From positions 1 through 34,749 of the IMG/VR virus record IMGVR_UViG_3300028392_000173: a stretch of DNA of 34,749 bases, one strand, 5' to 3'. The stretch is from a virus. The notes under the pieces are model-generated. The model did no database searches and was not told the DNA's origin. It was given only the letters and a program-made list of their open reading frames with translations. This document shows, piece by piece, positions 1 through 34,749 of the stretch; the first letter of the stretch is position 1; every line of letters starts with the position of its first letter. Both the position numbers and the translations under genes were made by a program.

Positions 1-1046
1 ATTGTACTGTTAGCTAGATACAAATCACGGAATCTGTTTGTGTTATTTCCTAAACTATATGTAATGTTTGCATTTGGAGTAATGTTACCCGCAACAACAA
101 TACCTGCTAAGGTACCAGTTGAAGTGATGTTTGGTTGTGCGGAAGTTATTAAGGTACCTGCTACAAAACTAGCAGTTACTAAATTTCCACCTGCTATATT
201 GCTTGCGCTAAAATTGCCATTTAATGTAACTAGACTACCACCGGTGATTGTAAAATTAGCAGAACCGTCTAGTACACCTGAATTATTAAATTGAATTGTA
301 TTTACAGAACCACCTGCATTAGATACACCCCCACCGCTAATAAGTGCGGTAGCGATACCTGAATTGGCAGTATATGTACCTAAAGTTGTACCTACTACTG
401 CATTTGCATTTGCCAAATCTTGAGTCTGATACAGTGCGGCATTACCTGATGTGGGGAAATCAACTGCAACCTTTACATAAAAGGTTTGACCGTTAACAAT
501 AGTATTTGCATTGGTAGCGTTTGCGCCACTAATAGTGACTGCCAAACCATTAGTATATGGTGTGGTATTCGCTACTGTCATAATCACCGGTGTAGCATTT
601 GATAAAGCTACAATACTAGTCCGTAGTGTGCCTTTGCTAGTCCAAGATACATTACCCACACCATCAGTTTCTAGCACATAACCGGTTGCGCCGCCATCCA
701 TTTTAATGTTGCCAACGTCACCCAAATCAAGTTTGAAGTTAGCGTTTGCAGTCAGAATGTCAGTGCTGGGCCAATTTTCCCATGTGTTAGTAGTACCAAC
801 ATATGTCAAAACTTGACCGCTAGTAGCAGTTGAAATATTAAAATTACCACCATCTGATCCATCAATTTGACTAAAACTAATGTTAGAATAAGAAGTTAAT
901 ACTTCGATGTTTTCATTAGGAGTGGTTTTACCGATGAACAGTCGTTTGGCGTCACTTGCCCAACCGAATTGTGCTTCATCTAGTTGTGGCAAATCAACCA
1001 GATTACCTGATCGTTGCTGAATTTTCGAGATTTGAATGATTGCCAT
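1..1046 (-). CDS. Tail-fibre-like structural protein, C-terminus cut by window edge
   Basis: An open minus-strand frame of 348 codons runs from ATG at 1046 off the left edge; I checked it codon by codon and found no stop. The N-terminus (MAIIQISKIQQRSG, then a segment ending AQFGWASD and RLFIGK) resembles the start of many phage fibre proteins. The rest is rich in Gly, Asn, Thr, Ser and Val with beta-repeat-like segments (NFTITGGSL, NITSTGTLAG) and a YSLGNNTNRFRDLYL element, which is typical of phage fibre and adhesin repeats. A late promoter box lies 27 nt upstream, which fits a virion protein. Receptor binding is inferred; whether it is a long fibre, short fibre or baseplate spike cannot be told. 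Confidence 0.7.
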   Translation of the reverse strand, partial: MAIIQISKIQQRSGNLVDLPQLDEAQFGWASDAKRLFIGKTTPNENIEVLTSYSNISFSQIDGSDGGNFNISTATSGQVLTYVGTTNTWENWPSTDILTANANFKLDLGDVGNIKMDGGATGYVLETDGVGNVSWTSKGTLRTSIVALSNATPVIMTVANTTPYTNGLAVTISGANATNANTIVNGQTFYVKVAVDFPTSGNAALYQTQDLANANAVVGTTLGTYTANSGIATALISGGGVSNAGGSVNTIQFNNSGVLDGSANFTITGGSLVTLNGNFSASNIAGGNLVTASFVAGTLITSAQPNITSTGTLAGIVVAGNITPNANITYSLGNNTNRFRDLYLANST

Positions 1047-1073
1047 AAGTGTAATTCTTTACAGATTTACACT

Positions 1074-1081
1074 TATTTATC
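1074..1081 (-). promoter_or_regulatory. T4-type late promoter box for the fibre-like gene
   Basis: GATAAATA on the minus strand matches the T4 late -10 consensus (TATAAATA) in seven of eight positions. It ends 27 nt before the ATG at 1046, leaving room for a leader. The same 27-nt spacing is seen for the gene at 4222-4944. Confidence 0.65.
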
Positions 1082-1089
1082 AATTTTTA

Positions 1090-1776
1090 TTATAGGAACT
1101 GTGTATAGTACTGTTCAACTCTTTTGAACCACATATCAGTGTATTTGTCGAATTCACTACCTTCTATAATGAATTCCTGATATAAGCAAGTAGGATCACA
1201 CATAAAAATAACCCCTTTACGGATCTTAGTACCATGTACTTCATTGTGAGCATTAGCATAAGCCGCTAATTGAACAAAGTAGTCATCAATCCATTCACGT
1301 TTCTTTGGTTTGTTTGTTTGCTTGTGGTCCATGATAGCTTCATTACCATCATGCACCCCTGCTAAGTCTGTAGTACCTGCGTAAATTTTTGGATAATAGA
1401 GGGGAACTTCCGTTCCCCAATATTCATTGCATTTACTAAGGCCCTGAGAAATGATTGATTGGGCCATTTTATGGCTCTGCTGGCTATAAGGATTACTTCC
1501 GGGCTCATTGATAATTCCTGTTTTTATGTAATCCTCGATCCACTTGTGCATACGAGTTCCGCGACCTGCGGCTTCTGTAGTGATTTCTTGAGCTTTCTGA
1601 GTGCCAACACGCTTGCGCCAGTTTTGTAATGCTTGTTTAGATTCTTCTGATTTAGTGAAGTCTAGTATTGTAGTGACACTAGGTAATTTTTCACCATCCG
1701 GTGTAGCATATTTTCTAGAACCGTTGATTGTTTCTCTAAGTAAAGGGACATAATTATATTTGTTTGGTATATACAT
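1090..1776 (-). CDS. PD-(D/E)XK (RecB/Cas4-like) nuclease
   Basis: Probable exonuclease of the PD-(D/E)XK superfamily, related to phage RecB-like exonucleases. Counted from the alternative GTG start at 1791, visible motifs are RGTRMH (His82), GTEVPL (Glu128), TTDLAG (Asp142), IMDHK (Asp155, Lys157) and QLAAYA (Gln174), in the order and spacing of this fold. These would bind the metal and cleave a DNA end. I chose ATG 1776 because the GTG lies directly against a TATAAT-like sequence; neither start has a clear ribosome binding site. It follows the DUF6492-like gene with a short gap. A role in recombination or in degrading host DNA is inferred. Nuclease identity is fairly sure; the substrate is not known. 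Confidence 0.75.
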   Translation of the reverse strand: MYIPNKYNYVPLLRETINGSRKYATPDGEKLPSVTTILDFTKSEESKQALQNWRKRVGTQKAQEITTEAAGRGTRMHKWIEDYIKTGIINEPGSNPYSQQSHKMAQSIISQGLSKCNEYWGTEVPLYYPKIYAGTTDLAGVHDGNEAIMDHKQTNKPKKREWIDDYFVQLAAYANAHNEVHGTKIRKGVIFMCDPTCLYQEFIIEGSEFDKYTDMWFKRVEQYYTQFL

Positions 1777-1824
1777 TGTATTATTGTACACTATTATAAT
1801 AAGTTGTAAAGCTTAAAGGGCGCA

Positions 1825-2712
1825 CTATACGTGTGAGTCTCTTGGCATAGGGTATATTTTATTAGTAAAGCCTAATCCTATTTTTCCAGTTGAGTTAAGC
1901 CAAAATTCTACTATTTTTGTATCTTGTTCAGTCATAGTTGATAAGATTTCTCTGTGCAATCCAACTACTTTGATATCATTGTCCATCAATATTTGAAATA
2001 ATTTTTTAGTAAGAGTAGATTTTTCATCTCCCCATATAGTTATATTTTTTTTAAAATGTGTTCCTACCTGTTGAGTAATTTCATCACGTACTAGAAAAGA
2101 ATAAAAAATACCCTCAGAAGCCGGCTTCCTACTATATTCAGGATAAAATAATTGATACCCCAATTCACTTAGTTTACATTTTGATACTAGTGGTTCTCGT
2201 TTGACTTTAAAGGGAGTGTGTGGCCCTATATAATATTCAAGTTCATATTCAAATAATTCTGTATATTTTTTATAAGTTCCTACAAAATTATGCATTGAAC
2301 CAAATCCTAAAAAACTACCGCTGCCTATACAATTATCCCATTCAGCAAGGTCTGTTGGTTTTATAAAAAAGTTTTTAGAATCTAATAATAAATAATCGTC
2401 TTCAAATTTATATGCCAATAGCATTTTTTGTAGTTGTTGAGTTCTCCAGCCATTACTTATCTGATCGACCTCCCCGTAAACATCTCTTGTTCCTATGCAA
2501 CTAGATGGATATGCATATTCAATTCTAGGAATAATTACTAATTCATGCTGGGAATAATATGGTTTTAACCATCTATTCCAAAAATCTAAATCAGGATTCG
2601 ATTCATTGATGATAATTACATGCTTGCATGGATTTAAAAATCGTTGAATGCTTTCAGCTTGTAATAACATTTGCTGAAAATCTCTATTACAAGTCACTGT
2701 TGCAAGGTACAT
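1825..2712 (-). CDS. DUF6492-like putative glycosyltransferase
   Basis: A 295-residue protein that looks like the DUF6492 family, considered GT-A glycosyltransferase-like. Visible are an N-terminal beta strand (MYLATVTCN), a GWRTQQLQKMLLAY helix and, just after, DDYLLLDSKNFF, where Asp-Ser-Lys stands in the place of the metal-binding DxD of GT-A enzymes. Its ATG abuts the stop of the upstream IscA gene (TAA then ATG), so translation is probably coupled. The gene is more AT-rich than the replication genes, as are other accessory genes here. A role in glycosylating a virion protein, phage DNA or host surface is possible, but no substrate can be read from the sequence. Confidence 0.55.
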   Translation of the reverse strand: MYLATVTCNRDFQQMLLQAESIQRFLNPCKHVIIINESNPDLDFWNRWLKPYYSQHELVIIPRIEYAYPSSCIGTRDVYGEVDQISNGWRTQQLQKMLLAYKFEDDYLLLDSKNFFIKPTDLAEWDNCIGSGSFLGFGSMHNFVGTYKKYTELFEYELEYYIGPHTPFKVKREPLVSKCKLSELGYQLFYPEYSRKPASEGIFYSFLVRDEITQQVGTHFKKNITIWGDEKSTLTKKLFQILMDNDIKVVGLHREILSTMTEQDTKIVEFWLNSTGKIGLGFTNKIYPMPRDSHV

Positions 2713-3033
2713 TTATACTCTGAAACTTTCCCCGCATCCACAACGGTCTCTCTCGTTTGGATTATTAAATTCAAAACCTTCATTTAATCCATTGCGTACA
2801 AAATCTACAGTCATGCCCTGTACGTATGGAATGCTTTTGGGATCGACATAGAAGATACATCCGCTACAGTCTACTCTTATATCAGTTTCATTTGGATTAT
2901 CTACATATTCAAGTACATATGCTAGACCAGAACAACCTGTTGTTTTAACACCTATTCTTATACCTACGCCCGTACCTCGTTTTGTAAGGGTTTGATTAAC
3001 CTTTTTTGCGGCTTTATCGGTCAGTGTTATCAT
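2713..3033 (-). CDS. iscA: A-type iron-sulfur carrier (IscA/ErpA-like)
   Basis: A 106-residue protein of normal IscA length, collinear with bacterial IscA from MITLTDKAAKKV to the end. All three conserved cluster-binding cysteines are present: Cys34 in TTGCSGLAYVLE, and Cys98 and Cys100 in CGCGESF. The family accepts Fe-S clusters from a scaffold and hands them to apo-enzymes. I chose ATG 3033 over an in-frame TTG at 3054 because it matches the family start and lies 5 nt after a perfect late -10 box, so the mRNA is probably leaderless. Two SPASM radical SAM proteins in this window (23325-24350, 33011-34132) are plausible clients, but that link is inferred. Family assignment is very secure. 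Confidence 0.93.
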   Translation of the reverse strand: MITLTDKAAKKVNQTLTKRGTGVGIRIGVKTTGCSGLAYVLEYVDNPNETDIRVDCSGCIFYVDPKSIPYVQGMTVDFVRNGLNEGFEFNNPNERDRCGCGESFRV

Positions 3034-3038
3034 AGATG

Positions 3039-3046
3039 TATTTATA
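3039..3046 (-). promoter_or_regulatory. Perfect T4 late promoter box, leaderless spacing, iscA
   Basis: TATAAATA, an exact match to the T4 late consensus, ends 5 nt before ATG 3033. Since late transcription starts about 6 nt after the box, +1 would fall on the A of the ATG. The TAA stop of the upstream gene (3042-3044) lies inside the box. Confidence 0.8.
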
Positions 3047-3899
3047 GGCCCCAACGGTTCTTGATAATATTATAAAATCCATCTGCTATAAATTGCTGAC
3101 CTTCTATGCTAGTATGATAGCCGGGATCATTTGGGCCATATGGATCTTTTGGAGTAGAGCCAGGTGGGGGCATAATGCAAAACACGCTGTAAGGATTTTT
3201 TTTATCATCATCCAATATATATATCTCATCAATCACATTAGTTAATGCTTCTTTCATATAGTTAATATGGGGCCACAATGAGTAACCGGTGTTGATTAAA
3301 AATGGTATATTATTTGCTTGTAATTGAACTAGCCCATCTCGTATAATCCATTCATCCATTTGTCTTTTCCAAGAACCATCATATATGTAATTAATATACA
3401 TTTCTAATGCTGTTTGCACTTCAGGCAGGACAGGTTGATTAAGTCTATATGGATGATGGTGATTATCTGCCAATGAGTGTATGGTTTCTACTATCAACCT
3501 AGAATAATTATTACCATAATTTATATTATCTAAGCCTGCATCTTTGTAATATGACTTACCATCATCTTTTTTAAAAGTGTCATATATTACAGGTCGCAAC
3601 AACATATCCATCAAGATATGTGTCAACTTACTAAAATCAAGTTTAGTCTTTTCCTTAATAAAATTAGGAATTTCTATTCTGTCATATGAGGTAGGGGTGA
3701 TAATAGCAAAATCAGGTTTTTGTCTGAGTACCTCATCAATTTGAATTCTAATACCACCGTTACTGCAACCCTGTCGAGCAATATTTTGTAAGTTCCAGCC
3801 TAATTTATCTACTAGAATTTCGCTCCACGCTGTACCGTTATATTCTTCTTTAGTGCTGACTGCGCTGAAGCTACAGCCACATACCATAAGTTTTTTCAT
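3042..3899 (-). CDS. SGNH/GDSL-like hydrolase
   Basis: A 285-residue protein with the outline of an SGNH hydrolase. Residues 7-12 (CGCSFS, candidate nucleophile Ser10) take the place of the GDSL block. ITPTSYDR near residue 70 may be a later block, and DPGYH (Asp258, His262) near the C-terminus fits the catalytic Asp-x-x-His pair. Such enzymes remove acyl groups from sugars or lipids. The gene starts one base after the stop of 3900-4220, so it is likely translated with it. It is AT-rich. Two other SGNH-like genes are present at 12134 and 16686, with little likeness beyond the motifs. A role in trimming surface glycans is a guess. Confidence 0.6.
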   Translation of the reverse strand: MKKLMVCGCSFSAVSTKEEYNGTAWSEILVDKLGWNLQNIARQGCSNGGIRIQIDEVLRQKPDFAIITPTSYDRIEIPNFIKEKTKLDFSKLTHILMDMLLRPVIYDTFKKDDGKSYYKDAGLDNINYGNNYSRLIVETIHSLADNHHHPYRLNQPVLPEVQTALEMYINYIYDGSWKRQMDEWIIRDGLVQLQANNIPFLINTGYSLWPHINYMKEALTNVIDEIYILDDDKKNPYSVFCIMPPPGSTPKDPYGPNDPGYHTSIEGQQFIADGFYNIIKNRWGL

Positions 3900-4220
3900 T
3901 TATTTCATTGCTTGTTTGGCCATTTGTTGTACAACTTTTTTGCTTTCATCGGGAGCTTGCTCGCCACCTTCTGTTTGTCCTTTAAACACAATACTATCAC
4001 CTTGTATGTTGGTAATATATTTGTTCAATGGAGGATTTTTAATCATGTTGTACAAATCTGACTTATCAATAATGATATCATTATCTCTATAATATTGCAA
4101 GAGTTCTGGAACGGTCCAATTTGGTTTAACTTTACCAGCATTGATTTCACTGGTTAGTTGGCTGGTCGTTGCAACCAACCCAACTAATAGTGGACTAGTG
4201 TCAAACTCAAAGAGTCTCAT
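3900..4220 (-). CDS. Conserved-looking hypothetical protein
   Basis: A 106-residue protein I do not recognise. It begins MRLFEFDTSPLL and ends in a polar, charged tail (EQAPDESKKVVQQMAK). No membrane segment, cysteine pair or nucleotide-binding motif is visible. It lies 1 nt after the stop of the acidic protein at 4222-4944 and 1 nt before the SGNH-like gene, in a transcript that starts at the late promoter 4972-4979. The similarity of its start (MRLFEF) to those of other late proteins here (MKLTDF, MRIDEV) may hint at a virion- or core-associated protein with a processed N-terminus, but this is speculative. Confidence 0.6.
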   Translation of the reverse strand: MRLFEFDTSPLLVGLVATTSQLTSEINAGKVKPNWTVPELLQYYRDNDIIIDKSDLYNMIKNPPLNKYITNIQGDSIVFKGQTEGGEQAPDESKKVVQQMAKQAMK

Positions 4221-4221
4221 A

Positions 4222-4944
4222 TTATCTTTTGGCGCGGCCTACAGAACCTAAATCTTCTGGTTCTTCGTCACCCATGTTTAGGTCAACTTCTTCTTCGCCG
4301 CCGTCCGGCAGTTCTTCAGTTGCATCCATGTTGAAATCTTCTTCACCACCTAAATCACCACCGATATCAGTACTCATATCATCGGCGCCGTCAAATGCAC
4401 CCATATCACCTTGACCAGTAATACCATTTACAGCGTCTTTCATTGTGCCTTGGCTTTGTGTCAATGCGGCTTGTAATGAAGTCAATGCTTCTGTGGCTTG
4501 TTGACTGAAGGAAGAACTCTCGTTAACACCAATTTCAGATTGAACTGAGTCAACCAATGCAGGAAGTTCTTTAACAATCATATCACTAACTTGCTCAACC
4601 ATCTTCTGAATAGAGTCAACCATATCTTGTGCGGCTAGAATAGTCTGTGACTTTTCTACTTCCTCATTCTCGACAACGATACGCGGGCGGTGTGTGCTTA
4701 AGTAAGCAAATTGCTTGCTCAATGCTTGTTCCATAAAAACTAGTTTCATGTATGAACTGTTTGCAGTACTTTCATAGAACTTGGTTGATTCTTTAGATTC
4801 ACTCATCAAGCCGCGAACTTTACTAAGCATGTTACGCACTTGTGCATAAGTCATTCTGCTAACATCAATGGATGTGCCATAATGCTCTTTTAATGCTCTT
4901 TGAGCACTGTATACTGGTTGTTTGTCAAAATCTGTTAATTTCAT
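4222..4944 (-). CDS. Acidic, coiled-coil-like late protein, possibly head core or scaffold
   Basis: A 240-residue protein with a helical, coiled-coil-prone body (about residues 60-175, rich in Gln, Glu, Ala and Ser) and a strongly acidic, Gly-rich tail (from about 185, with DIGGDLGGEEDF and EEEVDLNMGDEEPEDLG) that ends in a short basic RAKR. A late promoter box lies 27 nt upstream, so it is a late gene. Abundant late acidic helical proteins in T4-like phages include prohead core components such as gp67 and gp68, but I see no diagnostic motif and do not assign it. It heads a transcript of tightly packed genes (TAA-T-ATG into 3900-4220). Confidence 0.55.
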   Translation of the reverse strand: MKLTDFDKQPVYSAQRALKEHYGTSIDVSRMTYAQVRNMLSKVRGLMSESKESTKFYESTANSSYMKLVFMEQALSKQFAYLSTHRPRIVVENEEVEKSQTILAAQDMVDSIQKMVEQVSDMIVKELPALVDSVQSEIGVNESSSFSQQATEALTSLQAALTQSQGTMKDAVNGITGQGDMGAFDGADDMSTDIGGDLGGEEDFNMDATEELPDGGEEEVDLNMGDEEPEDLGSVGRAKR

Positions 4945-4971
4945 AGTTGTGGTCCCAAGACTAATATAAAG

Positions 4972-4979
4972 TATTTATC
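4972..4979 (-). promoter_or_regulatory. T4-type late promoter box
   Basis: GATAAATA followed by C, ending 27 nt before ATG 4944. It matches the late consensus in seven of eight positions and lies in the 45-nt gap between genes. Confidence 0.7.
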
Positions 4980-4989
4980 ACTTTTGGCT

Positions 4990-5475
4990 TTAATGTGCGG
5001 TTTTTAATTTAAACTGATGCTTCTGCCAATAGTCAGACTGTCCCACATAACTCTCTAATTCTCGATGCATTGTACTGCGTCTAAACTGGTCCTCGTTCAA
5101 TTTTGCTAGGAATATTAATTTATCCTCTGTTTTTTTTGATTTTTTGAATAAGTTTTTATGAATTGACATTTGGACCTCTTCATTAGAGATACACCTGTCT
5201 AATGTTATTATTCTATCAGCCATAACATATTTGCCACGTTTGTCAAAAATGCACCAACAAATAGCATTACGCATACTAGAAAAAGAATGCACCAAATCTC
5301 CGTTTGTCAAACAAACATCAATGTCTGTTTTGGACTTTTTCTTTATACGGTATTGTTTGAATACGACATAATTATCCTTAGTCATTTCAAAAATAGAAAC
5401 ATCTTGCAACTCATTGATTTCTTTTGTAGAAATCATTCTGTTAAATTTTCGTTCTAGTTCAATATCATTCATCAT
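4990..5475 (-). CDS. Hypothetical protein, basic
   Basis: About 161 residues from the chosen ATG 5475 (a second ATG follows at 5472). I do not recognise it. It is basic with Lys-rich stretches (RIKKKSKTD, KKSKKTEDK), has two Cys in a hydrophobic segment (NAICWCIF), and ends KHQFKLKTAH. I preferred 5475/5472 over the in-frame upstream codon at 5511 because the ATGATGAATGA sequence overlaps the TGA stop of the upstream gene, a typical coupled arrangement. It is cotranscribed with 5465-5920 from the late promoter at 5926-5933. No function can be inferred beyond possible nucleic-acid contact from its charge. Confidence 0.6.
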   Translation of the reverse strand: MMNDIELERKFNRMISTKEINELQDVSIFEMTKDNYVVFKQYRIKKKSKTDIDVCLTNGDLVHSFSSMRNAICWCIFDKRGKYVMADRIITLDRCISNEEVQMSIHKNLFKKSKKTEDKLIFLAKLNEDQFRRSTMHRELESYVGQSDYWQKHQFKLKTAH

Positions 5476-5920
5476 TTTCGACCACCTTAAAATAAATGTT
5501 TCTAAGTTCATCCGAACTATCCAAAAATACTGGTAGTTTATCCCAGGCTTTACTTGTCTTTATCATTGGAACTTGGTCACAATCTGAATATAATGAACCC
5601 AAATCAGTTATTCCATCATGGTATACACTGGCATGTTGAACAGTAAAATCAAAGGTCCAGCAATTTATTTCAATATCTTCTTCAAAAAGAAAACCAAAAC
5701 TATCAAATTCATTTAACTTAATTTTATTAAGCACAGGAATAGTAATATTCTCTGGCTGTGACCTCAATGATACTGCTTGCACTATTGTATCAAAATTACA
5801 TTGCGTGTTTCTTCTATGTAACCATACTTCAGGATCATCGTCTGTTCCGGGTCTGGAACGATTAATAACACCTGTCTGCGTGATATCAAATAATGTATAG
5901 CAACTTATTTTAAAACTCAT
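5465..5920 (-). CDS. Hypothetical late protein of a T4-like phage type
   Basis: A 151-residue protein that starts MSFKISCYTLFDITQTG and contains RRNTQCNFDTIVQAVSLRSQPENI. I remember similar unnamed proteins in T4-like phages of aquatic bacteria, but no function is known to me. It is acidic toward the C-terminus. ATG 5920 is chosen over an upstream TTG (5938) because it lies 5 nt behind a late -10 box and because the TTG sits at the U-run of the preceding terminator. The mRNA would be leaderless. The stop overlaps the start of 4990-5475. Confidence 0.7.
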   Translation of the reverse strand: MSFKISCYTLFDITQTGVINRSRPGTDDDPEVWLHRRNTQCNFDTIVQAVSLRSQPENITIPVLNKIKLNEFDSFGFLFEEDIEINCWTFDFTVQHASVYHDGITDLGSLYSDCDQVPMIKTSKAWDKLPVFLDSSDELRNIYFKVVENDE

Positions 5921-5925
5921 ATGTG

Positions 5926-5933
5926 TATTTAGA
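5926..5933 (-). promoter_or_regulatory. Late promoter-like box, leaderless spacing
   Basis: TCTAAATA followed by C ends 5 nt before ATG 5920. It differs from the T4 consensus in the second and third bases but keeps TAAATA, and it sits immediately after the intrinsic terminator at 5937-5966, where a new transcript would have to start. Confidence 0.6.
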
Positions 5934-5936
5934 GGC

Positions 5937-5966
5937 AAAAAAAATCCGAGAATAAATCTCGGATTT
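5937..5966 (-). terminator. Intrinsic terminator after the 5987-6409 gene
   Basis: On the minus strand a 10-bp perfect stem (AAATCCGAGA / TCTCGGATTT) with a 5-nt loop is followed directly by a run of eight T. It is a textbook rho-independent terminator placed 20 nt after the stop of the upstream gene. Confidence 0.9.
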
Positions 5967-5986
5967 CTTTGAAGTTAAACTTCTGA

Positions 5987-6409
5987 TTAGCTTGCGCTTG
6001 TAGCTGAAGAAGCTAAACGGAAACCAACGTTAGTAACAACAGCACCACTTAGGTCATAACCGTTAACTGTACCTAAAGCACGAGTTTGTGCTTGTAGTGC
6101 AGCCGCGGTGTATGCGCCTACTGGATAAACAGCAACAGACATGTTTGTTGTGTTTGCGGTAGCTTGAACTGCATAAATTGCAACTGTAGCTAATTGTTCG
6201 ATAGAAACCATAACTTGTGCAACCATCTCGTCAACACCTAATTGTGCTGTTGGAGCGGCCCCTAAGTCAAAACCGAAGAAGTCAAGTGCTGGACCATATA
6301 AATTAGTAGTCGTGCCGTTAGCTGCCGTATCTGGAGCTACTGGACCATTTTGTACGTCAATTGCGAATACTGGTTGTGCATCGCCGTGTGTTCTTGTAAA
6401 ACCTGCCAT
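5987..6409 (-). CDS. Probable small virion (decoration or structural) protein
   Basis: A 140-residue protein rich in Ala, Thr, Val and Gly, with few charged residues, starting MAGFTRTHGDAQPVFAID. It contains helical EMVAQVMVSIEQLATVAIYAVQ and ends in a Ser/Ala tail. Its base composition is less AT-rich than its neighbours', which is common for highly expressed structural genes. It is monocistronic: a late promoter box lies 45 nt upstream, a good ribosome binding site (AAAGGAAAATTATC before ATG) follows, and a strong terminator closes the unit. This arrangement suggests an abundant virion protein. No specific family is recognised, so the structural role is inferred. Confidence 0.65.
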   Translation of the reverse strand: MAGFTRTHGDAQPVFAIDVQNGPVAPDTAANGTTTNLYGPALDFFGFDLGAAPTAQLGVDEMVAQVMVSIEQLATVAIYAVQATANTTNMSVAVYPVGAYTAAALQAQTRALGTVNGYDLSGAVVTNVGFRLASSATSAS

Positions 6410-6454
6410 GATAATTTTCCTTTAAAATGTTTGAATCATATAGATTCATACACT

Positions 6455-6462
6455 TATTTATG
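6455..6462 (-). promoter_or_regulatory. T4-type late promoter box
   Basis: CATAAATA on the minus strand lies 45 nt upstream of ATG 6409. The leader contains a clear AAAGGA ribosome binding site, unlike the leaderless group. Confidence 0.65.
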
Positions 6463-6489
6463 CCTAGCAATTAAAAAAGTCGGTTTTGG

Positions 6490-7638
6490 TTAGGTTCTTC
6501 CAGCCAAATTCTGACGGCTGAAGCCCATTCTATCTACAAATTTGAGTCCGTTACTGACAAAACCTTCTTGAGTCTGTGTTCCGTCATCTAGATAGCCCTT
6601 CACAGGACTTGCTTCTGCGGCTTTATTGAGTTGGTCTACGATAGCCATTTTCAATTGATATAAACTAACCCATATAGTGAATGCTCCAACTAATCCTGCT
6701 TTATTAGCTTCTAGGTGCTGAGTCAACTTTGTTTTCATAGCATCAGTCATTGGACGACTATTAAAGTATTCCATAAATCCATCTACTAAATTATTCAAAT
6801 CACCTGCAACAATTTTCTTATTGATATAGGTAGTAAACAATCCACGAAATGTTGTTGCGGCTTGCGGAGCTGTATTTAACAATTGATCCACAGCAGGACC
6901 ATACTTTTTAATATCAGATTGTGCTTGGTTAACTAATTTACTGCTTATCTTTAATTTAGGAGTGATGGGCATTTTTGCAGGAACAATAGCTACATTACTG
7001 TTATTTTTCAAACTACCAATGCCACCGTCCAATGGTGTGGCTTCATCTGTTGTAGCGGCATTTGGAGGAATAAACTGGTGTACCACAATAGCGGCTTGTT
7101 TTCCTTTAAATAACTGTCCTACTTCACTGTTTGCCTCAACTGTGTATGCAATACCATTGGGATTAGCTTTGAACTTATACATACCGTTTTGTTCTTGCAA
7201 CGGTTGACTGAATAGTAAGTCTCCCCAGTAATAACCTTTGCTTCTATCTGACTTTTCTAGTCCTGGCCAAATTTCGGCAATTAATTGATGTAATCCACTA
7301 CGGTCAACTCCTCGGGCTCTATCATATTCAACAAATTGTTCGGGGCTGAATACTTGACGACCTGATAAGTCTTTTTTATTGAACATATGTTTGTCCATAA
7401 TACTGAACTTGCCATTTGTACCACGCCCAAAAATCAATGCAGGATATCCATCCCACTTAATTGTGACTGTTGCTGGATTTTTAACTGTGTCTACGCTTGC
7501 TTGAACAGCACGGTTAGCACCTTGAGTGCCGTCTAAAAATATTAAATCCTCAGGATGGTCTAAATGTCCCTTAGCCTCTTTAATGGAAAATTTATCAATT
7601 TTAGACTTTAATATCGACAGGGACTCAGATAGGCTCAT
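6490..7638 (-). CDS. KxDG protein, DUF6267-like, possible nucleotidyltransferase/ligase fold
   Basis: A 382-residue protein resembling phage proteins filed under DUF6267. What stands out is VTIKWDGYPALIFGR: Lys61-Trp-Asp-Gly matches the KxDG nucleotidyl-transfer motif I of ATP-dependent DNA and RNA ligases. YYWGDLLF (138-143) could be motif III (normally G-E-L), and NGIAYTV (161-167) could be motif IV (normally E-G-hydrophobic-hydrophobic-Y/K). The motif order and spacing are plausible, but the expected acidic residues in III and IV are changed (Asp, Asn). The C-terminal half (from about 230) is helical. If active it would ligate or adenylylate a nucleic acid; this is inference. The start overlaps the end of 7625-7879 by 14 nt, so it is translationally coupled. 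Confidence 0.65.
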   Translation of the reverse strand: MSLSESLSILKSKIDKFSIKEAKGHLDHPEDLIFLDGTQGANRAVQASVDTVKNPATVTIKWDGYPALIFGRGTNGKFSIMDKHMFNKKDLSGRQVFSPEQFVEYDRARGVDRSGLHQLIAEIWPGLEKSDRSKGYYWGDLLFSQPLQEQNGMYKFKANPNGIAYTVEANSEVGQLFKGKQAAIVVHQFIPPNAATTDEATPLDGGIGSLKNNSNVAIVPAKMPITPKLKISSKLVNQAQSDIKKYGPAVDQLLNTAPQAATTFRGLFTTYINKKIVAGDLNNLVDGFMEYFNSRPMTDAMKTKLTQHLEANKAGLVGAFTIWVSLYQLKMAIVDQLNKAAEASPVKGYLDDGTQTQEGFVSNGLKFVDRMGFSRQNLAGRT

Positions 7639-7879
7639 TGTTGCTATTCTTTTTTAGTGATTTTGCAAATTTACTCTGGTCTTTATTTTTTATAGCACTT
7701 AGTAGCTTACGCTCTAAAATTTCAGCCTGAACAGGCGTATAATGCCTGTTAATCATTTCTAGTAAATTAATTGCACTGGTAATGATGTTATGACCTCGGC
7801 TCTCAATAATGTGACTGGTGTCACGGTTATTACCGATTGACTCTAATTCTTCCAACAGGCTGCGAGTTTGTTTTTGCAT
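7625..7879 (-). CDS. Small helical hypothetical protein
   Basis: An 84-residue helical, basic protein (LLEELESIGN, AINLLEMINRHY, LERKLLSAIKNKDQSKF) that I do not recognise. ATG 7879 lies 7 nt after a late-type box, and the end overlaps the KxDG gene, so the two are probably made together as a late pair. No ribosome binding site is visible before the ATG. Confidence 0.65.
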   Translation of the reverse strand: MQKQTRSLLEELESIGNNRDTSHIIESRGHNIITSAINLLEMINRHYTPVQAEILERKLLSAIKNKDQSKFAKSLKKNSNNEPI

Positions 7880-7886
7880 GATATAG

Positions 7887-7894
7887 TATTTAGT
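7887..7894 (-). promoter_or_regulatory. Late promoter-like box, short leader
   Basis: ACTAAATA followed by C ends 7 nt before ATG 7879, just after the stop of the gp41 gene (7896-7898). It keeps the TAAATA core; the same ACTAAATA form precedes the gene at 33011-34132. Confidence 0.5.
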
Positions 7895-7895
7895 C

Positions 7896-9356
7896 TTACC
7901 TCTTCAAACTGTTGAGTAAATTTTTGAGTTTAGAACCCTGAACGTCTACTGCGACCTTTTTATTTAAGGGTTCTAATACTTCACCTGTAGCTTGGTCAAT
8001 AATAGGTTCTGTAGAAACTAACGTAGATTGTGCTCTCACTTGATTCATAATGTCGGTTGGACTAGGACTAGGTCTATACTTTGCTTGTTGATCCGCATAC
8101 CCGTCAGGATCGCTATCACTGATACGCATTGTTTCAATGTCATATTCTAAGTCAATTTTCATACCCACACCCGTTGAACTACGACTTTTCATACATTGAA
8201 TCTGATACTTACCACGCTCACGCATACTGCGACTTGTAAAGATACCAAACACATTATCTGCTGTATTAATTTTACTGATACCACCGGCAATGTGACTGTG
8301 GTCGAATTCAATCTCATCGACTGCACTACGATTCAACTGCGATGCAGTTACTAATAACACGCCCATCTCTTTAGCTAAGTTACGCAATTCTTCTGCAACA
8401 TATTTGTCTTTAATGAACTGATCGTTAGGATTAACTTTAACAGAGACCGGCATAACCAAATCTAAGTAGTCAACCATTACAAAATCAATTTTAATGCCTG
8501 TTTGAATTTGTACTTCTTTTAAGTAAGCACGAATATCATTTACATTACTTTGAGCGGGTAATCCTTTAACACGATACTTTCCTGCTTTTTTACCAACCAT
8601 CTTAACCTTGAGATCGGTAGTGTCAATGTCTTTACGAATTGCTTTAGTACCCATCTGTGTTAACATAGCATCAGTACGCAAACTTGTTAGTTCTTCACTT
8701 AATTCAAGTGTGATGTAGACTCCGCTCATTCCTGCTTGTAACCAGTTCAATGCCAAGTTCATCATTACTAATGACTTACCTGATCCTGAGCCACCTGCAA
8801 AGATGTTAAGTTCACCCCGACTCATACCACCATATAAGATACGATCCATCTGGGGCCAGCCTGTGCTAACTTGTCCGCCTGCGTTGAAGTATTTGTTAAT
8901 ACGACCTTTAGGATCAAAGAAGTAATCTGTACCCATGTCTCGTTGTAAACTAATTTGTACTGCATCTTTGATTAATTTTTCAACAGGACTAAAGTCACCT
9001 TTCTCAAGTAAGTCTGCGGCTTTAAGAATTGCTCTTTCTAGTTCTTGCCGTTTAGTAAATGATTCAAACGCATCAAAGAACCATTCGTTGTGACCTTCAT
9101 TCAGTTCTGGGATAGGTTCTATATCAATTCCAGTCATTGCTTTAACTTGAGTATGATCTGGTAATACTTTGTATTTGTTTGTATGTTCTTTAAATAACTC
9201 TGCGGCAGGTCTCAATGACTTATCAAAGTTTTCGCTGTTCATAATGTTCATAACCCGAGTGTATAATTCGGCGTTAGTCATCATCATTCGTAAAAAGTAC
9301 TTTTGTACTTCCGGGGTATAGTCAATTTGTTTTTTAGAATCCGTTTTGTTTACCAA
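7896..9356 (-). CDS. 41: Replicative DNA helicase gp41 (DnaB-like)
   Basis: Hexameric 5'-3' helicase that unwinds DNA at the fork and works with the primase encoded just upstream. The 486-residue length matches T4 gp41. Visible are an N-terminal helical domain (to about 150), Walker A GGSGSGKS (188-195), ITLELSEEL just after (motif H1a), DFVMVDYLDLV (Walker B, about 293-303), VTASQLNR (motif H3) and a C-terminal sensor region with KSRSSTG. The start is TTG 9356, with AAAGGA 8 nt upstream; the upstream primase frame overlaps it by 23 nt. The family assignment is very secure. Confidence 0.95.
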   Translation of the reverse strand: MVNKTDSKKQIDYTPEVQKYFLRMMMTNAELYTRVMNIMNSENFDKSLRPAAELFKEHTNKYKVLPDHTQVKAMTGIDIEPIPELNEGHNEWFFDAFESFTKRQELERAILKAADLLEKGDFSPVEKLIKDAVQISLQRDMGTDYFFDPKGRINKYFNAGGQVSTGWPQMDRILYGGMSRGELNIFAGGSGSGKSLVMMNLALNWLQAGMSGVYITLELSEELTSLRTDAMLTQMGTKAIRKDIDTTDLKVKMVGKKAGKYRVKGLPAQSNVNDIRAYLKEVQIQTGIKIDFVMVDYLDLVMPVSVKVNPNDQFIKDKYVAEELRNLAKEMGVLLVTASQLNRSAVDEIEFDHSHIAGGISKINTADNVFGIFTSRSMRERGKYQIQCMKSRSSTGVGMKIDLEYDIETMRISDSDPDGYADQQAKYRPSPSPTDIMNQVRAQSTLVSTEPIIDQATGEVLEPLNKKVAVDVQGSKLKNLLNSLKR

Positions 9357-10314
9357 TTTTTTTCCTTTGCATTTCTATTTTAATTTTGCTCATTGTAGCA
9401 GACTGCAATATACTGAGTAGTGTAGGTAGTCTACCATATTTGACAATTGCATCATTAACATCTTTTACGTCCTTGTCCCAGTGTGGGATACTGACGCTAT
9501 AGCCTAGTTGAATAGCCCTCTCACAGGAGTCAAATCCTGTTTTATCACGGTCGGGAACAAAAATGATTTGTCTGTTAAGTTGTGCTAGTAGTTCTGCTTG
9601 GTCATCGTTAATCGTGTTATGAGTTAACGCACAAGCACCTAGACTCAATGCATCAAAGATGCCCTCGACTAGTATACAAACACTTTGATTGGGTTGTTGA
9701 AAATCATATCCAAATACATAACCAGGTTGTTGTTCGTTGATATATTTTGGAATCTTATTGTCTAAGAACCTACTTGTGTGACCAACAATCTTGTTTTTGT
9801 ATGTATAGGGAATGATGATGCGATTTCCCATGCGACTTGATTCGTTGGGAGTGACCATGAAAGGATATTCACTACTACTTATACCTCTTGATTTTAGATA
9901 GTCTACATATATTTTGTGTGATTGATTATTTTGGTCAAGTAGTTCTGCATCGTCAGGCAGCTTATGTTCGTCAAACTTAATTTTAGTTTTCTTTTTAGGT
10001 TGAGTAAAGTCTAGTATATCTTTTTGTTGTAAACTTTCTAAACTCCACTTACTAATCTGCGTATCATCTACTCCGCACCAAGTTAATAGTTGTCGTGTAT
10101 TCTTTGTTAAACTTCTTCCAAGTGTGAACCCACACTTGAACCCACAATTAAAGCAATGGTATAACCAATTAATTGATCCATCAAAATGAACACCACCTCG
10201 GCTTCTGGCATCAGTTTTGTGGCCGCGATGGTTACAACATACAGCATTGAAACTGTGCCATCCACCTTGAGTGAGTTTTTTCTTGCCTGGAATTATAGAC
10301 AGAATATCGAACAT
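9334..10314 (-). CDS. 61: DNA primase gp61 (DnaG-like)
   Basis: Makes RNA primers for lagging-strand synthesis. The N-terminal zinc-binding domain shows Cys26/Cys27-x-His29 and, after a beta segment, HCFNCGFKCG (Cys54, Cys57). The TOPRIM catalytic domain shows ILVEGIFDAL (Glu217, Asp221) and FVPDRDKTG (Asp255, Asp257), followed by KDVNDAI. The length of 326 residues is close to T4 gp61. The gene overlaps gp41, its helicase partner. The ATG at 10314 lies only 6 nt after a sigma70 -10 box, with no room for a ribosome binding site, so the message is predicted to be leaderless. Family assignment is very secure. Confidence 0.94.
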   Translation of the reverse strand: MFDILSIIPGKKKLTQGGWHSFNAVCCNHRGHKTDARSRGGVHFDGSINWLYHCFNCGFKCGFTLGRSLTKNTRQLLTWCGVDDTQISKWSLESLQQKDILDFTQPKKKTKIKFDEHKLPDDAELLDQNNQSHKIYVDYLKSRGISSSEYPFMVTPNESSRMGNRIIIPYTYKNKIVGHTSRFLDNKIPKYINEQQPGYVFGYDFQQPNQSVCILVEGIFDALSLGACALTHNTINDDQAELLAQLNRQIIFVPDRDKTGFDSCERAIQLGYSVSIPHWDKDVKDVNDAIVKYGRLPTLLSILQSATMSKIKIEMQRKKIGKQNGF

Positions 10315-10320
10315 CTACAT

Positions 10321-10349
10321 AGTGTAACATAAATCTGTCACACAGTCAA
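10321..10349 (-). promoter_or_regulatory. sigma70-type promoter of the primase-helicase operon
   Basis: TTGACT, a 17-nt spacer ending in TGT, then TACACT, giving an extended -10. The -10 ends 6 nt before ATG 10314, so transcription should start at or within a base or two of the start codon. Confidence 0.75.
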
Positions 10350-10352
10350 TAC

Positions 10353-11141
10353 TTATCTTGCCAATATGTTGGTTACTACGCCCGCATTGCTCACAAACCC
10401 CATACGAATGAATGGGTGGAATCCATTAATGTTATAATGGAATGTGTCTGTTGTTTCAGTATAACTATATATTGTACTAATTGGATACCAGTCTGTATTA
10501 CCAATAGTAGAACCTTCAATCAATACATTACCATAGAAGTCGGTATATGTGGCTTGTAGTGTTAATCTAGGATTATCAGTTGTGGTATAAACACTGGTAT
10601 AATATACAACCGAATTAGAATCAGGTACATACGATCCGTCATTTGAATACCAATCTGGATTAGGATAACCTTGTCCAGTAGGAATAGTTATTTCATTGCT
10701 AGGAACAAAGCTAGGTAATATACTATTAACAATATTCATATCACCCCGGCCACCTGCATTTTGGTCTACAAATACAGGGTAATCAAATGTGCCTACTGGA
10801 ATTTCTAATGTATAATAACATTTTTGTGCCTCAATTTCTTCTAGCTCTCCGGGATTTAACATCAATGCGGCAATACCGGTTGCACCTAATTGAATAGTAA
10901 GTGCTTTTCTAATAAGAACTGTGACACCGGTAGAATTTAAAATTCTACAAGATATTTCTTTTCCTGTGATATTGACGGGTTTTTGTTCTTGATTTAAGAA
11001 CTGAAATTGAATTTGATTATCTACACCTTTGTGTAGAGTGAGTGGCTTTGCATACTGGGGCATATAACTCCTAGGGGAATTTCCTGATAAAAGAATAACG
11101 ATTTGTCGTTGGGTATAAACGAATACTTGAGTTGAGTACAT
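10353..11141 (-). CDS. Probable baseplate/fibre structural protein with BppU-like N-terminus
   Basis: A 262-residue protein from ATG 11141. The segment PLTLHKGVDNQIQFQFLN, followed by PVNITGKEISCRI, resembles the N-terminal immunoglobulin-like domain of phage baseplate upper proteins (BppU type). The remainder is rich in Tyr, Thr, Ser and Asn (about residues 140-255) and ends in a beta-rich segment, consistent with a virion surface protein. The in-frame upstream TTG (11156) is rejected because the ATG lies 5 nt after a late -10 box. It is monocistronic between the primase promoter and a divergent plus-strand gene. A structural role is likely; the exact position in the particle is unknown. Confidence 0.6.
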   Translation of the reverse strand: MYSTQVFVYTQRQIVILLSGNSPRSYMPQYAKPLTLHKGVDNQIQFQFLNQEQKPVNITGKEISCRILNSTGVTVLIRKALTIQLGATGIAALMLNPGELEEIEAQKCYYTLEIPVGTFDYPVFVDQNAGGRGDMNIVNSILPSFVPSNEITIPTGQGYPNPDWYSNDGSYVPDSNSVVYYTSVYTTTDNPRLTLQATYTDFYGNVLIEGSTIGNTDWYPISTIYSYTETTDTFHYNINGFHPFIRMGFVSNAGVVTNILAR

Positions 11142-11146
11142 AATCG

Positions 11147-11154
11147 TATTTATC
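11147..11154 (-). promoter_or_regulatory. T4-type late promoter box, leaderless spacing
   Basis: GATAAATA followed by C ends 5 nt before ATG 11141 on the minus strand. A second box on the opposite strand starts 26 nt away at 11180, so late transcription diverges here. Confidence 0.75.
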
Positions 11155-11179
11155 AAAATATATTGCCAGGCTACCCGAT

Positions 11180-11187
11180 GATAAATA
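11180..11187 (+). promoter_or_regulatory. T4-type late promoter box, plus strand
   Basis: GATAAATA on the plus strand ends 20 nt before ATG 11208. It is one of only two late promoters pointing right in the window. Confidence 0.7.
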
Positions 11188-11207
11188 TTTCGGTCATAAG
11201 AACAACA

Positions 11208-11588
11208 ATGTTACCTAACGAATTTTTCACAAAACTAACAGAAAACCACCCCTTCATCACCGTGTGCTCCTACGCTAATCAAGATTATGTGGGGATTGTA
11301 CAGAATAGAGATGATGTTGTCACTACTATTTACGATTATGGTGCTATAATCGACCCAATGGCTAAAGAGAAATTCTTAGAATTAGGTGATATATGGTGGT
11401 GGGAATCTAACAGATTGATTCCTATTAATTTATTCCTTAAAGATGAATGGATCATATTCAAGCCATATATACGAACTTTTCACAATAAAAGTCTAACTAT
11501 CGTGCATGGCCCTGCTTGTAGCATAAATGAACTACACAAACGTAGGACAAAACGCCGTAGTATTACGCTTGTGAAACGGATGTTGTAA
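11208..11588 (+). CDS. Small hypothetical late protein on plus strand
   Basis: A 126-residue protein starting MLPNEFFTKLTENHPFITVCSY; the in-frame codons upstream (11163, 11178) lie before or inside the late promoter and are rejected. It contains GDIWWWESNRLIPINLFL, an aromatic-rich segment, and a very basic C-terminus (HKRRTKRRSITLVKR). I do not recognise a family with known function, though the start looks like conserved unnamed proteins of T4-like phages. It is one of two plus-strand genes and converges with the DnaE-like gene, overlapping it by 26 bp at the 3' ends. The basic tail suggests nucleic-acid binding, as an inference only. Confidence 0.65.
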   Translation: MLPNEFFTKLTENHPFITVCSYANQDYVGIVQNRDDVVTTIYDYGAIIDPMAKEKFLELGDIWWWESNRLIPINLFLKDEWIIFKPYIRTFHNKSLTIVHGPACSINELHKRRTKRRSITLVKRML

Positions 11589-12144
11589 GTAAATTCATAT
11601 GTACAACGACTAACTGTGCATAAGCTATAGCATGACTCTTTTTGAAACTATATCCGTCATTCTCACGGTCCCATATAGTTTGACTCACTTCTTTCCAACT
11701 CTTACCAATTAAATGCTTTTTAGCAGGACGAATCAATGCTAAAAACATTGCTAATCTAGGGATACTATCAATTGGCTCAGTCATCTTCTGAATACTTTGA
11801 TAGTGATTTGATAGGTGAATTAATTTCTCAACAAATACTCTATCATTTAGTTTAGACCAATTTGGTTCATACATCAATTCAACTAAATGTGTTTCATCAC
11901 GAACCTGTGAATACACATGCACATTCAACAAGTCTAGTTTGAAATATCCACGTTTTTCTGCGTCTTCATAATGTAGTGCTGACATATTATTAACAGGATC
12001 ATATGGGATATCTGTTATGTAGACACCAGTATTGTGTCTACGAATAGGAGTGATATTACGCATTGATGCAGGTGTATGTTTGATTAGAGACAGTAGTTTA
12101 TCTCTATCTCCAAAATCTATGTCAATGTCTGAATCAATTCTCAT
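11563..12144 (-). CDS. Miniature DnaE-like protein (C-family polymerase palm motifs)
   Basis: A 193-residue protein with the signature motifs of bacterial DNA polymerase III alpha in the correct order. SDIDIDF (5-11) corresponds to PDIDIDF, which holds two catalytic aspartates; HNTGVYITDIP (37-47) to the HAAGVVI block; YFKLDLLNV (67-75, Asp71) to KxDxLGL with the third catalytic aspartate; YSFKKSHAIAYAQ (165-177) to the FNKSHAxAYA block. The spacers are far shorter than in DnaE (over 1000 residues), and the PHP, fingers and beta-binding domains are missing. It could be a mini-polymerase or terminal transferase, or a decoy of the host enzyme; function is unknown. It is the last gene of the uvsW operon, overlapping the SGNH gene by 11 nt. 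Confidence 0.65.
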   Translation of the reverse strand: MRIDSDIDIDFGDRDKLLSLIKHTPASMRNITPIRRHNTGVYITDIPYDPVNNMSALHYEDAEKRGYFKLDLLNVHVYSQVRDETHLVELMYEPNWSKLNDRVFVEKLIHLSNHYQSIQKMTEPIDSIPRLAMFLALIRPAKKHLIGKSWKEVSQTIWDRENDGYSFKKSHAIAYAQLVVVHMNLLTTSVSQA

Positions 12145-12898
12145 TAAAGAATGTTCCTTTAAAAAATCTATTGTCTTTTTGTAACTGTATCAATTTTGGT
12201 CTTGTTTGCTCGGAATTAAATATCTCTGATATAATTGATGCCAGAACTTTATTATTATCCAATGATAGGTGTGATGCTCGTTTATCAAAAACTTTTCCTT
12301 TAAAACTATCTTTATGTACTAAACCGCGTTGATCCAATAATTCACCAAAACTTACATCTGCTAAACCAGTTAAGCACGGCCCGAATGCTTCCGATATATC
12401 TATATATAAATCTACTAATTTATTATTTGTTGGAAAATCTACATAACTTTGCTCAAAAGGCATTAAGTTAATCAATTTTATATTTGTATCTTTGCACAAT
12501 TTGTTTACACTATTGAAGATATTTTGATATGTAAATAATTGTAACTCCTCAGAATACAATATAGGATGAGCTTCAAGTAATATATCAACATATTTTTTTA
12601 GTGAGTCATCACCGTGCGAATCAAAACCCCCGACATGACCTTTAGGTCTAATAAGAGATAGTTTAGTAAGGTGTTCAGGCAAATAACTCCACCTACTATA
12701 ATGTGAGTATGTAAAAACTATCTTGTCATATTTTTTATAATGTTTTAAAAAAAGTTCATATGACCACCATATAGAAGTAGATGGTTCACCGTAGCATACA
12801 TATCCTTCGTCTAATATCTCTGCTAATAGGCCTGTCCAACTTCGATTTTTGTGGTTATCAACTACTGCAAAACTATCTCCAAATATACCTATTGTCAT
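12134..12898 (-). CDS. SGNH/GDSL-like hydrolase
   Basis: A 254-residue protein that starts MTIGIFGDSFAVVDN, with GDSF (Ser9) as the nucleophile block. FTYSHYSRW (63-70) follows a hydrophobic strand where the glycine/asparagine blocks usually lie. FDKRASHLS (Asp205, His210) is near the C-terminus and could supply the remaining catalytic pair. Such enzymes are esterases or deacetylases of sugars and lipids. Its ATG overlaps the TGA of the exonuclease gene (ATGA), so it is coupled. It is more AT-rich than its neighbours, and its presence inside a replication operon is unexpected, suggesting an inserted accessory gene. Confidence 0.65.
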   Translation of the reverse strand: MTIGIFGDSFAVVDNHKNRSWTGLLAEILDEGYVCYGEPSTSIWWSYELFLKHYKKYDKIVFTYSHYSRWSYLPEHLTKLSLIRPKGHVGGFDSHGDDSLKKYVDILLEAHPILYSEELQLFTYQNIFNSVNKLCKDTNIKLINLMPFEQSYVDFPTNNKLVDLYIDISEAFGPCLTGLADVSFGELLDQRGLVHKDSFKGKVFDKRASHLSLDNNKVLASIISEIFNSEQTRPKLIQLQKDNRFFKGTFFNEN

Positions 12899-13443
12899 TT
12901 TGTCTCCATTAATCCTACTTTAATTAACTTAGTATACGCTTGTTGCACAACAATTGCTTGTCTTTCGGCATCTTCTACAGCTTTGTGTGTCGTAACATGT
13001 CCACCATCTTTTAATTTTACGCCGGCAATATCATACAATGTTCTTGTGTCTCTAATGTCCCAAAAGTTCCACGGTGTGTTTTTATCAAATTGTTTCCAAG
13101 CATGATCCATAACTACTACATCAAAACTTGCACCGTTACTCCATGCACACTTACTACGATTCCAGCAGAATTTGTATAATTGATTCATTGCATTTTCGTA
13201 TGACACACGGTCTCTGTCGCCCATAGCTTCTTCAATTGCTTCTGGACTTTGTTTGCCCCACCATTCCATTGTTGCATCATTGATACTGCGATTGTAAATC
13301 TCTGTTTGATCCTCAATCGTAGGACGAATCTCAATTTTATCAATAATGCCATGACCACGTGGGTCAAATAATACTGCACCAATAGTTAGAATCACACAGT
13401 CTGGTGTTGTGTCTAGTGATTCAATGTCAATCATTACATCCAT
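12895..13443 (-). CDS. dexA: DexA-like 3'-5' exonuclease (DEDD family)
   Basis: A 182-residue exonuclease of the RNase T/DnaQ superfamily, closest in outline to T4 DexA and Rv2179c-like enzymes. Catalytic residues are visible: Asp6 and Glu8 in MIDIESL, Asp108 in NGASFDVVVM, and His153 and Asp158 in THKAVEDAERQA (the DEDDh type). NDATMEWWGKQS is also typical of this group. It would degrade single-stranded DNA or RNA from the 3' end. The gene follows the 13445 gene by one base and shares ATGA with the next SGNH gene. T4 DexA is somewhat longer (about 227 residues). The gene symbol is given by function and context. Confidence 0.85.
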   Translation of the reverse strand: MDVMIDIESLDTTPDCVILTIGAVLFDPRGHGIIDKIEIRPTIEDQTEIYNRSINDATMEWWGKQSPEAIEEAMGDRDRVSYENAMNQLYKFCWNRSKCAWSNGASFDVVVMDHAWKQFDKNTPWNFWDIRDTRTLYDIAGVKLKDGGHVTTHKAVEDAERQAIVVQQAYTKLIKVGLMETK

Positions 13444-13444
13444 G

Positions 13445-13795
13445 TTATGCCTTTAATATTTTCCATACGTATTTTTTTTCTAGTATGTCTTGAAATTTTC
13501 TTGCTTCACTTTCTTTGTGGAAGACTGCTCCTCTAATCTCATACATCTGTTCCAAATAATTACCATATTCATGTCTAGTGTCCTGATAATACTCTATGTC
13601 ATCAATCCATAATGTATCATACTCACCACTATTAAGCATTATTGCTAATCCTGCCTGGTTACATTTTACTTCACCAAATAATATATCTAACAATTTTATG
13701 TTAGCTACACTATCTTTGATGTTTTTAAATGTAGGCCATTCTACTGACCAATTGTTGTTTGGTAAATCGTTTATGATGAAGGGTGAGTTGTTCAT
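13445..13795 (-). CDS. Small hypothetical protein, related in style to the downstream array
   Basis: A 116-residue protein starting MNNSPFIINDLPNNNW. It is acidic in the middle (YDTLWIDDIEYYQDTRHEY) and ends in a basic, alternating segment (FHKESEARKFQDILEKKYVWKILKA). The C-terminal layout, a strand followed by E-x-x-A-x-x-F, is faintly like that of its small upstream neighbours. Its ATG overlaps the stop of 13792-14064 (ATGA). No function is recognised. Confidence 0.6.
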   Translation of the reverse strand: MNNSPFIINDLPNNNWSVEWPTFKNIKDSVANIKLLDILFGEVKCNQAGLAIMLNSGEYDTLWIDDIEYYQDTRHEYGNYLEQMYEIRGAVFHKESEARKFQDILEKKYVWKILKA

Positions 13796-14064
13796 TGAAA
13801 TTTCAGTAGAAACACAATGTATTTCTTTTCGTCCATAATTTTATATCCATCTGTGATATTGCCATTGACTATCAGCATCTTAATGCCATATTTTTCTTCA
13901 ATGTAATCTTCAAAATCAAACGCATCAAACTGTCCATTCTTAGCATCTATCATATATTCAACACGAACTTTCTTTAATGCCGCCCAATAATCCCAACGTC
14001 TTTTACGAAAATTTAATTTAGGATCATCGTCATCATAATCTTGTAGATGCGGTATCGTTGCCAT
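13792..14064 (-). CDS. Small hypothetical protein of the F-x-L-K/R-F/W group
   Basis: A 90-residue protein from ATG 14064 (MATIPHLQDYDDDDPK), chosen over an upstream in-frame codon at 14088 because GAGGTGG precedes it and it shares one base with the upstream stop (TAATG). It ends GYKIMDEKKYIVFLLKFQ, the same C-terminal pattern as its neighbours (strand, charged turn, F-x-L-K/R-aromatic). DFEDYIEEKYGIKM in the middle looks helical. Function unknown; probably a small regulatory or binding protein expressed with UvsW and gp62. Confidence 0.6.
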   Translation of the reverse strand: MATIPHLQDYDDDDPKLNFRKRRWDYWAALKKVRVEYMIDAKNGQFDAFDFEDYIEEKYGIKMLIVNGNITDGYKIMDEKKYIVFLLKFQ

Positions 14065-14312
14065 TACTTCCACCTCAATATAAACCATTCAGCATCTTGG
14101 GCTTTTTCAAAAGCAAATTTAACACCATAGTTTCTAAAATTACCTGTACAGTTATCAGTGCACCAATCAACAATGTCAACAGCATGATAACGACTATCAA
14201 ATGGTGGTAGTTCTACTCTAATATACTCTAGCATGTCAACTATGATATCATAGTCCATTTCTCTAGCCATATCACTTGATAATTTTTCCATCATTTCGTG
14301 TTCAAGGTTCAT
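14064..14312 (-). CDS. Small hypothetical protein of the F-x-L-R-W group
   Basis: An 82-residue acidic protein (MNLEHEMMEKLSSDM) with CTDNCTGNF and a C-terminus VKFAFEKAQDAEWFILRWK. The ending F-x-F-E-x-x-x-D-A-x-x-F-x-L-R-W is the clearest copy of the motif shared by several genes in this stretch. Start and stop are interlocked with neighbours by TAATG overlaps, so translation is coupled through the array. Function unknown. Confidence 0.65.
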   Translation of the reverse strand: MNLEHEMMEKLSSDMAREMDYDIIVDMLEYIRVELPPFDSRYHAVDIVDWCTDNCTGNFRNYGVKFAFEKAQDAEWFILRWK

Positions 14313-14548
14313 TAAAAACTCAACTTACATAATATTACATCACGCTCATACCTAAATTTAAGTTGTATGAGCCCTCTAGTGATTCGCCACCTAGCATGGC
14401 GTTCACAGTTATCTATTCTATTATACAGCCATTCCAATACTTCATCGTATGATGCGGGAAAATCCATTCGCACACGTATCTCATGTTCATACCAACCCGA
14501 ATCAGTTTCTTCCCACCCAAGCTTTTCGTTATAGTTTTGAACTCTCAT
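14312..14548 (-). CDS. Small hypothetical protein of the same group
   Basis: A 78-residue protein from ATG 14548, which has AAGG 8 nt upstream; an in-frame GTG at 14554 is the alternative. It is rich in Glu, Arg and Trp (EETDSGWYEHEIRVRMDF, then EVLEWLYNRIDNCERHARW) and ends LIQLKFRYERDVILCKLSF, a degenerate form of the array's C-terminal motif. Function unknown. Confidence 0.6.
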   Translation of the reverse strand: MRVQNYNEKLGWEETDSGWYEHEIRVRMDFPASYDEVLEWLYNRIDNCERHARWRITRGLIQLKFRYERDVILCKLSF

Positions 14549-14555
14549 TGCCACC

Positions 14556-15230
14556 TTAGTAATTATGTGAATAAACTAGGAAATCACGCAAGCCTGAACC
14601 TTTCAATTTAATTTCTAACCTGCGTTTGTTACTGTATAGATATGTTCTTCCATATGCAGGAGCAATCATAGGAACAGTCACACCACATTTACCAATAGGA
14701 GCCATTTTTGTTATAAACTCAGTTGGTGATAAGGTAGTAGGCTCTACTTTGAACAAACAGTAGTATACTTTTTTTGTCTTCTTTTCACGTATGACAGTAA
14801 GTAGATGCAGATTATTTGTGTTGAAAATTTTAGCCATATACGGATCAACAAACATAGTCTTCAATCCAATATAGTCTTTACTATCAAATAGACTAGAAAA
14901 TAAACTAGCATTTTTTGCTTGAATATTTTGTAAGAAGCTAGCTTCTGTGGTTAATCCTTTATTGATATTGCCAATACTAATGCCTTTAACATCAAAGTCA
15001 GCAATAGGTGATTCAACATCTACAACATTTTTACCTGCACCCTTCCATGATGCACCTTGAATACTATCAGTGACACCGTACTCCCAAGTTTCTTTGGCAA
15101 GTTGTATGTCTCGATTCTTTACTCTAAAAGGCGTGTAGTAAGGATCCATTTCTTTGGCAAACTTCTTATTAAAGTCTTTACCTAATATTAGATCGTGTTC
15201 GTTGATTGGTACTGGTATAAAATTTATCAT
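14556..15230 (-). CDS. Hypothetical protein, possible PD-(D/E)XK-like nuclease
   Basis: A 224-residue protein from ATG 15230, which is preceded by GAGGTGG and shares ATGA with the upstream stop. I do not recognise the family. VVDVESPIADFDVKGISI (around residues 69-86) contains an acidic residue followed by Asp-x-Lys within alternating hydrophobics, as in PD-(D/E)XK nucleases, and KKVYYCLFKVEP later looks like a core strand. This is suggestive only; restriction-enzyme-like and structural explanations are equally open. It is larger than the small genes around it and does not carry their C-terminal motif. Confidence 0.55.
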   Translation of the reverse strand: MINFIPVPINEHDLILGKDFNKKFAKEMDPYYTPFRVKNRDIQLAKETWEYGVTDSIQGASWKGAGKNVVDVESPIADFDVKGISIGNINKGLTTEASFLQNIQAKNASLFSSLFDSKDYIGLKTMFVDPYMAKIFNTNNLHLLTVIREKKTKKVYYCLFKVEPTTLSPTEFITKMAPIGKCGVTVPMIAPAYGRTYLYSNKRRLEIKLKGSGLRDFLVYSHNY

Positions 15231-15424
15231 AACCACCTCAAACTAAAATGAATAGCATCATGTTCATTATCAAAATAAAAGTCCATATAGTCCTCAGTAG
15301 CATGTGTAGTAAATTTATCACCCGGTAAACCAAATTGTTCCATTGCCCAGATACAAGTTTCATCCCAATTATTAATAGTATTACCCTTCTGCCAAGGTAT
15401 ACGAACCCTAGTACCCGCCGGCAT
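15227..15424 (-). CDS. Small hypothetical protein of the F-x-L-R-W group
   Basis: A 65-residue protein (MPAGTRVRIPWQKG) ending YMDFYFDNEHDAIHFSLRWL, nearly the same C-terminal pattern as the 14064-14312 protein (F-x-F then D-A-x-x-F-x-L-R-W). It contains EDYMDFYFDNE, which is strongly acidic. The start overlaps the upstream zinc-finger gene by 17 nt and the end shares ATGA with the next gene. The C-terminal match makes a real gene likely despite its size. Function unknown. Confidence 0.65.
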   Translation of the reverse strand: MPAGTRVRIPWQKGNTINNWDETCIWAMEQFGLPGDKFTTHATEDYMDFYFDNEHDAIHFSLRWL

Positions 15425-16127
15425 TTAGTAATTCCTTAACTTGTTTTACATTCTCCGGCTCACGATGAAACTTTAGTGCCCACTTCTCAGGATCAATATA
15501 ATCAAACACCATTTTAACATGGCCGTGTTCCAGTGATTCTACAAACTTTACACCACTCTCACTATGAAACAACATCCAGGGACTGATTCTGCCTCTAGTA
15601 ATCTCTAAACAGATTCTATTGACATTACCATAACGCAAATAATCTCTGCTTTGAATCTTTTCAATTTCTGCCAATGACATTGTTGTTTCAATACTACGAT
15701 GAATAGCATCTAATGGATCTTCTGTACGAATATACTCAAGTAGATAGTTAGTGTAGTTTGTGTCAGTACACCATGTGTCAATTCTAATTTGACTTTTAAC
15801 TAACCAATCAGCATATCTGCTAACATTTAATGCATTAATATCTACGCAATGATTGCCGAACTTTACAAATGCTGTATAGTATGGACTTTTAATAAATTCT
15901 TCGTAAGTCTTTGTCTTTTTACTTGAACTATTCTTTTTATAAAACTGAACGAAGGCTTGATATGCAATGCGATTACCTTGCAAGTCCTTATTCATCCACC
16001 TGCGCTTAGATTCACACATGTGGGTGAGTAACGTAGATTCACGCAAATACTCACCTGTGCAAAATTCACACTTAAATTTAAGCTTACCGATTGCCTCTAT
16101 CTCTTTCATACTGTTCAATTTCTTCAT
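15408..16127 (-). CDS. C2H2 zinc-finger protein
   Basis: A 239-residue protein with one N-terminal zinc finger, FKCEFCTGEYLRESTLLTHMC (Cys20, Cys23, His36, then Cys38: a C2H2 or C2HC type). The body is helical and basic. Its C-terminus has VKMVFDYIDPEKWALKFH, which resembles the F-x-L-R-W motif of the small neighbours. Similar zinc-finger proteins are known to me from T4-like phages without assigned function. The start overlaps the gp62-like gene by 44 nt (ATG 16127; ATG 16109 is an alternative). Nucleic-acid binding is a fair inference; a transcription or replication role is open. Confidence 0.7.
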   Translation of the reverse strand: MKKLNSMKEIEAIGKLKFKCEFCTGEYLRESTLLTHMCESKRRWMNKDLQGNRIAYQAFVQFYKKNSSSKKTKTYEEFIKSPYYTAFVKFGNHCVDINALNVSRYADWLVKSQIRIDTWCTDTNYTNYLLEYIRTEDPLDAIHRSIETTMSLAEIEKIQSRDYLRYGNVNRICLEITRGRISPWMLFHSESGVKFVESLEHGHVKMVFDYIDPEKWALKFHREPENVKQVKELLNAGGY

Positions 16128-16686
16128 CTGTTACCGTTTGACTTAACACTTCAATGTCTGCTATTTTCATGTCTGGATATACACTTGCCAGATGTACCTT
16201 CTTCTTTTGTTCTACTACAAATACTTTTGATATCTCTGTGATTGTACCACCGTCTGCTTTGGGATAGACCTTAGTGTAATAGTCTTTCACATCTTTCAAT
16301 ACAGCATTTTCTTTTAGACTACTAACCTTCTCTTTGATTTGAGGCATCCAGGGATGGAAATGTTTTCCTAATCCCGGGCTGGCTGCACATAACATTAACC
16401 ATTGTAGTTTAGGATTCTTCATTATATTTTCATTGAAGAAATATTTATTTGCATGATAATCTGTACTACGCAAATAATATCCTGCAATCTCACCTGAACC
16501 CTTGATATAACTTAGATACTTGATAAGCATGAAGGGTACAAACTTCTTTTGTTGTGCTTCTGAAAGTCTGTCATAGTAACCATAGTCTTTTTTGTCTAGT
16601 GCTAATAGTGCATCAAACAACGGAAAGTCTTGGTTCTCTAGTTTTTCATCTGCAGGGATAGTTGCTTTAGCTTTTTTAGTTGCCAT
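16084..16686 (-). CDS. 62: Probable clamp-loader small subunit gp62
   Basis: A 200-residue protein whose central part reads KKFVPFMLIKYLSY, then NPKLQWLMLCAASPG and GKHFHPWMPQIKEK. This order (P-F-M-x-N/K-x-L-S near the middle, then an L-M-x-x-x-x-P-x-G-K-x-x-x-x-W block) matches T4 gp62 and its cyanophage relatives, which have similar length (about 187). With gp44 (not in this window) it loads the gp45 clamp. The start is ATG 16686, sharing one base with the stop of the small SGNH gene (TGATG); an in-frame GTG lies 3 nt upstream. The assignment comes from motif order only, so it is moderate. Confidence 0.6.
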   Translation of the reverse strand: MATKKAKATIPADEKLENQDFPLFDALLALDKKDYGYYDRLSEAQQKKFVPFMLIKYLSYIKGSGEIAGYYLRSTDYHANKYFFNENIMKNPKLQWLMLCAASPGLGKHFHPWMPQIKEKVSSLKENAVLKDVKDYYTKVYPKADGGTITEISKVFVVEQKKKVHLASVYPDMKIADIEVLSQTVTDEEIEQYERDRGNR

Positions 16687-17081
16687 CACTTTGTTGCCCC
16701 GGCCATTCTTTTGTATTCAGCAGTTGTTGGATGTACTCCGTCGCTGGATACTTTGTTAATGTGTATAACTTTATCCTCAAATTTGTCTGCTACAATGTCA
16801 ACCATTTCTTGTATCTCAGGTTTAATAGCAGGGACAATCCAGTATACACGTTTAGCACTAACCACTTGACGAACTGTAAACAATTCTTTTAATGTGTTTA
16901 TCTTTTTATAATCGTTACTACCTAAACTAATGATTACTGTGTCTGCTGACAATTCTTTGGTGATGTTTTTATTCACCCAATTTTTACTATTGATGCCTAC
17001 CTTAGCAATGACTTGACATTCAGGGCGATATTGTGCTATACCAACCGCGATACTATCGCCTAAAATTAAACAATCTAACAT
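16686..17081 (-). CDS. Minimal SGNH hydrolase-like protein
   Basis: A compact 131-residue SGNH protein with all expected blocks: ILGDSIAVG (Ser10), ISLGSNDY (54-58, Asn56) and SSDGVHPT (Asp114, His117). The catalytic Ser-Asp-His triad and the Asn of block III are therefore all visible. The typical family domain is near 170-200 residues, so this is a short version. It sits between an unknown gene and gp62, separated from the former by a single base (TAA-T-ATG). Likely an esterase or deacetylase; substrate unknown. Confidence 0.8.
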   Translation of the reverse strand: MLDCLILGDSIAVGIAQYRPECQVIAKVGINSKNWVNKNITKELSADTVIISLGSNDYKKINTLKELFTVRQVVSAKRVYWIVPAIKPEIQEMVDIVADKFEDKVIHINKVSSDGVHPTTAEYKRMAGATK

Positions 17082-17082
17082 A

Positions 17083-17583
17083 TTAAAACGCCTGACTATA
17101 ATCTACAATTTCACAATTACGACTAATTTCTTTTACAAAATAAACACATCTAGGTTTAGGACCATCTTCTAATGGTACACACAAGAATTGACCGTTCTTT
17201 AATCGAGGGGCATACCATGTTACATCATGATAAATGTCTACAATCTCAATAGGCAAGAATGTGGGACTAAAGCTAGTCAATGGATTGAACTCAAATGAAT
17301 TGAATCCCCTGTCATTGATACTTGTTAATGGTAATGTTTCTAAGTCACCGTGTTCTTGTTCTCCAATTAATATTTGCCAATCAATAGGCATCTTAATTGT
17401 ACTGTTACCTATTTTTAATACAAGTGCAGGGCTATTGAAACTTTCTAAAAAGATTAATGGGATGTAATGATAATCTACATTGCTTGGATTGCTATTGTCT
17501 AAGATAGCAAACCTCAAGTCATCAATTTCTTCGGGGAGTGTTTCTAAGTTATAGAATTCGTTGTCTAGTGTTAATATACGCAT
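17083..17583 (-). CDS. Hypothetical protein next to UvsW
   Basis: A 166-residue protein (MRILTLDNEFYNLETLPEE) that I do not recognise. It is rich in beta-prone, aromatic and proline segments (FNSFEFNPLTSFSPTFLPIEIVDIYHDVTWYAPRL in part) and is acidic. No cysteine cluster or nucleotide-binding motif is visible. It starts 12 nt after the uvsW stop, in the same operon. Confidence 0.65.
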   Translation of the reverse strand: MRILTLDNEFYNLETLPEEIDDLRFAILDNSNPSNVDYHYIPLIFLESFNSPALVLKIGNSTIKMPIDWQILIGEQEHGDLETLPLTSINDRGFNSFEFNPLTSFSPTFLPIEIVDIYHDVTWYAPRLKNGQFLCVPLEDGPKPRCVYFVKEISRNCEIVDYSQAF

Positions 17584-17595
17584 TTTGTTATTGTA

Positions 17596-19074
17596 TCATT
17601 TATATTTCAATTTTTCAACATCAAACGGGTATGAAGCCTCTTTATAAAATGCTTTACGCTGAGTCAAATGCCTTTTAGCAAATTTACATGAACTAGTAAT
17701 ATCCCAAATCTGTACAAAGTCTTTGTCTTCTGCTTTACGAATACCACGACCGATACTTTGAATAACACGAACGAAACTCTTACCCGGTTCTAATAGCATA
17801 ACATTAAAGATACGAGGAATGTTGATACCAACTGCGGCAACACCATATGTAGCAATGATAATCTTGTTAGTAGCAGTAGCAATGTCATCGTAGTGCTCGG
17901 TTCTTGTTGTGCCTTTAGTACCGCCTGATACAAACACTACGTTATCTTCCGATACACCTAGTTCTTCTAATTTCAAATGTAATAGTTGTCCTGCTTCGAT
18001 CCTGTCAACTAGTATAAGTGTGTTACCGCTATTCTTAACAACACTGGACAATTCAGCAATTTTTTGCATTCGTTTATCGTCACTGGTTAAGAATTTAAGT
18101 TCGCTCTGATAGTTTGTAAATTCCATACCATCTTGTAGCTGAACAATGTTCACATGACATTGTGATAACACACCCATCTCTTGTAATGTACTTGCTGCCA
18201 ATTGATTGATAACTGGACCCAAGCTTACAGTCAATGACATTGATTCATGTTTAGCTTTAGGGATAGTTCCAGTCAATCCCCAACGAATTGGAATCTGACT
18301 CATCACACCTGTCAATAATGATTTAAGAACATCAGCTTTAGCTTGGTGTACTTCATCAACAATAACACATACAACACCTTCAATAAAGTCTTGAAATGGC
18401 ACTTCCGCTTCACCTGCTTTAGTGTTCTTCAACATGTTACCTAGACTTTGCCATGTGCAAATTGTATGTGTTTTGTCGTACTCTTTTCGTCCACCGTAAT
18501 ATACACCTACATCTAGACCTAAGTTGATGTAGTCTTTCTCAGTCTGAGTAACAAGACTTGTATTGGGAACAATAACAATACTACGGCCATATTGTTCTAT
18601 ACAATTTGATAGTGCGGCTGTGATTAGTGTCTTACCTGCACCAGTTGCAATCTCTTGCAATGATTGTAGGTTTTTTAAATAGTTGTTGATAATCTCAATC
18701 TGATAGTCACGCAATATAACAGGCTGACCCTCCATTGGATGACCCTTAGGCCAGTTCTTATGTTTGAATGTAGCCTCGGACACTTCAGTGAAACTGAATA
18801 CTGTTTGATAGTCTCTAGAATCTTCTAGTTCAATATCATAACCTGCTTGGTCAAGTAATGGAAGAATTTCTGGGAGCAAGTTAATATATGTGCTACCACC
18901 TAAGGCAAAGTAACTGCTTTTGCCATTCCATCTACCCAACCTTACTGCAGGAAGATACCTTGCGCCCGGAACTTCAAACTCAAACATCTTCATTAGTGTT
19001 TTGCGATCACCAAGTTCAAGACCTTCAATCTTTACATTGACTTCATCTTTTATTATTAATTTACATTCTTTCAT
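17596..19074 (-). CDS. uvsW: ATP-dependent helicase UvsW
   Basis: Superfamily 2 helicase that unwinds branched DNA, R-loops and stalled forks in T4-like phages and controls the switch from origin- to recombination-dependent replication. The 492-residue length agrees with T4 UvsW (about 500). Visible in order are an N-terminal domain (1-110), LRDYQ (Q-like region, 121-125), ATGAGKT (Walker A, 143-149), VIVDEVHQA (motif II DEVH, 240-243), WGLTGTIP (motif III) and QSIGRGIRKAE (motif VI). ATG shares ATGA with the upstream gene. Family assignment is very secure. Confidence 0.95.
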   Translation of the reverse strand: MKECKLIIKDEVNVKIEGLELGDRKTLMKMFEFEVPGARYLPAVRLGRWNGKSSYFALGGSTYINLLPEILPLLDQAGYDIELEDSRDYQTVFSFTEVSEATFKHKNWPKGHPMEGQPVILRDYQIEIINNYLKNLQSLQEIATGAGKTLITAALSNCIEQYGRSIVIVPNTSLVTQTEKDYINLGLDVGVYYGGRKEYDKTHTICTWQSLGNMLKNTKAGEAEVPFQDFIEGVVCVIVDEVHQAKADVLKSLLTGVMSQIPIRWGLTGTIPKAKHESMSLTVSLGPVINQLAASTLQEMGVLSQCHVNIVQLQDGMEFTNYQSELKFLTSDDKRMQKIAELSSVVKNSGNTLILVDRIEAGQLLHLKLEELGVSEDNVVFVSGGTKGTTRTEHYDDIATATNKIIIATYGVAAVGINIPRIFNVMLLEPGKSFVRVIQSIGRGIRKAEDKDFVQIWDITSSCKFAKRHLTQRKAFYKEASYPFDVEKLKYK

Positions 19075-20078
19075 TTAGGCCCTAAATCTATTGGTTCCGA
19101 GTTTACAAATTTAATTACTTTAAACAATTTCATTGGCTTTTCATTTACTAATGAAAAGTGACCTCGTTGATACACTATAACAGGATTATTATAATCTTTC
19201 AAGTCTTTAGGATTCTTACAAAATTTAATAGAGGTATTATGTATATCTAATTTAGAATTAGTTACAAATGATTTGGGTTCACTGATAGCATCACATCCAA
19301 ATTCTTCTAACCATTTAATGGTTATTAAAGCATCTTTCATTTCTATTTCCATTTGAAAATTCATAGCAAGCATTATTTTAACAGGGTTTTCTGTTTTTGA
19401 AAAATGATCCTTAACTGATTGGTCGATCATAACTCCATATTTAACTAATGTTGCTATTGTTTTTAAATCATCTGTTATGAGAATGTCTTTGATTGCCCCA
19501 TATAAATGCTCGTTCATTGCGGCAATATAGTAATGCCCCTTATAAACTAAAGTAGGAACCCAGTATTTAATATTCTCATATGTGCTAAGACTATCTACAA
19601 TTTGAGCAACTGTTTCGCAGTAACTCAATATAGGATAATGATCCGCAGTTAGATACAATAACTCTTTTAAATTAGTGTGACTATACTCTGCTTCATATTG
19701 CCGTTTATCTTTAATCCATTGCAGTGTGTATATAGGATTCTTTTTAAGTGCTGTTAAAAAGTTTCTGTTAAAGGGAGAACGTAGAATTAGTTTGTCATTC
19801 TCTATTTTGATTGTAGCTCCGGTATATTCAGCAATACTTTCTACTAAAGGAACATCCCAGGCTCGGTTTAATATTTCTTCTACTTCAATTTTTAATTGAG
19901 AGAATTGTCGTTTATATTTACGTGCCACCTTCCTGAACAAAAGGTCCTGATTACTAGTAATCCGATTGTGTTGAGTAATATAAAGGGTAAGATTATTTAC
20001 AAACTGGTCATCATATCTACTCAATCGAATATTACTAAGCATCCAAGTGGCAACCTCGTGTAGTGTTTTAAAGTCCAT
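19071..20078 (-). CDS. HARP-like domain protein preceding UvsW
   Basis: A 335-residue protein from ATG 20078. Residues about 87-135 (GATIKIENDKLILRSPFN, then LTALKK, TLQWIKDKRQYEAEY, LKELL) resemble the HARP-like module found before SNF2 helicases such as SMARCAL1, which binds branched DNA and helps annealing. A position directly before, and overlapping by 4 nt, the branched-DNA helicase UvsW supports a joint role. An in-frame TTG (20105) is rejected since the ATG lies 5 nt after a strong sigma70 -10 box. The rest of the protein is unassigned. Domain likeness is by eye and moderate. Confidence 0.6.
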   Translation of the reverse strand: MDFKTLHEVATWMLSNIRLSRYDDQFVNNLTLYITQHNRITSNQDLLFRKVARKYKRQFSQLKIEVEEILNRAWDVPLVESIAEYTGATIKIENDKLILRSPFNRNFLTALKKNPIYTLQWIKDKRQYEAEYSHTNLKELLYLTADHYPILSYCETVAQIVDSLSTYENIKYWVPTLVYKGHYYIAAMNEHLYGAIKDILITDDLKTIATLVKYGVMIDQSVKDHFSKTENPVKIMLAMNFQMEIEMKDALITIKWLEEFGCDAISEPKSFVTNSKLDIHNTSIKFCKNPKDLKDYNNPVIVYQRGHFSLVNEKPMKLFKVIKFVNSEPIDLGPK

Positions 20079-20083
20079 CTTTA

Positions 20084-20112
20084 AGTATAACAGGACACTA
20101 GACAAAAAGCAA
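20084..20112 (-). promoter_or_regulatory. sigma70-type promoter of the uvsW operon
   Basis: TTGCTT, 17-nt spacer ending TGT (extended -10), then TATACT. The -10 ends 5 nt before ATG 20078, again predicting a leaderless transcript. It lies just behind the terminator 20123-20147 and would drive the genes down to 11563. Confidence 0.8.
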
Positions 20113-20122
20113 ATTAATAGGC

Positions 20123-20147
20123 AAAAAAAGGGGAACCTAAGTTCCCC
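20123..20147 (-). terminator. Intrinsic terminator after the AAA+ gene
   Basis: Minus strand GGGGAAC, loop TTAG, GTTCCCC, followed at once by seven T. The 7-bp GC-rich stem and U-run are a classic rho-independent terminator. The 70-nt stretch from here to the stop at 20219 shows no gene or other signal. Confidence 0.92.
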
Positions 20148-20218
20148 GAAAGAAAGAGCCTATGAAAAAACTTATCGAAGAGGGCTTATTGACACTGCCT
20201 CTACGCACACTGCAGGGG

Positions 20219-21223
20219 TTAACCTTTCATACAAGTTGCTTTAGCAAGTTCGCGCCAGTTAGCACTAATCTTAACCAAGTCTGCAACTTTCAAACACATA
20301 CGCAAGGACACTTCACGCAATTTATTGTGATTGTCCCAGATGAACGACATAATTTCGTCTGTCTGTTCTTGCGTGAAATCATATTCAGCAAACAAACCAC
20401 CATCAGCATCCCGATGCACTTGCTTGATACGCAACATTTTGTCACGCTCACTGTCAACTGTCAGGTCCAAAAAGTGACAACGACTTTGCAATGCATCCAA
20501 GTGAGGTTGCATTTTGCCGGCTTTCTTTGCATCAAACGATTTGTTTGTAATGAAAATTACAGAACCGTTGAAGTTGAAACTATTAGGGATACCTTCTTCA
20601 CGCAAAATACGTGAATCTTTGTTCCACGAAATTCTACGTGTCTTGCCTGAATCCAATGCACCTTTTAGTACGTTCAATGCATCCTGATCTTCCCAGATAT
20701 CACAATCATCAAATACCAATACATTTTTAGCATCACTAAATTTGTACAACTTAGCAAACAAGCCAATACCTGACATTGCACCTTTGACAACTTCAAAGCG
20801 AACCTTTTTGCTAGCAAGTCTGTCAAACATACTTGCTTTTTCCATTTGAATGTTCACACCGTGTGACTTACCAATACCTGCAGGACCTGTCACAATCATA
20901 GCACGAATTTCACCACTGATACATGCCTTAGACATTTCATCAAGCACTGCAAAACGTGATGCAATACGGTCCATTGCTTCTGTTTCAGTTTCTTTAGGTG
21001 TCTCTGCTTTGACACTATCACGACCTGACACAAATTCAATCATTGATTGATTGTCAACGTTTACACGAACCTGAGGGCCGCGCCCTGGGAACTGACCTTC
21101 ATTTTTTACTGTCACAAAACCACCTTTATTTCCAAGTTGATAACCTTTAACCAGTGTGAAAACTTCACCTTTGATTGTTTCATTGCGATAAGAACCACTA
21201 GTAATGCGAACGATGCTTGTCAT
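20219..21223 (-). CDS. AAA+ ATPase, early gene
   Basis: A 334-residue ATPase with Walker A GPAGIGKS (113-120), Walker B VLVFDDCD (168-175), SVIFITNKS (sensor 1) and a C-terminal helical lid. The N-terminal 100 residues hold a beta-rich domain (TSIVRITSGSYRNETIKGEVF). It is not gp44-like: the clamp-loader signature (zinc and SRC motif) is absent, although SRC-like QSRC occurs near 255. It has a perfect consensus promoter, a good ribosome binding site (AAAGGAAACAA) and its own terminator, so it is strongly and early expressed alone. It may be a MoxR-like or phage-specific remodelling factor; the target is unknown. Confidence 0.8.
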   Translation of the reverse strand: MTSIVRITSGSYRNETIKGEVFTLVKGYQLGNKGGFVTVKNEGQFPGRGPQVRVNVDNQSMIEFVSGRDSVKAETPKETETEAMDRIASRFAVLDEMSKACISGEIRAMIVTGPAGIGKSHGVNIQMEKASMFDRLASKKVRFEVVKGAMSGIGLFAKLYKFSDAKNVLVFDDCDIWEDQDALNVLKGALDSGKTRRISWNKDSRILREEGIPNSFNFNGSVIFITNKSFDAKKAGKMQPHLDALQSRCHFLDLTVDSERDKMLRIKQVHRDADGGLFAEYDFTQEQTDEIMSFIWDNHNKLREVSLRMCLKVADLVKISANWRELAKATCMKG

Positions 21224-21254
21224 TTGTTTCCTTTACTTGACTGAATAAGACTCT

Positions 21255-21283
21255 ATTATAGCACAATACCCATTTATTGTCAA
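21255..21283 (-). promoter_or_regulatory. Perfect consensus sigma70 promoter (copy 1)
   Basis: TTGACA, 17-nt spacer ending TGC, TATAAT: exact consensus -35 and -10 with an extended -10. It precedes the AAA+ gene by about 31 nt. It is one of three near-copies (with 21693-21721 and 21961-21989). Confidence 0.95.
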
Positions 21284-21284
21284 A

Positions 21285-21659
21285 TTATGCTACCTTGCGA
21301 AAATATTGATAGGGCAAGCCCTGTGTATAACAAAAGTACTCAAAATCTCCGTTAGCACTTTCAGCATCCATCAACCATGCAATAACACGCTCACGGCTAG
21401 TACCGTTGTGCATGAGATTTGTAACACGGCTTTCAAACTCCACAATAGCGCGGGCTTGTGCCTCTTTGCGGACCTTTTCTTCAGCTTCAATAGCTTGACC
21501 GAGGACTACAAACTCAGCTTCAAACTCTGCAAGAGTCCAAGTTGAGGTATCGATACCACGGGGACGAACTCCGTAAGCATCCTTGTACATGTCCCAATAT
21601 GTAGCATGAGCCTGTTCCAACACTGTCAACTCATCCCAAGATTTGAATTCTGTAGTCAT
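21285..21659 (-). CDS. Conserved early phage protein of unknown function
   Basis: A 124-residue protein from ATG 21659 (MTTEFKSWDELTVLEQAH), with AAAAGGA upstream. The segment YWDMYKDAYGVRPRGIDTST and a long Glu/Arg/Ala helix (AIEAEEKVRKEAQARAI) are of a type I have seen in many phages, ending with a FCYTQGLPYQYF block, but without a known function. An upstream in-frame codon at 21731 is rejected, as it lies before the promoter. It has its own perfect consensus promoter, so it is an early, highly transcribed gene, possibly host-directed. Confidence 0.75.
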   Translation of the reverse strand: MTTEFKSWDELTVLEQAHATYWDMYKDAYGVRPRGIDTSTWTLAEFEAEFVVLGQAIEAEEKVRKEAQARAIVEFESRVTNLMHNGTSRERVIAWLMDAESANGDFEYFCYTQGLPYQYFRKVA

Positions 21660-21692
21660 GTCGTAATCCTTTTCTTTACTGTCTAAGATTCT

Positions 21693-21721
21693 ATTATAGC
21701 AGAAAGCCCATTTATTGTCAA
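21693..21721 (-). promoter_or_regulatory. Perfect consensus sigma70 promoter (copy 2)
   Basis: TTGACA, 17-nt spacer ending TGC, TATAAT. The first 15 bases are identical to copy 1 and the bases after the -10 are also similar. The TGA stop of the upstream gene lies inside the -35 box. Confidence 0.95.
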
Positions 21722-21930
21722 ATTTTGGCAATTAATTGAGCATGAATTAGGTCCATTTCACTTTGTTCAACATAGAAGTCGGTAGTAGGATCATAGTAGG
21801 AACCTTCTTTGTTGTCATAATACAACACTCGACCGGAGAAATTGAACGGACCTTCAAGACCGTTGCGAGGACCATATTTGGTACGCATTTGATCCATCTG
21901 ATATTTGTCTGCAACAACTTTGTAACCCAT
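21718..21930 (-). CDS. Small early protein of unknown function
   Basis: A 70-residue protein from ATG 21930, preceded by AAAAGGAG; an in-frame TTG at 21936 is the alternative. It contains DQMRTKYGPRNGLEGPFNFSGRVLYYDNKEG and reads as a small folded basic-to-neutral protein with many tyrosines. No family recognised. It is first in the line of three early genes that each have their own copy of the same promoter. Such small early proteins often act on the host, but nothing in the sequence says how. Confidence 0.65.
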   Translation of the reverse strand: MGYKVVADKYQMDQMRTKYGPRNGLEGPFNFSGRVLYYDNKEGSYYDPTTDFYVEQSEMDLIHAQLIAKI

Positions 21931-21960
21931 GAACAACTCCTTTTGACTGAATAAGCATCT

Positions 21961-21989
21961 ATTGTATCACAGGGTCCAATTATTGTCAA
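21961..21989 (-). promoter_or_regulatory. Strong sigma70 promoter (copy 3)
   Basis: TTGACA, 17-nt spacer, TACAAT (one base off consensus). The spacer start (ATAATTGG) and post -10 bases match copies 1 and 2. It is back to back with the plus-strand late promoter at 22004. Confidence 0.9.
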
Positions 21990-22003
21990 CCTTGACCACC
22001 ACT

Positions 22004-22011
22004 CATAAATA
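22004..22011 (+). promoter_or_regulatory. T4-type late promoter box, leaderless spacing, plus strand
   Basis: CATAAATA followed by T ends 6 nt before ATG 22018. It diverges from the early promoter copy 3. Confidence 0.7.
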
Positions 22012-22017
22012 TCATCT

Positions 22018-23328
22018 ATGAGTAGAATAACAGTAGCCTTTGATTATTTTGCAATCAACTATCCATTAGTTAATAATCAAAATTTTAATCAATCATTATC
22101 TGAATTAATCAGAGATAACGGTACATTTGAATTTTTTAATAAGCTTAGTGGATTTGAATGTAAACCGTCGGTATTATTAAAAGAAATGGATTATTTTATA
22201 TATCCAATTACACTTGGGTTAAATCCTGATGATTGGATTAATCATCCGGAAGTAGATTTATTAGCTACAACTAATATGTCTATTCATACATTTAATGGCA
22301 TAAGAGGCAGAAATGGATTTTTATTTCTTAATTTGGGGAATGAATCTATATTAGATGATTATATTTTAGACACTATACATGCATATTTAAAAACAAAAGA
22401 TATTCCTTTAAGAAAAGTAATATTACAAACAGGTAATGTAAACGGTGAAAAATATTATAAAGATTATTGTTTTAAAAAGCAAATTGAACGAGGGATGAAT
22501 ATATCTTGTTTAGAATATTTCGAATGGTTGTGTAGTAGATTAATGGCAGAACATAAAAATCTTACCCGTGACATACTTACAAAAAATATAGATTTTACTA
22601 AAATAGAAAAAACATTTTTATGCATAAACAGGGCGCATCGTTGGCATCGTATTAACTTATTCATATTATGGCATATTAATAAGTTAATAGAGGATACTTA
22701 CTATACAATGAGTCTTAAATCTAATTTCCCTATAGGGGAAGGATATGATGATCATGTTTGGAGACAAGCAATTGATCGTAATTTGATTGCTAAATTTGAA
22801 TTAACTGAGGAATATATAGATACTATACAAGCAACGTTGCCACTACAAATAGATGAATTTGTCGGTGCATCTGAAATGGCTGGTTTATATGGTGCAATAG
22901 ATCCGTATTATCAAAGTAGTTTAATTAGTATAGTCACTGAAACCAATTTTCAAAATAACGATATTTTTAATACAGAAAAAATATTTAAACCAATGGTCCA
23001 TCGACACCCCTTTATTTTAGTAGGACCACATAAAACATTAGAAAATTTAAAAAATATGGGGTATAAAACATTCAGTGATTTTTGGGATGAATCATATGAT
23101 GATATTGAAGATCCAACTGAACGATTATTAAAAATAGTAGAAATTTGCAAAGATATACATAATTGGGATAATACTAGAAAGAAACAGTTTTTCTATAAAT
23201 CAATGATTATAACTAATCATAATCATGATTTACTAACTTCTCAATATCCTGATAATATGCGTAAAAACTTTTGGCATAGGTTAAGAGATTATGCAACGTT
23301 TGTGCAGGATAAAGACAAATCTATTTAA
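22018..23328 (+). CDS. Glycosyltransferase-like protein on plus strand, AT-rich
   Basis: A 436-residue protein. The C-terminal half contains CINRAHRWHRINLF (about 203-217), then SIVTETNF, NTEKIFKPMVHRHPFILVGP (about 319-338), LKNMGYKTFSDFWDESYDD. The T-E-K-x-F-K-P then PFI-x-x-G pattern resembles the acceptor/nucleotide-sugar region of GT-B transferases such as GT10-type. The gene is markedly richer in A and T than the adjacent early genes and points opposite to nearly all others, which suggests later acquisition. It is late-expressed and leaderless by promoter position. It converges with the radical SAM gene, overlapping 4 bp. Probably modifies a virion or host glycan, unproven. Confidence 0.6.
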   Translation: MSRITVAFDYFAINYPLVNNQNFNQSLSELIRDNGTFEFFNKLSGFECKPSVLLKEMDYFIYPITLGLNPDDWINHPEVDLLATTNMSIHTFNGIRGRNGFLFLNLGNESILDDYILDTIHAYLKTKDIPLRKVILQTGNVNGEKYYKDYCFKKQIERGMNISCLEYFEWLCSRLMAEHKNLTRDILTKNIDFTKIEKTFLCINRAHRWHRINLFILWHINKLIEDTYYTMSLKSNFPIGEGYDDHVWRQAIDRNLIAKFELTEEYIDTIQATLPLQIDEFVGASEMAGLYGAIDPYYQSSLISIVTETNFQNNDIFNTEKIFKPMVHRHPFILVGPHKTLENLKNMGYKTFSDFWDESYDDIEDPTERLLKIVEICKDIHNWDNTRKKQFFYKSMIITNHNHDLLTSQYPDNMRKNFWHRLRDYATFVQDKDKSI

Positions 23329-24350
23329 ATAAATCCCTTAATAACCTGACTATAATCATTAATAGAATTTTGTATTTTATTATTAGTTGAATTGGGTCTG
23401 CATGGTTTACAGAAACTTGTTATAAAATTATCGTAAATTTCTTTGTGTTTATCACTACACCATATATCTCTAAAGTCATCATCGATCCAAGATCCTAGTT
23501 TAGTATCTTCTCTGCCTTTATACTCACAGCATAGATAAATGTTACCATCGGCACAGAAATTAGGAAACAAAAACATCTGATGGCATCGTGTATATGTTCT
23601 TGTGTCATATCTCCCAAGTGATATGTCTGCATTGATTTTATAAAACTCACTTGCAATTTTTATTCTAGTATTGACTTCATCATTCATAATGAAACTATGC
23701 CCATTCAATACCATTGGGCGTAAATGGACTGCACGTGCTTTTACATCTCTTGCATATTCAAATATACTGTTAATTTCTAATTGGCTTGTATTCTCAGGCA
23801 TGAGTAATGCTTTTATATCTAACGGAACACCTTTACTACCTAATTCTTTTGCTGTCTCTTTGACTCTATTGAAGGGACTATCCGACATTTTGCTTTTGCG
23901 TATTAACTCATATGTATCAGGATTCCCGCTGTCAATATCTAAACCTATATAAGCCATTTGCTTTAGTTTATCTGTATCAATTGTCAGTATCTTGTGTAGT
24001 TTTGTGCCGTTAGTATTCATTGCGGCAACATAACCTTTATCAATTACGTCTTCTAATAAATCTTCATATCCAGGAAGTAATGTGGGTTCCCCTCCACCAC
24101 TAAAGATCACATTACTTAATGTTCCTATGACATTACTGTCATACTTACGCCAGTTGTGTAGTCTGTCAATTAATTTAATATATTGTTCCACAGACTGGTA
24201 AACCGGCATATCATTTCTGAATTGCTCGGTGTTACAGTAATAGCAGGCTTGATTGCAGATATTAGTAGTGTCTAAGTCTATCTGCCAGGGTAGTATTTTA
24301 CCGGGTATCTTGCCTTGTATCCAGCGTGAGACTAATTGATATTGATCCAT
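23325..24350 (-). CDS. Radical SAM protein with SPASM-like C-terminus
   Basis: A 341-residue radical SAM protein. The SAM-binding [4Fe-4S] site is CNQACYYC (Cys32, Cys36, Cys39), followed by a GGGEPT motif (about 100-105) and MNTNGT. The C-terminal third carries additional cysteines in FCADGNIYLCCEY, DIWC and FCKPC, as in SPASM/twitch domains that bind auxiliary clusters. Such proteins modify peptides or other small substrates; no substrate peptide gene is obvious nearby. A late-like box (24357-24364) ends 6 nt before the ATG. The Fe-S demand of this protein may be served by the phage iscA. Confidence 0.88.
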   Translation of the reverse strand: MDQYQLVSRWIQGKIPGKILPWQIDLDTTNICNQACYYCNTEQFRNDMPVYQSVEQYIKLIDRLHNWRKYDSNVIGTLSNVIFSGGGEPTLLPGYEDLLEDVIDKGYVAAMNTNGTKLHKILTIDTDKLKQMAYIGLDIDSGNPDTYELIRKSKMSDSPFNRVKETAKELGSKGVPLDIKALLMPENTSQLEINSIFEYARDVKARAVHLRPMVLNGHSFIMNDEVNTRIKIASEFYKINADISLGRYDTRTYTRCHQMFLFPNFCADGNIYLCCEYKGREDTKLGSWIDDDFRDIWCSDKHKEIYDNFITSFCKPCRPNSTNNKIQNSINDYSQVIKGFI

Positions 24351-24356
24351 TAATCA

Positions 24357-24364
24357 TATTTACA
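24357..24364 (-). promoter_or_regulatory. Late promoter-like box (weak), leaderless spacing
   Basis: TGTAAATA ends 6 nt before ATG 24350; it has one change from the T4 consensus in the second position. The stop codon TAA of the upstream gene (24360-24362) lies inside. The spacing is the same as for the other leaderless genes, which raises its credibility. Confidence 0.4.
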
Positions 24365-25226
24365 CAAATGTAAACTTGTTATCAGTTTTTATAAACTCAT
24401 TACCATCACGTGAACATTTTTTAAATTTGCCTTTAATAGTAATGTCATTTTTATTCACTGTCATATCCATCAATGAAATCAATGGATTACTAGTATCTAT
24501 ATTAATGTTCACTAGATTATTAGACCTGTCACTAAACCAATATTCTTTGCGCTTGTAGCGTTTAGTGTTGACTGATAGCTGTTTTACAAACTTCAATTGT
24601 TTGGTGTCAACGACATGAGGTTGATCCATGCGCTTAACTTCTCTGTTGAAATCAAATAACATTTTTTCAAACTCAACATCATACTCATAGAATTCAGGAA
24701 GACGATATGCTAATGGCATCATGTTTTCTTTAAACATCTTACCATCACTGTGAATAAAGGTATTCAAATCTTCACGGAAAGAGGTAAAGCCTGTATTCTT
24801 CAATTTTAATACCATGATTTTCTTGCTGTAATAATCACGGATAATATTAGCGTGTGCAATATCGTCTTCACTTACTAAGCGAAACAATTCACTGTCTAAT
24901 AGTTTAGTGATAGTAGGTTGAGGCAGGTGCGGCAATGTGTCCCTAGTCTTACGATATCGTGCCCAACATACGCTCAGTGCTAATAGGTCTTGGCTGATTT
25001 CATAGACTTCGTATTTTTTAACATCATCATTAAATCCAAATTCTAAATTACCTAAGTTTATAGTTTGAGCACTATATCCACCGGCGATGGCTCCACTAGT
25101 ACCGGTTATCGAGATAGTAGGCGTTGCACCATAACCATTATTAGTTATTTGTGAACTACGGATATTTATATTTGCAAGTTGTTTGCTTAAGTTATAATTA
25201 GCCAATTGTAATATCTTCCATTCCAC
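24360..25226 (-). CDS. Hypothetical protein with a fibre-like glycine-rich insert
   Basis: About 288 residues from a GTG at 25226 (a TTG at 25205 is an alternative; no ATG is available near the start). Residues 25-62 (SSQITNNGYGATPTISITG, TSGAIAGGYSAQ) look like a repeat from a fibre protein, while the rest is a helical, basic protein with RKTRDTLPHLPQP, YKRKEYWFSDRS. The insert is unlike the remainder and may be an acquired piece. The gene lies at the end of the recombination operon, overlapping the uvsY-like gene by 29 nt. Function unknown. Confidence 0.6.
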   Translation of the reverse strand: MEWKILQLANYNLSKQLANINIRSSQITNNGYGATPTISITGTSGAIAGGYSAQTINLGNLEFGFNDDVKKYEVYEISQDLLALSVCWARYRKTRDTLPHLPQPTITKLLDSELFRLVSEDDIAHANIIRDYYSKKIMVLKLKNTGFTSFREDLNTFIHSDGKMFKENMMPLAYRLPEFYEYDVEFEKMLFDFNREVKRMDQPHVVDTKQLKFVKQLSVNTKRYKRKEYWFSDRSNNLVNINIDTSNPLISLMDMTVNKNDITIKGKFKKCSRDGNEFIKTDNKFTFV

Positions 25227-25656
25227 TAGTGCGTAGTCGCACGATATGTCCCATCTGCCATTGTTTGGCTTCGAGACCCTTCATAATGCCAAGCCATCTA
25301 TTGCGTAATAAGGCAACTTCGTTAATCAACACTTCCATATCAATTACTTCATCTTCACCTTCTGCGTACTTTTCAGCATCACGGCTTGTCAATGCCCTAT
25401 TATACGCTTCTAAATATTTTTGAAAATGTTTTCGGCGAATTCTCCGTAATTGTATATTGAGATAGTTAAGCACCGCTTCAATCTCTTGCAGTTGATTAAA
25501 ACGGTGTTCAGTTACACCCGGGATAGCGGCAATGTTCTTTTCAACATTGCCATATATCTTGACTTCTTGTTTAGCCAAAATTAATTCAGCTTCATAGTGA
25601 GTTATGAAATCGGGTATCACACCAAGATTTTGTGTGATACGAGTATACCAGTTCAT
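25198..25656 (-). CDS. uvsY: UvsY-like recombination mediator
   Basis: A 152-residue helical protein of the size of T4 UvsY (137). Layout agrees: an N-terminal helix with YEAELILAKQEVKIY, a long coiled helix (VLNYLNIQLRRIRRKHFQKY), a charged turn, and a final helix INEVALLRNRWLGIMKGLEAKQWQMGHI in part, comparable to the UvsY end KSRGFAIKHIQDMR. UvsY loads UvsX onto gp32-coated single-stranded DNA. The genes are in the same operon as uvsX and gp32 here, as expected. No sequence search could be run, so the assignment rests on layout and context. Confidence 0.7.
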   Translation of the reverse strand: MNWYTRITQNLGVIPDFITHYEAELILAKQEVKIYGNVEKNIAAIPGVTEHRFNQLQEIEAVLNYLNIQLRRIRRKHFQKYLEAYNRALTSRDAEKYAEGEDEVIDMEVLINEVALLRNRWLGIMKGLEAKQWQMGHIVRLRTSGMEDITIG

Positions 25657-25908
25657 TTAATCCCATTCTTCGTCTGCGTCATCTTCATCATAATCTTCAT
25701 ACGATTCTTCAGTATCATGCTGTGCTATATACTCTTTGAGTGCAGTAATAACTTCTTTCTCGCCCTTAAAGGCATTTTTGATATCTTCAGCTTCGTAGTT
25801 GTTATCAATCAGTAGATTGACTAGTGAATCGGCCGCTTCGCTACGGTCATTTAAATCAATATGCGAACGCAATGCGTCCCACACTTCTGCAACAAAATCT
25901 AAGTTCAT
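25657..25908 (-). CDS. Small acidic protein in the uvsX-uvsY interval
   Basis: An 83-residue, very acidic protein (MNLDFVAEVWDALRSHID, tail EESYEDYDEDDADEEWD). Similar small acidic proteins sit next to uvsX in other T4-like phages, as I recall, with no function assigned. Its start shares four bases with the uvsX stop, and its own stop abuts the uvsY-like ATG. The acidic tail suggests a DNA mimic or a partner of a basic protein in recombination; this is inference. Confidence 0.75.
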   Translation of the reverse strand: MNLDFVAEVWDALRSHIDLNDRSEAADSLVNLLIDNNYEAEDIKNAFKGEKEVITALKEYIAQHDTEESYEDYDEDDADEEWD

Positions 25909-26972
25909 GCTGTAACATCCTCCTCCGATGATACATTACTTATCTTTGAATTTGATTTTTTACCATACTCAGACATAACTGTGTCTAAGCAACCGTCTGT
26001 GTTTGCTTCCCATGCCTTACGAAACTTCTTAATGATTTCACCATCAAGTGTTGTATAGACTAAACTGTTACCTTCTTTTTTAACAAGCTCTGCCTTCTCC
26101 ATCATGTCTAGCATGCCTGAGTAGGGACTCATACCTGTCTCATATGGAATCTTAACTTGAACACTTTCAAATGGTTTTGCATAACGAGTTTTCATAATTT
26201 TACATGCCGCACGAATACCTCGCACTTCACTAATCTTATTACCATCTTCATCTTCTTTAAGTTTCAATTTCTTCATAGCAACAACAATACTTGATGCATA
26301 GACAAAACCTTGACCACCACTGATTTTATCATCTGGATCAAACATATCTTGTGAAGCATATGTGTGATTAGTTGCAACTAAGCCGATGCCTAGACTACCA
26401 AACATGTTTACACAGTTACGAACAAGTGCAGTCAGTGCTTTAGGTTTACGACCCATGTCACCCTTCATGTCACCTGCTTCAAATTGATTAACATCAGTTG
26501 GTGTCAATAGCATGCCTAAACTATCAACAACAAACAATACCTTAGGACGATCTGTTTCCGGTAATGCTTTGTAATCTTTGACGAACATAGAAATAGTTTT
26601 TCCCACTTCATCAATCATTGCCATGTTAAGTTTTAGTAGTTTATCTTCCGCAGTAGATACACCCAGTGCGTGTAACCATGCTTCGTCAAGTGCATTTTCG
26701 CTATCAATTAAGACTACAAAGATTCCTTGTTGTTGTGCGTGTCTGACGAGGTTTCCTGAGCAGATAAATGATTTTCCGGCGCCTGACTCTCCGGCAAAGA
26801 CAGTAACTTTACCAAGAGGTACGCCTTTATTAAAATCACCACTAATGAGGTAGTTGAGAGCATAATTTCCTGTCGAGATCCAATCGGTAGGATCGTTAAA
26901 TCCTATTGATAATCCTTCAATACTTTTTGTAATATCCTTGCGGAATTTACTTACGTCAAAAGGTTTTCCCAT
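25905..26972 (-). CDS. uvsX: RecA-like recombinase UvsX
   Basis: Strand-exchange protein that drives phage recombination and recombination-dependent replication. The 355-residue length is close to T4 UvsX (about 390). Visible are GESGAGKS (Walker A, 61-68), LFVVDSLGMLL (Walker B, about 146-156), LVATNHTYAS (motif with the catalytic-type Gln/His region) and ISGGQGFVYASSIV (loop L2 region). It is preceded by a small gene whose stop abuts its ATG (TAA-ATG), and followed by acidic and UvsY-like genes. Family assignment is very secure. Confidence 0.96.
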   Translation of the reverse strand: MGKPFDVSKFRKDITKSIEGLSIGFNDPTDWISTGNYALNYLISGDFNKGVPLGKVTVFAGESGAGKSFICSGNLVRHAQQQGIFVVLIDSENALDEAWLHALGVSTAEDKLLKLNMAMIDEVGKTISMFVKDYKALPETDRPKVLFVVDSLGMLLTPTDVNQFEAGDMKGDMGRKPKALTALVRNCVNMFGSLGIGLVATNHTYASQDMFDPDDKISGGQGFVYASSIVVAMKKLKLKEDEDGNKISEVRGIRAACKIMKTRYAKPFESVQVKIPYETGMSPYSGMLDMMEKAELVKKEGNSLVYTTLDGEIIKKFRKAWEANTDGCLDTVMSEYGKKSNSKISNVSSEEDVTA

Positions 26973-27167
26973 TTAATTATCCATTTCTATACTAAGTGCT
27001 TCTTTGATTACTTCAAAAAGTTCTACCTCAGTAGCGCACATAATTTTACAAGTTTTCCAATCATTCTCTTTGTCTCTTCCACCGACTTCAATCATAAAGC
27101 CGTTATCATATCGATTGACCGTAAATGATTCATTTACTTTTTCTAGTTTGTTTAATTTCTTAGCCAT
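26973..27167 (-). CDS. Small hypothetical protein before uvsX
   Basis: A 64-residue protein from ATG 27167 (MAKKLNKLEKVNESFTVNRY), preceded by GGAG with good spacing; an upstream in-frame start at 27197 has no such site. It contains FMIEVGGRDKENDWKTCKIMC and ends in an amphipathic helix VELFEVIKEALSIEM. No family recognised. It is coupled to uvsX (TAA then ATG), so it may be a small recombination accessory protein. Confidence 0.65.
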   Translation of the reverse strand: MAKKLNKLEKVNESFTVNRYDNGFMIEVGGRDKENDWKTCKIMCATEVELFEVIKEALSIEMDN

Positions 27168-27180
27168 ATTATTCTCCTTG

Positions 27181-27411
27181 TTATTTGTGTATGCCATTAG
27201 TATACACGCTGAATGGTTGTTTGTCTAGCATATCTGGACATTTTTCTGCCATTGAATCAATTTCCCAATCTTGCGGGAAATGTCTTAATGCACCTCTAGC
27301 TCTATCTCTAATGATGCCCGGCACCCTAGGTGTACGACCTGGGTCGCATAGTTCCTCTAACAGTTTTTTACCTTGCTTAATGGCGCGGTAGCGTTCGTCT
27401 GGTAGTGTCAT
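27181..27411 (-). CDS. BPSL0761-like small protein
   Basis: A 76-residue protein from ATG 27411 (MTLPDERYRAIKQGKKLLEEL), preceded by AGGA at suitable distance. The pattern T-M/L-P-x-E-R-x-R-A-x-x-x-x-x-x-L-L-x-E-L, then RARGALRHFP, matches the BPSL0761 family, a small helical protein family found in Proteobacteria (structure known, function not). Its presence between gp32 and uvsX suggests a role in DNA recombination or a host-derived regulator. I reject the 27450 start, which lies in the region right after the gp32 stop. Confidence 0.7.
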   Translation of the reverse strand: MTLPDERYRAIKQGKKLLEELCDPGRTPRVPGIIRDRARGALRHFPQDWEIDSMAEKCPDMLDKQPFSVYTNGIHK

Positions 27412-27456
27412 CGTGGTTCCTAAGGAAGGAAGCAAGTGCTCCCTATCCAATAAGTA

Positions 27457-28452
27457 TTACTTATTTTGTCTAGCACGAATCATCGCTAAGATGTCTTGTG
27501 CTTTATCCGTTGAAGTTGTTTTTGGAACTTCAATAGGAGCCGATGATGTTGTAGATGCTTCTTCATCCCAGGGTGTAGTAGAAGTTCCTGCTACAGGAGT
27601 TGCTACGGGTGCGCTGGTTGCAATAGTCGCTGTTGTTTGTGCCGTAGCTCCTGCTGGTGCTTCTAATCCATATGGACGATAGTAATTACCCCAGCGTTCA
27701 TTGTCATACGGTTGACCATCAACTGATGCTTCAAACATTTCTTTGATGATACGCAATTCTGCTTCTCCGGGCTTCTTTGGAAGAAAGCTAGCAAGGTCAA
27801 ATAATCCATGCGCTTCAATAGCAGTTTGTTCTGCTTCTGTTAGAGGAGTTTCTTTACGTGCCCAGTTACTTGTTGAGTAATCAGCATAACCACCTTTGCT
27901 TGTTTTCTTGATGTTAAAGTCAAGACCACGCAAGAAGTCTGTTGGCAATTCTTCAATCTCTGGATCCATCAATCCAGCTTTAACAATTGGGATGATTTGT
28001 GGGCTGATGATGAATCTACGAATAGGGTTCGCAGGTGTCTTGTCATCACCAAGTGGGTTCTGACGAACAAAACCTTGGAATAGATAACTACGCTTCTTCC
28101 AATACTTGTTTGCCATTTCTTTCAATGATTCGTCTTTATACCAAGGACGAACTTCTGCCAAGATAGGGCAGTTATCACCATACATTTCTACACACGGTAC
28201 TTGTACTTCAATACGTTTAACGTTAGAATCACCTTTAACGCCATTGAATGGAAGTTTGATAATTTGTTTTTCTACCCAAAAGAAATCATTCTTTGAGTTA
28301 CCATCTGGTAAGAAACGAATGCTGGCAGTAGTGCCTTCATCCATGTTCCAGTGTGCGTAAACTGAGTTATCAGATTGGGTGTTAGAACCCTTATTGCTTG
28401 TTTTGTTTTCTTGTGCCGCGATACGAGCACGAATGTCTGCTAATGATGCCAT
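27457..28452 (-). CDS. 32: Single-stranded DNA-binding protein gp32
   Basis: Coats single-stranded DNA in replication, recombination and repair. The 331-residue protein has an N-terminal self-association arm (MASLADIRARIAAQ), an OB-fold core with NMDEGTTASIRFLPDG, VPCVEMYGDNCPI (Cys87, Cys95, likely part of the zinc site), WKKRSYLFQGFV and a long Ala/Thr/Pro linker (about 265-310), then a tail with PWDEEAS and a final basic DILAMIRARQNK. The usual acidic gp32 end is thus followed by a basic segment. ATG 28452 has AAGGA upstream. Early (28530-28558) and late (28562-28569) promoters both lie upstream. Confidence 0.93.
   Translation of the reverse strand: MASLADIRARIAAQENKTSNKGSNTQSDNSVYAHWNMDEGTTASIRFLPDGNSKNDFFWVEKQIIKLPFNGVKGDSNVKRIEVQVPCVEMYGDNCPILAEVRPWYKDESLKEMANKYWKKRSYLFQGFVRQNPLGDDKTPANPIRRFIISPQIIPIVKAGLMDPEIEELPTDFLRGLDFNIKKTSKGGYADYSTSNWARKETPLTEAEQTAIEAHGLFDLASFLPKKPGEAELRIIKEMFEASVDGQPYDNERWGNYYRPYGLEAPAGATAQTTATIATSAPVATPVAGTSTTPWDEEASTTSSAPIEVPKTTSTDKAQDILAMIRARQNK
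27606..27647. repeat. 42-bp segment shared with 28918-28959 (gp32 copy)
   Basis: About 36 of 42 bases match those at 28918-28959 in the Q/P/T-rich protein gene, in the same reading frame. Both encode an Ala/Thr/Ser-rich segment (QTTAT-x-x-TSAP). Confidence 0.7.
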
Positions 28453-28529
28453 GATATTTTCCTTAATAAAATTGAGATGGTCTCTGTTTTAGTATTCGAC
28501 ACTCACCATGAATGTCTAACACAAGTGTA

Positions 28530-28558
28530 AGTATAGCAGTACTTTACTCTCATGTCAA
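28530..28558 (-). promoter_or_regulatory. sigma70-type promoter of gp32
   Basis: TTGACA, 17-nt spacer ending TGC (extended -10), TATACT. It lies about 78 nt upstream of ATG 28452. The late box begins 4 nt upstream of it. Confidence 0.9.
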
Positions 28559-28561
28559 TAG

Positions 28562-28569
28562 TATTTATG
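28562..28569 (-). promoter_or_regulatory. T4-type late promoter box upstream of gp32
   Basis: CATAAATA followed by C lies directly upstream of the sigma70 -35, giving gp32 tandem early and late promoters. Confidence 0.55.
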
Positions 28570-28580
28570 CCATATGTGGG

Positions 28581-28604
28581 AAACCGCATATTTTTATGCG
28601 GTTT
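28581..28604 (-). terminator. Hairpin, probable terminator after 28616-29545
   Basis: A 10-bp perfect stem (AAACCGCATA / TATGCGGTTT) with a 4-nt loop lies 11 nt after the stop at 28616. The minus-strand T-run is only TTT and continues CCC, so it is a weaker terminator than the others. It could also block read-through into the gp32 promoters. Confidence 0.55.
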
Positions 28605-28615
28605 ATTTACCCTTT

Positions 28616-29545
28616 TTAGAAACGCTTCTTTGGCTTGTTTCGTCTGCGTGTAGCAAGAGTTTTGTCTGCTACTTGTTTTACAGCCGCTACTTGCGGTGTG
28701 GGCATTTGTGGTAATTGTTTTTGTATCATCTGCAATATCTTAGCATCACTAGGATCATTCGGGTTTAATTTTTGTCCACCAATTTTAACTGGCTCATTTG
28801 GCATTGTCTGCGGTTGTTCAGGCTCACTTGGTGTATTTGCCTGAGGTGTCATATATGGATTAGGACGATCGGTTGTTTGTGGTGCAGTTTGTTGCGGTAC
28901 AGTAGTAGAAGTAGTTGCGGGTGCGCTGGTTCCAGCAGTCGCAGTTGTTTGGGCCGCAGGTTGCGTAGTTGGTTGTTGTACTGGCTGTTGTGCAGGTTTT
29001 GTTACCGGTGGTTTGAATGTAGTATTCGCAGTAGCGTAACCAGTTGAACCTCCACTGAAATTCGGAGTTTTTGCAACTACAGGTGGTGTCGTTGATGGTT
29101 GACCCTGTTGTGCTTGTTGTTTGCGTTGCACTGCGGGTATATCAGTATTTTGCCCTACCCATGATTGATTTTGTTGCGCTGCCTGTGTAGGTTGCGGTGT
29201 TTGTTGTGTGGGTTGTGTTGTTTGGGTTGCAGGTTCAACTTTACGTTGTACAGGTTGTTGTAATGGTTTACCCATTATATCTAAACCTTTACCTTGACCT
29301 GCAGGTCTTGCAAACTGTTTAGTCAATGCATTGTTATAAGATTTAGTAGTGACTGCTCCTGGAGTGAACATACCACCCTGTGGATCAGTACCAGACTTTG
29401 CTCCAGATACAGGACCACGATTGGAAATTTCTCTATTTGCTTGACGTTGTGCTCTTACTGCGGCAGCGGCACGGTCTCTATCAAGCTGTGACTTGTAGTC
29501 ACCGCCCATTGGATTCTGCACACGAACAACTTCATCAATACGCAT
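28616..29545 (-). CDS. Low-complexity Q/P/T-rich protein, probably virion-associated
   Basis: A 309-residue protein with a helical, Arg/Ala-rich N-terminal part (LDRDRAAAAVRAQRQANRE), a long disordered middle (about 75-245) of Gln, Pro, Thr and Ala (for example TQPTQQTPQPTQAAQQNQ) and a C-terminal ordered part ending in a basic patch (TRRRNKPKKRF). It shares a 42-bp DNA segment with gp32. Its ATG overlaps the stop of the 634-residue upstream gene (TAATG), so it is coupled to it in a late transcript. It may be a flexible structural or core protein; no function is recognised. Confidence 0.65.
   Translation of the reverse strand: MRIDEVVRVQNPMGGDYKSQLDRDRAAAAVRAQRQANREISNRGPVSGAKSGTDPQGGMFTPGAVTTKSYNNALTKQFARPAGQGKGLDIMGKPLQQPVQRKVEPATQTTQPTQQTPQPTQAAQQNQSWVGQNTDIPAVQRKQQAQQGQPSTTPPVVAKTPNFSGGSTGYATANTTFKPPVTKPAQQPVQQPTTQPAAQTTATAGTSAPATTSTTVPQQTAPQTTDRPNPYMTPQANTPSEPEQPQTMPNEPVKIGGQKLNPNDPSDAKILQMIQKQLPQMPTPQVAAVKQVADKTLATRRRNKPKKRF
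28918..28959. repeat. 42-bp segment shared with 27606-27647 (Q/P/T-rich gene copy)
   Basis: See the gp32 copy. The first 14 bases are identical, with six mismatches in the rest. Confidence 0.7.
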
Positions 29546-31449
29546 TATCTTCTCAATAATCGTTTGATAGTATCCAAGTCATCTTGACCTTCTGCCATTG
29601 TTACACCACGTGGACCGCGGTCATCTTTAACTCCGCCTGCCTTCATCAATGCCGCACGGTCAGCATAGCTACCTTGCTTAACATCTTTAGCTGCCTTCTT
29701 AATATCAGGAGTTTGTTTGTCTTTATCAATATGTTTCAATGGATCAAATTTTTCTGCAACTTCTTTGTTACTATATTTGGCACGAATGTTTTGCATTGTT
29801 TTCTCGCTAGCATGGTCACGACCTGCATCACGCAATGCATCCATACCATCTTTACCATACTTCTTATCACCCAAGTATGCTTGTAATGCACTTTCATCAA
29901 CTTCTTTTTCGTTAGATTGAGCCATGTTAGGCTTACCGTGTTGTGCATGAGCAGGTATGCCAGCTTTCTTTTGCAAGTCTTTTAACACATCATCTTCGTG
30001 ACCTAATGTGTCTAACACTTTGCCGCCAACTTTCTTTAGTGTGTTTAGTATACCTTCATCAACTCCACCTAATGTTTGTTCTATTTGTTTGATCCAACCA
30101 CTTACATCACTTGAACCAATTTCATCAGTGTCACCAACGAAATCTGCAATGTCATCGATAGCTTGTGTAACTGCTACAGGACCGTACTTCTTTAACAAGT
30201 CTAATCGTTGTGATAATATTCTACGAGTAATAGCGCCGGCTACTGGATTATCTTCAGCACTTTCTGGAACGCCTTGTGGATTATTACTTGTTAGACTTTC
30301 TTCTTCCTCTAAATCAAATGCTCTTAAATTCTTAGCATCCGTTCTTACATTATGACCTAATGTCTCTGCGCCAGGAGCTTCTGTTAATTCTTCTTCAGCA
30401 TCATCTGCCGCATCATCGGCTTGGTCATCTTCAATATCTTCGTCACCTTCAATTAACTTATCTGCCCATTCACTTAATTCAGTAACTTCTGACATTTCAC
30501 TAATCTTCTTCTGTAGCTTAGACAGTATTGGCATTACTGATTCAATCCGTGGATCAACTGTTTCTTGTACAAACAATTCGTTGATGTTACTCATGTCGCT
30601 ATCATCTTCCATTAATGGAGGACTCCATGATTCAAAGTACGCATTATAACCACGGTGACCTGCTAATTTACTTAATGACTCACGCAATGATTGATAGTGA
30701 TTAATACCCTCAGCAATCAATTTCTGTGTTGATTCTGTAAATTGACCACTGCGAGTAGCACGAACAAATCCAGCCATCTTACTATATTCTTCACATAAAC
30801 TACCAATGTGGTTCCAACGTTCGTCATGTGGCATACCACCTTCTGCAATATGTCTAGCATATACACGTGCAATGCCAGGTCTTGTAGTTGGTGCTAAGAA
30901 TCTTTCACCCTGTTCATTCTCTAAGAAGATACGTTCAACATTACGATAACGTTGTTCGCCTTCTTCGATTTGGCGACTATGTTGCAACACAATCTTTACG
31001 CTAGGTACAGCATCACTGTAACTTGCTTTTCTGCCCATTGGGTAGTAACCTTCTGCAATTGATTCTTTTTTCTTCATATATTCCCTCTTTGCCATGTCGT
31101 GCTTTAAGTTGCTTAAATTCCGTAATTCAAAACTCAATTGATATTTTTGTGAAAACTTCTTCAATTGATTTAATAATTTATACCAAGATATGTCATCAGA
31201 TTCTAATTCTTCTTTTTCACTATTAGCTACTTCGTCACCAAAATAAACTGTTAATTTATGTAGTCCATCAATAGAGATAGTAACTGTTCCATAGTCTTCT
31301 CCGTCTTTAACAAAGTTAAATTGGAAAACTTCTGCTTCTTCAGGGGTAGGAATTTCCTTACCTGCAGTGCTTAACATAGTAGGATCAAGACCCTTGCTAT
31401 GCAATAGGTCGAAAAGTGAACGATTCAAAGATTCTGTGTTTTTTGGCAT
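29545..31449 (-). CDS. Large late protein of unknown function
   Basis: A 634-residue protein. The N-terminal 120 residues look globular (FNFVKDGEDYGTVTISIDGLHKLTVYFGDE, in part). Residues about 225-330 are helical, followed by an acidic stretch at about 340-365 (EGDEDIEDDQADDAADDAEEEL) and a charged, Lys-rich end. I do not recognise a family. A late box ends 4 nt before ATG 31449, and the gene is coupled to 28616-29545 by TAATG. It is just downstream of the terminase gene and probably belongs to head or packaging biology, but it could equally be an injected or core protein. Confidence 0.7.
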   Translation of the reverse strand: MPKNTESLNRSLFDLLHSKGLDPTMLSTAGKEIPTPEEAEVFQFNFVKDGEDYGTVTISIDGLHKLTVYFGDEVANSEKEELESDDISWYKLLNQLKKFSQKYQLSFELRNLSNLKHDMAKREYMKKKESIAEGYYPMGRKASYSDAVPSVKIVLQHSRQIEEGEQRYRNVERIFLENEQGERFLAPTTRPGIARVYARHIAEGGMPHDERWNHIGSLCEEYSKMAGFVRATRSGQFTESTQKLIAEGINHYQSLRESLSKLAGHRGYNAYFESWSPPLMEDDSDMSNINELFVQETVDPRIESVMPILSKLQKKISEMSEVTELSEWADKLIEGDEDIEDDQADDAADDAEEELTEAPGAETLGHNVRTDAKNLRAFDLEEEESLTSNNPQGVPESAEDNPVAGAITRRILSQRLDLLKKYGPVAVTQAIDDIADFVGDTDEIGSSDVSGWIKQIEQTLGGVDEGILNTLKKVGGKVLDTLGHEDDVLKDLQKKAGIPAHAQHGKPNMAQSNEKEVDESALQAYLGDKKYGKDGMDALRDAGRDHASEKTMQNIRAKYSNKEVAEKFDPLKHIDKDKQTPDIKKAAKDVKQGSYADRAALMKAGGVKDDRGPRGVTMAEGQDDLDTIKRLLRR

Positions 31450-31453
31450 AATG

Positions 31454-31461
31454 TATTTATC
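31454..31461 (-). promoter_or_regulatory. T4-type late promoter box, leaderless spacing
   Basis: GATAAATA followed by C ends 4 nt before ATG 31449, in the 21-nt gap after the terminase stop. Confidence 0.75.
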
Positions 31462-31470
31462 TTTTACCTC

Positions 31471-33018
31471 TTAGCTCATCACCGCAAAGAACGGTAGGGG
31501 TGCAATATACTCATCATGGTCACGAATCTGGTTCTCTAAATCAAAATGATAGTCACTCAATTGTTGTAGCATACGTGTTACTAATAAGCTAGCCATAATC
31601 AAATCGTCTGTATCACCTATTTTGGCGGCATAACTGCCCCCGTGTGCTACAAACGCTTTTAACTCACTGATAAGACTACGACTATTTATAGTCATTCTCT
31701 TGCTTTCAACTAGAGTTTTAAATTTGGCACAGCTTGCTAACTTACTCTTGTTCGTTGTATTGAATCCTCTACGACCTTTACCAGTTTCACTAATAAAGAC
31801 ACCCGGAATACCCGATTCTCCGTATTCGTTTAATGATACAATTGCGGCTTCTCCAATACCGTTACACTCAATACTGTAATAGATGTTGTTGGGCTCACCT
31901 GTACATTCTGCTATGTATTTGTTAATCTGAGATAGTAGTTTGATTTGGCTAGGTATATCAGTTTTATTATGTTTCCATTCACCAATCTGCTTAGTTGTGT
32001 TTGCTTCAAAGATTTGAATAGCTGCCGGATCACCGCCTGTACCTAGACTTGGATCTAAACCTACACAATACAAGTTACCCTTTAAAGGAGTGTCATACCA
32101 ACGAACTTGTCCTATACGTTTAACGGGCTCAATCCCTTCCAAAGCAATCAATGTATTTGGATTAATCAGTGTTTCATCAGCGATAATGAACTCACAACCA
32201 ATTTCTCGGTTGAAACGATCTTCACCGAGTTGTGCTTTTATTTCATCAGCCCACTTTTGATCTCTTCCGGGTTGTTCACTCCAATGCGCTCTATACGCTC
32301 TGAAGCCATTGACACCTAATTCTGTTGTGTTACCAAAATCATCTTCTGTCTTGTTAGCACCCTTCCAAATATAAGCAAATTGATCCTCATCACTGTTTGG
32401 TGTACTTGTGATAATAGCTTTACCACCAGTACTTAGTGTGGGTGTGATAGCTGTCCAGAATTCCTTAGCAATACTTGGTCTAACGAATGCAAACTCGTCA
32501 AGATATAATAGTGTGATAGACATACCACGACCTGTATTTTCAGTAGTTGTAGCACTAACAATACGACTACCGTTTTCAAAGTCTAATGAGCCTTTGTTGT
32601 ATGTTGTTACACCTGCTTTAATATAGTCAGGACAGTTTTCGTATGCATAACGTATACGTTGCATAATCTCCTGTGCACCTGTATACTTATGTGCCGCAAC
32701 TAAGATAGTACTATCAGGTACAAACATGGCGTACCAGAGTAGATATCCTGCGGCTGAAGTTGATTTACCTGATTGTCGTGGCATCAATGAGATTGAAAAT
32801 CTATAATTATGATAGGTTTCAATCAATCGTTTTTGATAGGACCACGGATGATAAACCATACTCCCTTTAGTAGGGTGTTGTATGATAAAGAAGTTATCCA
32901 TAAAGTATAGATAACCTGTATCAGGGTCACAGCATTTTATAAAATCCTGTAGTTCTTTATCAGTTTTAAAAACTGTTTTGGTATAAGGATTCTTTACTAG
33001 TGACGGTGCGTTACTCAT
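31471..33018 (-). CDS. 17: Large terminase subunit gp17
   Basis: Motor and nuclease that cuts and packages phage DNA. The 515-residue protein has RQSGKS (Walker A-type, 81-86), LLYLDEFAF (Walker B with catalytic Glu, 170-178), a coupling segment ITSTPNS, and the C-terminal RNase H-like nuclease: GLDPSLG (first Asp, about 329), YYSIECNGIGEA and DTDDLIMASLLV (last Asp pair). T4 gp17 is 610 residues, so this is shorter, as in other T4-like relatives. The ATG overlaps the upstream radical SAM stop by 8 nt and lies 6 nt after a perfect late promoter box, so the late message would be leaderless. Confidence 0.95.
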   Translation of the reverse strand: MSNAPSLVKNPYTKTVFKTDKELQDFIKCCDPDTGYLYFMDNFFIIQHPTKGSMVYHPWSYQKRLIETYHNYRFSISLMPRQSGKSTSAAGYLLWYAMFVPDSTILVAAHKYTGAQEIMQRIRYAYENCPDYIKAGVTTYNKGSLDFENGSRIVSATTTENTGRGMSITLLYLDEFAFVRPSIAKEFWTAITPTLSTGGKAIITSTPNSDEDQFAYIWKGANKTEDDFGNTTELGVNGFRAYRAHWSEQPGRDQKWADEIKAQLGEDRFNREIGCEFIIADETLINPNTLIALEGIEPVKRIGQVRWYDTPLKGNLYCVGLDPSLGTGGDPAAIQIFEANTTKQIGEWKHNKTDIPSQIKLLSQINKYIAECTGEPNNIYYSIECNGIGEAAIVSLNEYGESGIPGVFISETGKGRRGFNTTNKSKLASCAKFKTLVESKRMTINSRSLISELKAFVAHGGSYAAKIGDTDDLIMASLLVTRMLQQLSDYHFDLENQIRDHDEYIAPLPFFAVMS

Positions 33019-34132
33019 AGTGAATATTTATAAGTTTATACAGATCTGGGAAAACATATTGGCTATTCAGTTTCCTATCACTATCAAATTTTTTTAACCG
33101 CTCTAATACAGTATTGATGTTTGGTTTATATTCTTCATTAATTTTATTTAATAAAGTTTGGTAAGTATTTTTTTCAGTTCCAGTATCTATTTTCAATTTT
33201 AAAAAATTTTTAATATCCTCTAATTGTTCCGTTGGTAAGTGTCTTGGATCTAACCAATATCCGGCCTTCCCACTTACATATGTTATAGTAAATGAAACAA
33301 ATCCATTATTTTTTAATAAGTTGATACAATCAAAAATACTTTTATAATTTAGTATGGTATAGACCATGTTAAATGTAATATCATGACCTTCAATTTTTTT
33401 TAATTCTAATAAGTTGTGATAAAAATTATCCCAAGTACCCGGCCATCTGATATAGTTGTATCGGTCTCCTATATCTTCAACACTTACAATCCAACAAACA
33501 TTTTTAAATTTTAACAGTAAATCATAAATCTTGTTATTTTTAATTTGCGATAGGTTAGTGTTTACGAATATTTGAACATTTGGATTTACTTCCAGTAGTT
33601 TTTGTAAAATTATTTCATTTTCTTTAATCAATAATGGTTCACCACCGGCAAGCATAACATCATTTAATGTTGTTGCATTTGTTAAAATATATTCAATTAG
33701 GTCAGTGCGTGTCTCTGATTCAATGTTTATATAAGAATTGTTGTTAATTGAAGCCCAAAGTGAGCTGAGTTCAGGGCCACAATATATACACGCATAGTTA
33801 CATGTATTTCTAAATCGTAAATCAGCAAGTCTTAATTCAAAATTACCTTCATTTTGATAGAAAGATTTATTTGGTAGATATTTTTCAAATTTTTTTACCA
33901 TAGTTTTTTTAAAACTATCTGGTCCTATTTTACAATTCGAACAACCTTTAGGTAATTTGTTTTCTAAAATTTCTTTTTGTATTAATTTATGTCTGTCATT
34001 GTTTAAGATATCTGACACAGTATCTTTGTTCAAATTACCTAATGTATCTTTAGACACACAGCACGGCTTTACTAATCCACTAGGGCTAGTATATATACTG
34101 GTCCAAGGGGCTGGACAAAAATTATCACTCAT
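33011..34132 (-). CDS. Radical SAM protein with N-terminal SPASM-like cysteines
   Basis: A 373-residue protein. The N-terminus has FCPAPWTSIYTSPSG then VKPCCVS (Cys6, Cys24, Cys25) and KGCSNCKIG, a SPASM/twitch-like auxiliary cluster region placed before, not after, the radical SAM domain. The SAM site is CNYACIYC (Cys111, Cys115, Cys118), followed by LAGGEPLL (about 161-168). Thus the order of domains is the reverse of 23325-24350. It is AT-rich, late by promoter, and directly upstream of the terminase gene, which it overlaps by 8 nt. Substrate unknown; a peptide, nucleotide or sugar modification is possible. Confidence 0.85.
   Translation of the reverse strand: MSDNFCPAPWTSIYTSPSGLVKPCCVSKDTLGNLNKDTVSDILNNDRHKLIQKEILENKLPKGCSNCKIGPDSFKKTMVKKFEKYLPNKSFYQNEGNFELRLADLRFRNTCNYACIYCGPELSSLWASINNNSYINIESETRTDLIEYILTNATTLNDVMLAGGEPLLIKENEIILQKLLEVNPNVQIFVNTNLSQIKNNKIYDLLLKFKNVCWIVSVEDIGDRYNYIRWPGTWDNFYHNLLELKKIEGHDITFNMVYTILNYKSIFDCINLLKNNGFVSFTITYVSGKAGYWLDPRHLPTEQLEDIKNFLKLKIDTGTEKNTYQTLLNKINEEYKPNINTVLERLKKFDSDRKLNSQYVFPDLYKLINIHYE
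33025..33032 (-). promoter_or_regulatory. Perfect T4 late promoter box for the terminase gene
   Basis: TATAAATA followed by T, fully inside the 3' end of the radical SAM gene, ends 6 nt before ATG 33018. Confidence 0.8.
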
Positions 34133-34138
34133 AATGAG

Positions 34139-34146
34139 TATTTAGT
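34139..34146 (-). promoter_or_regulatory. Late promoter-like box, leaderless spacing
   Basis: ACTAAATA followed by C ends 6 nt before ATG 34132. The TAA stop of the upstream gene (34142-34144) lies inside the box. Confidence 0.6.
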
Positions 34147-34597
34147 TTATAGCAAGTGCATTATATCTTTGTTTAAGAATTGGATAAAACTCAGATTTAC
34201 TAATTCTATACTGCATTGCAATATTTTTCTCTATGGCTTTAAATCGTAAATAATGCATGTCTTTGCCATTAATCTTCTTATACAAATCTCGAATGTATTC
34301 GGCATTAAAAAGGTCTTCAAACTTTATGATGTAATCATATTCATGCTGAAACTTTTTGTCCATATTTTGAGCATTAGGTAAATGTACATTAACACCATCT
34401 AACATATACATATTATTGGCATTTAGTATGTCTAATGTAGGTATAGGAACCTCTTCACTAGTTAAATGCGGCACGTGTTCTGTATTATTTAAAACAATTT
34501 TGGCTAATGCCAACCACATCACATCAATGCGTTCTTCAAATGATTCTGCAAGTATTTTTATTTTTATTAATTGATGTTTATTAACATTATCAAACAA
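34142..34597 (-). CDS. Hypothetical protein with TTG start in a hairpin
   Basis: A 151-residue protein (start TTG 34597; no nearby ATG in frame). It is helical and mixed-charge with ILAESFEERIDVMWLALAKIVL near the N-terminus and LRFKAIEKNIAMQYRISKSEFYPIL near the C-terminus. The start codon is inside an 11-bp hairpin stem, and GGGAAG just before it could be a weak ribosome binding site in the hairpin loop. No function recognised; small packaging-related proteins occur beside gp17 in T4 phages (gp16), but I see no gp16 signature. Confidence 0.55.
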   Translation of the reverse strand: MFDNVNKHQLIKIKILAESFEERIDVMWLALAKIVLNNTEHVPHLTSEEVPIPTLDILNANNMYMLDGVNVHLPNAQNMDKKFQHEYDYIIKFEDLFNAEYIRDLYKKINGKDMHYLRFKAIEKNIAMQYRISKSEFYPILKQRYNALAIN

Positions 34598-34623
34598 TTC
34601 TTCCCAAGAATTGTTTTTTTTTT
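34592..34623 (+). terminator. Strong hairpin with T-run on plus strand
   Basis: An 11-bp stem (AAACAATTCTT / AAGAATTGTTT) with loop CCC is followed by a run of T on the plus strand up to 34623. By itself it is a good intrinsic terminator for plus-strand transcription, though no plus gene is visible upstream. On the minus strand it has a weak T-run and encloses the TTG start of 34142-34597. Confidence 0.65.
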
Positions 34624-34749
34624 AAAAATTTTGTATTTCTGTTATCGCGGGGTTAATATCACCGTGAATTTTTATACTATAATCTAATGTGGTAGGGATT
34701 TTAGAAAAAATAGATAATGTCTTGAATAAACTATCATCGAATACATCAC
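34622..34749 (-). CDS. C-terminal end of a hypothetical gene, cut by window edge
   Basis: A reading frame open from the right edge to TAA at 34622-34624. Its visible 41 residues begin DVFDDSLFKTLSIFSKI and end INPAITEIQNF, a plausible AT-rich phage protein tail. The start lies beyond the window. Nothing identifies it. It is on the same strand as its neighbour, 24 nt upstream of that gene's start. Confidence 0.5.
   Translation of the reverse strand, partial: DVFDDSLFKTLSIFSKIPTTLDYSIKIHGDINPAITEIQNF

Follow-up and report, generated by a model that had tools for sequence, protein, structure and literature searches.

The gene at positions 11563 to 12144 on the minus strand of the window, by which we mean the whole 34,749-nucleotide stretch of viral DNA analyzed here, is very likely the C-terminal unit (C unit) of a minimal DNA polymerase of the C family (DnaE type) that is made as two proteins. 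Its partner, the N unit, is encoded elsewhere in the same phage. The homology of the pair to DnaE, the tiling of the two halves, their co-occurrence, their conservation and their gene order were all observed directly.

Identification of a DnaE-type protein in the window

The open frame of 193 residues runs on the minus strand from an ATG at 12144 to a stop at 11563, and the same interval read forward on the plus strand contains many stops. The protein matched phrog_11778, a family annotated as "DNA polymerase" (E 7.6e-58). A sequence-only reading of this DNA had recognized four catalytic motifs of DnaE in a protein of this small size, and all four were found in the order it gave, in a gene on the minus strand. 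SDIDIDF (residues 5 to 11, codons at 12112 to 12132, minus strand) carries Asp6 and Asp8, the equivalents of E. coli D401 and D403, and is followed by HNTGVYI (residues 37 to 43). YFKLDLL (residues 67 to 73, codons at 11926 to 11946, minus strand) was aligned by hhalign to KFDFLGL, with Lys69 and Asp71 corresponding to E. coli K553 and D555, and FKKSHAIAYA (residues 167 to 176, codons at 11617 to 11646, minus strand) corresponds to FNKSHS at E. coli 756 to 761. A fifth motif absent from that first list, LALIRPAK, occupies residues 135 to 142. PDFDVDF and KFDFLGL lie at residues 400 to 406 and 553 to 559 of E. coli DnaE, and the shortened spacing of the aspartates noticed in the same reading was borne out, with 63 residues from Asp8 to Asp71 compared with 152 in the E. 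coli protein (D403 to D555). The distance from Asp8 to His37 is similarly reduced, at 29 residues in 105 of 125 C units compared with 108 in E. coli (D403 to H511).

Judged by sequence comparison, the similarity of the C unit to DnaE is thin. Searches with the window protein alone gave no match in Pfam and nothing useful in the PDB, and we therefore built family profiles. A profile of 82 C units searched against 177,635 PDB sequences gave seven matches at E ≤10, each of them weak (E 0.37 to 1.7). As all seven were DnaE, the likeness is not due to chance. PF17657 was matched weakly, by 6 of the 82 family members at E ≤0.01. Against E. coli DnaE alone, the profile scored 11.3 bits, and the best of 200 shuffled copies scored 4.1. 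The HMM-HMM comparison that had been proposed as a check aligned the C unit by hhalign to a set of seven DnaE proteins with a probability of 80% (E 1.4e-5, score 49.1 versus 15.2 for reversed sequences); with E. coli DnaE alone, the probability was 12%.

An AlphaFold2 model of the C unit had a mean pLDDT of 93.2 and a pTM of 0.84. The best eleven Foldseek matches to this model were all DnaE chains (E 0.0067 to 0.46), with no match at E ≤0.001. VIA-align ranked 12 DnaE or PolC entries first (Z 6.4 to 9.9, 179 to 190 residues aligned), and the best unrelated chain reached a Z of 3.4. In the five best entries, all DnaE, 186 to 190 of the 193 residues were superposed with Z scores of 8.5 to 9.9, so that the predicted fold does show a likeness to the palm. 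Residues 1 to 193 of the model correspond to residues 397 to 784 of E. coli DnaE, 458 to 841 of the Taq enzyme, 416 to 811 of the Mtb enzyme and 967 to 1304 of PolC. The C unit is a true relative of DNA polymerase III alpha with large deletions.

Two of the earlier descriptions needed amending. The protein had been described as devoid of PHP, fingers and clamp-binding parts, but the fingers are kept: the model aligns through the DnaE fingers region up to E. coli residue 784, where the C-family fingers motifs are present as RPxK and FKKSH, both invariant or nearly so. The rest of that description stood, since nothing follows DnaE residue 784, at which the alignment ends, and Pfam detected no PHP or HhH domain in three N units, five C units or the 82 C units. 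It had also been said to keep a C-family palm. The DnaE-type kinship holds, but this palm is incomplete, as its GxGRGS stretch is encoded by a separate phage gene. The palm signature of DnaE (PDxDxDF, KxD and GRGS) is present in the N and C units together and not in the C unit alone.

The missing half of the active site is a second phage protein

The window protein begins at residue 397 of E. coli DnaE and the GPGRGS motif of the palm lies before this point, at residues 359 to 364; the C unit is thus half an active site. The missing half with GRGS is a second phage protein of approximately 173 residues, represented by CBB_328 (172 residues) and by a 173-residue protein (L087:1330-1848) on contig G001, whose 10,579 fetched nucleotides match the window at 100% identity. 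On G001 the C unit occupies 122,948 to 123,523 and the N unit 166,673 to 167,176, approximately 43 kb away. Neither tblastn nor the profile found an N unit in the 34.7-kb window.

All three N units scanned matched PF07733 above the Pfam cut-off. A profile of the N unit retrieved DnaE from the PDB, aligned to E. coli residues 322 to 392 (E 0.008), and scored 19.0 bits against E. coli DnaE alone, compared with 1.2 for the best of 200 shuffled copies. In the model of the N unit (pLDDT 88.0), residues 74 to 173 correspond to E. coli 278 to 393, Taq 296 to 455 and Mtb 307 to 413, and residues 67 to 173 to PolC 820 to 964. The alignments to the E. coli and Mtb entries had Z scores of 9.4 to 12.1, and the 15 entries listed were all DnaE or PolC, with 90 to 97 of the 173 residues aligned. 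Residues 1 to 66 matched nothing in the structure comparison. From the ranges of the two units on the E. coli, Taq, Mtb and PolC proteins, the models abut with a gap of 2 to 3 residues.

We aligned six joined N+C pairs with the seven DnaE proteins by hhalign. The joined pair scored 102.8 (E 2.3e-12), compared with 87.6 when the units were joined in the order C+N and 22.1 against reversed DnaE, and the N unit alone scored 73.2 versus 16.5 reversed. With default settings, the alignment of the joined pair covered 185 columns and spanned the junction. The cut between the halves falls at E. coli DnaE 393/397. The N unit ends 2 or 3 residues past Phe171 in 87 of 89 distinct sequences, and the C unit begins 5 to 7 residues before Asp6 in 111 of 125, a count for which the start codon nearest the match was taken, with some annotated starts, as in RaK2, lying further upstream. 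The C side of the junction is less firm for that reason. No fused form was found among 164 C and 112 N frames closed at both ends, the longest complete frames being of 246 and 241 residues, and fusion therefore provides no argument for an interaction of the two proteins.

Conservation and selection

Asp10, His37, Gly40, Lys69, Asp71, Arg139, Pro140, Lys142, Lys168 and His171 were invariant in the 125 distinct C units. Phe167 was present in 124 of them, as were Asp6 and Asp8, the remaining sequence being cut by a contig end before these two aspartates. The three putative catalytic aspartates singled out in the sequence-only reading are thus kept among homologues, Asp71 in 125 of 125 and Asp6 and Asp8 in each of the 124 whose sequence extends over them. 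Among the N units (89 distinct sequences), the invariant residues were W138, G139 and G141-R142-G143-S144-S145. These counts cover sequences of at least 100 residues, which leaves out eight N frames shorter than 60, and they come from a set fetched in part with the motif patterns DIDID and IRP, which favors intact motifs; when the window protein was aligned to five phage proteins gathered without that filter, the same positions were invariant.

Purifying selection on the C unit is strong. Its dN/dS was 0.034 to 0.125 in ten comparisons with near relatives, which remained of 14 tried after one identical to the window gene, two of unequal length and one duplicate were left out.

The two units occur together in large phages

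By tblastn, the C unit was found in 63 of 50,697 phage records (the union of two listings of 60 rows each). They include RaK2, 121Q, PBECO4, CBB, GAP32, PA5oct and their relatives, Atu_ph07, Phosso, XacN1 and SCTP-2, together with one Vibrio, two Stenotrophomonas and two Alishewanella phages. Relatives of the C unit in viral contigs numbered at least 435 in one search and at least 497 in another. A search of plasmids with the C unit of Phosso gave no match. In bacterial genomes we found ten loci, one of which matched over just 20 residues where a contig ends; all ten are in records titled as metagenome-assembled genomes and may be phage contigs that were placed in bins.

With the CBB protein as the query, tblastn detected the N unit in 60 of the 63 C-bearing records, among the matches listed, and every N-bearing record among the matches listed (60 of 68) also carried a C unit. 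The eight other matches included weak ones in two "Bacteriophage sp." records (E 4e-4 and 8e-4). The three C-bearing records outside the N listing are the two Alishewanella phages and a 109-kb record that is shorter than its relatives of approximately 350 kb. The profile found the N unit in the 141-kb Alishewanella phage Slicko01, and organism counts suggest that both Alishewanella phages carry it.

Nineteen larger records gave a similar picture. In 13 chosen for the C unit, the N unit (PF07733) was present in 11, and all six chosen for the N unit had the C unit. The two of the 13 that lacked it are the C-bearing contigs G021 and G022 (195 and 222 kb). No N unit was found by profile on these or on G005 to G007 (88 to 121 kb), all of which may be fragments. 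Single-sequence searches detected the N unit on 6 of 12 other contigs, which may likewise be fragmentary. A family B polymerase was present in 17 of the 19 larger records, in agreement with the earlier remark that this C-family palm occurs beside a family B enzyme, although that agreement comes from relatives: none was found on the 174-kb contig G001 of the same phage, nor on G021.

Gene neighborhoods of the two units

The C unit lies upstream of replication genes on the same strand, a gp61-type DNA primase (9334 to 10314, minus strand; phrog_47, E 5.3e-37) and a gp41-type replicative helicase (7896 to 9356, minus strand; phrog_19, E 9.4e-68). Wherever at least 4.5 kb of downstream sequence was available (35 of 35 distinct C units), both were present there on the same strand, as scored with a primase query set that took in an unannotated Vibrio phage protein from the primase position. 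When only 2.9 kb of room was required, the primase was downstream of 72 of 95 distinct C units and the helicase of 59 of 95. In five annotated phages, the helicase was annotated downstream in all five and the primase before it in three, with an unannotated protein in the primase place in the other two. The gene uvsW was found upstream of the C unit in 17 of 31 cases.

Between the C unit and the primase gene sits a convergent gene (11163 to 11588, plus strand; phrog_11637, E 1.2e-29), with no Pfam match, whose 3' end overlaps that of the C unit by 26 nucleotides. Of 154 C-unit loci that extend at least 600 nucleotides downstream, loci not being de-duplicated, 140 had a homologue of this gene, and the 3' ends overlapped in 117 of these 140; the profile used took in the Alishewanella neighbor, which does not clearly align. 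We regard this link as one of association only.

Around the N unit, a groES-like gene (L087:2218-2595 on G001) comes next after 88 of the 91 distinct N units, and a clamp loader gene lies within approximately 3 kb downstream in 53 of 79. The link between groES and the N unit is fixed, for no evident reason.

Interrupted dnaE genes in other phages

We surveyed phage dnaE genes for comparable splits in the best 60 of 1364 records and examined six with signs of a split. Four actinophages were cut after the PHP domain, and Satyr and phi13:1 (two of the six) near the same catalytic motif as the pair described here. Taken together, the dnaE genes of the Lactobacillus phages Satyr and ATCC 8014-B2 and of Cellulophaga phage phi13:1 are interrupted at or next to this motif (E. 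coli 397 to 402). Satyr and phi13:1 differ from the present phage in having a full-size polymerase with PHP and HhH. In Satyr, the break (L342:2960-4030) separates the codon of the first catalytic Asp from that of the next residue. The insert encodes a homing endonuclease (phrog_314, NUMOD3) and has two matches to group I introns that fall short of the gathering score (E 0.0017 and 0.0097). It is likely an intron; dnaE is whole in P1, a relative of Satyr. The dnaE gene of ATCC 8014-B2 is in two parts with another gene between them, and in phi13:1 two adjacent genes meet at E. coli 397/398, with approximately 52 and 17 extra residues at their ends. That dnaE is interrupted at this motif in other phages as well suggests that the split may have begun with a mobile element inserted at the catalytic codons.

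A 557-residue, unsplit C-family polymerase with no PHP domain by eye was also observed (L291:520-2190, minus strand) on a 337-kb contig that has the N and C units as well.

Proposed function and alternatives

We propose that the N unit would supply the palm's first half, whose GxGRGSS loop would hold the incoming triphosphate, and that the C unit would supply Asp6, Asp8 and Asp71, binding Mg2+ (two metal ions), and Lys69. The core fingers motifs of the C unit, RPxK and FKKSH, would hold the incoming nucleotide. The roles of GRGSS, the aspartates, RPxK and FKKSH are presumed here to be those in DnaE and PolC structures. The two units would associate non-covalently into one active site. That they associate physically we consider highly likely, and the pair probably has DNA polymerase activity. 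Because most of the thumb is gone and the PHP, HhH, OB and clamp-binding parts are absent, the enzyme would be expected to act over short stretches with low processivity, alongside the family B replicase. The role that we favor for it would be the extension of gp61 primers or the filling of gaps, because the gene of the C unit neighbors those of the primase and helicase, and the gene of the N unit that of the clamp loader. Our choice of primer extension over repair is a tentative one, with repair close behind.

A point against a two-protein polymerase is that the little thumb that remains leaves DNA binding without an explanation. The large deletions that separate the protein from DnaE, among them the loss of everything beyond residue 784, would also fit a two-part nucleotidyltransferase that descends from the C family but has ceased to be a DNA polymerase and acts on another substrate (tRNA, protein or a DNA end) or senses nucleotides, the nucleotidyltransferase fold being one that serves many substrates. 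RPxK and FKKSH are nevertheless kept about as strictly as the aspartates, and the C unit adjoins primase and helicase genes; we find this alternative unlikely. The same deletions could be those of a decaying remnant of an acquired dnaE gene, a reading that the dN/dS values of 0.034 to 0.125 in ten comparisons contradict and that, with at least 497 relatives in viral contigs and invariant catalytic residues, we find scarcely credible.

The functions first suggested for the gene all treat the C unit as acting without a phage partner, and none found support. The fragment-like homology to host DnaE would suit a protein that mimics or inhibits the host replicase in a dominant-negative way, binding parts of the host enzyme. 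Such a mimic need not keep a whole active site and would need no second phage gene, yet the partner half co-occurs, the catalytic positions are intact in the 125 distinct homologues wherever these are complete and purifying selection on the C unit is strong, which makes a mimic very improbable. The three retained aspartates speak in turn for the C unit working by itself, as a template-independent polymerase or a primer-end factor. As the C unit lacks the GRGS half of the fold, which a separate gene of the same phage encodes, and as the N and C genes travel together, the likelihood of this is slight, less even than that of a mimic.

The preferred reading thus remains the two-protein polymerase. 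If it is true, a C-family polymerase cut through its active site would be the smallest known to us, and would reveal how little of DnaE catalysis needs. It would also raise the question of a second polymerase in T4-like jumbo phages, with a C-family core beside the family B replicase. In a fuller scenario, a templated polymerase with one site made from two proteins would have stayed split in phages of great diversity and would act after the gp61 primase and before the family B replicase, extending primers much as Pol alpha does; the split would have been begun by a mobile intron or homing element at the DNA of the catalytic motif, a spot struck independently in other phage dnaE genes. Taken as a whole, this scenario is doubtful.

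Comparison with known split and unsplit polymerases

The phage pair shares the palm and fingers core fold and the order of motifs with bacterial DnaE and PolC (E. coli 2hnh, Taq 3e0d, Mtb 5lew, PolC 9qpc and 9qrl). It has 366 residues in two chains (173 and 193), in contrast to the single chain of 1160 residues of E. coli DnaE, and it is without most of the thumb and all later parts; a PHP domain was not found.

In cyanobacteria, the dnaE gene is in two distant pieces whose products are joined by a split intein, the cut being at the FNKSH motif. The distance between the two pieces is common to both systems, but the phage cut lies instead between E. coli residues 393 and 397. No split-intein halves were found at the junction: the N unit has no tail beyond its end 2 to 3 residues past Phe171 (87 of 89). 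On the less firm C side, frames measured from stop to stop have 194 to 226 residues (19 records), leaving little room for an intein before the motif.

A split of the present kind has already been described. Iyer et al. 2021 (PMC7824862) report that group 2.2 jumbo phages have a phage-specific minimal Pol III alpha beside a family B enzyme, and that its two parts come from genes far apart: an N-terminal protein that binds NTP and a C-terminal one that binds Mg2+ and the template. They suggest that it serves in strand synthesis or repair and that it resembles ancestral forms. The window gene therefore joins a known kind, with two separate and far-apart genes, a family B enzyme beside them in most of the larger records and no other Pol III domains; nothing essential differs here. 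Compared with that work, the present phage is an uncultured one known from IMG/VR contigs, the junction was mapped to residues, conservation and gene order were counted, and the same pair was also found in Slicko01. The exact junction, the counted gene order with the convergent neighbor and the interruptions of other dnaE genes are possibly new.

CBB_328, which is an N unit, had earlier been described as a truncated Pol III alpha, and gp316 of Atu_ph07 is probably an N unit too. A survey of marine jumbo phages gives PF07733 in 51.9% of one group. Three polymerase terms had no occurrence in PMC13282480, and our literature search found no experiment on the N+C pair.

Other genes of the window

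The second gene upstream of the C unit (12895 to 13443, minus strand) encodes an Rv2179c-type 3'-5' exoribonuclease (PF16473, E 1.8e-33). An AAA protein of phrog_1250, a family with no assigned function, is encoded at 20219 to 21223 (minus strand) and has a weak clamp-loader likeness. The window also contains a phage-borne gene for an Fe-S cluster biosynthesis protein (2713 to 3054, minus strand; PF01521, E 2.4e-19). Two SPASM-domain radical SAM proteins are encoded in this one phage fragment, at 23325 to 24350 and 33011 to 34132, both on the minus strand.
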